64,000 nt of DNA from Georgenia faecalis (GTDB taxonomy: Bacteria; Actinomycetota; Actinomycetes; Actinomycetales; Actinomycetaceae): positions 372,001 through 436,000 of the forward strand of contig NZ_CP033325.1 of the NCBI RefSeq assembly GCF_003710105.1. The letters run 5' to 3'. Shown here in pieces: positions 1 to 64,000 of this stretch (position 1 is the first letter of the stretch; each line of letters begins with the position of its first letter). The translations under genes were made by a program, and so were the position numbers. The notes under the pieces are model-generated. The model ran no database searches, had not been told where the DNA came from, and saw only the letters and a list, made by a program, of their open reading frames with translations.

Positions 1-3000
1 GACGTGGCCGTCGACGTCGTCGACCCGGGGGAGTCCTTCACCCTGTACGTCACCTTCCCCGGTGCGGGCGAGCGCAGGCTCAACTTCATCGAGGCCGAGG
101 GCAAGGGGGTCTCGCCCACGACGACACCGCGCGTGGCCATCACCGCACCGACGGCGGACCAGACCCTCGAGCCGGGTGAGATCACCGTGACCGCCGAGGC
201 AACGGACGCGGAGAACGAGATCGTCGAGGTCGAGTTCTTCGTCGACGGCGAGTCCATCGGCGTCGACGACGAGGCACCCTACAGCGTCACGTGGGAGGCG
301 ACGGAGGAGTCGGTGTTCCAGCTGACCGCCGTCGCGACCAACGACAACGGCGCCTCGACCACGTCGCGGATCGTGCCCGTCACGGTCGGTGACCCGCTCG
401 GCGGCTTCAGCCAGTTCACCAACGCCGGCGGCGAGTTCTCACGGGGTGAGGACGGGTCCTTCGTCATCACCTCCGGCGGCGCGAACATGTGGAACGCGAC
501 CGACCAGTACAGCTCCCTGTACCTGCCCGCGGGTGCCGACGAGAACTGGTCGGCCACGGTCAAGGTCAACAGCCAGACCAACACCCACGGCAGCGCCAAG
601 GCCGGCCTCATCGTCCGCAACGACATCACCGCACCGGGAGCGTCCCCGGGCTACGCAGCCCTCGGCATCCGTCCGAGCGGTGGGTTCGAGTGGCTGAGGT
701 CGACCAACACCTCCGGCCAGCTCAACGCGTCGACCGCGGCGGGCGCCACGACCTACCCGGCGTGGACGCGCATCGTGCGGGACGGCGACGAGTACACCGC
801 CTTCTGGAGCACGAACGGCGAGGACTTCACCCAGATCGGTGAGCCCGTGACGCTGCCCGGGGCGGCGTCCGTGCAGGACATCGGCCTGTTCGTCACCGCC
901 CACCACGCCTCGGCGCGGAGCACGGTCGAGTTCACCGACTTCGTCTTCGACGACGACCCCGGAGCCGACCCCGACCCGGACCCCGATCCCGACCCGGGGC
1001 CGGTGTGCACCACGACGCTCAGCGACGAGTTCGACGGCGAGGAGCTCGACGCCCAGCGCTGGCCGACGGTCCGCTCCGCCGAGGGCTCGCCGGTCACGCT
1101 CGCCGACGGTGCCCTGCAGCTGCCGGTCACCGGTGCCGACATCGACGGCGCCAACACGGGGCCGATCAGCTTCGTCGGGCAGCCCGTGCCGTCCGGCGCG
1201 TGGCAGGTCGACACCCAGGTCTCCGTCGAGCACGAGCGTCACTGGCAGTACAGCGGCCTCATGCTGCACTCCAGCGACGACGACTACACCAAGCTGACGT
1301 TCACCAAGCACGAGAACGGCAGCCGTTTCCTCGAGTTCTGGACCGAGGCCGGCGGGTCGCGGACCCAGCACGCGCCCAACGTCACGCTCCCGACCGACGC
1401 GTCGGCCTCCGTCCACCTGCGGCTGAGCAGCGACGGGTCGGCCGTCACGGCGGCGTACTCGTTCGACGGCGTGACGTTCACCGCGCTGAGCGGATCGGCG
1501 GTCCTCGACCCCGAGGCCACCATGGGCGTCGTCGCCGCCGGGGACACCGGGGAGCCGGACGCCGTCGCCGTGGTGAACCACTTCCGCGTCACCCCGGACT
1601 CCGACGACGACGGCGAGCGTGAGCCGAGCGACGAGTTCGACGGCGACGCCCTGGACGGGTGCCGCTGGGACCGCACGGTGCGGTACACGGCCGAGAACGT
1701 CTCGGTCGCGGACGGGGAGCTGCGCATCCGCACTGCGCTCGGGGACATCAATAACGACAACCCGATCTCGCCGGAGAACTTCATCCTGCAGACGGCGCCC
1801 GAGGGCGACTGGACCGTCGAGACGCGGTTCCACGCTCCCTTCGTGCACCGGTGGCAGTACGCCGGCCTGCTCGCCTACGGCAGCGACGACGAGTACGTCA
1901 AGCTCGACGTCGTCGCCCGCAACGCACCGGGGGCGGCGCTCAGCCTCGGCGCCGAGCTCGTCTCCGAGGTCGGCGGCGCCTTCGGTGCCGGCGGCAACGT
2001 CGCGGTCGACCTCGACGGTGCGCCCGAGGGGGACTACTGGCACCTGCGGCTGAGCCGGACGGGTGACGACTACGAGGGCTGGGTGAGCGAGGACGGCGAG
2101 AGCTGGACCTCGGTCGGTGCGGTCACGCACGCCGGTGACCTCACGTCCTTCGGCCTCGTGGCGATCGGCCCGGAGCAGACCGAGCCGGTCACGGTCGCGT
2201 TCGACTACTTCCGCCTCGTGGAGGACGACGTCGACGTGGACGCCCCGACGGTGTCGGGCAACGTGCTCGGGACCTCGACCGGTGAGTTCGGACCCATCGA
2301 GCACGGCGGCGCCGGCACGGGCCTCGTGGTCGAGGGGACGGCGACGCTGGAGAAGACCGCGACGGGCACGAGCGTCTCGGTGCGGGCGACCGGCTTGCGT
2401 GCGGGGCAGGAGTTCCCCGCGCACCTCCACGACGGGGCGTGCAGCAGCCACGGCGGTCACTACAAGCACGACCCGGCGGGGCCGGCGGCGCCGCCGAACG
2501 AGATCTGGGTGTCCTCGGACGAGGACCCCCGTGGGGGCCTCGTCGCCAACCAGCAGGGCACCGCCGTCGGTGCCGGCGCGGCTCCCTGGGTCGCCCGTCA
2601 GCAGCCGCTGTCGGTGATGATCCACGAGTCCCAGGCACCGGGGCTGCCGGTCGCGTGCGCCGACTTCGCGGCGTACGACGCGCCGGCCCGCCTCGTCCTG
2701 GACGCGGCCGACGACGAGGGCTCCGGCGTCGACACCGTCGAGTACTCGCTCGACGGCGGAGACTGGATGCCCTACGACGGTGCGGTCTCGGTGTCCGAGC
2801 CGGGCGAGCACACCGTGGCGTTCCGCGCGACGGACGTGGCGGGCAACGTCAGCGAGGTCCAGGAGATCGAGTTCGCGGTCGCCGACGACGGCCCGGCGGA
2901 GCCGGTCCTCGTCCCGGTCGAGAAGGTCTCGATCCAGATGTTCTCGCTCATCCCGTGGGTGCGGGAGGCGGGTCTGCCCGACGTGCTCGCACGCCTGGCG

Positions 3001-4008
3001 AGCATCGGGTTCGAGAACATCGAGCCGTACGGTGGGAACTTCTCCGGGTACACGGCGGAGTCATTCCGGGCGATGACGGACCGACTCGGTCTGCGGGTCC
3101 CGTCCTCGCACTACAACACCAACGAGGCGACCTTCGACGAGACGCTCGCGTTCGTGGAGACCCTCGGTCAGGAGTACGTCGGCTCGGGCGGGTTCGCCTC
3201 CCCGGGCATCGGCTCCTACGAGAACACCCTCGCGACGGCGGCGGCGATGAACCGCCTCGGCGAGCGGTCGGTGGAGGCCGGGTTCGAGAAGTTCTTCGGC
3301 CACAACCACGACGGTGAGTTCCGGACCACCTACGAGCACGAGGGTGAGGTCATGTCGGCGTGGGAGATCCTCGTCGAGGAGACCAACCCCGAGTGGGTGA
3401 CCTTCCAGCTGGACGTCGCGTGGGCCGCGCACGCGGGCATCGACGTCCCGGCGCTCATCGAGGAGTACGGGGACCGGATCGAGCTCCTGCACATCAAGGA
3501 CGCCACGAACGTCGGTGGCGCAGGTCGCCCGGTCTTCACCAAGCTCGGCGAGGGTGAGGTGCCGCTGCAGGAGATCCTCGCCGCGGCGCAGGAGCACGCG
3601 CCGATCGCGTACTACGTGCTCGAGTACGACCAGTCCCCGGTGGGCGAGGAGTTCGCCGCCGAGGGCTTCGAGTACCTCACCGGCCAGCCGGCCGGCGAGC
3701 CCGACCCCGACCCGGAGCCGCTGGACGTCTCGGTGGAGACCAGCGCTCGGTGCGTGGTGGGCCGGACGGTCCTCACCGCCCGGGTGACCAACGGCGAGGG
3801 CGTGCCGGTGTCGGCGGAGATCTCCTCGGCGTACGGGACGCGTTCGTCGGCCTCGGTGGGCGCGGGGGCCAGCGCGCTCCACGCCTTCACCACCCGGCTG
3901 GCGCAGGTGCCGGCCGGGGAGTTGTCGGTGACCGTCTCGGCGACGATCGACGGCGAGGTGGTGACCGAGGTGATCGACGTGCCGTACGCGGCGCACTCGT
4001 GCTCGTGA
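1..4008 (+). CDS. Secreted multidomain protein with C-terminal xylose-isomerase-like TIM barrel (5' end outside window)
   Basis: The frame is open from base 1, so the start and signal peptide lie upstream. Counting from base 4, the 1334 visible residues hold: the tail of what looks like a CBM6 domain (1-36); a bacterial Ig domain (40-129); a concanavalin-like domain (132-316); a DPDPDP linker; two more concanavalin/GH43-C2-like domains (335-536, 540-746); a Cu/Zn superoxide-dismutase-like domain (748-892, with HLHDGAC and HGGHYKHDP); an Ig-like domain (896-962); a sugar-phosphate isomerase/epimerase TIM barrel (969-1229); and a C-terminal beta domain. FQLDV, LLHIKD and VLEYD sit where this fold carries metal ligands. 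Several sugar-binding-type folds around one catalytic barrel suggest extracellular carbohydrate processing, but the substrate is unknown. There is no LPXTG motif, unlike the next gene, whose barrel is a close paralogue. Confidence 0.85.
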   Translation, partial: DVAVDVVDPGESFTLYVTFPGAGERRLNFIEAEGKGVSPTTTPRVAITAPTADQTLEPGEITVTAEATDAENEIVEVEFFVDGESIGVDDEAPYSVTWEATEESVFQLTAVATNDNGASTTSRIVPVTVGDPLGGFSQFTNAGGEFSRGEDGSFVITSGGANMWNATDQYSSLYLPAGADENWSATVKVNSQTNTHGSAKAGLIVRNDITAPGASPGYAALGIRPSGGFEWLRSTNTSGQLNASTAAGATTYPAWTRIVRDGDEYTAFWSTNGEDFTQIGEPVTLPGAASVQDIGLFVTAHHASARSTVEFTDFVFDDDPGADPDPDPDPDPGPVCTTTLSDEFDGEELDAQRWPTVRSAEGSPVTLADGALQLPVTGADIDGANTGPISFVGQPVPSGAWQVDTQVSVEHERHWQYSGLMLHSSDDDYTKLTFTKHENGSRFLEFWTEAGGSRTQHAPNVTLPTDASASVHLRLSSDGSAVTAAYSFDGVTFTALSGSAVLDPEATMGVVAAGDTGEPDAVAVVNHFRVTPDSDDDGEREPSDEFDGDALDGCRWDRTVRYTAENVSVADGELRIRTALGDINNDNPISPENFILQTAPEGDWTVETRFHAPFVHRWQYAGLLAYGSDDEYVKLDVVARNAPGAALSLGAELVSEVGGAFGAGGNVAVDLDGAPEGDYWHLRLSRTGDDYEGWVSEDGESWTSVGAVTHAGDLTSFGLVAIGPEQTEPVTVAFDYFRLVEDDVDVDAPTVSGNVLGTSTGEFGPIEHGGAGTGLVVEGTATLEKTATGTSVSVRATGLRAGQEFPAHLHDGACSSHGGHYKHDPAGPAAPPNEIWVSSDEDPRGGLVANQQGTAVGAGAAPWVARQQPLSVMIHESQAPGLPVACADFAAYDAPARLVLDAADDEGSGVDTVEYSLDGGDWMPYDGAVSVSEPGEHTVAFRATDVAGNVSEVQEIEFAVADDGPAEPVLVPVEKVSIQMFSLIPWVREAGLPDVLARLASIGFENIEPYGGNFSGYTAESFRAMTDRLGLRVPSSHYNTNEATFDETLAFVETLGQEYVGSGGFASPGIGSYENTLATAAAMNRLGERSVEAGFEKFFGHNHDGEFRTTYEHEGEVMSAWEILVEETNPEWVTFQLDVAWAAHAGIDVPALIEEYGDRIELLHIKDATNVGGAGRPVFTKLGEGEVPLQEILAAAQEHAPIAYYVLEYDQSPVGEEFAAEGFEYLTGQPAGEPDPDPEPLDVSVETSARCVVGRTVLTARVTNGEGVPVSAEISSAYGTRSSASVGAGASALHAFTTRLAQVPAGELSVTVSATIDGEVVTEVIDVPYAAHSCS

Positions 4009-4060
4009 GCGCGTGAGCGCGTGAGCGCGTGAGCGCGTGAGCGCGTGAGTGGGTGAGGGG
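4005..4060. repeat. 8-bp tandem repeat (GTGAGCGC) over a stop codon
   Basis: Five perfect copies of GTGAGCGC (4005-4044) are followed by two degenerate ones (GTGAGTGG, GTGAGGGG). The first copy contains the TGA stop of the gene ending at 4008. Such a short array is prone to slipped-strand change, but a copy change would not alter the protein because the stop is in the first unit. Confidence 0.9.
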
Positions 4061-4095
4061 CGGTGGTCCGGCGAGCAGCCGGGCCACCGCCCCTC
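4055..4095 (+). terminator. Hairpin terminator-like structure without U tract
   Basis: GAGGGGCGGTGG (4055-4066) pairs with CCACCGCCCCTC (4084-4095), with further inner pairing of CGGC and GCCG. It follows the stop codon at 4008. No T run follows, which is common for actinobacterial terminators. Confidence 0.6.
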
Positions 4096-4216
4096 ATGTC
4101 GTCCGGGGAGCCGCACAGAGGCGCCGCCTGCCCGGTCCCGTCCGCGACCGTCGGCCCGGGTGGCGCGTGGAATATCCGACCCGGGGTACTTGTAGCGTCC
4201 ATTTGACAGAAGGTCA

Positions 4217-4245
4217 TTGACTGGCGCCACAAGGGGGCTTAGCGT
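4217..4245 (+). promoter_or_regulatory. Sigma70-type promoter for the LPDTG gene
   Basis: TTGACT (4217-4222), a 17-nt spacer and TAGCGT (4240-4245) precede the start codon by about 66 nt. The rest of the 303-bp gap from 4009 holds the tandem repeat, the hairpin and a second TAGCGTCC box at 4193-4200. Confidence 0.6.
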
Positions 4246-4311
4246 CCACCCGTGCCCGGCGATGGGCAACGTAGTCGCATCGCCGTTCCGTGGCCGATCT
4301 AAGGAGTGAAG

Positions 4312-8967
<4,656 letters not shown>

Positions 8968-8980
8968 CGGGCATGACACG

Positions 8981-9023
8981 AGGGCCCCTGGTCCGGCTCC
9001 GGCCGGACCAGGGGCCCTTTCTC
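8981..9023 (+). terminator. Rho-independent terminator
   Basis: A perfect 16-bp stem pairs 8981-8996 (starting AGGGCCCCTGG) with 9003-9018 around a 6-nt loop and is followed by TTTCT. It lies just after the LPDTG gene and before the convergent eboF, so it may act on both. Confidence 0.85.
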
Positions 9024-9106
9024 GTCCGCCCCGTCAGCGGGCTGGCGGCGTGACCTGCCGTCTCTGCCCGGCGGTGGGTGGCGCGGGAGGGAGTGCCGCC
9101 GTCGGG

Positions 9107-10498
9107 TCAGGACCCGGGCCGCGCGACCGGCACGGGTGCGACACCCGCCGCCTCGAGGAGCACGTCACGCACCTCGGTGGCCGCCACCCGGTCGCGGGCG
9201 CCCGCGGGGTCGGAGCACAGCAGCACCGGCCCGTCGGCGGGGTCGTCGGGCAGACGGCCGTGGCTGCCGCGCAGGGGCGAGGGATCCAGCGGGACGACGT
9301 TCATCGTGTAGCGCAGGCCGACCTTCTTGCGCAGCACGGCCGCGCCGGCGCGCGCCTTCACCCAGCGGTCCTCGGGGTCCATGAAGAGCTCCACGGGGTC
9401 GTACCCGGGCTTCTTGTGGATCTCGACGAGCTTGGCGAAGTCGGGGGCCTTGGCGTCGTCGAGCCAGTAGTAGTACGTGAACCACGAGTCCGGCTCCGCG
9501 ACGAGCACGAGCTCGCCCGAGCGCGGGTGGTCGAGCCCGTAGGCGGCCTTGCCCTCCGCGTCGAGCACCTCCGCGACGCCCGGGGTGGCCTCGAGCAGCT
9601 CCTTGATGGCCGGCAGGTCGGCGGGGTCGCGGACGTAGACGTGGGCGAGCTGGTGGTCGGCCGCGGCGAACGCCGGGGACGTCCAGGTGTCGAGCAGCTC
9701 GCCGGTGGCGTTGGTGTGGACGTGGAGGTACCCGGCGCGGCGCAGGACGCGGTTGACGTCGACGGCGCGCGAGACACCCGTGATGCCGTACTCGCTGAGC
9801 ACGACCACCGTGGCGCCCAGGCGCTTGGCGTCCGCGAGCAGCGGCGCGACGGCGGCGTCGACCTCCCGCGCGGCGCGGACCGCCTCGGGGCCGTCGGGGC
9901 CGAACCGCTGGAGGTCGTAGTCGAGGTGCGGGATGTAGGCGAGGGTGAGGTCGTGGTCGGGGAGCACCTTGCGCGCCGCGCCCACGATCCACTGCGAGCT
10001 CTTGATGGACGCCCCGGGGCCCCAGAACGTGAAGAGGGGGAACGGGCCGAGCTCGGACACCAGCTCGTCGTGCAGCGCCGGGGGCCACGTCCAGCAGTCC
10101 GGTTCCTTGCGCCCGTCCGCGTGGTACGCCGGCCGGGGCGTGATCGTGGTGTCGGCGCTGGAGCCCATGGCGTACCACCAGCACACGTTGGCCACGCGGT
10201 AGCCGGGGTGGGTGCGCCGGATCGTCTCCCACACCTTCTCCCCGCTCACCAGCCCGTTGTGCTGGCGCCACAGGAGGATCTCGCCGAGGTCGCGGAACAG
10301 CCAGCCGTTGCCCACGATCCCGTGCTCCGAGGGCCGCAGGCCGGTGAGGAACGTCGACTGCGCGGAGCAGGTGACGGCCGGTAGGACGGTCTCCAGCTCG
10401 GCGCGGTACCCCTGCTCGGCCACCGCCCGCAGGTGCGGGGTGTGCTGGAGCAGGCGCGGGGTGAGCCCGACGACGTCGAGCACGAGGAGCTTCTTCAC
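9107..10498 (-). CDS. eboF: EboF-like alkaline phosphatase/nucleotide pyrophosphatase superfamily protein
   Basis: 463 aa from GTG 10498, whose GTGA overlaps the stop of the upstream gene, implying coupled translation. The protein begins with KKLLVLDVVG (first metal Asp of the alkaline-phosphatase fold) and has LPAVTCSAQSTFLTG, where Thr43 is the likely nucleophile of NPP-type phosphodiesterases. PHLDYDLQRFGP supplies further ligands. The usual SDHGM motif reads SEYGI, so metal binding or chemistry may differ. There is no signal peptide, so it is probably cytoplasmic. It is the last gene of an EBO-type operon; in cyanobacteria the ebo genes are linked to moving a precursor of scytonemin to the periplasm. 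The exact substrate here is unknown. Confidence 0.82.
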   Translation of the reverse strand: MKKLLVLDVVGLTPRLLQHTPHLRAVAEQGYRAELETVLPAVTCSAQSTFLTGLRPSEHGIVGNGWLFRDLGEILLWRQHNGLVSGEKVWETIRRTHPGYRVANVCWWYAMGSSADTTITPRPAYHADGRKEPDCWTWPPALHDELVSELGPFPLFTFWGPGASIKSSQWIVGAARKVLPDHDLTLAYIPHLDYDLQRFGPDGPEAVRAAREVDAAVAPLLADAKRLGATVVVLSEYGITGVSRAVDVNRVLRRAGYLHVHTNATGELLDTWTSPAFAAADHQLAHVYVRDPADLPAIKELLEATPGVAEVLDAEGKAAYGLDHPRSGELVLVAEPDSWFTYYYWLDDAKAPDFAKLVEIHKKPGYDPVELFMDPEDRWVKARAGAAVLRKKVGLRYTMNVVPLDPSPLRGSHGRLPDDPADGPVLLCSDPAGARDRVAATEVRDVLLEAAGVAPVPVARPGS

Positions 10499-11661
10499 AA
10501 GGCCTCCAAGCCGAGTTCGGTCAGTCGGTCGTGCGCCCAGCGCAGCTCGGCGGCCAGGCCCGCGACGAGCCCGTCGTCGTCGGCGGGGCGCAGGTGCTCG
10601 GGCAGCACGGACCACGTGTAGGTCTCCACCTCGAGGTGGTCGGTGAGCGCCCGCGGGCCGCCGACGAGCGCGCGCGCCGCGTCCCGCAGGTAGTCCGCGG
10701 TGCCCTCGAGCGGGGCGTCCGGGGCGTCGTGGACGGGCACGTGGAAGTGCACGCGCCACGGGCCGTCGCCGGCGAGCTCGGCGCCGGTGAGCGCCTCGGG
10801 CAGGTCGTCGACGGCGAGGACACGGCCGCCGTCGTGCTCGCGGACCTGGTGGAGGAACCGGTCCTCGGCGAAAGTGCCGAGCGCGGTGCGGGTCTCCGGC
10901 GCGGTCGGGTCGGCGACGTGCACGGCCGAGGCGAGCTGCGCCTTGACGACGGCGAGGCCGACGCCGTCGAGCGCGGCGAGGGCCTCCGTGGGGTCCTCGA
11001 ACGCCGTGGCCATGTGGCACGTGTCGAGGCAGACGCCGAGCCGGTCCGGGTCGAGGCCGGCGAGGAGGCGCGCGGCGTCGGCCGCCGTCTCCACGATGCA
11101 GCCGGGCTCCGGCTCGAGCCCCACCCGCACCCTCCGCCCGGTGCGCGCCTCCACCCGGGCGAGGCCGTCGGCGAGGCGGTCGAGCGTGGCGCGGGCCCGG
11201 GTGTGGCGCTCGTCGGACCACGGGGTCCGCCACGCGAGCGGCACGGTGGAGATGCTGCCGCGGGCCGCGTCGTCGGGCAGGAGCGCCGCGAGCACCTCGG
11301 CGCAGTCGAGGGTGTAGGCCAGCCGTGCCTCCTCGGTCCAGTCCGGGTGGTAGACCCGCTGCTTCACCTCGGGCGCGTGGAAGCTGGCGTAGGGGAAGGC
11401 GTTGAGGGTGACCACCTCGGCCCCGGCGCGGGCCAGCGCGGACCGCAGGCGCGCGACCTCGCGCGGGGAGCCCGCCAGGTGCGCGGCCGCCTCCGCGGGC
11501 AGCCACAGGCCCAGGCCCAGCCGGTCGACGCCGAGCGCCGCGCGGACGGGGGCGGCGTACCGGGCGAGCTGGGCGACCAGGCCGTCGACGTCCTCGGCGG
11601 GGTGGACGTTCGTGCAGTACGCGAGGTGGACGACCGTGCCGTCGGGGTGCCGGAACCGCAC
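10495..11661 (-). CDS. eboE: EboE metabolite traffic protein (sugar-phosphate isomerase-like TIM barrel)
   Basis: 388 aa from GTG 11661, 4 nt after the stop of the TatD-type gene. The N-terminal LAYCTNVHPAE is the signature of EboE proteins. GLEPEPGCIVE, GVCLDTCHM and VHFHVPVH mark a xylose-isomerase-like barrel with acidic and histidine ligands. Family members are assigned to the EBO metabolite-export system, but no enzymatic reaction has been established for them. The C-terminal part (VETYTWSVLPEHLR) is also typical of the family. It overlaps eboF by 4 bp. Confidence in the family is high; the function is known only at system level. Confidence 0.88.
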   Translation of the reverse strand: MRFRHPDGTVVHLAYCTNVHPAEDVDGLVAQLARYAAPVRAALGVDRLGLGLWLPAEAAAHLAGSPREVARLRSALARAGAEVVTLNAFPYASFHAPEVKQRVYHPDWTEEARLAYTLDCAEVLAALLPDDAARGSISTVPLAWRTPWSDERHTRARATLDRLADGLARVEARTGRRVRVGLEPEPGCIVETAADAARLLAGLDPDRLGVCLDTCHMATAFEDPTEALAALDGVGLAVVKAQLASAVHVADPTAPETRTALGTFAEDRFLHQVREHDGGRVLAVDDLPEALTGAELAGDGPWRVHFHVPVHDAPDAPLEGTADYLRDAARALVGGPRALTDHLEVETYTWSVLPEHLRPADDDGLVAGLAAELRWAHDRLTELGLEAL

Positions 11662-11665
11662 CGGC

Positions 11666-12532
11666 TCAGCCCTGCGCGGTGGCGGGCTCGCCGCGCTGGA
11701 TGGAGTTGCCCGCGTAGGTGCCGGCGTCGGTGACCTCCTCCTCGAGGAGCAGGCGCCCGCTCTGGCCGTAGAACTCCACGGGGTTGCGCCACAGCACCCG
11801 GTCGACGTCGTCGTCGGTGAAGCCCGCCGCGAGCATCGCGCGGCCCGTCTTCGCGGTCTTCAGCGGGTCGCTGCGGCCCCAGTCGGCGGCGGAGTTGACG
11901 AGCACCCGGTCCAGGCCGCGGCGCTGGAGGATCCGGACCATGCGGTCCTCGTCCATCTTCGTGTCGGGGTAGACCGAGAAGCCCATCCAGGCGCCGGCGT
12001 CGTCGACGAGGTCCACCGTCGTCTCGTTGAGGTGGTCGACGACGACGCGTCCCGGCGCCACGCCGACGGAGGCGATGAGGTCGAGGGTGCGCCGGGTGCC
12101 GGCGGCCTTGTCCCGGTGCGGGGTGTGGACGAGGACCGGCAGGTCGTGCTCCCCGGCCAGCTCGAGCTGGCGGACGAAGACGTGCTCCTCCTCCGGCGTC
12201 ATCGAGTCGAAGCCCGTCTCGCCGACGGCGACGACGCCGTCCTTGTCGAGGTAGCGCGGCAGGAGGTCGAGTACCGGCGTGCACCGCGGGTCGTTCGCCT
12301 CCTTGGGGTTGAGCCCGATGGTGGCGTGGTGGACGATCCCGAACTGCGCGGCGCGGAACCGCTCCCAGCCGAGCAGGCCGTCGAAGTAGTCGACGAAGCT
12401 GCCCACCGAGGTGCGCGGCTGGCCCAGCCAGAACGCCGGCTCCACGAGGGCTCGGACCCCGGCGGCGTGCATGGCCTCGTAGTCGTCGGTGGTCCGCGAG
12501 GTCATGTGGATGTGCGGGTCGAAGATGCGCAC
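11666..12532 (-). CDS. eboB: EboB-type TatD family metal-dependent hydrolase
   Basis: 288 aa from GTG 12532; CAGGAGAACGCC upstream gives an AGGAG site 7 nt from the start. All TatD metal-site elements are present: DPHIHM (His7, His9), AVGETGFD, LVHTPH, VVDHLNE and NSAADWG. TatD proteins are metal-dependent hydrolases, some of them DNases, but EBO-cluster members form their own group with unknown substrate. It sits between eboA and eboE with gaps of 25 and 4 nt, consistent with one transcript. Confidence 0.85.
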   Translation of the reverse strand: MRIFDPHIHMTSRTTDDYEAMHAAGVRALVEPAFWLGQPRTSVGSFVDYFDGLLGWERFRAAQFGIVHHATIGLNPKEANDPRCTPVLDLLPRYLDKDGVVAVGETGFDSMTPEEEHVFVRQLELAGEHDLPVLVHTPHRDKAAGTRRTLDLIASVGVAPGRVVVDHLNETTVDLVDDAGAWMGFSVYPDTKMDEDRMVRILQRRGLDRVLVNSAADWGRSDPLKTAKTGRAMLAAGFTDDDVDRVLWRNPVEFYGQSGRLLLEEEVTDAGTYAGNSIQRGEPATAQG

Positions 12533-12557
12533 GGCGTTCTCCTGTTCGGGGGTGGGA

Positions 12558-13223
12558 TCAGGGCTGGGCGAGACGGTCGGCGAGGCCAGCGGCCGCGACC
12601 TCCTCGGGGAAGTCGGCGAGCAGCGCGAGGGCGTCGTCCGGGACGGCGCGGCCCGCGGCCAGGCGCTCGTTCGCGTAGGCGGCGACCATCGTGCCGAGCC
12701 GGGCGTCGGCCCGCTGCGGCAGGCCGTCGACGGCGGCCAGCGGCACCCCGACGAAGAGGCACTTGAGCACGCCCTGGCGCCAGGCGTCGTCGTCGAGGTG
12801 GCGCGTGCCGTACGGACCGAGGGCCGCCGCCACGAGCCGGGTGTCGTTGGTCCGCAGGGCGTCCGCGACGAGCGGGAGCGCCTCGGAGCCCAGCGGGAGG
12901 CGGTCCAGCGCCGCGAGGACCGCCCGCTTCTCGTCGGCGTCCCCGACGCCGTAGAGGTCGGTGACGTCGGCGGCGAGCCGCTCCGGCGGCACGGCCGCGG
13001 CGTGCGCGGCGAGCAGCTCTCCGCGCACCGCGTCCTCGATCCGCGCGGGTGCACCGGACGCGTCCACGGCACCGGGGAGCGGACCGCGGCCCACCCGCCG
13101 GGCGGCGGCAGGGAAGTGCCGGCGGATCGCCGCCGGGTCGGCGGTCACCTCGGCGAGGAGCGTCTCGAACGTCGCGGCGGCCAGCTCGCTGAGCGCGGCT
13201 CGCAGGGGGCTCGGTGCGGTCAT
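12558..13223 (-). CDS. eboA: EboA domain protein
   Basis: 221 aa, mostly helical and alanine-rich. ATG 13223 is preceded by AGAGGAG at 7-8 nt and overlaps the upstream stop by 4 bp. The stretch from GTRHLDD to QGVLKCLFVGVPL matches the conserved core of EboA proteins, which have no known enzymatic activity and occur only in EBO clusters. Its presence is the best single argument that this operon is an EBO system and not a set of generic sugar enzymes. Confidence 0.78.
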   Translation of the reverse strand: MTAPSPLRAALSELAAATFETLLAEVTADPAAIRRHFPAAARRVGRGPLPGAVDASGAPARIEDAVRGELLAAHAAAVPPERLAADVTDLYGVGDADEKRAVLAALDRLPLGSEALPLVADALRTNDTRLVAAALGPYGTRHLDDDAWRQGVLKCLFVGVPLAAVDGLPQRADARLGTMVAAYANERLAAGRAVPDDALALLADFPEEVAAAGLADRLAQP

Positions 13224-14068
13224 CGGACGGCTCCTCTTGAGGCGGTGCGGTAAGCATGGAGCGCGGCGAGCGAACGCGCGGCCACTTCGGGGGCGGAGTC
13301 GCTCTGCCGGCCGAGCTCGACGGACACGAGGCCGTCGTAGCCGGCCTCGTCCAGCGCGGCGAGGACCGGCGGGAAGTCGATGTCGCCCTCGCCGAACTCC
13401 AGGTGCGCGTGGACGTCGCGGCGCATGTCCTCGATCTGGACGTGGGCGAGGACGTCGGCGCACGCGCGCACGCAGGCGTCGGGCGCGGCGTCCTCGTTGC
13501 AGCGGGCGTGGCCGACGTCGAGGGTGACCCGCAGGCGCTCCGGCTCCCCGAGCCGGGACCGCAGGTCGAGGGCGTCGCCGAGGCGGGAGACGAGCATCGA
13601 CGGCTCCGGCTCGACGGCGAGGACGATGCCCGCCCGCTCGGCGTGGGGCAGCAGCGCGGCGACGCCGTCGACCAGGCGGTCCCAGCCCACCTCGGGCGTC
13701 GTGCCCGGGGCGAGGACGCCGGACCACAGGTGGACCACCGGGGCGCCCAGGTCACCGGCGATGTCGATGGAGCGGTGCAGCAGGTCCAGGCGCAGGTCGC
13801 GGCCGGCATCGGAGACGAGGCTCGGCTCGAACTTGCCCCGCGGGTCGAGGAGGTAGGGCGCCCCGGTCTCCACCACCGCGCCGAGGCCCAGGCGCTCGAG
13901 CTGCTGCGCGGTCCGGGCGACGCGCGCGGCGACGTCGTCGGCGAACGGGTCGAGGTGGTGGGCGTCCAGGGTGATCGACGCCCCGGCGTACCCGAGCTCG
14001 GCGATGATCTCCAGGGCGTCGGGGAGGCGGTGGGCGGTGAACCCGTTGGTGCCGTAGGCGAATCTCAT
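13220..14068 (-). CDS. Second TIM-barrel sugar-phosphate isomerase/epimerase in the EBO-type operon
   Basis: 282 aa from ATG 14068, with ATGA overlaps at both ends (14065-14068 with the prenyltransferase, 13220-13223 with eboA). The protein starts FAYGTNGFTAHRLPDALE and contains AVEPEPSML, VTLDVGHARC, HVQIEDM and SVELGRQ, the usual acidic and histidine metal ligands of the xylose-isomerase-like superfamily. Canonical EBO clusters have one such protein (EboE) plus an EboD dehydroquinate-synthase-like enzyme. Here there are two barrels and no EboD in the window, so this gene may take the place of eboD functionally, which is inference. Substrate unknown. Confidence 0.85.
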   Translation of the reverse strand: MRFAYGTNGFTAHRLPDALEIIAELGYAGASITLDAHHLDPFADDVAARVARTAQQLERLGLGAVVETGAPYLLDPRGKFEPSLVSDAGRDLRLDLLHRSIDIAGDLGAPVVHLWSGVLAPGTTPEVGWDRLVDGVAALLPHAERAGIVLAVEPEPSMLVSRLGDALDLRSRLGEPERLRVTLDVGHARCNEDAAPDACVRACADVLAHVQIEDMRRDVHAHLEFGEGDIDFPPVLAALDEAGYDGLVSVELGRQSDSAPEVAARSLAALHAYRTASRGAVR

Positions 14069-14967
14069 GTGGGCGACAGCCTCCTCGTGGCGAGCCGGGC
14101 CAGGGGCCCGACGGCGAGCACGGCGGCCGCGGCCGGCAGGGCACCGGCTCGTGCGGTGAGCGCCGACTGGAGCGGGATCATCCCGCGGATGCCGACGCCC
14201 GTGGCGCGGCGCACCGTCGGGGCGTCGGGGCGGCGGGCGGCGTCGAGCTGGGCGCGGCCGACGGTCCACGCGTAGGTGGCGGCGAGGCCGGCCGCCGCCA
14301 CGCGGGACAGCGGCGCCCCGCCGAGGGCCGCCGTCGTCCGGGACGCGGTGCGGGGCGCGGTGCGGGGCGCCGGGAGGGCGGCGGCCGCGGCGGTGACGGC
14401 CGTCGTGGCGAGCGCGGCCCGCGCGACCGCGGGACTCGTGCCGGTGACCTCGCCCCGGGAGAGCGCGGTGACGGCGACGGTGTGGGCGGTGAGCGTGAGC
14501 GCGGCGGGCAGCGCCGGTCGGACGTTCCCGGCGGCCCCGAGCGCGACGTCGAGCCCCCGGTTGGCCGCCATGACGACCGGTCCGAGGACGGTGGGCTTGG
14601 CGAGCAGGTCGTAGGCCCACACGGTGGATGCCAGCGCGGCGGCGACGGCGAGGTGCCGCCGGCTCACCGCGGCGGCCAGGCCCAGGCCCGCGGCGGTGAG
14701 GACGACGCCGACGCCGAGGGCGAGGCGCGGGCTCACCCGGCCGGAGGGGATCGGCCGCTCGGGGCGCTCGACGGCGTCGAGGTCCCGGTCGGCGTAGTCG
14801 TTGAGCGCCATCCCCGCCCAGTACAGGCACGCGGAGGCCGCGGGCAGGAGAGCGGTCCTGGCGCCCCCGGGCCAGCCGGCGGCGGCGGCGCCGGCCAGGG
14901 TGTCGCCCGGCACGGTGAGCGCCGCGGGCAGGCGCACGAGCTCGGCGAGGTCGCGGGCGCTGGTCAT
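14065..14967 (-). CDS. eboC: EboC-like UbiA family prenyltransferase (SCO3242-like)
   Basis: 300 aa from ATG 14967; an in-frame ATG at 15129 would add 54 residues with no matching membrane or domain sequence, so the shorter form is preferred, although neither start has a strong ribosome-binding site. ALNDYADRDLDAVERPERP is the first aspartate motif of UbiA enzymes and is followed by PIPSGR. About eight hydrophobic helices follow, with YDLLAKP and ANRGLDVALG in the second active-site region. It should transfer a prenyl chain onto an acceptor in the membrane. The divergent polyprenyl diphosphate synthase 340 nt away is a likely supplier of the donor. First gene of the EBO-type operon. Confidence 0.82.
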   Translation of the reverse strand: MTSARDLAELVRLPAALTVPGDTLAGAAAAGWPGGARTALLPAASACLYWAGMALNDYADRDLDAVERPERPIPSGRVSPRLALGVGVVLTAAGLGLAAAVSRRHLAVAAALASTVWAYDLLAKPTVLGPVVMAANRGLDVALGAAGNVRPALPAALTLTAHTVAVTALSRGEVTGTSPAVARAALATTAVTAAAAALPAPRTAPRTASRTTAALGGAPLSRVAAAGLAATYAWTVGRAQLDAARRPDAPTVRRATGVGIRGMIPLQSALTARAGALPAAAAVLAVGPLARLATRRLSPT

Positions 14968-15178
14968 GCGAGGCCGCCCGGGCGCGCGGCGCGCCACCCC
15001 TGGCCCGGGCGCGCGCAGCGCCATCGGCTCGAGCGGGTGCGGGTGGGACCGCTCACGGGTGACCCCTTCGTCGTCGAGGTGATCGGAGCGGCAGGAACCA
15101 CCGCGCGAGCTCGGGGACGACAGCGTCATCGCCCGCCGAACGCTCGCAGGTGCCTGGCATCCCCGGTTCGTCGGCGTG

Positions 15179-15206
15179 AGTCTACCGAACTGGCGGAAGC
15201 CGACAA
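15179..15206 (-). promoter_or_regulatory. Promoter candidate for the EBO-type operon
   Basis: On the minus strand, TTGTCG (15206-15201), a 16-nt spacer and TAGACT (15184-15179) form a good sigma70-type promoter. It faces the prenyltransferase gene and would give a leader of about 200 nt to ATG 14967, or about 40 nt to ATG 15129. Confidence 0.5.
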
Positions 15207-15305
15207 AAGTCGCCCCGATGGCCTCGGAACCCGGGTGCGGTCGACTACGGTGCTGTGATCCCGGTGCTGGGATCCGGTCGAGGAAGACCCCGGATGGAGG
15301 AACGC

Positions 15306-16544
15306 ATGGACCCGCACGAGCAGGCTCGGCGGCCGCGGCGCGGATCTGACGCCGGACCCGGGCTCGTGGACGGCGCAGCGCGGCCGGACGCCGCGGGCAC
15401 CGCCGTCGGGCCTCGTGCCGCTGTCGGACCGGACCCGGCGGGCACCGCCGTCGGGCCGGGCCCGGGGGACGGTGCCGACGGTGCGGCGACGGTCGAGGGC
15501 GTGCTCCTGTCGGTGCTCGCCGACGCCGAGGCCCGGGTGCCGACCCGCGTCACCGGGTACGCGACCCTGTGGGACCAGCTCCGCGTGACGGTGCGCGGGG
15601 GCAAGAAGTTCCGCGGCGGGCTGGTCGTCCGCACCCACGACGCCCTCGGCGGGCGCCGCCGGGACGCGGCCGTGACCGCGGGGGCCGCGTTCGAGCTGCT
15701 GCACGCCGCGTTCCTCGTCCACGACGACCTCATCGACCACGACCTGGTCCGCCGCGGCGTGCCCAACCTGCCCGCGGTGATGGCGGGCGTGGCCGTGTCG
15801 GCCGGGGCCAACGACGTCCGCGCCGAGCGCTTCGCCGAGGCGAGCGCGGTGCTGGCCGGCGACGCGGCGCTGTCCCTGGCGCACGGCATGTTCGCCACGC
15901 TCGACGTCCCCACCGACGTCCACCGGGCGCTGCAGGAGCTCCTGCGCGACACCGTGCTGTTCTCCGTCGCCGGCGAGCTCGGCGACGTCGCCTCCGGCCT
16001 GGGGCTGTGGAGCACCTCCCACGAGGACGCCATGACCGTCGCCGAGAGCAAGACGGCGATGTACTCCTTCCGGGCGCCCCTGCGCGCCGGGGCGCTCATC
16101 GCCGATGCTCCCGACGACGTCGCCGCGCTCCTCGACCGCGTGGGCAGCGACCTGGGCCGCGCGTTCCAGCTCGTCGACGACCTCCTCGGGGTCTTCGCGC
16201 CCGAGGGCGTCATCGGCAAGAGCAACGTCTCCGACCTGCGCGAGGGCAAGGCGACGTCGCTGCTCCTCCACGCCCGGGAGCTGCCCGTGTGGGACGAGGT
16301 GCGCGACCACGTGGGCCGGCTCGACCTGCTGCCCGCCACGGCCGACGTCGTCCGCGGTCACCTCGCCCGCTCGGCGGCCCCGGCCCGAGTGGCGGACCAG
16401 GTGCGCGACCGGCTGGGCGAGGCCGCCGACGTCGTGCGCGCCGGGGACGTCCCGGCGCCGCTCGCCGCGCTGCTCGACGAGGCGGTGCGCACGGTCGGCG
16501 CCTCGCTCGACCGCGCCTGGCGGTTCGTCGAGTCCTGCCGCTGA
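15306..16544 (+). CDS. Polyprenyl diphosphate synthase (trans-isoprenyl type)
   Basis: 412 aa. GGAGG (15296-15300) lies 5 nt before ATG 15306. After a low-complexity Ala/Gly/Pro N-terminus (about 65 aa) the isoprenyl synthase fold follows: GGKKFRGGLV (substrate-binding Lys/Arg), VHDDLIDHDLVRRG with the first DDxxD, ESKTAMYSF, and QLVDDLLGVF with the second aspartate motif; GKSNVSDLREGKATSLL follows. It condenses isopentenyl diphosphate onto an allylic diphosphate; chain length cannot be read with confidence. Its divergent position next to the UbiA-type gene suggests it makes the prenyl donor for that enzyme. Confidence 0.88.
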   Translation: MDPHEQARRPRRGSDAGPGLVDGAARPDAAGTAVGPRAAVGPDPAGTAVGPGPGDGADGAATVEGVLLSVLADAEARVPTRVTGYATLWDQLRVTVRGGKKFRGGLVVRTHDALGGRRRDAAVTAGAAFELLHAAFLVHDDLIDHDLVRRGVPNLPAVMAGVAVSAGANDVRAERFAEASAVLAGDAALSLAHGMFATLDVPTDVHRALQELLRDTVLFSVAGELGDVASGLGLWSTSHEDAMTVAESKTAMYSFRAPLRAGALIADAPDDVAALLDRVGSDLGRAFQLVDDLLGVFAPEGVIGKSNVSDLREGKATSLLLHARELPVWDEVRDHVGRLDLLPATADVVRGHLARSAAPARVADQVRDRLGEAADVVRAGDVPAPLAALLDEAVRTVGASLDRAWRFVESCR

Positions 16545-16633
16545 CGCGGCTGGGCGCGCGCGGCCGGGGCTGACCGGGCGGCCTGACGCGGCGGGGCGCG
16601 CCGCCGTCGGGCCGGGGCGCGCCGCCGTCGGGC

Positions 16634-18277
16634 TCAGGCCGAGGCGAGGTCCTCCGCGTCGATGATCTTGTAGGCGTAGCCCTGCTCGGCGAGGAACCGC
16701 TGGCGGTGCGCAGCGAAGTCCTGGTCGAGGGTGTCCCGGGCGACGACCGCGTAGAAGTGCGCGGTCTTGCCGTCGGCCTTGGGCCGTAGCAGCCGGCCGA
16801 GGCGCTGGGCCTCCTCCTGGCGCGAGCCGAACGAGCCGGACACCTGGATCGCCACCGCGGCCTCCGGGAGGTCGATGGAGAAGTTGGCGACCTTGGACAC
16901 GACCAGCACCTTGAGCTCGCCGGTGCGGAACTCCGCGAAGAGGCGCTCGCGCTCGTTGACGGACGTCGCCCCCGTGATGACGGGCGCGTCGAGCCGTTCG
17001 CCGAGGCCCTCGAGCTGGTCGAGGTACTGCCCGATGATGAGGATCTGCTCGTCGGCGTGCCGGGCGACGAGCTGGCTGACGACCCGGTCCTTGCCGTCGG
17101 CGCTCGCGGCGAGGCGGTAGCGGTCCTCTGCCTCGGCGGTCGCGTAGACCATGCGGTCGCGGTCGCTGAGGGTGAGCCGCACCTCGGTGCACTCGGCGGG
17201 CGCGATGTAGCCCTGCGCCTCGATGTCCTTCCACGGCGCGTCGTACCGCTTGGGGCCGATGAGGGAGAAGACCTCGTCCTCCCGCCCGTCCTCGCGCACG
17301 AGCGTCGCGGTGAGCCCGAGCCGGCGGCGGGCCTGGAGGTCCGCCGTCATCCGGAAGATCGGCGCCGGGAGGAGGTGGACCTCGTCGTAGAGGATGAGGC
17401 CCCAGTCGCGCGCGTCGAGCAGCTCGAGGTGGGTGTAGACGCCCTTCCGGCGGGTGGTGAGCACCTGGTAGGTCGCGATCGTCACCGGGCGGACCTCCTT
17501 GCGGGCGCCGGAGTACTCGCCGATCTCGTCCTCGGTGAGCGTCGTGCGGCGCAGCAGCTCGCTGCGCCACTGGCGCGCGGAGACCGTGTTCGTCACGAGG
17601 ATGAGTGTGGTCGCCCGGGAGCGGGCCATCGCCGCCGCGCCGACGAGCGTCTTGCCCGCCCCGCAGGGGAGCACGACGACGCCCGAGCCGCCGTGCCAGA
17701 AGCTCTCCACCGCCTCGGCCTGGTAGGGGCGCAACGACCAGTCGGCGGTGTCGAGGTCGATGGCGTGCGCCTCGCCGTCGACGTAGCCGGCGAGGTCCTC
17801 GGCCGGCCAGCCCAGCTTGAGGAGGACCTGCTTGAGGTGCCCGCGCTCGCTGGGGTGGACGACGACGCTCGTGGCGTCGAGGCGCTCGCCCACGAGGCCG
17901 GCGGTCCGCTTCGAGCGCAGGACCTCCTCGAGGACCGGGGCGTCGGTGGTGTGCAGGACGAGGCCGTGGACCGGGTCCGCGACGAGCTGGAGGCGCCCGT
18001 AGCGCGACATCGTCTCGGCGACGTCGACGAGGAGCGCGTGCGGGACCGGGTAGCGCGAGAACTCGAGCAGGGTGTCGACCACCCGCTCGGCGTCGTGCCC
18101 GGCGGCCCGGGCGTTCCACAGGCCCAGCGGGGTGAGGCGGTAGGTGTGGACGTGCTCGGGGGCGCGCTCAAGCTCGGCGAAGGGGGCGATGGCGCGTCGG
18201 CACTCCGCGGCACGCGCGTGGTCGACCTCGAGCAGGAGCGTCTTGTCGGACTGGACGATGAGTGGGCCATCAGGCAT
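16634..18277 (-). CDS. XPB-type DNA repair helicase
   Basis: 547 aa from ATG 18277. The N-terminal 190 residues form the damage-recognition-like region of bacterial XPB proteins. Helicase motifs are clear: VLPCGAGKT (Walker A, about 200), LILYDEVHLLPA (motif II, about 295), LGLTATLVREDGRED including the RED motif of XPB, and QEEAQRLGRLLRP (motif VI). It is a 3'-5' ATP-dependent helicase of superfamily 2, thought to act in nucleotide excision repair or transcription. A GACAAT box 6 nt before the start may allow a leaderless transcript. It converges on the polyprenyl synthase; the 90-bp gap contains a short GGGCGCGCCGCCGTCGGG duplication. In mycobacteria the Helicase_C_3 gene adjoins it; here that gene is 7 kb away. 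Confidence 0.92.
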   Translation of the reverse strand: MPDGPLIVQSDKTLLLEVDHARAAECRRAIAPFAELERAPEHVHTYRLTPLGLWNARAAGHDAERVVDTLLEFSRYPVPHALLVDVAETMSRYGRLQLVADPVHGLVLHTTDAPVLEEVLRSKRTAGLVGERLDATSVVVHPSERGHLKQVLLKLGWPAEDLAGYVDGEAHAIDLDTADWSLRPYQAEAVESFWHGGSGVVVLPCGAGKTLVGAAAMARSRATTLILVTNTVSARQWRSELLRRTTLTEDEIGEYSGARKEVRPVTIATYQVLTTRRKGVYTHLELLDARDWGLILYDEVHLLPAPIFRMTADLQARRRLGLTATLVREDGREDEVFSLIGPKRYDAPWKDIEAQGYIAPAECTEVRLTLSDRDRMVYATAEAEDRYRLAASADGKDRVVSQLVARHADEQILIIGQYLDQLEGLGERLDAPVITGATSVNERERLFAEFRTGELKVLVVSKVANFSIDLPEAAVAIQVSGSFGSRQEEAQRLGRLLRPKADGKTAHFYAVVARDTLDQDFAAHRQRFLAEQGYAYKIIDAEDLASA

Positions 18278-18781
18278 CCGCCCATTGTCACGCGCCGAGG
18301 AGGTGCGCGTCTCCGTGACCTCGCTCACCGGACCTGGGCGGGTCTGGTGCGTCTGGGCCGTGATCGGTCGGCGGCCGACTCTGCCCCTCGCTCTGAACCG
18401 CGCCGAGTTCGCTGATTTCTGCCGAGTTCGCTGTTTGGTGCCGAGTTCGCTAGTTCCTACTGGCGAACTCGGCACGGATTGGCGAACTCGGCACTGACGA
18501 ACCGCCTGAGTTCGCTGTTTCATGCCGAGTTCGCTAGTTCCTGCGGTGTGGGGACGGCGCAGACGACGGCATGGCCCCGCAGACGACGGCATCGCCGCTC
18601 GCCGTCCCTCCACGCCGCCGAGGTCGCTGATTTCTGCCGAGTTCGCTGTTTGATGCCGAGTTCGCTAGTTCCTACTAGCGAACTCGGCACGGATTGGCGA
18701 ACTCGGCACTGACGAACTGGCTGAGTTCGCTAGTTCCCGCTGAGTTCGCCAGTTCCTGCGCGCGTGGGGGAGCGGCGCGGC
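18278..18781. repeat. 504-bp intergenic region filled with GAGTTCGCT repeats, including a duplicated 115-bp block
   Basis: No gene is seen. 18402-18516 and 18617-18731 are near-identical direct copies (a few mismatches), each built from three GCCGAGTTCGCT units followed by two inverted GCGAACTCGGC units. Further units lie at 18524, 18721 and 18741. The core 18655-18688 is a perfect palindrome: GCCGAGTTCGCTAG, loop TTCCTA, then the reverse complement. The first block has the same hairpin (18440-18473) with one wobble pair. The family recurs at 24770-24912 and, degenerate, at 31243-31300. Confidence 0.9.
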
Positions 18782-19786
18782 TCAGCGAGGCGCCTGGCGC
18801 GGGCGGGGGATCGGCACGAGACCGGGCACCGGCCGCGCGTTGACCCACATCGACGGCGGGAGCGCGGAGCGGATCCGCTCGAACGTGACAGCCGGATCGA
18901 GGAGATCACGCTGCGTGAAGCGCAAGACGCGAGCGCCGGTCTCGCGGAGGGCGTCCTCGCGCGCCTTCTCCCGCTCGACGACGCGGCCCGGCGCACCTCG
19001 GGCCAGGTCCCGGTACTTCACCATGCCGTCGTACTCGCACAGGACCACCAGTCCGTCGTCGAGCCGCCAGCCAAGATCACTGAAGAACAGGCCCGCCCGA
19101 GTCTGCACGGGAATCTGCAGGACGGGTGGGGGAACGCCCCGACTGACGACGATCCAGCGCAGGGAGCTCTCACCCGGCGACTCCGCCAGGCCGTTGGCTG
19201 CGCGGATGACCGCACGAGCCTGGACGATGCCGCGGCTCCCGCGCCGATCTGCGAGGCGGGCGAGCAGCGTGGTGCGGAGCTGCTCCATCGTTCTCCGGCC
19301 GTCATCCGACGCTCGCTGGTCGAGGCCCGACACCGATCGGAACGCCGAGTCGACGACGACCAACGCTTCCTTCGGGTGAAGCGAGCCGGCACAGTCGAGG
19401 ATCGTGCGTTCGATGCTCGTCACGGGCACACCGCGGACCACCGTGCGATCTGCCGACGGCAGCTCGGTGAAGTGCCGGACAAGTCCTCGGTCTCCGCTGC
19501 TGTTGGGGCGTGCGGGCTGGATGAGATGGGTGTGCTCGTCCACCCTCCACAGTTCCCAGCCGTGGAGGAGTGCCGCGGTCTGATGGCTGAAGACCGCATC
19601 GGTGCGGAGTTGCGCCGCGGCCGCCTGGCAGCGGGCGAGTGCCAGCGCATGGTCGCGCTCCCATCGCTGAAGATCTTCGGGCAGGTGCATGTAGGCCCCG
19701 CGCCGGACGCGTGTGAACCCGTCCCGCGAGGCGGACCGGATGACGCTTGCGCCGAGGTCGCGAGTGAAGACGAGGCCGGAGGTCAT
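18782..19786 (-). CDS. AbiEi-type antitoxin-like protein with DUF559 nuclease-like domain
   Basis: 334 aa. The N-terminus has the AbiEi-type winged helix (DGFTRVRRGAYM) and FSHQTAALLHGWEL; the C-terminus (about 215-325) resembles DUF559, a restriction-endonuclease-like fold, with SDLGWR, LCEYDG and K at PD-(D/E)XK positions and VLRFTQRDLL. This fusion is widespread and often multicopy in Actinobacteria. It is usually found without an AbiEii toxin, and none is seen here, so a toxin-antitoxin role is doubtful. Base composition is lower in G+C than its neighbours (for example 19080-19700), which suggests transfer. ATG 19786 is chosen by domain fit; no clear ribosome-binding site is visible. Confidence 0.75.
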   Translation of the reverse strand: MTSGLVFTRDLGASVIRSASRDGFTRVRRGAYMHLPEDLQRWERDHALALARCQAAAAQLRTDAVFSHQTAALLHGWELWRVDEHTHLIQPARPNSSGDRGLVRHFTELPSADRTVVRGVPVTSIERTILDCAGSLHPKEALVVVDSAFRSVSGLDQRASDDGRRTMEQLRTTLLARLADRRGSRGIVQARAVIRAANGLAESPGESSLRWIVVSRGVPPPVLQIPVQTRAGLFFSDLGWRLDDGLVVLCEYDGMVKYRDLARGAPGRVVEREKAREDALRETGARVLRFTQRDLLDPAVTFERIRSALPPSMWVNARPVPGLVPIPRPRQAPR

Positions 19787-19945
19787 CACCCAAGGCTCGG
19801 CGGTCGGGTCTGGCGGCGCGCGCCTCTCGGGCGCGTCTGTGGACGGGGCGCCCGCGAGGTGCCCTGTGCAGGAGCCGAGAGACCAATGCGGTGGGCAGGA
19901 GGCGGGCCCGGCGCCCACGGGCGGCGGGCGGCGATCACGGGCGAC

Positions 19946-19989
19946 GGGCGGCGATCTGCGGACGCGCGGGCGGCGATCTGCGGACGCGC
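19946..19989. repeat. 22-bp tandem duplication
   Basis: GGGCGGCGATCTGCGGACGC plus two bases is present twice in a row (19946-19967, 19968-19989), with degenerate GGGCGGCGATC units just upstream. The surrounding gap 19787-20065 has no gene. Confidence 0.85.
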
Positions 19990-20065
19990 GGCCGGCGCGG
20001 ACGCAGTGCGCCACCTCACCGCCACCGGTCGCCGTGGGGGCGCGGCCGTGCCCACACTGAGCCGC

Positions 20066-21565
20066 ATGAGCACCCATGACGGCGGAGCCGAGCCGCTGAC
20101 CGCGCTGGTCACGGGCGCAACGGGGTACATCGGCGGCCGCCTCGTCCCCGAGCTCCTCGCCGCGGGTTTCCGGGTGCGCGCCATGGCCCGCAACCCGGAC
20201 CGCCTCGAGGGGCGGGAGTGGCGCGACGCCGTCGACGTGGTCCGCGCCGACGCGCAGGACCCCGAGCAGCTCGCGGCCGCCATGGCCGGCGTCGACGTCG
20301 CCTACTACCTCATCCACTCCCTCGGCTCGGGTCCGACCTTCGAGGAGCGCGACCGGCGCACCGCCCGCGCGTTCGCCGTCGCCGCCCGCGAGGCCGGGGT
20401 CCGCCGCATCGTCTACCTCGGCGGCCTGCACCCCGACGCCGAGACCCTGTCCCCGCACCTCGCCTCGCGCCGGGAGGTGGGGGACATCCTCCTCGCCTCC
20501 GGCGTCCCGACGGCGGTCCTCCAGGCCGCCGTCATCATCGGCTCCGGCAGCGCGTCGTTCGAGATGATGCGCTACCTCACCGAGCGGCTGCCGGCGATGG
20601 TGGCGCCGCGGTGGCTCGACAACCGGATCCAGCCGATCGCCGTGCGCGACGTCCTGCGCTACCTCGTCGGCGTCGCGCGCCTGCCGGAGGACGTCAGCCG
20701 CACCTTCGACATCGGCGGCCCCGACGTGCTCACCTACCGCGAGATGATGCAGCGGTACGCGGCGATCGCCGGCCTCGCGCCCCGGCTCATCCGGACCGTG
20801 CCGGTGCTCACCCCGAAGCTCGCGAGCCTGTGGGTCGGGCTCGTGACGCCGGTCCCGGGGCCCCTCGCGCGTCCGCTGGTGGAGTCCCTCATCCACGAGG
20901 TGGTCGCCAAGGAGGACGACATCCGCCGGTACGTGCCGGACCCGCCCGAGGGCCTCCTCGGGTTCGACGCCGCCGTCGAGCTCGCCCTGCAGAAGGTCCG
21001 CGAGTTCGACGTCGCGACCTCCTGGGCGTCCGCGACCCCGCAGGGCGCCCCGAGCGACCCACTCCCCGAGGACCCCGACTGGGCGGGCGGCAGCCTCTTC
21101 GTCGACGAGCGCGAGCGGGTCGTCGACGCCACCCCGGAGGACCTCTGGGCGGTCATCGAGGGCGTCGGCGGCACCACCGGCTGGTACTCGTGGCGGCTCG
21201 GCTGGATGCTCCGCGGGCTCATGGACCGCCTCTTCGGCGGGCCGGGGCTGCGCCGGGGCCGCCGCCACCCGACCCGCCTGTGGGTGGGCGACCCCGTCGA
21301 CTGGTGGCGCGTCGAGCGCATCGAGCCGGGCCGCCTGCTGCGGCTGCGCGCGGAGATGCGGCTGCCCGGCCTCGCCTGGCTCGAGCTCGGCGCGCACACC
21401 GACGACGACGGCCGCACGGTGTTCCGCCAGCGCGCGATCTACCACCCCCACGGCCTCGTCGGGCAGCTGTACTGGTGGGCGGTGACGCCCTTCCACGGCG
21501 TCGTCTTCGGCGGGATGCAGCGCAACCTCGCGACCGCGGCCGAGGGGCGCGCGGCGGCGGCCTGA
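20066..21565 (+). CDS. SDR-family NAD(P)-binding protein with C-terminal DUF2867
   Basis: 499 aa. LVTGATGYIGGRLVPELL is the GxxGxxG nucleotide-binding motif of an atypical/NmrA-like short-chain dehydrogenase domain (about 10-290). The C-terminal part (about 325-490) matches DUF2867, rich in Trp (TGWYSWRLGWML, DWWRVERIEPG, LYWWAVTPFHGVVF). The function of this fusion is not established; a reductase or epimerase of a lipid-like substrate is possible. ATG 20066 is supported by the fold start; CACACT lies 7 nt upstream and could give a leaderless transcript. It is probably monocistronic, as the next gene has its own promoter-like sequence. Confidence 0.82.
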   Translation: MSTHDGGAEPLTALVTGATGYIGGRLVPELLAAGFRVRAMARNPDRLEGREWRDAVDVVRADAQDPEQLAAAMAGVDVAYYLIHSLGSGPTFEERDRRTARAFAVAAREAGVRRIVYLGGLHPDAETLSPHLASRREVGDILLASGVPTAVLQAAVIIGSGSASFEMMRYLTERLPAMVAPRWLDNRIQPIAVRDVLRYLVGVARLPEDVSRTFDIGGPDVLTYREMMQRYAAIAGLAPRLIRTVPVLTPKLASLWVGLVTPVPGPLARPLVESLIHEVVAKEDDIRRYVPDPPEGLLGFDAAVELALQKVREFDVATSWASATPQGAPSDPLPEDPDWAGGSLFVDERERVVDATPEDLWAVIEGVGGTTGWYSWRLGWMLRGLMDRLFGGPGLRRGRRHPTRLWVGDPVDWWRVERIEPGRLLRLRAEMRLPGLAWLELGAHTDDDGRTVFRQRAIYHPHGLVGQLYWWAVTPFHGVVFGGMQRNLATAAEGRAAAA

Positions 21566-21595
21566 CCGCCGGAAAAAACTCCCCGACCGAAAAGT

Positions 21596-21623
21596 GCATC
21601 CAAATCGCACCCGGTGCCGGAAT
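21596..21623 (+). promoter_or_regulatory. SigK-like ECF promoter candidate
   Basis: GCATCC (21596-21601), 16 nt, then CGGAAT (21618-21623) resembles the CCATCC-N16/17-CCGAAT promoters described for mycobacterial SigK. It lies 55 nt before the DUF4397 gene, whose operon encodes an ECF sigma factor and an RskA-like anti-sigma factor, so autoregulation is plausible. Confidence 0.45.
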
Positions 21624-21678
21624 ACCTCCATGTCAGCAGTTCCGCGCCCCGCCCGGGGCACACCATCGGAGGAGCACC

Positions 21679-22500
21679 ATGCGCAAGCGCACCACTCTCG
21701 GAGGGCTCGCCGGTCTGGCCGCTCTCGGCCTCGCCACCCTGGCGGCGGCGCCGGCCGGCGCCCAGACCAGCGACACCGCCTCCCTCACCGTCCTCCACGG
21801 GGTCCCCGACACCGTCGTGGACGTGTACGTCAACGGCGCACTCACCCTCGACGACTTCACGCCCGGCACCGTGGCCGGCCCGCTGGACCTCGCTGCCGGC
21901 CCGTACACGATCGCCATCACGGCCTCCGACGCCGCGGACGACAGCGCGCCGGTCATCGGCCCGGTGGACGTCACGCTGGAGTCGGGCATGAGCTACACGG
22001 CCGCCGCCCACCTCGACACCGCGGGCGCCCCGACCGCCACCTTCTTCACCAACGACACCGCGGCGACCGCCGCGGGCGAGGGACGCCTCACGGTGCGCCA
22101 CGTGGCCGCGGCTCCCGCCGTCGACGTCCTCGCCGGTGGCACGGCGGTCATCAACGGCCTGGAGAACCCGGACGAGGCGATCCTCAACCTCCCGGCCGGC
22201 ACGATCTCCGCCTCGGTCGCCGCGGCCGGCACCACCGACCCGCTCATCGGGCCGGCCGACGTCACCGTCGAGGAGGGCGTGAACACCATCGTCTACGCCT
22301 GGGGCAGCCTCGACGCCGGCAACCTGGCGCTCGCGGTCCAGACCGTCGACGCCACGCACTCGGCCCCGGCCGGTGTGCCCACGGGCCTCACCGAGGTTCC
22401 CGCCGAGGCGGGCATCGGGGCGGCCGCATCGATCGCCCTCGTGCTCGCGATCGCGGCGTTCGGGGCCCTCGGCGTCCGCGCCGTCGCCACCCGGCGCTAG
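21679..22500 (+). CDS. DUF4397 secreted, membrane-anchored surface protein
   Basis: 273 aa. GGAGGAG (21668-21674) precedes ATG 21679. It has a signal peptide ending APAGAQ (about residue 29), two DUF4397 repeats (LTVLHGVPDTVVDVYVNG and LTVRHVAAAPAVDVLAGG), and a C-terminal hydrophobic helix followed by RAVATRR, with no LPXTG motif before it. DUF4397 is a beta-sandwich found in cell-surface proteins. The gene leads an operon with a class F sortase, an ECF sigma factor and its anti-sigma factor, so it is probably a main product of that envelope regulon. Exact role unknown. Confidence 0.85.
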   Translation: MRKRTTLGGLAGLAALGLATLAAAPAGAQTSDTASLTVLHGVPDTVVDVYVNGALTLDDFTPGTVAGPLDLAAGPYTIAITASDAADDSAPVIGPVDVTLESGMSYTAAAHLDTAGAPTATFFTNDTAATAAGEGRLTVRHVAAAPAVDVLAGGTAVINGLENPDEAILNLPAGTISASVAAAGTTDPLIGPADVTVEEGVNTIVYAWGSLDAGNLALAVQTVDATHSAPAGVPTGLTEVPAEAGIGAAASIALVLAIAAFGALGVRAVATRR

Positions 22501-22509
22501 GCACTGCGC

Positions 22510-23211
22510 ATGTCAGCCACAGCAGCGCGGGCAGCAGGAGCGCTCGCCCTGGCCGTGGCACTCGTCGGGGGCTGCGCGGCACCGTCCGCGCAGCCCCCGG
22601 GCGGGAGCGCCACCACACCCGCCGGGTCCACGTCGTCGGACCGCGTGGGCCCGGCGGCTCCACCCGCGCCGACGGCGGACCCCACCGGTCCCGCGCCCGC
22701 GGCGGGCATCGACGTCCCCGTGCGGGACGCCAGCCCGGAGGCCGTCCAGGCCGCGGCCGTCGTCGCCCCGGTCCGCGTCGTCTACCCGGGCCTCGAGATC
22801 GACATGCCCGTCGACGCCGTCGGCGTCGCCCCGGACGGGCAGATGGAGATCCCGCCGGATGCCGCCCGCGCCGGCTGGTACCGCTTCGGCCCGACAGCGG
22901 GCGCCGACGCCGGGGCGACCGTCATCGCCTCCCACTCCGGCTCCGAGATCACCCCGCGGGGCCCGTTCCACCGTCTCGACCGCGCCCAGGTCGGTGACCC
23001 GGTCGTCGTCGTCCTCGCCGACGGGACGGAGGTCACCTACGAGGTGACGTCCGTCGAGGGGATCGCCAAGACGGTCATCGACCTCTCCCGCTACTTCCGG
23101 CGGGACGGCGAGCCCGAGCTCGTGCTCATCACGTGCGGCGGTCGGTGGGACGACGTGCGCCAGAGCTACGACGACAACATCGTCACGACGGCTAGGCTCG
23201 CGGGAAGCTGA
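22510..23211 (+). CDS. Class F sortase, predicted lipoprotein
   Basis: 233 aa. Residues 19-22 (VGGC) form a lipobox with Cys22, so the enzyme is probably lipid-anchored outside the membrane. A Pro/Ala/Gly-rich linker leads to the sortase domain (about 90-230). The catalytic triad can be placed: His142 in VIASHSG, Cys209 in LITCGG and Arg217 in DDVRQSYDDN. Sortases cut a C-terminal sorting signal and join the protein to the wall. Two LPXTG proteins lie in this window (LPDTG near 8863, LPATG near 37245), but the neighbouring DUF4397 protein lacks a motif, so the substrate is open. The stop overlaps the start of the sigma factor by 1 bp. Confidence 0.88.
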   Translation: MSATAARAAGALALAVALVGGCAAPSAQPPGGSATTPAGSTSSDRVGPAAPPAPTADPTGPAPAAGIDVPVRDASPEAVQAAAVVAPVRVVYPGLEIDMPVDAVGVAPDGQMEIPPDAARAGWYRFGPTAGADAGATVIASHSGSEITPRGPFHRLDRAQVGDPVVVVLADGTEVTYEVTSVEGIAKTVIDLSRYFRRDGEPELVLITCGGRWDDVRQSYDDNIVTTARLAGS

Positions 23212-23810
23212 TGTGCGTACTCACCGAGGGGGACGCCGCAGCCGGGCCGCCGAGGGGGGTGGGGGACGTCGACGAGGAGATCGAGGCGGCGTTCCGTGCC
23301 GGGCGTCCCGAGGCGGTACGCGCGGCGTACGAGCGGTGGTCGCCGCTGGTGTACACCATCGCCCTGCGTTCCCTGGGCTCGGCGCCCGACGCGGAGGACG
23401 TCACGCAGCAGGTGTTCGTCGACGCGTGGCGCAGCCGCGCACGGTTCGACCCGGACCGGGCCCCCCTGCAGGCCTGGCTGGTGGGCATCACCCGGCACGC
23501 CGTCGCCGACGCCTACGGGCGCCGGACGCGGGAGCAGCAGGTGGCCGACGCCGTCGCCGCCGTCCGCGCCGACCCGGCGCCGGAGTCCAACCCGGCACGG
23601 ATGGTCGTGGACCGGGTGGTCGTCGCCGACGCGATCGACGCCCTCGGTGACCCGCAACGGCAGATCCTCAGCCTCGCCTTCTTCGAGGACCTCACGCACG
23701 TCCAGATCGCCGAACGGGTCGGGCTGCCGCTCGGCACCGTGAAGTCGCACATCGCGCGTAGCCTTCGGCGACTGCGGACTCGATTGGAGGTGGGAGATGC
23801 CGCATATTGA
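23211..23810 (+). CDS. ECF-type RNA polymerase sigma factor (SigK-like group)
   Basis: 199 aa from ATG 23211 (TGATG junction with the sortase). An in-frame GTG at 23259 behind a G-rich stretch is a possible later start. Region 2 spans LVYTIALRSLGSAPDAEDVT to GRR, and region 4 spans LGDPQRQILSLAFFEDLTH to RRLRTRL, with TVKSHIARSL as recognition helix. Pairing with an RskA-like anti-sigma factor, overlapping by 14 bp, supports a SigK-like role. It likely drives the promoter at 21596-21623. Confidence 0.88.
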   Translation: MCVLTEGDAAAGPPRGVGDVDEEIEAAFRAGRPEAVRAAYERWSPLVYTIALRSLGSAPDAEDVTQQVFVDAWRSRARFDPDRAPLQAWLVGITRHAVADAYGRRTREQQVADAVAAVRADPAPESNPARMVVDRVVVADAIDALGDPQRQILSLAFFEDLTHVQIAERVGLPLGTVKSHIARSLRRLRTRLEVGDAAY

Positions 23811-24687
23811 TGACGAGACCCTCGCGCTGCGCGCGCTGGGGGAGCACGTCACCCCTGACGTCGCGGAGCATCTCGCCACCTGCGACGAGTGCCGCACGGA
23901 GCTGACGGCGCTCGAACGCGTCACCCACGCGGGCCGTTACGCCGACCGTGACCTCGTCGCGCCGCCGGCCGCCGTGTGGGACCGGATCGCGGACGAGCTC
24001 GGCCTCGAGGGGCTGGTCGACGACGGCGGCGTGGTCGTCGGCGGGGCGGTGGTCGACGGCGGCGCGGTGGTCGGCGCGACCGCGGTGGTCGACGACGGCG
24101 CGGTGGTCGACGGCGGCGCCGCACCCGTTGCCGGCCCCGCTGCGGCACCCGTTGCCGGCCGCGCTGCGGCACCCGACGCCGGCCGCGCTGCGGCGTCGCG
24201 CGCCGATGCCCCGTCCTCAGCCGGCGGCGCGTCGGTGACACCGCTCCCGCAGGTGGAGAGCCGGTGGCGGCGCAGGGTCGTGTGGGTCGCGGCGGCGAGC
24301 TTCATCGCCGGTGTCGGTGGGACGGCGCTCGTCCAGGGCGTGCTCGACCGGCCGGCCGAAGCCCCCGTCGTGGCCAGCGCCGAGCTCGACCCGTTGCCCG
24401 GGTGGGAGGGTGCCGGGACGGCCACGGTCCACGAGGTCGACGGCCGGCAGGTCCTCACCGTCGAGCTCGGGCAGAGCGACGAGGCCGGCTACCGCGAGGT
24501 CTGGCTCCTCGATCCCGAGGTGCAGCGCCTCATCAGCCTGGGCATCCTCCGCGGCGACGAGGGCGAGTTCGAGCTGCCCCCGGGGCTCGATCTCGGAGAG
24601 TTTCCCATCGTCGACATCTCGGACGAGCCCTACGACGGCGACCCGTCGCACAGCGGCGAGAGCATCGCCCGCGGCCAGCTCGCCTAG
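23797..24687 (+). CDS. RskA-like anti-sigma factor
   Basis: 296 aa, overlapping the sigma gene by 14 bp. The N-terminus has a zinc anti-sigma motif (HVTPDVAEHLATCDECRTEL, HxxxCxxC). A low-complexity linker follows (about 75-145), then one membrane helix (VVWVAAASFIAGVGGTALV) and an external domain ending in SDEPYDGDPSHSGESIARG, the C-terminal signature of the anti-sigma-K (RskA) family. It should hold the sigma factor at the membrane until cleaved by regulated proteolysis. The linker is unusually long and is made of DNA repeats. Confidence 0.87.
   Translation: MPHIDDETLALRALGEHVTPDVAEHLATCDECRTELTALERVTHAGRYADRDLVAPPAAVWDRIADELGLEGLVDDGGVVVGGAVVDGGAVVGATAVVDDGAVVDGGAAPVAGPAAAPVAGRAAAPDAGRAAASRADAPSSAGGASVTPLPQVESRWRRRVVWVAAASFIAGVGGTALVQGVLDRPAEAPVVASAELDPLPGWEGAGTATVHEVDGRQVLTVELGQSDEAGYREVWLLDPEVQRLISLGILRGDEGEFELPPGLDLGEFPIVDISDEPYDGDPSHSGESIARGQLA
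24121..24192 (+). repeat. 24-bp in-frame repeat, three copies
   Basis: Units of 24 bp beginning GCACCC and ending CGCTGCG lie at 24121, 24145 and 24169 with few changes. Just upstream (24040-24115) GCGGTGGTCGACGGCGGC-type 18-bp units are repeated. Both encode the Ala/Val/Gly/Asp-rich linker of the anti-sigma factor. Confidence 0.85.
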
Positions 24688-24769
24688 AGCCAGCCGTTCC
24701 GGCGCACCCGCTCGGGCTCGGCCATGGGCCGCGGCGACCCTTCGCGGCCGCTGTGCGCGGCGCACTGGG

Positions 24770-24912
24770 CAGGAACTAGCGAACTCGGCAGGAACTAGCG
24801 AACTCGGGACTTGCTCGTGCGTCGAGTTCGCTGTTGGGTGCTGAGTTCGCCAGTTCTGACTAGCGAACTCGGCATGAACTGGCGAACTGGGCAGGAAGTA
24901 GCGAACTCGGCG
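24770..24912. repeat. GAGTTCGCT-family intergenic repeat cluster
   Basis: Within the gene-free 24688-25012, seven units of GCGAACTCGGC or its reverse complement GAGTTCGC are arranged in both orientations: 24771, 24790, 24822, 24840, 24860, 24876 and 24893. GAACTAGCGAACTCGG is the commonest form. Same family as 18402-18760. The remaining 100 bp before the helicase-associated gene are G-rich with nothing recognisable. Confidence 0.88.
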
Positions 24913-25012
24913 GTGCGCGGGGGGACGGGGGGAGGGGGTGGGACCCGGCATCTCCGCACGATCACGAGAGGGGGGGCGGTGCGGGCGCCGGGCGGGGACC
25001 CGGCGCCATCGC

Positions 25013-27493
25013 TCAGCTCTCCGGGACCTCGCCGACGGCATTGATCCGGTGGATGGCGACGACGATCTCGGCGTCCCGGTCGAGGTCGGCCATCCGGAAG
25101 CGCCCGCCCTCGATGCTCAGCGGTCGCACCCGTCGGCGCTGCAGCCCACCGTTCGGCCCGACGACGACGACGCTCACCGCGGAGCCGGTGCGGGCCGCCT
25201 CGCGGAGCAGCGCGACGGTGTGGACCGGGTCGGTCGCGACGACCTCCCCGGACAGCCGCCGTTCAGCGGCCTCCGCCGCGCGGGTCTGGCCCGCGCGCAT
25301 CTCGGAGACGACGTCGGCGAGGTCGGCGTCGTCGAGGTGCCGCACCCCGACGGGTGCGGCCTCCGGCGTGCCGGGGAGGCGCCCGATCGGGCGCCGGACG
25401 GCGCGCCCGGTGGTCCCGGCGGTGCGCCGGCCACGTCCCACGTCGCCGTCCACGCTTCGGCCCGAGGCCGCCCCGGCGCCGGGACGGGCGGTGATGACGG
25501 CGCCGTCGGGACCCTCGAGGACGGGCGCGGCGCCGGCCAGCCGGAGCAGCTCGAGGAGCTCGGCGGGCCGCGCCGAGGAGACGAGGACCGTCGGGGCGAT
25601 GGCGCGCAGGCCGACGCCGACGAGCTCGGGGTGTCCGGCGAGGGAGGCCGCGGCGACGGGGTCGAGCACCCGGACGTAGCTCACCGCGCTGCCCACCCGC
25701 ACCTGCCCGTGCCGGCGCGCGGCGTCGGTGATGAGGTACTCCAGCGCCTGGGGGAGCGGGGTGCGGGACGCGGCGCGGAGCCGCTCGAGCAGGTCCGCCC
25801 CGGCCAGGCCGGCGTCAAGCGCCCGCCGGATGGAGCCCGCGGAGAACCGCACGGTGAGGGCCGCGCCGCGGCTCTCGACGTCGGCGGCCAGCGTGATGAG
25901 CTCCTCCAGCCCGGGACCGGGGCGGCCCGGGACGACGCCGGTGAGGTCGCCCTGGATGAGCAGCTCCTCGACCGGCTCCGGGAGCGCCTCGAGGAGCGCG
26001 GCGACGACGGCGGCGGTCCGCGCGGCGTCGTCCTGCCCGGTCGCGCCGGGGTCCATGACGTCGTCGTGGGGCTCGGCGTCGTCCCCGGGGCCGAGCGCGG
26101 CGCGACCGGCGGCGGTGAGGGCACCCGCCCCGATGACGCCGATGAGCTCGGCCTCGGCGAGCACCGCGGCGACGCTGGCCAGGGGCGGGGTCGCCCGCGG
26201 GGCGTGCCAGGTGAGGAGGGCGTGGAGCTGCGCGGGGGTGGGCGCCGAGCCCTCGGGGAGGTCGGCGAGCGTGGCGACGACGCGCTGGCGCAGGGTGGCC
26301 GCCCAGCCGCGCTCAAGGCCCGGCTCGAGCGCCGCGCGCAGGGCGCCGCGGTCGTTGCGGGTTCCCACGAGCCACGCGGTGCGACGCGACCGGAGCCAGC
26401 CGAGGGCCAGCTGGGCCCAGCGCTCGCCGAGCGGGAGCTCGCGCCAGTCGGTGGCGGCGGGGGTGGGCGCGAAGACGGCGCCGTCCGCGCCGTCGTCCAT
26501 GGGGGCCACGAGGCCCGCGGCGCCGGCGAGCTCGGCGACGGCCGCGGCGACCGCAGCGTCCCGCTCGACGAGGGTGGCGGCCCGCTTGAGGTCGCGTGCC
26601 CCCAGTCCGCCGCCGCGCAGCGCGGGGGGCGGGTCCTCGTCCCAGGCGGTGACGAGGAGGGTGACGAGCCGGACGACGTCCTCGGCGGTGCGGGCGCCCT
26701 CGGCGGCCACGACGTCGAGACGGCGGCGCGGGATGGTGTCGGTCGACGGCGGGGCGGTGCGGACCGCGAAGATCCGGTCGCCGCGCGCGGCCAGGCCCAC
26801 CTCGAGCGGGAGGACGAGCTGGGTGGGGCTGAGTCGCTGGAGGACGCCGCGCTCGAGCAGCCAGAGGGCGGCCGGGCTGGGGTCCTCGGCGCGGACGACG
26901 CCCACCGGCGGCCCCCAGGTGAGCGCCTCGAGCATGCGGGCCGCGGCCGGTGGGGCAGTGGCCATGAGCTTGGCGAGCGCACGGCTCGTCGCCGGCGGGG
27001 CGACCTCGCCCGGCAGCGCGCCGGCGCTCGGCCCGAGTCCCGCGGGGTAGGGCCCGATGGCCTCGACGACGCCGAGGACGGCGCGCCCGCCGACCGTGAG
27101 GCCGAGACGCTCGAGGTGCTCGGCGAGGGGCGCGAGCTCGGCCGCGGTGGTCTGCAGCAGCGCGGCGAGGCGGGCCGGGTCGCCGTCGGGCATGGCGGCG
27201 AGGACCGCGAGCGCCTCGACCACCTCGAGCTGGGCGGCGTCGAGGCGGGCGAGGACCCGCTCGACCGACGGGCGCGAGGCGGCCCGGGCGGCGAGCACGG
27301 TGATCGAGGACGCGGCAGGGACCGCGAGGTCGGGACGTAGGCGGAGGAGCTCGACCAGGGCGCCGTCGGGTCGCTCGGCGAGTGCGCGCGCGAGGTCCTC
27401 CGTCGTCGCGGCGGAGGTGGCGGTACCGAAGGGGGTGCCCGCAGTGCCGGCACCGCTCGTGCCGTGCGCGGCTGCGCGCTGTCCCGTGTTCAT
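25013..27493 (-). CDS. Helicase_C_3 domain protein, likely partner of XPB
   Basis: 826 aa. The N-terminal half is helical and Ala/Leu-rich; the Helicase_C_3-like region lies at about 475-610 (LLIQGDLTGVVPGRPG, LEYLITDAARRHGQVRVG). The C-terminus (about 740-820) carries a WYL-like beta segment (VVVGPNGGLQRRRVRPLSIE). Homologues in mycobacteria adjoin the XPB helicase gene and are taken as its partner; here it is on the same strand but 7 kb upstream of that gene. TAGCGT (27505-27500) lies 6 nt before ATG 27493, indicating a leaderless transcript. No helicase ATPase motifs are present. Confidence 0.85.
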   Translation of the reverse strand: MNTGQRAAAHGTSGAGTAGTPFGTATSAATTEDLARALAERPDGALVELLRLRPDLAVPAASSITVLAARAASRPSVERVLARLDAAQLEVVEALAVLAAMPDGDPARLAALLQTTAAELAPLAEHLERLGLTVGGRAVLGVVEAIGPYPAGLGPSAGALPGEVAPPATSRALAKLMATAPPAAARMLEALTWGPPVGVVRAEDPSPAALWLLERGVLQRLSPTQLVLPLEVGLAARGDRIFAVRTAPPSTDTIPRRRLDVVAAEGARTAEDVVRLVTLLVTAWDEDPPPALRGGGLGARDLKRAATLVERDAAVAAAVAELAGAAGLVAPMDDGADGAVFAPTPAATDWRELPLGERWAQLALGWLRSRRTAWLVGTRNDRGALRAALEPGLERGWAATLRQRVVATLADLPEGSAPTPAQLHALLTWHAPRATPPLASVAAVLAEAELIGVIGAGALTAAGRAALGPGDDAEPHDDVMDPGATGQDDAARTAAVVAALLEALPEPVEELLIQGDLTGVVPGRPGPGLEELITLAADVESRGAALTVRFSAGSIRRALDAGLAGADLLERLRAASRTPLPQALEYLITDAARRHGQVRVGSAVSYVRVLDPVAAASLAGHPELVGVGLRAIAPTVLVSSARPAELLELLRLAGAAPVLEGPDGAVITARPGAGAASGRSVDGDVGRGRRTAGTTGRAVRRPIGRLPGTPEAAPVGVRHLDDADLADVVSEMRAGQTRAAEAAERRLSGEVVATDPVHTVALLREAARTGSAVSVVVVGPNGGLQRRRVRPLSIEGGRFRMADLDRDAEIVVAIHRINAVGEVPES

Positions 27494-27526
27494 CTCACCA
27501 CGCTACCGGCGCGGCGACCCTCCCGG

Positions 27527-29476
27527 TCACGGCGTCGTCTGCTCGGACCCGCCGGACGCCGTCCCCGGGGGCGTCGCCGACGGGTTCCCGAGGAAGTGCC
27601 GCACCTGCGCCACGGAGAGGGCGGCCGAGGGGCCGGAGGGGTTGATGTGCACCTGGGCCACCCCCGAGCGGAGGAAGAACTGGAGCAGCCACTGCACGGG
27701 GAACCGGCGGCTGCGCAGGTCCGCGCCGAACGCGGCGACCTCCGCGGGCGAGGTGAACGCCACCATGGCGGGGGCGCCGTCGCCCTGGCGCTTGGCGAAC
27801 ACCGGGCCCGGCCGGTCGCCCTGCGTCTTCTCGGCGAGAAAGAGGTGCGCGTCACCCTCGCGGAGGGTGTCGAAGAGCTCCTGCAGGGTGTGCTCACGGG
27901 CGAGGAGGTCCTTGACGGCGAGGCTGCTCGGCGCGGACAGGGCGTAGTTGACCTCGGACTTGCCCAGCGTGCAGGCGGGGCCGGCCGGGTCGACGACGAG
28001 CCAGGTGAGGTCGTCGTTGCTGCGGAACAGCTCGAGGACCGTCGGCGCGGACTGCGCGAGACCGAGGATCTCCGGGGGCATCCCCTCGCCGGACTTCTCG
28101 TGGAGCTTGCGCCGGAACGTCGTGAGCGCGGCATTGCTCGTGAAGGCGCCGAGCGCCCGGGAGCCGTCGGGGGTGGTGATGGTCGTCAGCCGCATGCTCG
28201 AGGGACCGCCGTCGGGGCCGGGCAGGGTGGAGCCGGTCGCGTCGAGGACGATCTGGCCGCCGAGCGCCTGGCGCAGCACGTGGAGCATCCGGTCCCGCCC
28301 GGGCTCCTCGGCGTAGGCGGCGACGGCGGCGCGCAGGACGGGGTTGTCCGGCGGACGGCGCGCGGGGCGCGGCGGGGTGGTGATGCCCCGGCGCGCCGCA
28401 GCGAGGACGTCCTCGACCGGCCCGGGGACGGAGCAGTAGTACAGCGGCAGCTCGTCGTCGTCGGTGAGGAGGTCGACCGGCGGGACGTCGTGGACGAGGT
28501 GGACGTGCACGCTCTCGAGCCCGCCCTGGAGGGCGCCCGGGCCCTGCTCGACGACGGCGAGCACGGCGCCGTCGTCGGGGCTCGTGCCGTACCGCACGGC
28601 CCACGTGCCGCGGCCGTCCGCGAAGGGGAGCGGGGTGCCGACGGTCTCGAGGACGTCGGTGAGGGAGAGCGACGCGCCCAGGCGCAGCCGCCGCCGCTGC
28701 GGCCGCGAGCCGTCCTCGGTGGGGATGCCGTCGCGATCGACGACGACGAGGATCGCCCCCGGCCGGCGCTCGCGCGGGCGGGGGGTCGGCAGCGGCGGGT
28801 TGGTCGAGGTCTCGGCGGGGGCGGCGGGGCCGGGGGTGGCGGTGGGGCCGGGGGTGGAGGCGGGCGCGGGGCTGGCGGGCGCGGAGCCGACGGCGGGGCC
28901 GGGCGCCGTGGCGGCGGGCGCGGTCGCGGCGGGGGACGCCGGGGCGACCGAGGGCGCGGCGGTGGGTTCCGCCGTCGCCCCGGCGACGGCGGGGAGGCTG
29001 AGCCCCGCCGCGGTGACGCGCTCGGCCATCCACGCGGGGACGTGCTCGGCGCGCCGGGGGTGGCGGGTGAGGAGGTGGACGAGGTCCTCCGCCTCGAGGA
29101 CGTGCTCGCCCGGCCCCCACGTCGGGGGCTCCTCGTTCATGTTGAGCGTCGCGGACGCGGCGATCGTCGGCTCGGGCCAGCCCGACGCCCGCGCGCTGAC
29201 CGTCGCGCTGATCCACGTGCCCAGACCCGGGCGCGCGGAGATCTCCTGCAGCTCGCGGGCGTCGCTGTAGGCGTCGGCGTCGGGCGGCAGCTCCGCCGTG
29301 CGCGCCTGGCTCGACCGTCCGCGCACCTCCGTGACCCGGACCCGTACGACGTCGCGCAAGGGGCGCAGCTCGAGGTGCATCTCGTCCCACCCCGGCTCGG
29401 CCCGCGCGCCGCGCAGCATCCATTCCACCAAGGAGCGGACGATCTCCGTCGCTCGGCCGGTCGGCTGCTCGCTCAT
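27527..29476 (-). CDS. SseB-domain protein
   Basis: 649 aa from ATG 29476, with AAGGAG 10 nt upstream. An N-terminal domain of about 160 residues is followed by an Ala/Pro/Thr-rich linker (about 165-235), a middle domain (240-365) and two SseB-like domains in tandem: about 370-500 (GGQIVLDATGS, GAFTSNAALTTFRRK) and about 505-625 (EGDAHLFLAEK, VAFTSPAEVAAFG). SseB domains occur in enterobacterial proteins and in many actinobacterial proteins of unknown role. There is no signal peptide or membrane helix. Function unknown. Confidence 0.75.
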   Translation of the reverse strand: MSEQPTGRATEIVRSLVEWMLRGARAEPGWDEMHLELRPLRDVVRVRVTEVRGRSSQARTAELPPDADAYSDARELQEISARPGLGTWISATVSARASGWPEPTIAASATLNMNEEPPTWGPGEHVLEAEDLVHLLTRHPRRAEHVPAWMAERVTAAGLSLPAVAGATAEPTAAPSVAPASPAATAPAATAPGPAVGSAPASPAPASTPGPTATPGPAAPAETSTNPPLPTPRPRERRPGAILVVVDRDGIPTEDGSRPQRRRLRLGASLSLTDVLETVGTPLPFADGRGTWAVRYGTSPDDGAVLAVVEQGPGALQGGLESVHVHLVHDVPPVDLLTDDDELPLYYCSVPGPVEDVLAAARRGITTPPRPARRPPDNPVLRAAVAAYAEEPGRDRMLHVLRQALGGQIVLDATGSTLPGPDGGPSSMRLTTITTPDGSRALGAFTSNAALTTFRRKLHEKSGEGMPPEILGLAQSAPTVLELFRSNDDLTWLVVDPAGPACTLGKSEVNYALSAPSSLAVKDLLAREHTLQELFDTLREGDAHLFLAEKTQGDRPGPVFAKRQGDGAPAMVAFTSPAEVAAFGADLRSRRFPVQWLLQFFLRSGVAQVHINPSGPSAALSVAQVRHFLGNPSATPPGTASGGSEQTTP

Positions 29477-29659
29477 CTGCTGGCTCCTTGGTCCCCGCAG
29501 GGACGTCGTCGGTGGGCCCTCGTCACGCTACCTGGCCCTCCAAAGGTCTGCGCAGGTCCACCACCGGACGGATAGGCTGGAGGTCGCACCACGCGCCGAG
29601 CGTCATCGGGCGCGCGGCGCACCCTGCCCGCATTTCCCTGGACAGAAGCAGAGGTAGAC

Positions 29660-30040
29660 GTGCCTACCGGCAAGGTCAAGTGGTTCGACCCCGACCGTGG
29701 TTTCGGCTTCATCGCCGACGACGACGGCGGCGAGGTCTTCCTGCACGCCTCCGCTCTGCCGGCGGGCGTCGCCCCGAAGCCGGGGACCAAGGTGGAGTTC
29801 GGCGTCGCCGAGGGCAAGCGCGGCCCGTCCGCACTGTCCGTGCGCGTCACGGAGCCCCCGGCGTCCGTCGCGCGCGCGCACCGCAAGCCCGCCGAGGACA
29901 TGGTGCCCATCGTCGAGGACCTCATCCGGGTGCTCGACCGCGCCTCCGGCGACCTGCGCCGCGGGCGCTACCCGGAGAAGGCGGGCGGGACCAAGATCGC
30001 CCAGGTCCTTCGCGCCGTCGCCGACGAGTTCGACGTCTGA
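29660..30040 (+). CDS. Cold-shock domain protein with C-terminal extension
   Basis: 126 aa from GTG 29660; GAGG lies 5 nt upstream. Residues 3-66 are a cold-shock domain: GKVKWFDPDRGFGFI (RNP1 RGFGFI) and VFLHASAL (RNP2). It should bind single-stranded RNA or DNA. A helical extension (about 70-126) not found in short CspA proteins is common in actinobacteria. TAGGCT at 29573-29578 is a possible -10 box, giving an 80-nt leader. The next gene has its own promoter. Confidence 0.9.
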   Translation: MPTGKVKWFDPDRGFGFIADDDGGEVFLHASALPAGVAPKPGTKVEFGVAEGKRGPSALSVRVTEPPASVARAHRKPAEDMVPIVEDLIRVLDRASGDLRRGRYPEKAGGTKIAQVLRAVADEFDV

Positions 30041-30153
30041 GCGCCCCCCGGGTAGGTCGGCGTCCCGGTCCGGTGGTCGCCCCCGTGGGTGACCCCGTGG
30101 GTGACCCCGTCGCGGGGCGACCCGGCCGAGCGCGGCAACCTACACTGGACGAC

Positions 30154-30975
30154 GTGCCGACCACGACGATGTCCCGACCTACCGCCCGGGCAGCCAAGGA
30201 AGCGGTCCTCACCGCTGCCGTGGACCTCGCGCGCGAAGCCGCCGTGGAGATCGCCGGACCGGGCGAGGTGGGCGAGCACCTCGCCGCCGTCGTCGACGGC
30301 GAGCGCCTCGTCACCCACCACTTCGCGAGCCTGAACCCCGGCTACCGCGGCTGGACGTGGGCAGTGACGGTGGCCCGGCCTCCGCGCAGTCGCACGGCGA
30401 CCGTGTGCGAGGTCAACCTCGTGCCCGGCGACGACGCGTTGCTGGCGCCCGCGTGGCTGCCGTGGGCGGAGCGCCTCCAGCCCGGTGACGTCGGCCCCGC
30501 CGACGTGCTGCCCCACGTCGTCGACGACCCGCGGCTCGACCAGGGCTACGAGGCGACCGACGAGGACGCCGACGTGCTCGGCGACGACCTGCACTTCGAG
30601 ATGGGCCTCGGCCGCGCCCGGGTGCTCTCCCGCGTCGGACGTGACGACGCGGTGACGCGCTGGTACGACGGCGAGCGCGGCCCGAACGCGGCGAGCGCCG
30701 TGGCAGCCGCGGCGCCCTGCTCGACCTGCGGGTTCTTCGTCAAGCTCAGCGGGTCGCTGCGCCGCGTCTTCGGCGTGTGCGCGAACGAGTGGTCGCCCGA
30801 CGACGGTCGCGTCGTCAGCGTCGACCACGGCTGCGGCGCGCACTCCGAGACGGACGTCGCCGAGGCGAGCATGCTGCACAAGGTGTCGCCCCCGGTCGTC
30901 GACGAGTTCGACCTCGAGATCGTGGCGAGCACCCCCCTGGTGGACGAGGACCCCACGGGCGCTCCCACCGTCTAG
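30154..30975 (+). CDS. DUF3027 protein with zinc-ligand cluster
   Basis: 273 aa. TACACT (30141-30146) ends 7 nt before GTG 30154, which fits a leaderless transcript; an in-frame ATG at 30169 is the alternative. The conserved part has GYRGWTWAVTVAR and LLAPAWLPWAERL and a cluster of possible metal ligands near the end of the domain: CSTCGFF, FGVCANEW and VDHGCGAHSE. DUF3027 is an actinobacterial family of unknown function, often next to cold-shock genes as here. The TAG stop is the first codon of the first 54-bp repeat unit that follows. Confidence 0.85.
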   Translation: MPTTTMSRPTARAAKEAVLTAAVDLAREAAVEIAGPGEVGEHLAAVVDGERLVTHHFASLNPGYRGWTWAVTVARPPRSRTATVCEVNLVPGDDALLAPAWLPWAERLQPGDVGPADVLPHVVDDPRLDQGYEATDEDADVLGDDLHFEMGLGRARVLSRVGRDDAVTRWYDGERGPNAASAVAAAAPCSTCGFFVKLSGSLRRVFGVCANEWSPDDGRVVSVDHGCGAHSETDVAEASMLHKVSPPVVDEFDLEIVASTPLVDEDPTGAPTV

Positions 30976-31106
30976 CTCGTGATCATGCAGAAGCGCTGAG
31001 CCGGGGTGGCGCCCCGACGTCGCCTCTAGCTCGTGATCATGCAGAAGCGCTGAGCCGGGGTGGCGCCCCGACGTCGCCTCTAGCTCGTGATCATGCAGAA
31101 GCGCTG
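30973..31106. repeat. 54-bp tandem repeat carrying the GTGATCATGCAGAA motif
   Basis: Two identical 54-bp units (30973-31026, 31027-31080) and a 26-nt partial third (31081-31106) each begin TAGCTCGTGATCATGCAGAA. The first TAG is the stop codon of the DUF3027 gene. Within the unit GGTGGCGCC forms a small hairpin. The motif belongs to a dispersed family seen also at 38847, 46604 and 48744. Confidence 0.95.
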
Positions 31107-31580
31107 GCGTCACCGGCTCATACGGTGACATCGCTGTGGTCATGACGCTGTGGCCTCACCCGTACGCGCCTCCTGAGGCGCGCGCTGCCGGCCGTCATCG
31201 ACGAGCCGCAGTGCTCTCCCGGCGTACTGCGCGCGCCACCGTGGCCGAGTTCGCAGGTTGGTGCTGACGTCGCCCCCTGCCTAGCGACATCGGCACGGAC
31301 CGGCGCCCTGCGTGTGATCTACAACACACAGCACGCTGACCTTTTGGCGTCGTTCCGGCGAGGAGTAATCCCCCAAGGCTCCCGCGGTGAGCGGGATCTC
31401 GCGAAAACATCACACGGACGACGATCCGCTGATACCTTCGCGACCATCGGCCAGAAAGTTCTAGACAAACGTCTAAGGCGGACTGGCCGGTTGTCGCACG
31501 GGCACCCCGCGATCACCGGGGTGTGGGGGAGGGCGAGCGCGCAAAACGGCGCTCGTCCGGGTCAAGGAGTTCAGGGGCGG
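31107..31580. other. Gene-free upstream region of the SipW operon with degenerate repeat and hairpin
   Basis: 31243-31300 holds a decayed GAGTTCGC-type element (GGCCGAGTTCGC and CTAGCGACATCGGC). 31310-31480 is AT-richer than the surroundings. TTGGCG (31344), 16 nt and TAATCC (31366) is a weak promoter candidate. TTCTAGAC and GTCTAAG near 31460-31475 form a short dyad, and CACCCCG/CGGGGTG (31503-31523) a small hairpin. This may be a long regulated leader for the operon. Confidence 0.55.
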
Positions 31581-33725
31581 ATGGGCCATTGCACATGGGT
31601 ACGGGCGGGTGCTCGCGAAGCAGGGATCGCCACGGTGGCGGCCCTTGCGCTCGTCCTCGGCGTCCCCACCTCCGCAGAGCCTTCCGTTCCCGAGGCGGTC
31701 ACCAGCGATCTCAGCACTGCTGCCGCCCCCCTGACGACCGCGTCAACCGGCGCGGGATTCCGCGCCGACCCGGTGGCGCCTGGCCCGACCGTCCCTAGCG
31801 AGGGCGCGACCGGTCCGGGACTCGACGAGGTCGTATCCGCGCCGGAGGCTCCCGCCCTCGCCCCGGCGCCGGTGGCCCCGGCCCCCGTGCCGGCGGCCCC
31901 CGGCCTGACGCCGAACGTGCCCGGCACGCGTCCGGCCCCGGCCACCACCCCGGCCGCCCCGGCCACCACCCCGCCCGCGCCCGGTCTGACGCCGAACGCG
32001 CCCAGGACGCCGGCGGCCACGCCCGCCCCGACATCGACTCCGGCGACCACCCCGAGGGCAGCCGCCGCGCCCGCCGCGACCGGCGTCCCGAGTGCCACCC
32101 CCCGCTACGACGAGGTCAAGCTCGTCGCCCGCGCCGGGGGCGACCGGCTGGCCGACGGCTCGGTAGCCGGCCTCCCGGGCGCGACCTTCACCTTCTACCG
32201 GACGAGCAGCACCGCGGTGACGGGCGGGACCGCCGTCGGCACCTGCACCACCGGTCGCGACGGGCGCTGCGGCGTCATCGTCGACCTGCCGTTCTCGTGG
32301 CTGGGCTACTACGGCTACTTCTACGCCGTCCAGACGGGTACCCCCGCAGGGTGGACCGCCGCGGAGAGCTGGGGCGCAGCGCAGGACCTCGTCCGCCACG
32401 CCACCGGCTACGTGCGCGGCGGCGCCACCGTGGCCCTGCCCGACGACGGCCGCGGCTGGCCGAACGTCCGCGCCAACGCCGCCACGCCGGCGCGCTGCAC
32501 CCGCGACGTCGCGGTCGTCTACGACCTGTCGGGCGCGGTGACCCGCGGCGAGTCCCTCGCCGACTTCGGTGCCTACCGGGACGCGGGCCGACGGGTCGTC
32601 GACGCCCTCGAGGGCACCGCCTCCCACGTGGCGCTGTACGGATTCGCCAGCGAGGCCCCCGCGCCGGGGTTCTTCAACCGGCCGCTCCCGCTGACCTCGG
32701 TGCGGAGCCCGGCCGGCGCCACCGTCGTCCGGGCCGCCCTGCGGCTCTTCAACCCGGCACCGCTGTCGTCGACCAACTGGGACGCGGGCCTCGCGCAGGT
32801 GGCCGCCGGCGCCGACGTCGTCGTCTTCCTCACCGCCGGTGAGCCGACGGCCAGCCGCTCCGGCACCGGCGGCGCCGCCACGATGCGCACCGTCGAGGAC
32901 GCAGTGGCCTCCGCCAACATGGTCAAGGCCGCGGGCGCGCACCTGGTCGCCGTCGGCGTCGGGGCGGCCCGGACCCCGGTGAACCAGCAGCGCCTGCGCC
33001 TGCTTACCGACGACACCCGCGTGACCGACGTCGCCGGCCTCGGCGACGTGCTCGCCTCGGTGGCGCGCGTGGGCTGCACAGGCACGGTCAACGTCGTCAC
33101 CGAGGTCCGCCGCGGCCCGGGCGCGCGCCCCACCCCCGGCCGGGGGTGGCGCCTCACCCCGGCGGCCGCAGGACCCGGTCGCGCGCCGGTCCCGGCCGTC
33201 ACGGGGGACGACGGCGCCGCGAGCTTCGCCGTCGACCTCGAGCAGGCCACCGGCTCGCGCACGCTCACCCTCACCCAGGCCTCCCGCCAGGGGTACGTCC
33301 TCGAGCCCCAGGGGGGCCAGAACGCCACGTGCACTTCCTCCGACGGCTCCCCGGTGGTGGTGACGAACGTCAGCGACGGCTTCGCGGTGGAGGCCCGGCC
33401 CGACGCCGTCATTACCTGCCGGGTCATCAACGCGGTCGTCGAACGGCCGTCGGTGACCATCGTCAAGACCTCGGCCCTCGACCCTGCGGACGGCGGCGAG
33501 CCCACCGTCACCGCCGGCACCTCCGTCACCTGGTCCTACACGGTGACGAACACGGGCACCGTCCCGCTCACCCACCTCCGGGTCACTGACGACCGCGGTG
33601 TCGCGGTGACCTGCCCACGCCAGGCCGGCGGTCCCGCCTCCGGCAACCCGATCCCCACCCTTTCCCCGGGCGAGTCCACGACTTGTGTCGCGACCGGACC
33701 CGTCACCCCCCTGCCGACGTCCTGA
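31581..33725 (+). CDS. Secreted vWA-domain surface protein with DUF11-like C-terminus
   Basis: 714 aa. ATG 31581 follows AAGGAG (31564) at 11 nt. A signal peptide (to about 32) leads into a Pro/Ala/Thr-rich stretch (32-172), a SpaA/prealbumin-like domain (174-265; GATFTFYRTSS, GYYGYFYAVQTGTPAGW), a von Willebrand A domain (about 310-490), another beta domain and a DUF11-like domain (about 625-705). The metal-site motif DxSxS reads DLSGA, so the third position is changed. The protein ends straight after the DUF11-like domain with no LPXTG or membrane helix, unlike typical pilus-tip adhesins, so it may be held by its partners or C-terminally truncated. First gene of the SipW operon. Confidence 0.85.
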   Translation: MGHCTWVRAGAREAGIATVAALALVLGVPTSAEPSVPEAVTSDLSTAAAPLTTASTGAGFRADPVAPGPTVPSEGATGPGLDEVVSAPEAPALAPAPVAPAPVPAAPGLTPNVPGTRPAPATTPAAPATTPPAPGLTPNAPRTPAATPAPTSTPATTPRAAAAPAATGVPSATPRYDEVKLVARAGGDRLADGSVAGLPGATFTFYRTSSTAVTGGTAVGTCTTGRDGRCGVIVDLPFSWLGYYGYFYAVQTGTPAGWTAAESWGAAQDLVRHATGYVRGGATVALPDDGRGWPNVRANAATPARCTRDVAVVYDLSGAVTRGESLADFGAYRDAGRRVVDALEGTASHVALYGFASEAPAPGFFNRPLPLTSVRSPAGATVVRAALRLFNPAPLSSTNWDAGLAQVAAGADVVVFLTAGEPTASRSGTGGAATMRTVEDAVASANMVKAAGAHLVAVGVGAARTPVNQQRLRLLTDDTRVTDVAGLGDVLASVARVGCTGTVNVVTEVRRGPGARPTPGRGWRLTPAAAGPGRAPVPAVTGDDGAASFAVDLEQATGSRTLTLTQASRQGYVLEPQGGQNATCTSSDGSPVVVTNVSDGFAVEARPDAVITCRVINAVVERPSVTIVKTSALDPADGGEPTVTAGTSVTWSYTVTNTGTVPLTHLRVTDDRGVAVTCPRQAGGPASGNPIPTLSPGESTTCVATGPVTPLPTS

Positions 33726-33754
33726 CCGGACCCGGCCAACAGAAGGAAGAGACG

Positions 33755-34483
33755 ATGAACAACAAGTCCAAGGGCGCCCTCGCGGGCGTCGCTGCCGTCG
33801 CCCTGCTCGCTGGCGGCTCCACCTACGCGCTGTGGACCGACGACGCGGAGGCCGACGGCGGCACCATCACCGCCGGTAATCTCGCCGTCGACCTCGTCGG
33901 CAGCCCCCAGTGGCGGGACGTCTCCGGAGTCGAGGGGCCTGATGGCGAGGGGGTAGACATCGACCTCGACCGGTTCCGTGTTATCCCCGGCGACACGATC
34001 GAGGGAACCTTCTCCATCGACGCCGCCCTCGAGGGCGACAACATGCTCGCTGAGCTGGGGATCACGCTCGGCGGCCAGGCCGTCGACGGGCAGACGGTGA
34101 TGTTCCCCGCGGACATCAACGCGACCTACTCCGTCCTCGGCGCGGACGACGAACCGATCACGGGAATGACGGACATCCCGCTCGGAACGACTCCCGCGCC
34201 CCTACTCAAGCTGTGGTCCGAGGCCAGCGCGCCCGAGGACGACGCGACCGAGGAGGACGGCGCCGCATACCTCACCCTCCCCGCCAACCTGACCCCCCAG
34301 TCGACAGGTCCGGACGCCGAGCCCGCGGGCGTCGACCTCACGGTCGTCCTCACGCTCACCTTCGATGCGGACACGACCGACCGCGAGCTCGTCCAGACCG
34401 GCCTCGTGCTCCCCACCGTCGGCGTCCAGCTCACCCAGGTGCGTCCCGAGGCGGACGACGAGGCCGAGCAGGCCCAGCAGTGA
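33755..34483 (+). CDS. Alternate-type signal peptide protein (TasA/camelysin-like), SipW substrate
   Basis: 242 aa from ATG 33755 with AAGGAAG upstream. The N-terminus has the short hydrophobic segment AGVAAVALLAGGSTYALWTD followed by TITAGNLAVDL, the alternate-type signal peptide processed by SipW peptidases. The mature part resembles camelysin/TasA beta proteins (DRFRVIPGDTIEGTFSID). TasA proteins form extracellular fibres in Bacillus; fibre formation here is inference. The stop overlaps the signal peptidase start (GTGA, 34480-34483). Confidence 0.85.
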   Translation: MNNKSKGALAGVAAVALLAGGSTYALWTDDAEADGGTITAGNLAVDLVGSPQWRDVSGVEGPDGEGVDIDLDRFRVIPGDTIEGTFSIDAALEGDNMLAELGITLGGQAVDGQTVMFPADINATYSVLGADDEPITGMTDIPLGTTPAPLLKLWSEASAPEDDATEEDGAAYLTLPANLTPQSTGPDAEPAGVDLTVVLTLTFDADTTDRELVQTGLVLPTVGVQLTQVRPEADDEAEQAQQ

Positions 34484-35067
34484 CCGCGGGCGGCATCGCC
34501 GCCGCCCCCGGCCGTACGTCCCGGGCGCGGCACCGGAGCACGCGGGCGGGGGCGTGGAACCGGTTCGTCGGCATCGGGTCGGCGCTCCTCAGCGTCGTGC
34601 TCGTCGTCGCGGTGCTCGCCGCGCTGGCCCTCGCGGTCGTCCCGCGGTTCCTCGGCGGGTCGGCGCTGACCGTGCTCTCCGGGTCGATGGAGCCCCTGTA
34701 CTCGGCGGGCGACATGGTCGTCGTCGTCCCGGTCGACGCCGACGAGATCCAGGTGGGCGACGTCGTCGCCTTCCAGCCCGTCTCGGGCGACCCCACGCTC
34801 ATCACCCACCGGGTGGTCGCCGAGAGTCTCGGCGGCGAGGGGGGCGCCATGTTCGTCACCCGCGGGGACGCCAACGGCGCCGACGACGACCCCATCGAGG
34901 CGGAGCAGATCATGGGCCGCGCGCTCTACCACGTGCGCGCGGCGGGCCACGTGGTGCTCTGGGCCGGGGACCACACGCGCACGATCGTGGCGGGCGCCGC
35001 CGTCGTGCTCCTCGTCTACGCCGCGGTCATGCTGCTGCGGCCGAGCGGACGGCGAGCTGCGCGATGA
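34480..35067 (+). CDS. SipW-type signal peptidase I
   Basis: 195 aa from GTG 34480, coupled to the gene before by a 4-bp overlap. There are two membrane helices (about 30-55 and 165-185). The catalytic serine is Ser69 in LSGSMEP. The general base is His110 in LITHRVV instead of lysine, the hallmark of SipW/archaeal-type peptidases. RGDANGADDDPI is the conserved box that follows. It should remove the alternate signal peptides of the three neighbouring substrates at the outer face of the membrane. Confidence 0.92.
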   Translation: MTAGGIAAAPGRTSRARHRSTRAGAWNRFVGIGSALLSVVLVVAVLAALALAVVPRFLGGSALTVLSGSMEPLYSAGDMVVVVPVDADEIQVGDVVAFQPVSGDPTLITHRVVAESLGGEGGAMFVTRGDANGADDDPIEAEQIMGRALYHVRAAGHVVLWAGDHTRTIVAGAAVVLLVYAAVMLLRPSGRRAAR

Positions 35068-35654
35068 CCGGATGGGACCGGGCGGCACTCGCCGGCGGTG
35101 CGGTGCTCCTCGCGCTCGCCGGGGGGATGAGCACCCATGCGCTGTGGACCAGCGGGGACGGCACGGTCCCGGGGGCCGTGACGGCCGGGGACTTCGACGT
35201 CGCTCTCGACGGCGGGGCGACCTGGACGGACATCTCGCCCGACGTCACCCCGCGCGCCGTCGACCCCGACCGCTTCCGTGCCATGCCGGGTGACGTCGTC
35301 GTCATGCGGCAGGACATCGTCACCACGCTCGTGGGCGAGAACGCCGCGGCCGAGCTCACCGTGCGGTGGGGGGAGCGGGCGGCGCAGGTGCCCGACGACG
35401 TCACCGCGACGTACCGCGTCCTCGACGCCGCCGGCGCGCAGGTGACGGCGCCCGCCGCCGTCGGGCAGAGCGTCACCGTGCCCGTGCCGGCCGCGGGGGA
35501 GAAGGCGTGGACCGTGTCGCTGGTGCTTGCCGTGGCGCCCGGCGCGCCCGCGTATGCCGCCGCCGCCCCGCCCGCCGGGGTGCCGCTCGCGGACCTCGGC
35601 GACCTCGTTCTCCAGCTCGACCAGGTCCGCGCCGGCGGGCGGTTCTCGTCGTGA
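35064..35654 (+). CDS. Second alternate-type signal peptide protein
   Basis: 196 aa, ATGA overlap with the peptidase gene. The N-terminus ALAGGMSTHALWTSGDGTV with AVTAGDFDVAL repeats the pattern of the first substrate, and DPDRFRAMPGDVVVMRQDI aligns with its DRFRVIPGD region. It is likely a paralogous fibre or accessory subunit. The four genes after the vWA gene continue in one chain of GTGA/ATGA overlaps, so the products are probably made in fixed proportion. Confidence 0.82.
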   Translation: MTGWDRAALAGGAVLLALAGGMSTHALWTSGDGTVPGAVTAGDFDVALDGGATWTDISPDVTPRAVDPDRFRAMPGDVVVMRQDIVTTLVGENAAAELTVRWGERAAQVPDDVTATYRVLDAAGAQVTAPAAVGQSVTVPVPAAGEKAWTVSLVLAVAPGAPAYAAAAPPAGVPLADLGDLVLQLDQVRAGGRFSS

Positions 35655-36534
35655 GCACCACCGGCGGACGACACCGCGCCGCGCATGCCTCCCGGGACCG
35701 CGCCACGACTGCCTCCCGGCACCGCGCGGCGCGCCCCGTCCGGATGCCCCGCCCGGCCCTGGCCCGCGCGGGGCGCCTCGACGGGCTCGGTCCCCGCGGG
35801 CCGCGGGCGGTGGGGGCGGTCCTGCTCGGGGCGCTGGTCGTCGGGGGCGTCACCGGATCCGCGGCCGCGCTGTGGAGCGACACGGAGACGACGACGGGAC
35901 ACCTGTCCGCCGGCGTGGTGAGCTTCGCCGTCGGCCGCGTCGATGGGGCAGCGACCGGCACCGCCTCGCCCGACGGCGGGACGACCGGCCTCGCGGCGGC
36001 CGACGGTCCCGACGACGTCCTCACCGTCGGCCTCGGTCCGGCCGAGGCCACGACGCTGGTGGAGACCGGTGTGCTCGCGGTCCCGATCCGGGTCGACGCC
36101 GTCGCCCAGGGGAACCTCGGCCTGCGCTACCAGGCGCACCTGCCCCGGCCGGCGGCCGGGTCGGTCCTCGCCGCCGCCCGGCTCGCCCTCGTCCGGGTGC
36201 CCGACGCCGCCTCCTGCACGCCCGCGACCCCGCTGCCTGCGGTCGTCCCGCCGGACCCGGCGGCCGGACCGCTGGTGTCCACGCCCGTGCCCGCGGGCCC
36301 GTCCACGACGGCGGACGGCGCGACCGCACCCGTCACCGAGTACTGGTGCCTGGTCGGCCGCCTCGACCAGGTGCCCGTCGCCGGTGCGTACTCGAACACC
36401 GGCACGGTGCACGCGGACTCCTCCGCCGGCGCCGTGACCAGCAGCGACACGTGGACCGCCCGCGTGGCGGCCAACCCCGCCGCCGAGCCGCTCACCGAGC
36501 TGACGTTCACCCACGAGACCTTCCGGCCGGGTCG

Positions 36535-36538
<4 letters not shown>
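35651..36538 (+). CDS. Third alternate-type signal peptide protein, long N-terminal region
   Basis: 295 aa from GTG 35651 (GTGA overlap). An Arg/His-rich N-terminus of about 50 residues precedes AVGAVLLGALVVGGVTGSAA and ALWSDTETTTGHLSAGVVSF, matching the SipW substrate pattern. The mature region contains two cysteines (ASCTPA, YWCLVG) that could pair outside the cell. The long basic N-region is unusual; a later start is possible but would break the overlap. Confidence 0.75.
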
Positions 36539-38204
<1,666 letters not shown>

Positions 38205-38221
38205 CTCCGCGCTCCTTCCAC

Positions 38222-38289
38222 GTCGAACTATTCGACATCGAACGATGTTAGGCCCCTGGTAGGTTGACGTCAAACAGTTTGATGTCGAA
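38222..38289. promoter_or_regulatory. Divergent EamA/MarR promoter region with palindromic operators
   Basis: On the minus strand TTGACG (38273-38268), 17 nt and TAACAT (38250-38245) form a strong promoter for the transporter. On the plus strand TAGGTT (38260-38265) is a -10 candidate for marR. Two dyads fit MarR binding: GTCGAA-CTA-TTCGAC (38222-38236) and the imperfect pair GACGTCAAAC/GTTTGATGTC (38266-38286). Binding would cover both promoters. Confidence 0.6.
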
Positions 38290-38299
38290 AGGTGGGACC

Positions 38300-38812
38300 G
38301 TGGCACGCGATCGGGTGAGCGACTACCTCGACCAGTGGCGGCGGGAGCGACCGGACCTCGACCCCGCCCCGATGGGCATCATCGGGCGTCTGGCCCGGGC
38401 GGACGAGGTCGCCTCCCGGGCGCTGCGCACGTACTTCGCCGAGCACAGCCTGCAGCGGGGGGAGTTCGACGTGCTCGCGACGCTGCGCCGGTCGGGGGAG
38501 CCGTTCACGCTCACGCCGGGCGAGCTCGCGCGCAGCACCATGGTGAGCTCGGCGGCGATGACCAACCGGCTGGCCAACCTCGAGGCCCGCGGGCTGGTCG
38601 ACCGGCGCACCGACCCGGCCAACCGCCGCCACGTCCTCGTCGCCCTCACCCCGCAGGGCCGGGCCCTGGTCGACGACGTCGTCGCGGGGCACCTGGACAA
38701 CGAGCGGCGGGTGCTCGCCCCGCTCACGGCGGAGGAACAGGAGCAGCTGGCCGGGCTCCTCGAGCGCTTCCTCGCCGGCTCCGGGGACGTCTCGCGCGCC
38801 GCCGGCGACTGA
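38300..38812 (+). CDS. MarR family transcriptional regulator
   Basis: 170 aa from GTG 38300, preceded by AAAGGTGG; in-frame starts at 38264 and 38282 lie inside the operator and are less likely. The winged helix is clear: EFDVLATLRRSGEPFTLTPG, SSAAMTNRLANLEARGLV and RRTDPANRRHVLVALT (wing). It probably represses itself and the divergent transporter and is released by a small ligand that the transporter exports. Confidence 0.9.
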   Translation: MARDRVSDYLDQWRRERPDLDPAPMGIIGRLARADEVASRALRTYFAEHSLQRGEFDVLATLRRSGEPFTLTPGELARSTMVSSAAMTNRLANLEARGLVDRRTDPANRRHVLVALTPQGRALVDDVVAGHLDNERRVLAPLTAEEQEQLAGLLERFLAGSGDVSRAAGD

Positions 38813-38846
38813 CCGGCCCCCCAACACCGGCGGCACCCCACCCCCG

Positions 38847-38901
38847 TCGTGATCTTGCAGAAACGCCGGACCCTCCATCCGGCGTTTCTGCAAGATCACG
38901 A
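38847..38901. terminator. Perfect 24-bp hairpin built from the GTGATCTTGCAGAAACGCC motif
   Basis: 38847-38870 and 38878-38901 are exact reverse complements around a 7-nt loop. It lies between the convergent marR and ABC permease genes, where a bidirectional terminator is expected. The arm contains GTGATCTTGCAGAAACGCC, the motif found elsewhere as single half-elements. No U tract follows. Confidence 0.85.
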
Positions 38902-38951
38902 GGGGGTGCGCCGCCACGAGCGGCAGGGGCTACAGCGCTGAGCGCGAGGGG

Positions 38952-39755
38952 TCAGGACACGTCGCGGCGCGCCGTGCGCCACAGGCCGAACGCCAGCGGC
39001 AGCAGCACCCACACGCCGCAGGACGTGGCGAGCTGCGCCCACTCCTCCCCACCCATCCCGCCCTCGGTGAGCGGCGTCAGGGTGACGTTGATGTCGAGCC
39101 AGTCCGACGGCCCGCGCAGCGCTGGGACCAGCGCCGACAGGATCGTCCACAGCGTCGGGAGGGCGAGGTAGCCGACGATCGCGATGGGGGTGCTCAGCAG
39201 CGCCAGGCCGAACGCCACACCCTGGGTGACGAGGATGACGAGCGAGAGCGCCATGCCGCCGAACAGGGCCCAGTCCATCGCCCACGAGCCGTTGCCGTCG
39301 AGCCACAGCCTTCCCACGACGTTGAGGACCGCGCCGACGGCGAGGACGGCCATGAGTACGCCGAGGCCGAGGACGTTCGCCGAGACGAGCTTGGCCATGT
39401 TGACCCGCGTGCGGCGGGGCTCGAGCGCGAACGTCGTCAGGGCAGTCCGCTGGGACCACTCACTGGTCGCGGCCATGACCCCGATGAGGGGGAGGAGGAA
39501 GACCGACCCCCACGAGGACGCCAGGGTGAGCTCCTGCCAGGTGATGAACTCCCCGTCGGAGTTGAAGAGCACGAGCGCCATGATCCCCGCGGTCAAGACG
39601 ACGATGGCGATGAGCAGGCCGATCCCGGCGCGGGTGTCGACCTGCTTGCGCAGCTCGACGGCGGCGAGCCGGGCGAACGGCACCGCCCGCGGCGCGGTCC
39701 GGGCGGGGCCCGCGGTCCCGGTGGTCCCGGTGGTAGGGGCGACGGCGGCGCTCAT
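38952..39755 (-). CDS. ABC-2 type transporter permease
   Basis: 267 aa from ATG 39755, ATGA overlap with the ATPase gene and an AGAGGAG site 8 nt upstream. Six hydrophobic segments are visible (for example LIAIVVLTAGIMALVLF, GVWVLLPLAFGLW), and SEWSQRTALTTFALEPRR is typical of ABC-2 permeases that pair with CcmA-type ATPases. Likely an exporter; the substrate is unknown. The divergent two-component system may control it. Confidence 0.85.
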   Translation of the reverse strand: MSAAVAPTTGTTGTAGPARTAPRAVPFARLAAVELRKQVDTRAGIGLLIAIVVLTAGIMALVLFNSDGEFITWQELTLASSWGSVFLLPLIGVMAATSEWSQRTALTTFALEPRRTRVNMAKLVSANVLGLGVLMAVLAVGAVLNVVGRLWLDGNGSWAMDWALFGGMALSLVILVTQGVAFGLALLSTPIAIVGYLALPTLWTILSALVPALRGPSDWLDINVTLTPLTEGGMGGEEWAQLATSCGVWVLLPLAFGLWRTARRDVS

Positions 39756-40645
39756 GCGGAGATCTCCTCTCGCCCGTGCTGGGCGGTCGTGTCGAAGAAC
39801 AGGTCCTCGAGGGCGGCGGTGTTCGCCCTGAGGTCGGTGACGACGACGCCGGCCGCCACGGCCAGGTGCGCCACCTGCTCGGGGGACGCGGACGTCCGTA
39901 CGCCTTCGCCGGACGCGGCGGCCTCGTGCCCGGCCGCGGCCAGCGCGCGGGCGAGGGCCGCGTCGTCCGTGCTGCGGGCGGTGCTGCCCGGGGCGGCGAG
40001 CAGCTCCACGACGCTGCCCTGGGCGAGGATCCGGCCCCCGCCGATGATGACGACGTCGTCCGCCACGGCCTCCACCTCGCGCAGGAGGTGGGAGGAGAGC
40101 AGGACCGTGCCGCCCGCATCGGCGAACGAGCGCAGGACGTCGCGCATCCACCGGATGCCGGCGGGGTCGAGGCCGTTGGCGGGCTCGTCGAGGATGAGCA
40201 CTTCCGGCTCGCCGAGGAGCGCGTGGGCGAGGCCCAGGCGCTGGCGCATGCCGAGGGAGTAGGTACGGGTGCGCGCCTTCGCCTCCCGGGCGGTGAGGCC
40301 GACGAAGTCGAGGACCGTCTCGACGCGGTCGGGGGCCATACCGAGGAGCTGGGCCGAGAGCGAGAGCGTCTCGCGACCGGTCCGGCCGGCGTGCTGGGCC
40401 GAGGCGTCGAGCAGGACGCCGACCTGGCGACCGGGATTCGTCAGCTCCCGGAACGGGCGGCCGAGCACGGTCGCCGACCCGGACGTGGGGGTGGTGAGGG
40501 CGCAGACCATGCGCATGGTCGTGGACTTCCCGGCGCCGTTCGGACCGAGGAACCCGGTGACCCGCCCGGGTCTGGCGGTGAAGGAGACGTCGTCGACGAC
40601 GGCACGCGTGCCGTACCGGCGGGTGAGGTGCTCTGCAGTGATCAT
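39752..40645 (-). CDS. ABC transporter ATP-binding protein
   Basis: 297 aa. Walker A GPNGAGKST, signature YSLGMRQRLGLAHALL, Walker B VLILDEPANGLDP and the H-loop LSSHLL are all present. It is of the drug or bacteriocin exporter type. The C-terminal 80 residues form the extension typical of these ATPases. The gene lies upstream of its permease, and the histidine kinase/regulator pair starts 128 bp away on the other strand, an arrangement common for stress-responsive exporters. Confidence 0.92.
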   Translation of the reverse strand: MITAEHLTRRYGTRAVVDDVSFTARPGRVTGFLGPNGAGKSTTMRMVCALTTPTSGSATVLGRPFRELTNPGRQVGVLLDASAQHAGRTGRETLSLSAQLLGMAPDRVETVLDFVGLTAREAKARTRTYSLGMRQRLGLAHALLGEPEVLILDEPANGLDPAGIRWMRDVLRSFADAGGTVLLSSHLLREVEAVADDVVIIGGGRILAQGSVVELLAAPGSTARSTDDAALARALAAAGHEAAASGEGVRTSASPEQVAHLAVAAGVVVTDLRANTAALEDLFFDTTAQHGREEISA

Positions 40646-40773
40646 GCCTTCACGATCCCGGGCGCACGCCCGCGTTCCATCGGCGCCAGGTCTCGGCCGT
40701 GTCCGCCTTTCGGTGGAGTCGTCCGCGCCCGACGGCGGAGCCCGGCTCGGGCGCCGATCCCTACGCTGGGGGG

Positions 40774-42369
40774 ATGGACCGCAGACCTGTGCCCGCCGAC
40801 CTGGGCGCGAGGGGCGGTGCCACGGTCGGGCGCCCGCCGCCCGCGCCCCCGCGCCTGCGTCCGTGGTCCCGCATCTGGCGCTACCTCGCCGCCCTTGGCA
40901 TCGGCCTCCTCCTGTGGGCCGTCGCGGTCGACGACCTGACGAGGCCGGTGGCGGAGGGGAGTCCGGCGTATCCGGGCGCCGCCGACGTGCTGCTCTTCCT
41001 CGACCTGGTCGCGGGCCTCCTCGCGCTGGCCCTGCTCCCGCTGCGTCGCCGCCATCCCCTGCTCACCGCGGTGCTGACCTCCGCGCTCTCGTGGGTTTCG
41101 GCCTTCTCCGTCGGCCCGGCGGCGGTGGCCACGGTCTCGATGGCGACGTGGCGGCGGTGGTGGTGGGTGGTCGTCGTCGCCGTGGTGTGGGGCGGGGCGG
41201 GGGCGTTCTACGAGGGCGTGCTCCTGCCCTACGTCAGTGCGCGCGAGCTCGACCGGGCCATGACGATCGCCTCCCTGGCCATCGGCCTCGCCGCTGGCGC
41301 GATCTGCGTGGCCACCGGGTCATACATCGGCGCCCGCCGGGAGCTCATCGCCTCGCTCCAGGAGCGGGCCGACACGGCCGAGCGGGAGCAGGCGTTGCGC
41401 GAGGAGGCCGCGCGCGAGGCGGAGCGCACCCGGATCGCCCGCGAGATGCACGACGTCCTCGCCCACCGGATCTCCCTCGTCGCCCTGCACGCCGGGGCGC
41501 TCGCTTACCGCACCGACCTCGGGCCCGAGGAGACCGGCGAGGCGGCCCGCGTCATCCAGGACAACGCGCACCGCGCGCTCGGGGAGCTCCGGCAGGTGCT
41601 CGGCGTGCTGCGCGCCGGGGCCAGCGGCCCGACGGCGGACCGGTCCGGTCCGGTGGGTTCGCCCGGTCCGGGGGCGGAGTCGACGGGCTCGGTCGCGCCC
41701 GCGGTCGCCGGGACCGGTGCGGTCGCCGGGACCGGTGCGGTCGCCGGAACCGGTGCGGTCGCGGGGACCGGCAAGGACGCCGGGGCCGCAGGCGCGGCCC
41801 TCGCCCCGGGGTGGGAAGACGCGACGGCGGACCATGCTGCGGAGCCACCGCAGCCCACGCTCGGCGACCTTCCGGACCTCATCGCCGACACCACGGGCAC
41901 GGGCACGTCGGTGCGCCTCGACGTCTCCGCGCTCCCGGGGGGCGACGCCGCGGTCCTGCAGACGCTGCCGGTGACGACCTCACGCACGGCGTACCGGATC
42001 ATCCAGGAGGCGCTGACCAACGCCCGCAAGCACGCCCCCGGTCGACCGGTGGAGGTCCGGCTCGGCGGTGCGCCCGACGGCCTCCTCACCATCGACGTGC
42101 GCAACCCGCTCTCCGCGCCGCCCGAGCGCGAGACGGCCGGTGCGCGCGTGCTCGCGGGCGGCCCGAGTGCTCACGGCGCCGCTCGTGGGCCCGACGGCGG
42201 GGCCGTGCGCGGGCACGCCACGCCCGGGCACGCCACGCCTGGCGCCGGCGTCGGCCTGACCGGCCTCACCGAGCGCGCGCACCTCGTCGGCGGGCTGCTC
42301 GAGCACGGCCTCGAACCGGACGGCACCTTCTCCGTGAGAGCGTGGCTGCCGTGGGAGGAGGACGCATGA
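40774..42369 (+). CDS. Two-component sensor histidine kinase (NarL-type partner)
   Basis: 531 aa. TACGCT (40762-40767) lies 6 nt before ATG 40774: a leaderless transcript is likely. Four to five membrane helices (about 30-180) precede the dimerisation region with the phospho-acceptor His226 in REMHDVLAHRI (HisKA_3). The ATPase has EALTNARKHAPG (N box) and GVGLTGLTERAHLVGG (G box). A long Ala/Gly/Pro insert, partly made of an 18-bp DNA repeat, lies between the two, and another insert precedes the G box. The stop overlaps the regulator start by 4 bp. Confidence 0.9.
   Translation: MDRRPVPADLGARGGATVGRPPPAPPRLRPWSRIWRYLAALGIGLLLWAVAVDDLTRPVAEGSPAYPGAADVLLFLDLVAGLLALALLPLRRRHPLLTAVLTSALSWVSAFSVGPAAVATVSMATWRRWWWVVVVAVVWGGAGAFYEGVLLPYVSARELDRAMTIASLAIGLAAGAICVATGSYIGARRELIASLQERADTAEREQALREEAAREAERTRIAREMHDVLAHRISLVALHAGALAYRTDLGPEETGEAARVIQDNAHRALGELRQVLGVLRAGASGPTADRSGPVGSPGPGAESTGSVAPAVAGTGAVAGTGAVAGTGAVAGTGKDAGAAGAALAPGWEDATADHAAEPPQPTLGDLPDLIADTTGTGTSVRLDVSALPGGDAAVLQTLPVTTSRTAYRIIQEALTNARKHAPGRPVEVRLGGAPDGLLTIDVRNPLSAPPERETAGARVLAGGPSAHGAARGPDGGAVRGHATPGHATPGAGVGLTGLTERAHLVGGLLEHGLEPDGTFSVRAWLPWEEDA
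41704..41775 (+). repeat. 18-bp in-frame repeat in the histidine kinase
   Basis: GTCGCCGGGACCGGTGCG occurs at 41704 and 41722, with variants at 41740 and 41758, encoding VAGTGA units in the linker between the phospho-acceptor helix and the ATPase domain. Length change would move the two catalytic parts apart without a frameshift. Confidence 0.9.
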
Positions 42370-43040
42370 GCGAGGACGGGACATCGGCGCCGGTGCGGGT
42401 TGCCGTCGTCGACGACGACCCCCTGGTCCGCGCCGGCCTGCGGATGATCCTCGGCGGTGACCCGGCGATCGCGATCGTCGGCGAGGCGTCCGACGGCCAC
42501 GAGGCGCTCGACCTCGTCGAGCGGGAGCGCCCCGACGTCGTCCTCATGGACATCCGGATGCCGCGCCAGGACGGGCTGGTGGCCACCCGGCGGCTGGGCG
42601 AGCGTGGGTCGAGCGCCCGCGTCATCGTCCTCACTACCTTCGACACCGACGAGATGGTGCTGACCGCGCTGCGCCACGGCGCCGCCGGGTTCCTCCTCAA
42701 GGACACCCCGCCGGCGGACCTCGTCGACGCGGTGCGGCGCGTGGCCCGCGGCGAGCCGATGCTCTCCCCGAGTGTCACCGCCCAGCTCATCGCCGCCGTC
42801 GCCCAGCCCCGCGACGACAGCCGCGAGCGGTCGGCGCGCGAGCGGCTGGACCGGCTCACCGAGCGGGAGCGCGAGGTGGCGGTGGCGATCGGCCGGGGGC
42901 TGTCGAACGCTGAGATCGCGCGCGAGCTCTACATGGGCGTGGCGACGGTGAAGACGCACGTGGCCCACCTGTTCACCAAGCTCGACGCGACCAACCGCGT
43001 GCACATCGCCCGCTGCGTCCACGACGCGGGCCTCGTCTGA
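42366..43040 (+). CDS. NarL/LuxR family response regulator
   Basis: 224 aa, ATGA overlap with the kinase gene. The receiver domain has VVDDDPLVR and the phosphorylation site Asp62 in VLMDIRMP, with TTFD and LKD as the conserved Thr and Lys positions. The C-terminal LuxR helix-turn-helix is LTEREREVAVAIGRGLSNAE and MGVATVKTHVAHLF. It likely controls the neighbouring ABC exporter and possibly this operon. Confidence 0.93.
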   Translation: MSEDGTSAPVRVAVVDDDPLVRAGLRMILGGDPAIAIVGEASDGHEALDLVERERPDVVLMDIRMPRQDGLVATRRLGERGSSARVIVLTTFDTDEMVLTALRHGAAGFLLKDTPPADLVDAVRRVARGEPMLSPSVTAQLIAAVAQPRDDSRERSARERLDRLTEREREVAVAIGRGLSNAEIARELYMGVATVKTHVAHLFTKLDATNRVHIARCVHDAGLV

Positions 43041-43072
43041 GCGCGGCGCGGGGTCGGGCCCCGGCTGGGGGG

Positions 43073-43945
43073 TCAGGCTCCGCCGTCGGGCTCGCCCACC
43101 CTTGACGACTCGCGCACCTCGAAGATCTGGCCGTTCCGCGGGAAGCCGGGCAGCGCCGTCGGCTTGGGCTCGCCCATGCCCCAGCGGGCGTCCCGCTCCG
43201 CGGGGTCGACGACGATCTCCGGCCAGCGCATGGGCACGCCCGCGGCGGCCGTGGGCTGGGGGTCGTCCATGAGCTGCACGTGGAGGTGCGGCTCGGAGGT
43301 GTTGCCGGTGTTGCCCACCTGGGCGAGCACCTGGCCGGCCGCCACATGCTCGCCGGGGCGGACGACGGCGGACCCGTGGCGCAGGTGGCCGTACGCCGCG
43401 TAGGTCCCGTCGTCGTGCTCGACGACGACGTGGTTGCCCATGATCTTGCGCGCGCCGGCGAGCTCCCGGATGAAGCCCTCGAGCGTCATCATCCACAGCA
43501 CCCCCGGCCACGTGTCCCGCGCGCGGTGGTCGCGCTGGCCGTCCTGCGCGTGCACCACGGTGCCGGCAGCCATGGCGTGCACCGGCGCCCCGAACGTCGG
43601 GTAGGTCTCGGGCCGGCGCATGACGAACGACCAGCCCATCGACGGCGGCGCGTCGGTGGACGGCTGGAGCAGGTCGACGGCGTACTTCTGCCCGTAGGCC
43701 TTGACGCCGTGGCTCGGCACCGCGGAGCCGGGACTGTTGAGGGCCACCCAGCGCCCCCGGACGGGCGGGGCGACGTCGACCGGGCCACGGTCCGTCGCGG
43801 GTGGCCGGACGAGCGCGAGCGCGAGCGACCCGACGATGATGAGGAACGGGTACGGCTGTGGAATCTCGAGGACGAGGTTGGCAAGGATGGCGACGACGAA
43901 GAGTCGCCACCACCAGGTCTGCCCGCGGGCGATCGTGCGCTTCAT
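43073..43945 (-). CDS. M23 family metallopeptidase, membrane-anchored
   Basis: 290 aa from ATG 43945, ATGA overlap with the winged-helix gene upstream. Two hydrophobic segments at about 12-46 anchor it. The M23 zinc site is visible: His79 and Asp91 in SHGVKAYGQKYAVD, with SEPHLHVQL as the HxH motif. The fold cleaves peptide cross-links of peptidoglycan in most members, although many actinobacterial ones are uncharacterised. Coupling to a regulator suggests controlled wall turnover. Confidence 0.85.
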   Translation of the reverse strand: MKRTIARGQTWWWRLFVVAILANLVLEIPQPYPFLIIVGSLALALVRPPATDRGPVDVAPPVRGRWVALNSPGSAVPSHGVKAYGQKYAVDLLQPSTDAPPSMGWSFVMRRPETYPTFGAPVHAMAAGTVVHAQDGQRDHRARDTWPGVLWMMTLEGFIRELAGARKIMGNHVVVEHDDGTYAAYGHLRHGSAVVRPGEHVAAGQVLAQVGNTGNTSEPHLHVQLMDDPQPTAAAGVPMRWPEIVVDPAERDARWGMGEPKPTALPGFPRNGQIFEVRESSRVGEPDGGA

Positions 43946-44505
43946 CGTCGGCCTCCGAGGATGGTGGTGAGCAGGGGGACGACCCGGGCGACGGGCACCT
44001 CGTAGCGGCCGCCGCCGACGGCGCGGAGCCAGCCGGCGGAGATGAGCGGGCGCAGGTGGTGGTACACCTGACCGCTCGTGCCGACGCCCTCGGTCTCGGT
44101 GAGCTCGTGGACCGTGCTGGCACCGGCCAGCACCCGCTGGAGCAGCCGCAGGCGCACCGGGTGCGCCAGGGCGGTGAGCGTCTCGGCGGTCTCCGCCCAG
44201 TCGGCCTCGAGGAGGTCGCCCGTGAGCGCGCCCTCCTGCCACTCGGCGGCGCGGCCGTCGGGCAGGGCGACGGTCCCGGTGATGAGCACGGCGCCCGGCG
44301 CCCCGACCCGGGCGTGCAGGCCGGCGAGCGCCCAGAACACCTCGGGGTCGGGCATCGTGCTCGCGGTGCTGGAGGCAGTTCCCGGCTGGGCGCTTCCCGG
44401 CTCGGCGTCGCCTGGCGGGGCAGCGGTCGGTGCGCCGTCATCCAGACGGGCCTCGAGCGCGGCGACGCGGCGTTCGAGGTCGGCGAGGCGGGCGTCGTCG
44501 GGCAT
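43942..44505 (-). CDS. ArsR-like winged-helix transcriptional regulator
   Basis: 187 aa. TACCGT (44518-44513) lies 7 nt before ATG 44505, suggesting a leaderless transcript. A coiled-coil-like N-terminus (LADLERRVAALEARL) is followed by an Ala/Pro linker and a winged helix (TLTALAHPVRLRLLQRVLAG, VHELTETEGVGTSGQVYHHL, RYEVPVARVV). It overlaps the M23 peptidase gene and probably controls both itself and the divergent S41 peptidase through the dyad between them. Confidence 0.85.
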   Translation of the reverse strand: MPDDARLADLERRVAALEARLDDGAPTAAPPGDAEPGSAQPGTASSTASTMPDPEVFWALAGLHARVGAPGAVLITGTVALPDGRAAEWQEGALTGDLLEADWAETAETLTALAHPVRLRLLQRVLAGASTVHELTETEGVGTSGQVYHHLRPLISAGWLRAVGGGRYEVPVARVVPLLTTILGGRR

Positions 44506-44512
44506 GGCGGTT

Positions 44513-44555
44513 ACGGTACTACGTAATTACGCAATCCGTAGTGCAAGGCTAGGCT
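44513..44555. promoter_or_regulatory. Compact divergent leaderless promoters with palindrome
   Basis: -10 boxes TACCGT (minus, 44518-44513) and TAGGCT (plus, 44550-44555) each lie 7 nt from a start codon. TTACGC (44527) is 17 nt before the plus -10. Between them CGTAATTACG (44522-44531) is a perfect palindrome, and ACTACG/CGTAGT (44518, 44537) forms a wider dyad. The winged-helix protein is the obvious binder. Confidence 0.6.
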
Positions 44556-44562
44556 CGCTGCC

Positions 44563-45912
44563 GTGGGACTGGCCGGGGTGCGTGCGGACGCGCCGTTCGT
44601 GCTCGCGTTCGAGGACGTACCCGCGGCGACCCCGCTCCTGCCCCTCGTCCGTGCCGAGCGCGCGGAGCTCGCGGCGGTGCTCGGCGCCGAGGTCCGCTTC
44701 GGGACGGCCGCGGACCCGTGGGAGCAGCGCTGGGTAGCGCGGGTCGACCCAGCCGCGCCGGTGGCGCGGCTGGAGTGGGACGGCCGCACCCGCGAGCTCA
44801 CCTCCGTCCTGCCGACGCCGGGGGAGTTCGGCGTCGGACTCCACCTCCTCCACAGCCTGGCCCACGCCGCGGACGACGTCGTCGAGCACCGCCCGTGCCG
44901 CACGTCGGCGGAGGCGTTCGACCGGATCCGCGACGAGGTGGCGAACGTCTACCCCTCCTTCGCGCTGCGGGGGCTCGACTGGGAGGCCATCACCGCGCGG
45001 CACGCCCACGTCCGCGACCTCACCGGCGAGGCGTTCGAGCGCGGCGCGCAGGCGTGGGTGGCCGAGCTCGGTGACGCCCACACCCACCTCTTCCGATCCG
45101 ACGTCGCGCGCTGGCACCCGCCGTACCTCGCGCGGATGGCCGACAACGGCGCCCGGCTGCTCCACGTGCCGGCGGACACCGCCGCGGCGCGGGCGGGGGT
45201 CGGGCCCGGGTGGGTGGTCGACGTCGAGGACCCGGCCGACTGGCTCCGGCGTACCGGCGCGAGCCCGCAGCACCGCGACATGATCGCCGCCCGGCGATTC
45301 CTGGCCATGGCCGCACCGGCGCGCCGCTTCACCGCCCGGGGACCTGGTGGGCGGACCGTCGCGTGGACGGAGGAGCGGGCGGCCCGTGCCGCGCTCGAGC
45401 GGACCCCGGACGGCTTCCGGCTGCACACGTTCACCCGCGCCGTCGTCGCCGAAATCGACGCCGTCCTCGCCGAGCTGCGCGGCCGGCCGCGGGTCACCAT
45501 CGACCTGCGTGGAAACGTCGGCGGCGACGTCCTCGCCGCGATGGAGCTGCGCACCCGCTTCCTGCGCGGGCGCACCCACCTCGGCGCCGTCCGGTTCAGC
45601 GACGGGCGCGGCGGCCTCGCGGGCCCGGTGGCGCTGCACGCCGACCCGCACCCCGAGCCGTGGGCCGGGGAGGTCCGGATCCTCATCGACGCGATGACCT
45701 ACTCGGCGAGCGAGGACTTCGTGCTGGGGCTGCAGGGGCTCGACCACGTGCGGGTCGAGGGTGAGCCCAGCGGCGGGGGCAGCGGCCGCCCGCACGTCCG
45801 GCGGGTCACCGACACCCTCGACCTGTCCGTGAGCACGGCGCTCACCTTCGACCGCACGGGGCGGTGCATCGAGTACCACGGCCTCCCCGTGGACGGCCCG
45901 GCCTCGGGCTGA
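44563..45912 (+). CDS. S41 family peptidase-like protein
   Basis: 449 aa from GTG 44563, leaderless (TAGGCT ends 7 nt before). There is no signal peptide. The C-terminal domain has ELRGRPRVTIDLRGNVGGDV and DAMTYSASEDFVLGLQGL, where the Ser in TYSASE is the nucleophile expected for the C-terminal-processing/tricorn-type S41 family. The region 110-180 resembles the N-terminal helical domain of these peptidases (EVANVYPSFALRGLDW). A cytoplasmic S41 enzyme suggests a tricorn-like degradative role; substrate unknown. Confidence 0.8.
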   Translation: MGLAGVRADAPFVLAFEDVPAATPLLPLVRAERAELAAVLGAEVRFGTAADPWEQRWVARVDPAAPVARLEWDGRTRELTSVLPTPGEFGVGLHLLHSLAHAADDVVEHRPCRTSAEAFDRIRDEVANVYPSFALRGLDWEAITARHAHVRDLTGEAFERGAQAWVAELGDAHTHLFRSDVARWHPPYLARMADNGARLLHVPADTAAARAGVGPGWVVDVEDPADWLRRTGASPQHRDMIAARRFLAMAAPARRFTARGPGGRTVAWTEERAARAALERTPDGFRLHTFTRAVVAEIDAVLAELRGRPRVTIDLRGNVGGDVLAAMELRTRFLRGRTHLGAVRFSDGRGGLAGPVALHADPHPEPWAGEVRILIDAMTYSASEDFVLGLQGLDHVRVEGEPSGGGSGRPHVRRVTDTLDLSVSTALTFDRTGRCIEYHGLPVDGPASG

Positions 45913-45924
45913 CGCCGTCGGGAG

Positions 45925-46512
45925 CTACAGGCGCAGGGCGGCGCGGGCGATGGTCCGCACCGCCGGGAGCATCTGGTCGAACGAGCGCTGGTAGACGGAG
46001 GCGTCCCGGCGGTAGGGGTCGACGACGTCGTCGTGCTCCTCCGGCACGGGCGCGCGCCGGGCGGCGGCGAGGGGGATGAGCGCGGAGAGCCGCTCGGCGG
46101 GGGTGGCGTCGGGGCCGGCCGCGGCATCGAGCTCCTCCCGGGGCACGTGCTCGGTGAGCCGGGCGAGCTCGCGCAGGGTGAAGGTGCGCCGGACCGCGCC
46201 GGGGAAGAGGTCGACGACGTCACCGCGGTGGGCGCGGGTGAGGGTGAGGACGAGGTCGGACTCGCGCACGAGGTCGGGGGTGAGCCGGCGGGCGGCGAAC
46301 TGCTCGGTCTCGACGTCGAGGCCCTCGAGCAGGGCGGCCATCGGCGGCTGGATCGGCTCGCCGACCAGGGCGCCGGTGCCCGCGCTGGCGACCTGCACAC
46401 CGCTCTTCGCGCCGAGCGCGCGGCGGAGGAGGCGCTCGACGGCGGGGGAGCGGCACACGTTGCCGGTGCACACGGCCAGGACGGCGAAGGCATCGCCACC
46501 GCGGTACGTCAT
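45925..46512 (-). CDS. Low-molecular-weight protein-tyrosine phosphatase
   Basis: 195 aa from ATG 46512 with AGGAGG 6 nt upstream. The P-loop VCTGNVCRSP gives the nucleophile Cys15 and Arg21 (CX5R), and DDVVDPYRRD carries the general-acid Asp of the family. The protein is longer than the usual 150-160 residues because of an insert at about 110-160. Such enzymes often regulate exopolysaccharide synthesis by removing phosphate from tyrosine kinases, but no kinase or capsule gene is nearby. Confidence 0.9.
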   Translation of the reverse strand: MTYRGGDAFAVLAVCTGNVCRSPAVERLLRRALGAKSGVQVASAGTGALVGEPIQPPMAALLEGLDVETEQFAARRLTPDLVRESDLVLTLTRAHRGDVVDLFPGAVRRTFTLRELARLTEHVPREELDAAAGPDATPAERLSALIPLAAARRAPVPEEHDDVVDPYRRDASVYQRSFDQMLPAVRTIARAALRL

Positions 46513-46603
46513 GAGGTCCTCCTGCGCGTCGGTGCGGTGCCCGCGCCCGTGCGGTCGCACCGTCCCCGACAGTCTGCCAGCCCGGCGCGCGCCCCCACCC
46601 GTA

Positions 46604-46628
46604 TTGATGATCATGCAGAAGTGCGGGA
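46604..46628. repeat. Half-element of the GATCATGCAGAA family
   Basis: TTGATGATCATGCAGAAGTG lies in the 230-bp gap between the phosphatase and padR genes. It matches the arm of the 38847 hairpin and the 54-bp repeats at 30973, but no inverted partner is present. Confidence 0.7.
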
Positions 46629-46717
46629 CTCGGCGGCCCCGAAGCGATACCCCCGGCGGCCCGGGGCGCTACACCCGGCGGCCCCGGGTGCCACCCCAGG
46701 CCCGAGTTGATGTGTAC

Positions 46718-46743
46718 CTAGATACAGAGCAGACTTAGATACA
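46718..46743 (+). promoter_or_regulatory. PadR operator candidate
   Basis: CTAGATACA (46718-46726) and TTAGATACA (46735-46743) are direct repeats 17 bp apart, and TGTACCTAGATACA is itself a partial dyad. They run up to the ATG of padR, so binding would block its expression. TTGATG at 46707 may be the -35 box. Confidence 0.5.
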
Positions 46744-47078
46744 TGACCGAACCGGAGTGGCCACCGCTGTGGGTGCGGGCCAGCCTCGACCTGGCCGTCC
46801 TCGGCTGCCTGCTCGACGGTCCGCTCCACGGGTACGGCATCGCCCAGCGGCTTGAGGCGCGAGGCTTCGGCCGCCTCAAGGGCGGCTCGCTGTACCCGGC
46901 GCTCAGTCGTCTGGAGGACGCCGGCCACGTCGTGACGACGTGGGAGCAGGGCGAGCACGGCCCCGGACGCAAGGACTACTCCATCACCGACGGCGGGCGG
47001 GAGTACCTCGACGAGGGACTGGCCGCGTGGCAGAGCCTCACACGCGCCCTCGACCCCACGAAGGAGCACCGATCATGA
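46743..47078 (+). CDS. PadR family transcriptional regulator
   Basis: 111 aa from ATG 46743. The winged helix is typical: LAVLGCLLDGPLHGYGIAQR, GGSLYPALSRLEDAGHV and RKDYSITDGGREYL. The stop overlaps the next gene by 4 bp. PadR repressors of this size are often fused in operons to membrane proteins with HAAS domains, as here. Confidence 0.93.
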   Translation: MTEPEWPPLWVRASLDLAVLGCLLDGPLHGYGIAQRLEARGFGRLKGGSLYPALSRLEDAGHVVTTWEQGEHGPGRKDYSITDGGREYLDEGLAAWQSLTRALDPTKEHRS

Positions 47079-48202
47079 CCACCGGAGATCGACCGACCCT
47101 GGCCACGCTGCCGGCCGCCTTCGAGCGCGCCCGCGGCGATGCCGCCGACAGGGCCTGGGCCGAGCGCGTCATCGGCCGCTTCTCCCTGGACGGCGTCAAC
47201 CGCACCCTCGTCGCCGACGAGCTCACCGGCGTCCTCGCGCTCGTGCGTGAGTCCGGCGAGGGCCCCGCAGAGCTCTTCGGCGAGCCCGCCGACTACGTCG
47301 AGACGCAGACCGACCAGTGGCGGGCCGGCGGCGCGCCGCTGGAGCCGGCCGAGCCGAGCACGAGCTGGTGGGACGTCCCGGGCCTGGCCGCGGCCGTGGC
47401 GAGCGTCGTCGCCGTCATGCTCGCGATCCTCGAGGTCGCCGCGGGCAACTGGACGACCACCTACACCCTGGGCAAGGTGCTGCTGCCGGCGTTGACCGGA
47501 GTGACGGCCCTCGTGTCCATCACGACCTTCGAGACGCTGCTCATGCGGACCCGCCGCCGGTGGGCGATCGCCGGCGCGCTCGCCGTGGCCGGTGTCGGCG
47601 GATCGGCCATCCTGGCGGCCGTCGTCCTCGGCAACGACCACCCGGTCCTCACCGGATCCGTGGGGTGGTACGCCGCGCTGGTCGCCGTCCACGTCCTCGC
47701 CGCCGTCGCCCTCTTCCGTGTCGTGCCCGACGGCGACGCGGTCCGCGCCCGACAGCGGGCGCCGGGCGTTCCCGCCCCGGGTCGGGCCACGCCGGACGAC
47801 GGCGGTGCCTCGCCGGCCACCGTCCTCTCCGACGACGAGTGGGCTGCCCAGCTGGCCGGCGTCCTGCGCCTTCGCGTGGAGATGCCCGAGAGCGCGGTGC
47901 GCCAGACCATCGCGGAGGCGCGGCAGCACGCCGCGACCAACGGGACCAGCCTGGCTCAGGAGTTCGGTCCGCCCCGCGCGTACGCCTCCCGGTTGCCGCG
48001 ATCGACGTCGGGCAGGCGGACCTGGGAACGCTGGCGCCGCGCCGCATGGGCGGTGGCGGTCCCGGTGTCCGGCGTCCTGGCGTTCGAGGGGCTGCGGCAC
48101 GGGTGGGAGTGGGGCAACGTGCGCTGGGTCATGGTCATCGTCTTCGCGGCCGCGTGCGTCACCGTCGCGGGGTTCCTCCGCGACAGGAGGCCCAGCGCCT
48201 GA
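47075..48202 (+). CDS. HAAS-domain membrane protein, PadR partner
   Basis: 375 aa, ATGA overlap with padR. Helical HAAS-like segments occur at both ends (ELTGVLALVRESGEGPAELF with EPADYVE near the N-terminus; QTIAEARQHAATNGTSLAQE with GPPRAYASRL near the C-terminus). Between them lie four membrane helices, and two more follow. PadR-HAAS pairs are taken as membrane-linked signalling units; the signal is unknown. Having two HAAS-like parts on one chain is less usual. Confidence 0.75.
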   Translation: MTTGDRPTLATLPAAFERARGDAADRAWAERVIGRFSLDGVNRTLVADELTGVLALVRESGEGPAELFGEPADYVETQTDQWRAGGAPLEPAEPSTSWWDVPGLAAAVASVVAVMLAILEVAAGNWTTTYTLGKVLLPALTGVTALVSITTFETLLMRTRRRWAIAGALAVAGVGGSAILAAVVLGNDHPVLTGSVGWYAALVAVHVLAAVALFRVVPDGDAVRARQRAPGVPAPGRATPDDGGASPATVLSDDEWAAQLAGVLRLRVEMPESAVRQTIAEARQHAATNGTSLAQEFGPPRAYASRLPRSTSGRRTWERWRRAAWAVAVPVSGVLAFEGLRHGWEWGNVRWVMVIVFAAACVTVAGFLRDRRPSA

Positions 48203-48278
48203 GCCCTCTCGGGGCGCACGAACCCCGCGGCCGCTCCCGGTGATCGCGCAGGCACGCCGGCTCGGTTGGCGGCGCTCA

Positions 48279-48341
48279 GATCAGCTCCATCACCGGCCCG
48301 TCGTGCACGGCCCGGTAGGTCGCGTTGCGCAGCGCGTTGGC
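48279..48341 (-). pseudogene. Possible C-terminal gene remnant (21 codons)
   Basis: On the minus strand, 21 codons (reading ANALRNATYR then AVHDGPVMELI) run between an in-frame TAG (48344-48342) and a TGA (48278-48276). The sequence has the composition of a real protein end and not of random G+C-rich DNA, but the family is not recognised. It lies beside a truncated acetyltransferase gene, in a stretch (48203-48426) that otherwise holds nothing. Confidence 0.25.
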
Positions 48342-48426
48342 CTAGCTCTTGCGCGGCGACGACGGCCGCTCGACCATCGCCGCCACCACGCCGCTCGACG
48401 CCCGCCGAGTCCGCCCGGGGGGAGCC

Positions 48427-48726
48427 ATGGCCCGCCCCTTCGCGCCCGCCAGCACCGACAGGTTCGGCGACGTGCGCACGATGCTCGCCCCGAGGAACGT
48501 CGACGCCACCGGCTGCTGGTGCCTGTCCTACCGGCTGCCGGGCCCCAAGCACATCCCGCTGTCCGGCGCGGAGCGCGCCGCGCGCCTGGAGCGGCTGTGC
48601 GCGGGCGTGCCCGCTCCGGGCCTCCTGGCGTACGAGGACGACGACGTCGTCGGCTGGGTCGGCCTGGCGCCGCGACACACGCTCGCCGGCCACCCGCGGG
48701 TGGTGATGCACCGGGCGCTCAGCTGA
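48427..48726 (+). pseudogene. Truncated GNAT family acetyltransferase
   Basis: 99 codons from ATG 48427 with GGAG 6 nt upstream. FGDVRTMLAPRNVDATGCW, CLSYRLPGPKHIPLSG and GLLAYEDDDVVGWVGLAPR match the N-terminal half of a group of actinobacterial GNAT proteins of about 190 residues. The frame then runs into HTLAGHPRVVMHRALS and stops before the acetyl-CoA-binding motif (R/Q-x-x-G-x-G/A). A half-element of the GTGATCTTGCAGAA family follows 17 bp later. Most likely a decaying gene; it cannot be active in the usual way. Confidence 0.7.
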
Positions 48727-48743
48727 CCCTCGCGCCCCTTCCA

Positions 48744-48767
48744 TGGTGATCTTGCAGAAACGCTGGC
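48744..48767. repeat. Half-element of the GTGATCTTGCAGAA family
   Basis: TGGTGATCTTGCAGAAACGC lies 17 bp after the truncated acetyltransferase gene and matches one arm of the 38847-38901 hairpin. A weaker match, GTGATCGCGCAGGCACGCC, lies at 48240-48258, so the truncated gene may be flanked by two such elements. Confidence 0.7.
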
Positions 48768-48870
48768 TGCGAGGACGCCCAAGGTCATTGCCGCCGGGCC
48801 CGTCCGCCTCTATGTTCCGGGCAGGAGCGCCGGTACCGCAGCCGGCCGCCGTCGTTCCGGGGAGGAACGC

Positions 48871-49200
48871 ATGGACGTGTCGCCGCTCGACCACACCCAC
48901 GTCATCCGCCGTCGGCCCGCGATGTGGATCGTCCTCGTCTACGCCCTGGCGGCGTGGGCGGCCGGGGTGGCGATCAACCACGCCGACCTGGCGACCATGA
49001 CGACGTCGGGTCTGGAGCACTACAACGGGGCCGAGCAGGCGCGGATGACCGAGCACGGCATCTGGCTGCTGAGCACCTGCGTGCACTACGGCGTCGCCGC
49101 GCTGGCGCTGGGCACGGTGGCGACGGTCGCGCTGATCGTGAGTCGGACCGGGGCGGTCATCGTGCCGACGGCACCGGTGGCCACCACAACGTCGAGGTAG
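48871..49200 (+). CDS. Small membrane protein of unknown function
   Basis: 109 aa from ATG 48871, preceded by GGGGAGGAACGC. Two hydrophobic helices are visible (AMWIVLVYALAAWAAGVAIN and YGVAALALGTVATVALIVS) with an outer loop between them. No family is recognised. The good ribosome-binding site and membrane pattern support a real gene. Confidence 0.65.
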   Translation: MDVSPLDHTHVIRRRPAMWIVLVYALAAWAAGVAINHADLATMTTSGLEHYNGAEQARMTEHGIWLLSTCVHYGVAALALGTVATVALIVSRTGAVIVPTAPVATTTSR

Positions 49201-49243
49201 TCCGACGCGGCGCCGCCACCCGGCCCCCGCCCCCCGCGCTCGC

Positions 49244-50659
49244 TCAGCCGCCCAGCTCCTCCACGTCCTCCGGGTTCGGCAGGCTCCTCAGGAACCGGAA
49301 CCACACGAGCCCGACGACGGCGGACAACGCGCCGCCGACGACGAGCGGCGTCGTGAGGTCGACCCGCGCGAGGAGCCCGCCGAGCAGCGACCCCAGCGGC
49401 GTGACGCCCCACAGCAGGGTCCGCCAGGTGCCGTGCACCCGACCGAGGAGGTGGTCGGGGATGAGGCTCTGCCGCAGCGACATGACGAGGACGTTCCACA
49501 CGATGACGGCGGCGTTGGCGACGGCGAACGTCACCGCGGCGACGGCGATGCTGGGGAACACGCCCATGAGCGTGAGCATGAGCGCCGCGACGAGGTTGGC
49601 CACCGCCATCGCCCCGCCGGTGCCGAGCGCCGCCTTGGCGCGGGAGGTGAGGGCGGTTCCGGCGAGCCCACCGACGACCGCCGTCACCATGAACGCGCCG
49701 AACCACGCCTCGGGCACCGCGAGCTCCTCGAGCACGAAGAGGACGTAGGTCGCGATGGCCGCCGAGAAGCACAGTGCCGTGAACGTGCTGAGGAACCACA
49801 GGGTCCGCAGCATCCGGTTGGCGAGGATGAACCGGAGCCCGTCGAGCAGCTGGCGGTACCAGGGCTCGTCCGGGGCGTCGTCGTCGGGGTCCTCGCGGGT
49901 GACCGGCCGGCCGGCGGACGCCGTGGTGGTGGCGGTCGCCGGCCCCGACGCCCCGTCGTCCGCCGGGGTGGTGGCGCCCTGGGGAGCCGAGGCCGCGCGG
50001 TCGGCGGCCGCCCGACGACGGGCCTGCCGCTTCCCGGCCGCAGCGGCGGGGAGGAAGAACGCGAGGACGACGGCGACGGCGTACGCCCCGGCGAGCCCGC
50101 CGAGCGGGATGAGGACGGAGACGGCGAAGAGCGTCGACGTCACCGGGCCGGCGAGGAAGTTCTGGGTGATGAGCTCGCCGGCCTCGATGCGGGAGTTCGC
50201 GCGCGGCAGGTTCGGGCGGTCGACAACTCCCGGCAGGATCGCGCGGATCGCGCCGTCGTACACGGTCTCGAAGACGCCGTAGAGGAACACGACGGCGAAG
50301 AGCCACTCGATGGTGAGCGAGTCGGTCGCGGCCAGGGCGAGGAGGCCGACGGCGAGGACGGTCCGGACGGCGCTCGCCAGGGCCAGGGCACGACGGCGGT
50401 CGATGCGGTCGACGAGGATCCCGGCGGGGATGGCGAAGAACAGCCAGGGGAGCATGGAGAGCGCGGCGACGCCGGAGATGAGGAGGGGGTCGTCGGTGAG
50501 GCGCGCGGCGAGCAGCGGCGTGGCGGTGCGCGCGATGCCGTCGCCGAGGCTGGAGCTGAGGTTGGCGACGAAGAGGTTGCGGAACGCCGGCCCGAGGCCG
50601 CGCCGCGGCGCCGTCGCCTCGGCCGCTGGCGACGACGGCGTGGCCCCGGCCTGGTCCAT
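49244..50659 (-). CDS. MFS transporter (MdtH/Bcr-like, TMR-type exporter)
   Basis: 471 aa from ATG 50659; TACGGT (50672-50667) lies 7 nt upstream, so a leaderless transcript is likely. About 11-12 membrane helices with a long hydrophilic central loop (about 210-270). IPAGILVDRIDRRRAL is the MFS motif A. RNLFVANLSSSLGDGIARTA is typical of the macrolide/multidrug efflux group in actinobacteria. Substrate unknown. It converges on the small membrane protein gene at 48871-49200. Confidence 0.85.
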   Translation of the reverse strand: MDQAGATPSSPAAEATAPRRGLGPAFRNLFVANLSSSLGDGIARTATPLLAARLTDDPLLISGVAALSMLPWLFFAIPAGILVDRIDRRRALALASAVRTVLAVGLLALAATDSLTIEWLFAVVFLYGVFETVYDGAIRAILPGVVDRPNLPRANSRIEAGELITQNFLAGPVTSTLFAVSVLIPLGGLAGAYAVAVVLAFFLPAAAAGKRQARRRAAADRAASAPQGATTPADDGASGPATATTTASAGRPVTREDPDDDAPDEPWYRQLLDGLRFILANRMLRTLWFLSTFTALCFSAAIATYVLFVLEELAVPEAWFGAFMVTAVVGGLAGTALTSRAKAALGTGGAMAVANLVAALMLTLMGVFPSIAVAAVTFAVANAAVIVWNVLVMSLRQSLIPDHLLGRVHGTWRTLLWGVTPLGSLLGGLLARVDLTTPLVVGGALSAVVGLVWFRFLRSLPNPEDVEELGG

Positions 50660-50971
50660 GCCGGGGACCGTAATCGACGGGGACCGGGAGCAACAGGGGG
50701 TCGAAGGCGACGGCGGCTGCCGCCTGGGGGCGACATCAGGGCTCGACCTGCTGCCTCCGCCTCCGCCTCTGTGGTGGTCGCCGCACGATCGCCGCACGGG
50801 CGGTCGAGGTCGCCACAGGGGACCGGCACGATCACGAAAGAGTGCGCCACGATCAGCCGGCACGAGCGCCGGCGAAGGGAACGATTCCGCACGTTGCGGT
50901 TCATCTCACACCTCCCAGCGACGCGCCGTGTCCGGCTCGCATCACCGTGCGGCCGGTGTGACCATCGATAT
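50660..50971. other. 312-bp divergent intergenic region
   Basis: No gene is seen between the MFS and POT transporter genes. The only features are the leaderless MFS promoter (TACGGT at 50667-50672), a CCGCACGTTGCGG hairpin near 50890 and a CCGCCTCCGCCTC stretch near 50757. No clear -35/-10 pair was found for the POT gene. Confidence 0.5.
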
Positions 50972-52468
50972 GTGGATACCGGCGCAGTCCCCACGACCAC
51001 CGACGCTTCGGGCCCGGAAGGGCCGGAGGGCAGACGCCGCACGTTCTTCGGTCACCCGCTCGGCCTGGCGAACCTCGCCGGGGTGGAGATGTGGGAGCGG
51101 TTCAGCTTCTACGGGATGCAGGGCATCCTCGTCTTCTACCTGTACTACTCCGCCACGGAGGGCGGCCTCGGGCTGTCCGAGGCGGAGGCGACGTCGATCG
51201 TCGGCGCCTACGGCGGCCTGGTCTACCTCTCGGCGATCCTCGGCGCGTGGGTGTCCGACCGGCTCTTCGGGGCCGAACGCACCCTCACCGGCGCGGCCGT
51301 CCTCATCATGGTCGGCCACATCTCCTTGGCCGTGCTGCCCAGCTTCCTGGGCGTGGGCGTCGGCCTCATCTCTATCGCGATCGGCTCGGGCACGCTCAAG
51401 GCGACGACGAGCTCCGTCCTCGGTGACATGTACGCCCCGGACGACACCCGGCGCGACGCCGGGTTCTCGATCTACTACATGGGCGTCAACCTCGGTGCGC
51501 TGTTCGGCCCGTTGCTCACCGGCCTGGTGTGGGGCATGCGCGGCTTCCACTGGGGCTTCGGCCTCGCCGCGCTGGGCATGGCGATCGGCCTCGTGCAGTA
51601 CCTTGTGCTGCGTCGCGCCACCATCGGCTCGGCCGGCCACGAGGTGACCAACCCGCTCCCGGCGAACCAGCGCATCCGGTACGCGGGTCTTGCGCTCGTC
51701 GTCGTCGTCGTGGTCACGGTCCTGTCGGTGACGGGGGTCATCACCCCGGCCCGGCTGTCCGGGATCGTCGTCGTGCTCACCCTCATCGCCGCCGTCGCGC
51801 TGTTCGTCCTCATGCTGCGCTCCCGCAAGATCGATGAGGTCGAGCGCAACCGGGTGATCTCCTTCATCCCGATGTTCATCGCCAGCGCGGCGTTCTGGTC
51901 GCTGTTCCAGCAGCAGTTCACGGTGGTGGCGGTCTACTCCGACCAGCGCCTCGACCGCACGATCCTCGGCTGGACCATGCCGCCGAGCTGGGTGCAGTCG
52001 ATCAACCCGATCTTCATCATCATCTTCGCGGGGGTCTTCGCCGCGATCTGGCAGCGCCTCGGGCCGCGCCAGCCGACCACGCCGTGGAAGTTCGCCATCG
52101 GGACGGCCCTCATGGGCGTGGCGTTCCTGCTGTTCATCCCCTACGCGGGCGGCGGGCCGAACAGCACGCCGCTGCTGTGGCTCGTGCTCATCCTCTTCTT
52201 CTTCACCATGGCCGAGCTGTGCATGTCCCCGGTGGGGCAGTCGCTGTCGACCAAGCTCGCGCCGCGCGCGTTCCACACCCAGATGGTCGCGCTGTTCTTC
52301 CTCTCGGTCGCCGTGGGGTCGGCCGCCTCGGGCTGGCTCGCGCGCTTCTACAACGAGGCGAACGAGAGGCCGTACTTCCTCATCCTGGGCCTGGTGTCCA
52401 TCGCCATCGGCCTCGGGATCGCCGCGATGAACAGGTGGATCACCCAGAAGATGGGCGGGATCCACTAG
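50972..52468 (+). CDS. POT family proton-dependent oligopeptide transporter
   Basis: 498 aa from GTG 50972; no strong ribosome-binding site is visible, and the start is chosen because the family begins about 40 residues before the first signature. EMWERFSFYGMQGILVFYLY contains the ExxERFxYY-type motif that couples proton and peptide transport. About 14 helices follow, with GDMYAPDDTRRDAGFSIYYM (second POT signature) and FWSLFQQQ in the second half. It imports di- and tripeptides. Confidence 0.92.
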   Translation: MDTGAVPTTTDASGPEGPEGRRRTFFGHPLGLANLAGVEMWERFSFYGMQGILVFYLYYSATEGGLGLSEAEATSIVGAYGGLVYLSAILGAWVSDRLFGAERTLTGAAVLIMVGHISLAVLPSFLGVGVGLISIAIGSGTLKATTSSVLGDMYAPDDTRRDAGFSIYYMGVNLGALFGPLLTGLVWGMRGFHWGFGLAALGMAIGLVQYLVLRRATIGSAGHEVTNPLPANQRIRYAGLALVVVVVVTVLSVTGVITPARLSGIVVVLTLIAAVALFVLMLRSRKIDEVERNRVISFIPMFIASAAFWSLFQQQFTVVAVYSDQRLDRTILGWTMPPSWVQSINPIFIIIFAGVFAAIWQRLGPRQPTTPWKFAIGTALMGVAFLLFIPYAGGGPNSTPLLWLVLILFFFTMAELCMSPVGQSLSTKLAPRAFHTQMVALFFLSVAVGSAASGWLARFYNEANERPYFLILGLVSIAIGLGIAAMNRWITQKMGGIH

Positions 52469-52652
52469 CCCTACCGCACGACGGCGACGCGCGGTCCGTC
52501 CGACGGCGTCGCGCCCGACGGCGTTGCACCTCCTCCCGACGGCGACGGCACCTCCCCCTTCCGGTGCCGTGGGCGGGCCGCGGGGCCGATCTCCCACCGC
52601 ACCCCCGCGGCTACGGTCCTCTCAACCGAACGTCCGACGAGGGGGATCAGCC

Positions 52653-52880
52653 ATGACCGAGACGCGCCGCCCATCACCGATCTCCCCTCAGTGGGCACCC
52701 TGGTGGATCTACCTCGTCGTCCTCCTCGGTGCGAACTACCTGCGCGAGGGTCTCTTCCCGACCGGGCACCTGCCGGTGCCGGTGGCGGTCGTCATCGCGC
52801 TCGGTCAGGCCGCCGTCCTCTTCACGCTCGTGACGGCGATCTGGCGGTGGACCCGGCCCCGCACCCGCGAGCGCGGCTGA
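52653..52880 (+). CDS. Small membrane protein of unknown function
   Basis: 75 aa from ATG 52653 with GAGGGGG upstream and a TACGGT -10 box at 52612-52617. Two hydrophobic helices (WAPWWIYLVVLLGANYL and PVPVAVVIALGQAAVLFTLV) end in WRWTRPRTRERG. Its size and layout recall small membrane proteins found singly in actinobacteria, but no family is recognised. Confidence 0.65.
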   Translation: MTETRRPSPISPQWAPWWIYLVVLLGANYLREGLFPTGHLPVPVAVVIALGQAAVLFTLVTAIWRWTRPRTRERG

Positions 52881-53012
52881 GGCCCACGCGACGCGCGGCT
52901 GCTCAGCAGGCGGGGGCGCCGCGGAGCGCGCACGTCGCCGCACGCCTCCCCAGGCGTCCGGGCCGAGCGCCGCCCGCCGCCCGCCGGGGACGCCGCCACA
53001 CCACCGCGCGCC

Positions 53013-54101
53013 TCACCCCTGCCAGCGCGCCCGCGCCCCGGCGACCTGGCCGACGAGCTCCCGCGCCGCGGTCTCGTCGATGACGAGGTCGGTGACGGCG
53101 CCGGCACGCAGGGCGCCCCGCAGGGCCGGCACCTTCTCCGTGCCGGCGACCGCGCATATCCGCCGGGGGATCCGGGTGAGCTCCTCCGGGGAGGGCCCGG
53201 AGGCCCGCGCATTGATCTCGATGTCGCGGTAGGTGCCGTCCTCCCGCAGGAAGTTCGTGCAGACGTCACCGACGACGCCGAGCGAGCGGAGCTCGGCGAT
53301 GTCCGCCGGCTCGAGGTAGCCGGAGGTGTACACGTGCGAGACCGTCGAGGCCTCCATGGCGCCGACGCCGAAGAGGGCGACGTCGCACTGGCGGCGCAGG
53401 TCGAGGACCCGCTCGATGCTGCGCTCGCGCCACATGAGCTGCTTCGACTCGACGTAGTCGAAGAACGCCGGGACGGCGAGGTAGTGGGTCGAGGAGTCGA
53501 ACGCGCGGGCGAAAGCGGTCATGACGTCGCCCGCATAGGTGAGGCCGCTGCCGTGGATGTTGGCGGCGCCGTTGAGCTGGACGACGGCGGTGTCCCGCAT
53601 GGGCTGCTGGGGCACGTGCCGGGCGATCGCCGTGACCGTCTTGCCCCACGCGACGCCGACGACCATGCCCGAGCGCACGGCGCTGGCGAGGAGCTGCGCG
53701 GCGACCTTGGCGACCTGCTCGAGCCGGTCGTCGGCGGTGGTGGCGTCCCGGATCGGCACGACGTAGGCCCGCACGTCGTAGGTCTCGGCGATCCGGGCGG
53801 CGAGGCCGCGGCCGTCGGCGGCGGGCGCCTCGATGGAGATCCGCACGAGCCCGGTCTCGCGCGCCTCCTTGAGCATCCGCGAGACCGTCGAGCGGGAGAC
53901 CGCGAGCTCCCGCGCGATCGACTCCATGGTCTCGTCCTGGACGTAGTACATCGTCGCGACGCGGTAGAGCTGCTCGTCGCGCGGATCGGCGCGGGCGTCG
54001 CCGCCCCCGTTCGGCCGGCCGCCCCCGTTCGGCCGGCCGCCCGCGTTCGGCCGGTCGCCCCCGTTCCGACGGGAGCGCGCACCGGTCGGCCCTGCAGCCA
54101 T
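53013..54101 (-). CDS. SorC/DeoR-type sugar-binding transcriptional regulator
   Basis: 362 aa from ATG 54101 with GGGAGGG 6 nt upstream. An Asn/Gly/Arg-rich N-terminal extension (about 1-40) is coded partly by an 18-bp repeat. The helix-turn-helix (VQDETMESIARELAVSRSTV, SRMLKEARETGLVRI) is followed by the SorC sugar-phosphate-binding domain (VGVAWGKTV, VVQLNGAANIHG, FDYVESKQLM). It is the second gene of an operon with the membrane hydrolase, and glpD/glpK lie divergently upstream, so a glycerol or glycerol-phosphate regulon is likely. Confidence 0.87.
   Translation of the reverse strand: MAAGPTGARSRRNGGDRPNAGGRPNGGGRPNGGGDARADPRDEQLYRVATMYYVQDETMESIARELAVSRSTVSRMLKEARETGLVRISIEAPAADGRGLAARIAETYDVRAYVVPIRDATTADDRLEQVAKVAAQLLASAVRSGMVVGVAWGKTVTAIARHVPQQPMRDTAVVQLNGAANIHGSGLTYAGDVMTAFARAFDSSTHYLAVPAFFDYVESKQLMWRERSIERVLDLRRQCDVALFGVGAMEASTVSHVYTSGYLEPADIAELRSLGVVGDVCTNFLREDGTYRDIEINARASGPSPEELTRIPRRICAVAGTEKVPALRGALRAGAVTDLVIDETAARELVGQVAGARARWQG
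54007..54060 (-). repeat. 18-bp in-frame repeat in the SorC regulator
   Basis: CCGTTCGGCCGGCCGCCC occurs twice exactly (54007, 54025) and once with changes (54043). On the coding strand it gives GGRPNG units in the disordered N-terminus, ahead of the DNA-binding domain. Confidence 0.9.
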
Positions 54102-54181
54102 GGCGTCCCTCCCGTCTCGACGGCGGAGCCCGGCGCTCCGGGGACCGTCCCGGCGCGCCGTGCGCGGCGTGCGGTGCTGGC

Positions 54182-56011
54182 TCAGGCGACGGTGAGCGTC
54201 GTCCCGACGGTCATCATCGTCGCCACCGCGGCGTTGATGAAGCCGCCGATGTACGGGTTGTTCGTCGCCCGGTAGATCTTCCGCGAGATGACGGCAGAGG
54301 CGATGAGGATGACGATGACCGGGAACAGCCAGATCCCGGTGATCGGGGAGATCGTCTCGGTGGGCAGGCCCGTGACGAAGAACGTCGTGTACTGGATGAC
54401 GACGAGGACGATCGCGCCGAGCGCGTTGAACAGCGCGACCACCGCGGTGTTGAGCCACTCGCGCCCGGCCAGCGTGAACCGGTTGAAGGCGTTGATGGCC
54501 ACCGAGTTCGCCACGAAGAAGACGAGGAAGAACGGCAGGTAGCGTAGCGCGATGCCCACCACCGACGGCTCGAAGGCGCGGATCGCGACGACCCACAGCC
54601 GGAAGTCGGTCTGGAAGAGGTAGTCCACCGCAAGCACGATCGCGAAGGCGGTCACCACGACGACGGCGGCGAGCAGGACCGAGAGCAGCAGCGTCCGCCC
54701 GCGCACGACGGCGCCGATCCGGCGCAGGTCCTGCCCGCTGCCCCGGCCGAAGGTGAGGTAGGAGACCACCATGACGGCAAGCGCGAACAGGCCGTTGACC
54801 GCCGCCCAGAGCCCGATGAAGTACGGCGGGGACTGGGGGAGGAACGCGGGCTGGGAGGTGCCGGCGAACTCGAAGAGCCAGATGTAGCTGAGGGCCGAGA
54901 CGACGGCGGAGACGGCGAGTCCGCCCCAGAACCACCACCCGCCGCGCCGGCCGGTGGCGCGGGCCGGCGCCATCGCGGCGTCGGCGCGCAGCGGCCGGAA
55001 GACGGGCACCTGGAGGAGCTCGCGGGTGAACGCGACGAGGAAGATCGCGAACCCGACGAGGCCGAGCGCGTTGAAGACGACCTTCCACTGCCACACCTGG
55101 CTGTCGCCGGCCGCCGCGTCGGGCGTGCCGAGCGATGCGTCGAAGAACGTCAGCAGATCGTCGACGGCCTGCGCCGAGAAGTGGGTCCAGGGGTGGATCT
55201 GGTTGAGGCTGTAGATGACCCGCATCGCCTCCTCGCCGTCGACGTCCTCGGTGTAGACGGTCCCGGCCTCGCGGGTCTCACCGTCGGGGGAGGTGCCGAA
55301 GTGGAGGAAGGACTGCGCGTTGTCCGTGCCCAGGTAGTCGCGCGGCGCGGTGAGCACCTCGCCCTCGGGGCTGTAGCTGCGGAAGAAGAACTCGTCGTAC
55401 TGGGCGGCGATGACGCCGACGTCGCGGCTGCCGTACTTGTTGAAGAACTCCCCGGACTCCGGGTCGGCGTAGTTGGGGTCCTGGTCGACGAGGAGCACGG
55501 CGGAGATGAGCTGCTCGTCGGCCTCGTTGTCGGCGTCGACCGACCAGTTCGCGGCGCGGCCGCCGTTGGAGTGCCCGCTCACCCCGATCCGCTCGGCGTC
55601 GACGTAGGGCAGGCCCGCGACGAGCTCGACGGCGTCGTACATGCCGGTGCCCCGGATCGGCCACTCCTCCTCGGTGACCGGGTCGGAGTCGCCGTGGCCG
55701 TACATGTCGATGGACACCACGACGTAGCCGCGCCGGGCCAGCTCGACGAAGTTGAGGTCCTGCATCTCGCGGGAGTTGAACCAGCCGTGGCTGACGACGA
55801 CGGCGGGCGCGGGGGCGTCGGCGGTGGCGCTGTCGGGGCGGAAGAGCAGCGCGCTCATGGTGTGGCCGGAGGGCGTCTCCCACTGGAGGTCCTCGACCTC
55901 GACGGAACCGCCCGCGGTCTGCACCACGGACGCGCCGATGCCGGAGACGAGGAAGAGGACCAGCGAGAGGGCGAGCCAGAGCCGGTTCTTCCGGATGGTG
56001 GTGGCGTTCAT
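54182..56011 (-). CDS. Alpha/beta hydrolase fused to a multi-pass membrane domain
   Basis: 609 aa from ATG 56011 (AGGA 6 nt upstream). One N-terminal helix (LWLALSLVLFLVSGIGASVV) leads to a hydrolase domain (about 40-315) that should be outside the membrane: VVVSHGWFN, IDMYGHGDSD and nucleophile motif GVSGHSNGG. The final His is probably in NQIHPWTHFS. At least eight helices follow (about 330-600). The domain resembles dienelactone-hydrolase-like esterases. Divergence from glpD and linkage to a SorC regulator raise the idea that it releases glycerol from an ester outside the cell; this is inference. Confidence 0.8.
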   Translation of the reverse strand: MNATTIRKNRLWLALSLVLFLVSGIGASVVQTAGGSVEVEDLQWETPSGHTMSALLFRPDSATADAPAPAVVVSHGWFNSREMQDLNFVELARRGYVVVSIDMYGHGDSDPVTEEEWPIRGTGMYDAVELVAGLPYVDAERIGVSGHSNGGRAANWSVDADNEADEQLISAVLLVDQDPNYADPESGEFFNKYGSRDVGVIAAQYDEFFFRSYSPEGEVLTAPRDYLGTDNAQSFLHFGTSPDGETREAGTVYTEDVDGEEAMRVIYSLNQIHPWTHFSAQAVDDLLTFFDASLGTPDAAAGDSQVWQWKVVFNALGLVGFAIFLVAFTRELLQVPVFRPLRADAAMAPARATGRRGGWWFWGGLAVSAVVSALSYIWLFEFAGTSQPAFLPQSPPYFIGLWAAVNGLFALAVMVVSYLTFGRGSGQDLRRIGAVVRGRTLLLSVLLAAVVVVTAFAIVLAVDYLFQTDFRLWVVAIRAFEPSVVGIALRYLPFFLVFFVANSVAINAFNRFTLAGREWLNTAVVALFNALGAIVLVVIQYTTFFVTGLPTETISPITGIWLFPVIVILIASAVISRKIYRATNNPYIGGFINAAVATMMTVGTTLTVA

Positions 56012-56116
56012 GGGTGTCCTGTCTCGAGGAACGTCGTTGTTCGGGACCGGCCGCGGCACGTCCGGCGGGCACGGCGATCATCAAGCCATCCCCATGTTCA
56101 CCCGCGCAACCGGTAT

Positions 56117-56128
56117 GCACGGACGTGC
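56117..56128. promoter_or_regulatory. Dyad operator candidate upstream of glpD (distal)
   Basis: GCACG-GA-CGTGC is a perfect 12-bp dyad in the 257-bp divergent region between the hydrolase and glpD genes. It shares the GCAC/GTGC halves with the dyad at 56170. Confidence 0.5.
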
Positions 56129-56169
56129 GCCGCGGAGGGCGATCCCGGCAATCCGGGCACCCCGCAGGC

Positions 56170-56183
56170 TGCACATCTGTGCA
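56170..56183. promoter_or_regulatory. Dyad operator candidate upstream of glpD (proximal)
   Basis: TGCACATCTGTGCA is a perfect dyad with a 2-nt centre, 53 bp from the GCACG-GA-CGTGC dyad, about five helical turns. The SorC regulator encoded at 53013-54101 is the best candidate to bind both. Confidence 0.55.
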
Positions 56184-56268
56184 CGGGGTTTGCGCGGGCG
56201 TTCTCGCCCTCCAAGACTGGCTCGCGGAGACAGGGACGACGGCGGCGGGTCCGCGGGAAGGAGCGGGA

Positions 56269-58101
56269 GTGCTGAGCACCGCGATGACGGCGCAGACGAG
56301 GCGCGCTGCGCTCGAGGCCATGGCCGACGACGAGGGCCTCGACGTCCTCGTCGTGGGCGGGGGAGTGACGGGTGCCGGCATCGCGCTCGACGCCGTCACC
56401 CGCGGGCTGCGCACCGCCGTCGTCGAGGCGCAGGACTGGGCCGCCGGGACGTCGAGCCGGTCGAGCCGGCTGGTCCACGGCGGCCTGCGCTACCTCTACC
56501 AGCTCGACATCCCGCTGGTCGCCGAGGCGCTCAAGGAGCGAGGGACGCTGCTCACCCGGACCGCGCCGCACCTGGTCCAGGCCCAGCCGTTCCTGTGGCC
56601 GCTCAAGACGCCCGTCCTCGAGCGGGCCTACAGCGCCCTCGGCGTCGGCCTGTACGACGCCCTCTCGATCATCGGGTCACGGGGTCGGTCCGTCCCCGTG
56701 CAGAAGCACTACTCCCGGTCCGGGGCCAAGGCCCTCGTGCCCTCGCTCAAGGCGGACTCCCTCGTCGGGGCGATCCGCTTCTACGACGCCCGGGTGGACG
56801 ACGCCCGCCTCGTCCTCGCCCTGGTGCGCACCGCCGTCGGGCACGGGGCCCTCGCCGCCAGCCGCGCCCAGGTGACCGACCTGCTCCAGGACGCCGGCGG
56901 GCGGGTCGTCGGGGCGCGCGTCACCGACCTCGAGGAGGGCGTCACCCGCGAGGTCCGCGCCCGCCACGTCATCAACGCCACCGGGGTGTGGACCGAGGAG
57001 ACCCAGGCGCTCGCCGGGACGGGCCAGGGCCTGCAGGTCCTCGCCTCCAAGGGCATCCACGTCGTCGTCCCGCGGGAGCGGATCCAGGGCGAGGCCGGCC
57101 TGTTCGTCCGGACGGAGAAGTCGGTGCTCTTCGTCATCCCGTGGGAGCGGTTCTGGATCATCGGGACCACCGACACGGCGTGGCACGAGGGCCCCCAGCA
57201 CCCGGTGCCCACCCGTGCGGACATCGACTACGTCCTCTCCCACGCCAACTCCGTCCTCGAGGAGCCGCTCACCCGCGACGACGTCGTCGGCACGTGGGCG
57301 GGGCTGCGCCCGCTGCTCCAGCCCGGCACCAAGGGCGGGCGGACCACCTCGACCAAGGTGTCCCGCGAGCACACCATCACCGAGGCGGCGCCGGGCCTGG
57401 CGGTCATCGCCGGCGGCAAGCTCACCACCTACCGGGTGATGGCCGAGGACGCCGTCGACTTCGTCCTCGGGCGGTCGCGCGCCCGGGCGGTCCCGTCCAT
57501 CACCGCCTCCGTCCCGCTCGTGGGGGCCGAGGGCTACCGGTCCGCCGAGCGCCGGCGCGCCCGGATCGCCCGCCGCCACAGCTGGACCGAGGACCGGGTC
57601 ACCCACCTGCTGCGGCGCTACGGCGCGGAGATCGACACGGTCCTCGCCATGGTCGACGGCGACCCGTCCCTGGCCCGGCCCCTCGCCCACGCGCCGGAGT
57701 ACCTGCGCGCCGAGGTCGCCTTCGCCGTCACCCACGAGGGCGCGCTCCACCTCGAGGACGTCCTGCGCCACCGGGTCCGGCTCGACGACGAGACCCGCGA
57801 CCGCGGGCTGGCGGCGGTGGACGAGGTGAGCGAGATCGTCGCACCCCTGCTGGGATGGGACCCGGCACGCACGGCGGAGGAGGTCGCCGCCTACCGCGCC
57901 CGCGTGGAGGCGATCCGCGCGGCCGAGGAGGAGACGACCGACGCCGCCGCCGAGCGTGCCCGGCTCCGCGCGCCCGACCTCGTCCCGCTCCGGCCCCTCA
58001 CCCCGGCGGGGCAGAGCCCGGCCGAGGGGCCGACCACCGACCAGGCGGTGGATGAGGCAAAGACGCCGTCCTGGGCGCACACCACGAAGGGACACCCGTG
58101 A
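56269..58101 (+). CDS. glpD: Aerobic glycerol-3-phosphate dehydrogenase
   Basis: 610 aa from GTG 56269, with AAGGAG (56258-56263) 5 nt upstream. The FAD-binding motif [17 protein letters not shown] is followed by [19 protein letters not shown], the GlpD signature. [19 protein letters not shown] is the second family motif, and the C-terminal domain (about 430-560) is complete. It oxidises glycerol-3-phosphate to dihydroxyacetone phosphate at the membrane, passing electrons to quinone. The last 40 residues are a Pro/Ala-rich tail. The stop overlaps glpK by 4 bp. Confidence 0.95.
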
Positions 58102-59612
58102 CCGACTACGTCCTCGCCATCGACCAGGGCACGACGAGCACGCGCGCGATCGTCTTCGACCACTCGGGGTCGGTCGTGTCCTCCGGGCAGGAGGAGCACG
58201 AGCAGATCCTGCCGCGGGCGGGCTGGGTGGAGCACGACCCGGAGGAGATCTGGCGCAACACCCGCGACGTCGTCGCCCTCGCGCTCACCCGCGCCAACCT
58301 CAACCACCGCAACATCGCCGCCGTCGGCATCACCAACCAGCGCGAGACCACGGTGGTGTGGGACCGCACCACCGGCGAGCCGGTCTACAACGCGATCGTC
58401 TGGCAGGACACCCGCACCCAGAAGATCGTCGACGCGCTCGCGGGCTCTCAGGGGCGGGACCGGTACCGGGAGCGCACCGGCCTGCCGCTGGCGACCTACT
58501 TCGCCGGCCCCAAGGCCCGCTGGATCCTCGACAACGTCGACGGCGCCCGCGAGCGCGCCGAGGCCGGCGACCTCCTCGTCGGCACGACGGACAGCTGGCT
58601 GCTGTGGAACATGACCGGCGGGCCCGACGGCGGCGTGCACGTCACCGACGTCACCAACGCCTCGCGGACGATGCTCATGAACATTGACACCCTCACGTGG
58701 AACGAGGACATCGCGGCGGAGATGGGGATCCCGCTGTCGATGCTGCCCGAGATCCGCTCCTCCGCAGAGGTCTACGGCAAGGGCCGCGAGCGCGGGATGC
58801 TCCCCGGGGTGCCGATCGCGAGCATCCTCGGCGACCAGCAGGCGGCGACGTTCGGGCAGGCGTGCTTCGAGGTGGGCACCGCGAAGAACACCTACGGCAC
58901 GGGCAACTTTCTCCTGCTCAACACCGGCACGGAGCCGGTGATGTCCCGCAACGGCCTCATCACCACGGTGGGCTACAAGATCGGCGACGCGCCCCAGACA
59001 TACTGCCTCGAGGGGTCCATCGCCGTCACCGGGTCCCTCGTGCAGTGGCTGCGGGACAACCTGGGGATGATCTCCTCCGCCTCCGAGGTGGAGGCGCTCG
59101 CCGCGTCGGTCCCCGACAACGGCGGGGCGTACGTCGTGCCGGCGTTCTCCGGGCTGTTCGCCCCGTACTGGCGTCCCGACGCGCGCGGCGCCGTCGTGGG
59201 CCTCACGCGGTTCGTCAACCGCGGTCACATCGCCCGCGCCGTCCTCGAGGCGACGGCGTTCCAGTCCCGGGAGGTGGTCGACGCGATGAACGCCGACTCC
59301 GGCGTGGACCTCACCGAGCTGCGGGTCGACGGCGGGATGGTCGCCAACGACCTCCTCATGCAGTTCCAGGCGGACATGCTCGGCGTCCCGGTGGTCCGGC
59401 CCGCGGTGGCGGAGACGACGGCGCTCGGCGCGGCCTACGCCGCCGGGATCGCCGTCGGCTTCTGGTCCGGGCAGGAGGCGGTGGCGGACAACTGGTCCGA
59501 GGACCGGCGCTGGGAGCCCGGGATGGACCCGGCCGAGCGCGACCGGCTGTACCGCTCGTGGAAGAAGGCCGTCACGCGCACGTTCGACTGGGTGGACGAC
59601 GACGTCGACTGA
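58098..59612 (+). CDS. glpK: Glycerol kinase
   Basis: 504 aa, GTGA overlap with glp[21 protein letters not shown] is the ATP-binding N-terminus, [14 protein letters not shown] contains the family signature, and [13 protein letters not shown] and [18 protein letters not shown] are conserved. It phosphorylates glycerol to glycerol-3-phosphate, which the preceding enzyme oxidises. No glycerol facilitator gene is seen in the window. Confidence 0.97.
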
Positions 59613-59618
59613 GGGCCG

Positions 59619-61217
59619 CTACTCCGGCACGGCGGCGACGTAACCGAGGCCGACGAGGTCGAGGACCTGGGCGGCCACGCTGTCGGGCGTGGCCATGATG
59701 GTGAGGGGCTGGTCGTGGGTGGCGTGCTGGTCGCGGGCGCCGAAGAGGGCCCGGACGCCGGCGCTGCCCAGCATGTAGACGTCGGTGAGGTCGACCACGA
59801 GGGGGTGCATGCCGCCTCGGCTGGCGCTCTCCAGGCTGCGGGCGAGCTCGGTGACGGTGGTGATGTCGACCGATCCCAAGACGTGCAGCGTCCGGGGCGG
59901 GCCTTCGTCAAGCGTTGCGGAGAACTCCATCACGGGCATCTTAGGCTCATGGTGAGTGGGCTCGGAAGCGAGCACCGCGGGATGGCGCATTCTCTGCCGG
60001 ACCCTCACCACGGTTCTGCCGAGCCGTTCACGGGAGGCGCCGTCATCGTTGGACTGTTCGTGCTCGACGGTCAGCTCGTCGACGACGTGCCCGGCGATCC
60101 ACAGCCCGCGCCCGCCGACGTCGGCCGGTGCCGGTCCCGGGGCGCGCCAGCGGCCGTCATCCGCCACCGACACGTCGAGCACCCCGTCCGTGCCCAGCTC
60201 GGCGTGCACCCGCACCTCGCCGGGCTCACCCGGCCGGTAGGCGTGCTGGACGGCGTTGCCGACCAGCTCGGTCACCGCGATCTCGATCGCCCTGAGGTCC
60301 TCGGGCGCGGGCCCGAGCGGCGCCAGCCAGTCCCGCAGCGCCGCCCGCGTCTCGCCGAGCACGTGCGGGTGGGCGGGCACCTCTCGGCGCAGCGTCTCGA
60401 CGGGCGTCGCCCGGCGCTGCACGGTGAGCACCGTGACGTCGTCGTCGTACCCGTTGCGGGTGAGCTGCTCCATGCACTGCCGCGTCACCCGGTCCGCGAC
60501 CGACGTCGGCGCGCCGCCCGGCGGGACCGCGCTGGTCACCGCATCGGCGGCGACCTGCGCCAACGTGGCCAGTCCCGCGTCGATCGGCTGGCCCGGCCGT
60601 TCGATGAGGCCGTCGCTGTAGAACAGCAGTACGTCCCCGGGGCCGAGCTGCTCGGTGGCGACCGTCGGCGGTGACCCGGTGCCCAGCGGCGCTCCGCCGG
60701 TCGCCGCGAGGTACCGGGTGCTGCCGTCCGCGGCGACGAGGAGCGGGGGCGGGTGCCCGCACGTGCTGTACTCCAGGGCCCCGCTGGTCGGGTCCAGCAC
60801 GCCGGCGCACACGGTGGCGGCCCGCAGCGCCGGTGTCCTTTCCGCCATGCGGTCCGCCTGGGCCAGCGACTCAGCCAGGTCGCCGGTCTCGAGGAGCGCC
60901 ACGTCGAGCACCGCACGCAGCTGGCCCATCGTCGCCGAGGCCGCCACACCGTGCCCGACGACGTCCCCGACCACCAGGGCCAGCCGACCGTCGTCCAGCG
61001 CGACGGCGTCGAACCAGTCCCCCCCGGCCGCCTGGTCGTGCGAGGCCACCAGGTATCGCGCGGACACGCTCGCCCCGGGCAGCACCGGTAGGGCGGGAGG
61101 GAGCAGCACCTCCTGCAGCTCCAGGACCACGTCGCGGGCGGCCCGGTAGCGCCGTTCGGCGTCCGCGTTGCGCCGGTCCGCGATGTCCGGGGCGGCCTCG
61201 CTCTGCTGATCGGTCAC
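59619..61217 (-). CDS. SpoIIE phosphatase - HATPase - STAS fusion (partner-switching regulator)
   Basis: 532 aa from GTG 61217. Three regulatory parts lie on one chain: a PP2C/SpoIIE phosphatase (about 50-270; GGDWFDAVALDDGRLALVVGDVVGHG, LFYSDGL, DDDVTVL), an anti-sigma-type HATPase (about 280-405; IEIAVTELVGNAVQHA, GGRGLWI), and a STAS domain (about 435-525; HVLGSVDITTVTELARSL, LVVDLTDVYMLGSAGVRALF) with the phosphorylatable Ser in LGSAG. In Bacillus these are separate RsbU, RsbW and RsbV proteins. No sigma-B-type gene is nearby. No PAS or GAF sensor is visible. Confidence 0.88.
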   Translation of the reverse strand: MTDQQSEAAPDIADRRNADAERRYRAARDVVLELQEVLLPPALPVLPGASVSARYLVASHDQAAGGDWFDAVALDDGRLALVVGDVVGHGVAASATMGQLRAVLDVALLETGDLAESLAQADRMAERTPALRAATVCAGVLDPTSGALEYSTCGHPPPLLVAADGSTRYLAATGGAPLGTGSPPTVATEQLGPGDVLLFYSDGLIERPGQPIDAGLATLAQVAADAVTSAVPPGGAPTSVADRVTRQCMEQLTRNGYDDDVTVLTVQRRATPVETLRREVPAHPHVLGETRAALRDWLAPLGPAPEDLRAIEIAVTELVGNAVQHAYRPGEPGEVRVHAELGTDGVLDVSVADDGRWRAPGPAPADVGGRGLWIAGHVVDELTVEHEQSNDDGASRERLGRTVVRVRQRMRHPAVLASEPTHHEPKMPVMEFSATLDEGPPRTLHVLGSVDITTVTELARSLESASRGGMHPLVVDLTDVYMLGSAGVRALFGARDQHATHDQPLTIMATPDSVAAQVLDLVGLGYVAAVPE

Positions 61218-61288
61218 GTAGGGATACTTCCCTAGGTTGATGACCAAGCGCGACCCGAAGACCAGCACGTCGCAGGAGAGGGAGAGCT

Positions 61289-61579
61289 GTGCCGTCCTAC
61301 CGCGTGCGCATCGAGGTCGGCGCGCTGCGCGCGGGCACCACGCCGGAGACCGTCCTGCCCGCGGGGGCGGACGCGGCCGCGGCACTGACGACCGTCGAGG
61401 CGCGCGACGTCGAGCTGCGGGGCGGGCGCGCCCGGATCGTCGTGCGGTTCACCGCCGCGGACGACGTCGACGCGCACCTCGCCGCGCGGGCCGTCCACGG
61501 GGCCGTCGAGGCGCTCGCGCACGTGGGGCTGCCCGAGCTGACCTCCCGCCACGGCAACCGCTGGGTCCCCGTCCGGTAG
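61289..61579 (+). CDS. Small conserved-looking protein of unknown function
   Basis: 96 aa from GTG 61289 with GGAGAG just upstream. The predicted fold is alpha/beta (YRVRIEVGAL, ARIVVRFTAADDVDAHLAAR), with charged residues evenly spread and no membrane segment. It starts 71 bp from the divergent phosphatase fusion. No family is recognised. Confidence 0.6.
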   Translation: MPSYRVRIEVGALRAGTTPETVLPAGADAAAALTTVEARDVELRGGRARIVVRFTAADDVDAHLAARAVHGAVEALAHVGLPELTSRHGNRWVPVR

Positions 61580-61649
61580 TCCCCTGAGAGGCGCCCGCGG
61601 CGAGCCCGACCTAGCGTGGACAGTTCGCAGGACAACAGAGGAGCTCCGC

Positions 61650-62795
61650 ATGAAGGCTGTCGTGTTCAAGGGTCCGTTCGAGCTCGCCGTGGAGGAGGTG
61701 CCCACGCCCACGATCGTGGAACCGCTGGACGCGATCATCCGGATCACCACCGCGAACATCTGCGGGTCGGACCTGCACCCCTACGAGGGCCGCGCGGAGC
61801 TCGACGCCGGCATGGTGCTCGGACACGAGAACATGGGGATCGTCGAGGAGGTCGGCCCGGGCGTCGACCGCATCAAGGTCGGCGACCGCGTCTCGGTGCC
61901 GTTCAACCTCGCGTGCGGCACGTGCCGCAACTGCAACGACGGCTTCACCTCCGCGTGCCTGCGCGCCAACCCCTCCGGCCAGCCGGGGGCCGGCTACGGC
62001 TACCCCGCGATGGGCCCCTACTGGGGCGGCCAGGCCGAGTACCTGCGCGTGCCGTGGGCGGACTTCAACCTGCTCACGCTGCCCCAGGGCACCGAGCACG
62101 AGGCCGACTTCACGATGCTCTCCGACATCTTCCCCACCGGGTACCACGGCACGGAGCTCGCCAAGGTGGGCCCGGGCAAGACCGTCGCGGTGTTCGGGGC
62201 CGGCCCGGTCGGGCTCATGGCCGCCTACAGCGCCATGCTGCGCGGCGCCGCCCGCGTCTTCGTCGTCGACAAGGAGCCGGACCGTCTGCGCCTGGCCGAG
62301 GAGATCGGCGCCACCGCCGTTGACTTCTCCCAGGTCGACCCGGCCGAGGTGATCATGGACGCGACGCAGGGGTTCGGCGTCGACTGCGGCGTCGAGGCGG
62401 TGGGCTACCAGGCCCACGACCCCAGCGGCGAGGAGCACCCCGAGATGGTGCTCGACAACCTCGTCGCCGTCGTGCGGGCGACGGGCCACATCGGCGTCGT
62501 CGGCGTGTACATGCCGGAGGACCCCGGCGCGGCGACGGAGCAGGCCAAGGAAGGGCGGATCGCCTTCAACTACGGCCAGGCGTTCACCAAGGCGATCAGC
62601 ATCGCCGGCGGGCAGTGCCCGGTGAAGGCGTACAACCGCGAGCTGCGCGACCTCATCATCGCCGGGCGGGCCACGCCGTCGTTCATCGTCTCCCACGAGC
62701 TCGGTCTCGACTCCGCCGTCGAGGCCTACGACCGCTTTGACAAGCGCGAGGACGGCTGGACGAAGGTCCTTCTCCACCCCGGCAGCGCCGCGTAG
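61650..62795 (+). CDS. Zinc-dependent alcohol dehydrogenase (formaldehyde-dehydrogenase-like)
   Basis: 381 aa from ATG 61650; AGAGGAG lies 6-7 nt upstream and a TAGCGT -10 box at 61610. Catalytic-zinc residues are in NICGSDLH and GHENMG; ACGTCRNCNDGFTSAC carries the structural-zinc cysteines. VAVFGAGPVGLMAAYSAML is the NAD-binding motif. The long insert (GYGYPAMGPYWGGQAEYLRV) is typical of the glutathione-independent formaldehyde dehydrogenase subgroup. Likely an NAD-linked alcohol or aldehyde dehydrogenase; the substrate is not certain. Confidence 0.9.
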   Translation: MKAVVFKGPFELAVEEVPTPTIVEPLDAIIRITTANICGSDLHPYEGRAELDAGMVLGHENMGIVEEVGPGVDRIKVGDRVSVPFNLACGTCRNCNDGFTSACLRANPSGQPGAGYGYPAMGPYWGGQAEYLRVPWADFNLLTLPQGTEHEADFTMLSDIFPTGYHGTELAKVGPGKTVAVFGAGPVGLMAAYSAMLRGAARVFVVDKEPDRLRLAEEIGATAVDFSQVDPAEVIMDATQGFGVDCGVEAVGYQAHDPSGEEHPEMVLDNLVAVVRATGHIGVVGVYMPEDPGAATEQAKEGRIAFNYGQAFTKAISIAGGQCPVKAYNRELRDLIIAGRATPSFIVSHELGLDSAVEAYDRFDKREDGWTKVLLHPGSAA

Positions 62796-62828
62796 GCGCT
62801 GCCGCGCCAGCACCGCCGACCGCCGACG

Positions 62829-62862
62829 ACGCCGCCTCCGCCCTCCTGGGCGGGGGCGGCGT
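62829..62862 (+). terminator. Hairpin terminator after the zinc dehydrogenase
   Basis: ACGCCGCCTCCGCCC (62829-62843) pairs with GGGCGGGGGCGGCGT (62848-62862) with one G-T pair. No U tract follows. The gap 62796-63042 holds only this hairpin and the operator-promoter of the next gene. Confidence 0.6.
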
Positions 62863-62902
62863 TCGTCGCCTCCGCGCCAAGACAGCACGCCCCTCTGCGC
62901 TC

Positions 62903-62931
62903 TAGAGTGAGCGCTAACAGTTACCGCTCAC
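62903..62931 (+). promoter_or_regulatory. LacI-type operator overlapping a promoter
   Basis: GTGAGCGCTAAC (62907-62918), one base, then GTTACCGCTCAC (62920-62931) form an almost perfect 12-bp dyad. Each arm resembles LacI-family operators with a central GCGCTAAC/GTTAGCGC element. TAGAGT (62903-62908) may be the -10 box, with AGACAG (62880) as a poor -35. It controls the GH43 gene 110 bp downstream. Confidence 0.7.
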
Positions 62932-63042
62932 ATGCGTCGCGGACGACGCCGTGAACTGACGGTTTTCTGTGCATCACGTGAGACATCTGGTCAGTGCGGA
63001 TCGGTTTTCACCTGGAGAACACGCAGAGCAAAGGAGCATGCA

Positions 63043-64000
63043 ATGTCGACACTCTCGACACCACCCTCGTCGAGGAGAGGACGATCCCGGAGCAGAGCCT
63101 CGGCTCGCCTCCTCGCCGCCGGGATAGCCGGTGCGCTGTCCGTGGGGATGCTGGCAGCGTCGCCGGCCGTGGCCCAGCTTCCGGTCCAGGTAGCGGCCGA
63201 GCCCACGGACGCCGAGCGGGCGCAGACGGAGTGCACCTCGGCGATCCAGGCGGACGTCACCGACGTGCGCGGGAACCTCACGCTGCCGACCGTCGGCCGG
63301 GAGTGGGGCTCGACCCTCTCCTGGGCGTCGAGCGCACCGGACGTCATCGCGACGTCGGGCGTGGTGACTCGTCCGGCGAACGGCGCGGCCGCGGCGAACG
63401 TCACGCTGACGGCGACGGCGACCCTCAACGGCGCGGTCGCGACGTGCGAGTACGACGTCACGGTGACGCCGATGCCCGAGGAGCAGGTCTACGAGCGCTA
63501 CCTGTTCGCCTCGTTCCACGGCGGGGACGACGGCGGCCGGAACGGTGAGCAGATCTGGCTCAGCGCGTCCAAGGGCAACGACCCGTTCAACTGGTACGAG
63601 ACCAACTACGACGAGGGGACGTCCGTCTCCGACCCGATCCTCCAGAACGTGACCCCGCCCCGCGGGACGACGGGTCTGCGCGACCCCTCGCTCATCCGGT
63701 CCGCGGACGGCGACCGCTTCTACCTCCTGGCCACGGACCTCAAGACCTACCAGGACGGCCAGTCGTGGTCGTACCGGCAGTCGCGCGGGTCGCGCAACCT
63801 CGTGGTCTACGAGTCCGACGACCTGGTGAACTGGTCCGAGCCCCGGTTCGTCGAGGTCGAGGACGAGCACGCCGGCAACGTATGGGCGCCGGAGGCCTTC
63901 TACGACCCCAACCTGGGTCAGTACATCGTGTTCTGGTCGTCGAACCTCTACCCGGACACCGACGTCGCCAACCGCAACACCTCGCAGATCTCCTACAACC
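63043..64000 (+). CDS. Secreted GH43-like glycoside hydrolase (3' end outside window)
   Basis: 319 codons are visible from ATG 63043 (AAGGAG 6 nt upstream; the nearer ATG at 63038 is too close to it and out of frame). A long signal peptide ends in SPAVAQ (about residue 45). A bacterial Ig-like domain follows (about 62-145), then the start of a GH43-type five-bladed propeller: LFASFHGGDDGG, TTGLRDPSLIRS with the expected catalytic Asp, and NVWAPEAFYD with the general-acid Glu region. Such enzymes cut arabinan, xylan side chains or related polymers. The LacI-type operator upstream fits sugar-induced expression. Confidence 0.88.
   Translation, partial: MSTLSTPPSSRRGRSRSRASARLLAAGIAGALSVGMLAASPAVAQLPVQVAAEPTDAERAQTECTSAIQADVTDVRGNLTLPTVGREWGSTLSWASSAPDVIATSGVVTRPANGAAAANVTLTATATLNGAVATCEYDVTVTPMPEEQVYERYLFASFHGGDDGGRNGEQIWLSASKGNDPFNWYETNYDEGTSVSDPILQNVTPPRGTTGLRDPSLIRSADGDRFYLLATDLKTYQDGQSWSYRQSRGSRNLVVYESDDLVNWSEPRFVEVEDEHAGNVWAPEAFYDPNLGQYIVFWSSNLYPDTDVANRNTSQISYN

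Follow-up and report, generated by a model that had tools for sequence, protein, structure and literature searches.

The question raised by the locus described here is what takes the place of EboD in an EBO operon that has no eboD gene. The canonical EBO cluster comprises eboA-F (Yurchenko et al. 2016, PMC5133447), and the EBO product was an open question in that paper and in one of 2018. The window analysed, 64,000 nucleotides from Georgenia faecalis, contains an operon that resembles this cluster in uniting an EboA domain, EboB, an EboC-like protein, EboE and an EboF-like protein, but it lacks eboD, the gene for the dehydroquinate (DHQ)-synthase-like sugar phosphate cyclase, and carries an extra TIM barrel between eboC and eboA. 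Single eboD-less EBO operons are already noted in section 3.2 of the 2016 paper (PMC5133447), which elsewhere mentions, without data, a barrel-EboA hybrid in Actinobacteria. The features of the locus are as follows.

14065-14967, minus strand: eboC-like UbiA prenyltransferase of the SCO3242 family; ATG start; Asp-rich stretch NDYADRDLDAVERPERPI
13220-14068, minus strand: extra xylose-isomerase-like TIM barrel of the epimerase/isomerase type; ATG start; PF01261, 141 bits
12558-13223, minus strand: eboA; ATG start; EboA domain NF035938, 160 bits (cut-off 50)
11666-12532, minus strand: eboB, TatD-like metal-dependent hydrolase; GTG start; PF01026, 54 bits
10495-11661, minus strand: eboE, TIM barrel; GTG start; NF035939, 429 bits (cut-off 250)
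9107-10498, minus strand: eboF, type I phosphodiesterase/nucleotide pyrophosphatase family; GTG start; PF01663, 219 bits
8970-9030, minus strand: possible terminator, a 16-bp perfect hairpin 3' of eboF; RNA fold -51.5 kcal/mol, z -7.45
14968-15305, no strand assigned: divergent intergenic region, the site of a MIPS-like (inositol-1-phosphate synthase-like) gene in Georgenia-type relatives
15306-16544, plus strand: polyprenyl diphosphate synthase, divergent neighbour; PF00348, 142 bits

The six co-directional minus-strand genes from 14967 to 9107 form one operon in the order eboC, barrel, eboA, eboB, eboE, eboF, with 4-bp overlaps at the eboC/barrel, barrel/eboA and eboE/eboF junctions and gaps of 25 bp between eboA and eboB and 4 bp between eboB and eboE; these coordinates confirm the tight coupling, and the overlaps on both sides of the barrel, that a sequence-only reading of this DNA had described. 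Its assignment of the operon to the EBO type also holds, since EboE and the EboA domain pass their family models, a TatD-like EboB adjoins eboE, and EboB and the EboF-like phosphodiesterase have Pfam matches. EboA itself has no Pfam match and, at 69 bits, lies below the cut-off (320) of the narrower EboA_family model NF035937, and PF01261 is matched by both the extra barrel and EboE. The eboC product passes the SCO3242-family model NF045897 (374 bits, cut-off 260) and matches PF01040, but scores 134 bits against the EboC model NF035940, short of its cut-off of 250; a canonical-type EboC from Azospirillum likewise falls below it, at 89 bits, so the EboC model is a strict test. The hairpin 3' of eboF is absent from the terminator scan list, there being too few T residues 3' of the stem, and the promoter scan returned no sigma-70-like site.

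The absence of eboD from the window, which the sequence-only reading had pointed out, extends to the whole single-contig genome, where no second DHQ-synthase-like gene exceeds the cut-off. One strong DHQ-synthase match is taken as aroB; a second PF01761 match (22 bits) was rejected as eboD, as it sits in a phosphofructokinase-like open reading frame, judged by eye. The EboD-detecting family NF004852 (cut-off 333 bits; canonical EboD as positive control, 571 bits) gives one match in this genome, below cut-off, and no match over cut-off in any of 394 genomes of the class, the best scoring 219.6 bits. A separate EboD profile search was also empty for all 394 at E 1e-60; it had no positive control, and we therefore prefer the NF004852 result.

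A candidate substitute is found next to the operon in related genomes. Sixty loci, picked to cover genera, were fetched from the 101 over-cut-off EboE places besides the window's own, 16 partial-length EboE matches being left out of fetching. EBO operons were found in 54 of the 60, none with eboD, and a MIPS-like gene in 50 of the 54, normally directly upstream of eboC; two of the four EBO loci without it end at contig edges. The EboE-like loci L062, L077, L083, L098, L104 and L107 were left out of the operon counts: they were rejected as canonical EBO loci, their matches to the other query EBO proteins being at most 38 bits and no EboD match appearing at E 1e-3. A further locus set, from which 14 weak loci (L038-L051) were omitted, has the MIPS-like gene in 25 of 34 strong loci, with contig ends truncating eight of the nine that lack it. 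Among the 394 class genomes, in a count that ignores kinship, 84 have both EboE (over cut-off) and a MIPS-like match, six EboE alone, three a MIPS-like match alone and 301 neither, and a MIPS-like gene is found no more than 8 kb away from 81 of the 94 EboE places; none of the eight genomes with partial-length EboE matches only has a MIPS-like match. Further afield, four loci from other Actinomycetota classes have the same seven genes, and on a Gemmatirosa plasmid (Gemmatimonadota) MIPS-like and barrel genes overlap by one base, with neither EboD nor EboA found there.

The MIPS-like family matches the Archaeoglobus MIPS structure 1u1i (E 5e-101), and the lysines aligned with K274, K278, K306 and K367 of 1u1i are invariant in all 18 MIPS-like proteins aligned. 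The five-membered-cyclitol-phosphate synthase 6k96 matches the family too, and MIPS homologues can make other cyclitols.

Since a MIPS-like gene accompanies nearly all the related operons, the combination of no eboD and a second barrel reflects an exchange of cyclases, and an order that recurs in dozens of genomes is not a product of chance. The suggestion of a distinct variant thus stands only in part: the survey of actinobacterial EBO clusters finds the order C-barrel-A-B-E-F without eboD so widely that it is the usual EBO form in Actinomycetota and not distinctive in itself. The cassette on a Streptomyces plasmid (L119) begins with inositol-3-phosphate synthase, and its other six genes, for SCO3242 prenyltransferase, sugar phosphate isomerase/epimerase, EboA, TatD, EboE and nucleotide pyrophosphatase, correspond in kind, order and tight spacing to those of the window; the window follows this SCO3242-type order from the prenyltransferase to EboF but lacks the MIPS-like opening gene, which nearly every relative has where its upstream sequence is available. 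What appears to set the window genome apart is that this gene, too, is gone, and the cyclase present in relatives and lacking here was beyond the view of the sequence-only reading. We found no description of the EboD/MIPS-like exchange in the open-access literature searched.

The loss shows in comparison with the sister operon of Georgenia satyanarayanai and Oceanitalea stevensii (L004-L007), which has the same divergent polyprenyl synthase (54-58% identity) and is 59-83% identical by protein (82-83% for eboB, 79-80% for eboF), but in which a retained 389-aa MIPS-like open reading frame separates the prenyl-synthase gene from eboC; in the window these two genes are about 340 bp apart. A FastTree phylogeny of EboB, EboE and EboF (88 sequences, leaving out the near-identical Georgenia loci L004, L006 and L007 and two more loci dropped by a gap filter) places the window as sister to the Georgenia-type loci with support 0.991, and the MIPS-like gene is present in both the sister and next-branch lineages. 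No convincing remnant of it is detectable in 14968-15305: the best blastn match has E 0.024, tblastx matches reach at most 28.6 bits and the best of them (E 7e-5, joined pieces) falls outside the MIPS-like reading frame, and a tblastn search of the window with one Georgenia-type MIPS-like query gave nothing under E 0.28. Relocation within the genome was rejected, as MIPS-like queries matched only ino1, the single PF01658 match (TIGR03450, 688 bits); two further results count little, a PF07994 search whose silence extended to ino1 and a MIPS-like scoring that covered 4 of 33 own-genome candidates. The loss may not be unique, given other EBO copies without a MIPS-like gene: L023, L074 and L079 have none linked, and the Streptomyces genome G479 has no MIPS-like match at all, its locus (L035) being cut by a contig end.

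The extra barrel is part of the operon: 46 of the 50 EBO loci with a MIPS-like gene have it, and in five loci it forms an in-frame fusion with EboA. Its AlphaFold2 model (mean pLDDT 92.8) is matched best by MJ1311 (3wqo; VIA-align Z 33.3, rmsd 1.8 over 260 residues), and residues E153, D184, Q211 and E251, candidate metal ligands by analogy with related enzymes, are invariant in 17 aligned barrels; the predicted fold and these putative ligands match those of sugar 3-epimerase and xylose-isomerase-like barrels, and no equivalog model cut-off was reached. Five loci (L074, L082, L084, L102 and L105) have no barrel; it is dispensable. We rejected the barrel as sole replacement for EboD, because the relatives also carry the MIPS-like cyclase and because of these five loci. 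A change in the active site of the window barrel after loss of the cyclase is not supported either: the window barrel deviates at two of 45 near-invariant columns, and L005 at equally many.

From the directly observed gene content and order, the absence here of both eboD and the MIPS-like gene and the presence of the latter in the sister and next-branch lineages, we propose, at about even confidence, that the operon belongs to an actinobacterial EBO pathway in which a MIPS-like enzyme serves for EboD, that the MIPS-like gene was lost in the window lineage, and that the pathway would make a prenylated inositol-type cyclitol. In the relatives the MIPS-like enzyme would convert glucose 6-phosphate to inositol phosphate; the extra barrel and EboE may isomerise, epimerise or dehydrate the cyclitol, EboF and EboB may carry out phosphoester or other hydrolysis, and EboC, in the membrane, would attach a prenyl chain. 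The neighbouring polyprenyl diphosphate synthase is a possible supplier of the prenyl donor here; such a gene lies near the EBO genes in 15 of 96 loci, six of the 15 being Georgenia-type loci from four genomes. The lipid-linked cyclitol would be either the exported product or a carrier that moves metabolites out of the cytoplasm, and in the window genome the cyclitol could be supplied by ino1, the housekeeping inositol-3-phosphate synthase of the mycothiol type, or be taken up.

The most serious rival to this cyclitol pathway, less probable in our view yet a real contender, holds that EBO serves primarily to export other metabolites, the prenylated cyclitol then being a lipid carrier and not the end product. 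The Nostoc (scytonemin) and Pseudomonas EDB clusters share homologous ebo genes with the window but have an EboD-type cyclase, belong to other phyla and, as far as the accounts we cite go, are known from mutant or expression phenotypes; transport of the scytonemin monomer to the periplasm is reportedly affected in Nostoc ebo mutants (PMC6282210). Export is also suggested by the fusion of EboD with a VTT membrane domain (67.9 bits) in Salipiger, albeit in one record only, and by two Streptomyces plasmids on which EBO cassettes have NRPS or type II PKS genes and transporters as neighbours. The conserved operon, however, contains no exporter, and its scanned neighbours in the window (sugar-active proteins, a helicase and the polyprenyl synthase) form no obvious biosynthetic cluster.

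That the operon is instead a decaying remnant of a pathway dead once its cyclase was lost is improbable: the cyclase of the relatives is indeed absent, but the six frames and their overlaps are intact, the branch of the tree is shorter than those of the Georgenia-type loci (0.176 against 0.25-0.27, for EboB, EboE and EboF only), and near-invariant columns carry no excess of changes, with zero to two per window protein and never more than in L005, so that the remaining genes look constrained. Still harder to sustain is a catabolic module in which barrels and hydrolases degrade inositol or other polyols. Both barrels have weak IolE-type matches, far below cut-off, sugar ABC importer genes and Gfo/Idh/MocA genes occur in three loci belonging to a single family (L074, L082 and, by ORF sizes only, L084), and in Ketogulonicigenium two Gfo/Idh/MocA genes adjoin the EBO genes; yet almost all relatives have a cyclase and a membrane prenyltransferase with the operon, as suits synthesis, and levoglucosan dehydrogenase gives the L074 and L082 oxidoreductases higher scores (373 and 378 bits) than IolG does (111 and 112 bits), all below cut-off. 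An assembly error behind the missing MIPS-like gene is very unlikely, for although there is one assembly only and the sets searched held no other genome of the genus, the single contig is 99.98% complete, the sequence runs unbroken across the 338 bp to the divergent gene and no MIPS-like copy was found elsewhere in the genome.

With an inositol-making enzyme in EboD's place in relatives, and absent here, the comparison points to inositol as building block, and we advance, as a tentative and rather doubtful extension, that EBO pathways come in two forms whose cyclases are unrelated. One, in several phyla, would use EboD; the other, in Actinomycetota and at least one member of Gemmatimonadota, would pair an archaeal-type inositol-phosphate synthase with the extra barrel. 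If the two were equivalent, their shared intermediate would be an inositol-type six-carbon cyclitol from glucose 6-phosphate, not sedoheptulose 7-phosphate, prenylated by EboC into a flippable lipid carrier, and the window genome would be a natural cyclase deletion relying on its housekeeping inositol-phosphate synthase. Sedoheptulose 7-phosphate as the EboD substrate is, in the source that proposes it, deduced from the protein family. Against the proposed cyclitol pathway itself count the other cyclitols that MIPS homologues can make, as well as two published observations: EboC relatives tested biochemically farnesylate quinoline acids, all 14 acceptors tried in the experiments as described being aromatic (PMC9235831), and a Pseudomonas cluster containing ebo genes is tied, according to a review, to indole products.

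The exchange of EboD for an inositol-phosphate synthase, class-wide and with the aligned lysines intact, provides a concrete candidate building block for EBO and brings its chemistry within reach of ordinary enzymology in Streptomyces or Georgenia, where the window genome, with the same operon but without its own cyclase, offers a natural experiment.

The operon consists of six minus-strand genes at 9107-14967, and the overlaps claimed for them by the sequence-only reading are present in the window at the coordinates that we confirmed:

14967-14065, minus strand: eboC, passing the SCO3242-family model and failing the EboC model
14068-13220, minus strand: extra xylose-isomerase-like TIM barrel, PF01261
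13223-12558, minus strand: eboA, passing the EboA domain model
12532-11666, minus strand: eboB, TatD-like
11661-10495, minus strand: eboE, passing the curated EboE model; PF01261
10498-9107, minus strand: eboF, PF01663

EboE scores 429 bits on its curated model (cut-off 250) and the EboA domain 160 bits (cut-off 50), and both barrels, the extra one and EboE, match PF01261. The EboC-like protein reaches 374 bits on the SCO3242-family model (cut-off 260) and 134 bits on the EboC model (cut-off 250), which the EboC of an EboD-type operon from Azospirillum also fails, at 89 bits. A divergently transcribed polyprenyl diphosphate synthase gene lies upstream of the operon and a 16-bp perfect hairpin (fold z -7.45) 3' of eboF. 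Elsewhere, two large proteins encoded in window 1-8967 contain xylose-isomerase-like barrels; the barrel is accompanied by DUF1349 and GH43_C2 domains in the first, and by PA14, 3-keto-disaccharide hydrolase, CBM and collagen-repeat domains in the second, which has, as judged by eye, an LPDTG-like terminus. A sortase gene is found at 22510-23211.

The absence of eboD, first claimed for the window, extends to the whole genome (one contig, 3.43 Mb), since the only strong match among DHQ-synthase-like genes is taken as aroB and the single NF004852 match falls below the cut-off, against 571 bits on this model for the canonical EboD of Azospirillum. EboD exceeded the cut-off in none of 394 genomes of the class Actinomycetes (top score 219.6, cut-off 333) and was matched in none of the 54 EBO operons found among 60 fetched loci. 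Lack of eboD is not by itself new, because a few eboD-less EBO gene sets were reported from other phyla in 2016 (PMC5133447).

A scan of public genomes for the extra barrel gave 48 loci (34 strong) from Georgenia, Oceanitalea, Streptomyces, Actinomadura and Actinacidiphila, in which the order C-barrel-A-B-E-F recurs wherever the contig permits, the exception being L026, where EboE is matched over a short length and EboF not at all. A single protein family is encoded upstream of eboC in 25 of the 34 strong loci; in eight of the other nine the contig ends there, and the ninth (L023) lacks the gene beside eboC, with a match elsewhere in its genome. By its Pfam domains and structure match, this family is a predicted inositol-1-phosphate synthase (MIPS-like): both Pfam domains score above cut-off in all three proteins scanned, and the top structure match is Archaeoglobus fulgidus MIPS (1u1i, E 5e-101). 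The lysines aligning with K274, K278, K306 and K367 of 1u1i, which we take to be the catalytic lysines of that enzyme, are invariant in 18/18 aligned MIPS-like proteins; one PDB sequence among the structure matches has Ala at 278. The PGAP annotation of a Streptomyces plasmid shows the same gene row, with inositol-3-phosphate synthase first. S. coelicolor SCO3242 (putative transferase) appears together with SCO3243 (myo-inositol phosphate synthase) among listed CDA-cluster genes (PMC3610822). The EBO cassettes of two Streptomyces plasmids (L119, L120) have NRPS or type II PKS genes as neighbours, and SCO3242/SCO3243 may therefore belong to an EBO cassette instead of being genes for CDA.

EboE, the MIPS-like family and EboD were searched in the same 394 genomes. 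EboE was found in 98 (90 above cut-off) and the MIPS-like family in 87; in counts uncorrected for relatedness, over-cut-off EboE and MIPS-like genes occur together in 84 genomes, EboE alone in 6, MIPS-like alone in 3 and neither in 301. None of the eight genomes with partial-length EboE hits only gave a match to the MIPS-like family. In five of the six EboE-only genomes the EboE-like gene has no neighbouring EBO match, and the sixth is the window genome. The MIPS-like gene lies less than 8 kb from EboE in 81 of 94 EboE places. EBO is sparse in the window's own family (EboE in 3/60 other genomes). Six EboE-like genes above the NCBIfam EboE cut-off (L062, L077, L083, L098, L104, L107) have no other EBO match close by, and their neighbours in L062 and L077 resemble, from translations by eye, a sugar ABC transporter and an oxidoreductase; the model may over-call these six as metabolite traffic proteins.

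The 60 fetched loci, from 101 over-cut-off EboE places other than the window's own, include a MIPS-like gene in 50 of the 54 EBO operons and the full order mips-C-barrel-A-B-E-F in 46. Of the remaining four operons, L063 and L064 are truncated by contig ends, with a MIPS-like gene on another contig of each genome; L079 is a second EBO copy whose genome has the gene elsewhere; and the L074 genome (G125) has an unlinked one that scores lower (333 bits). Among the 50 MIPS-bearing loci the barrel is absent from L082, L084, L102 and L105. It is fused in frame to EboA in five loci, hybrids already mentioned, without data, in 2016 (PMC5133447). The exchange of EboD for a MIPS-like gene extends past the class: all seven genes recur in four EBO loci from elsewhere in the phylum, none of which gave an EboD match. 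The combination that the sequence-only reading thought a possibly distinct variant is the ordinary form in Actinomycetota, with a MIPS-like gene ahead of eboC in most. No description of this gene in EBO operons was found among the papers listed by searches of an open library, which is weak evidence of absence as subscription papers and preprints lie mostly outside it.

Beyond the phylum, EboB, EboC, EboE and EboF are matched in a plasmid cluster of Gemmatirosa kalamazoonensis (Gemmatimonadota), where neither EboD nor EboA was matched; this cluster also holds MIPS-like and barrel genes (L131:2102-4146) that share one overlapping base, an actinobacterial-type pair in another phylum. The fetched stretches of four EboD-type loci (Azospirillum, Deinococcus, Ketogulonicigenium, Salipiger) contain no MIPS-like or barrel match; a weakly IolE-like sugar isomerase adjoins the Ketogulonicigenium cluster. 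In one family whose loci lack the barrel, a sugar ABC importer and a Gfo/Idh/MocA oxidoreductase (nearest levoglucosan dehydrogenase, below cut-off) precede eboC (L074) or the MIPS-like gene (L082). Slightly upstream of eboC in the MIPS-less Streptomyces copy lies an inositol-monophosphatase-family gene (L079:15864-16709, PF00459; best NCBIfam HisN, sub-cut-off).

Two MIPS-like queries, one from a same-family genome, matched only the housekeeping ino1 in the window genome (28-29% identity), its only PF01658 hit (TIGR03450 688 bits, cut-off 638). In Georgenia-type loci the MIPS-like gene separates eboC from the divergent polyprenyl synthase; the corresponding interval of the window is 338 bp long and shows no convincing MIPS-like remnant (tblastx at most 28.6 bits, best outside the MIPS-like ORF). 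As the sister Georgenia-type loci (support 0.991, EboB, EboE, EboF tree) and the next branch (L060, L061) have the gene, its loss in the window lineage is the simplest history. Nothing points to decay of the operon, to judge from a window branch of 0.176 against 0.25-0.27 for Georgenia-type loci in that tree and from near-invariant-column changes (EboA, B, C, barrel, E, F) of 0, 0, 0, 2, 0, 2, as against 0, 1, 0, 2, 0, 2 in L005. The window genome may not be alone: Streptomyces genome G479 has no MIPS-like match, its locus (L035) being cut by a contig end.

An EBO role in moving the scytonemin monomer to the periplasm, perhaps via a prenylated carrier, was suggested from Nostoc mutants (PMC6282210), and the tested relatives of EboC farnesylate quinoline acids, the 14 acceptors of the panel being aromatic (PMC9235831). 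A polyprenyl synthase lies close to EBO in 15/96 loci, six of them Georgenia-type (including two same-genome pairs), and it also accompanies one of the four loci outside the class. Inosose dehydratase and sugar epimerases are members of the superfamily to which both barrels belong; the confident model of the extra barrel (mean pLDDT 92.8) is nearest tagatose/ribulose/xylulose-phosphate 3-epimerase-like proteins, xylose isomerases being a close second. In Salipiger EboD (L130:6073-7974, a 633-aa fusion) a VTT domain (67.9 bits, cut-off 33.9) forms the N-terminus ahead of the DHQ-synthase-like domain, and tblastn with this N-terminus gave no other match in the fetched loci or window. VTT is a family to which DedA-type membrane proteins, associated with the movement of lipids, belong, and the fusion may connect EBO with lipid movement in the membrane. 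In our judgement, the exchange of the cyclase and the loss of the MIPS-like gene in the window genome are the interesting part, rather than the feature first singled out. With the MIPS-like gene, the isoprenoid-cyclitol product suggested for EBO (PMC5133447) gains concrete form: the cyclitol would be an inositol phosphate, made from glucose 6-phosphate by the MIPS-like enzyme.
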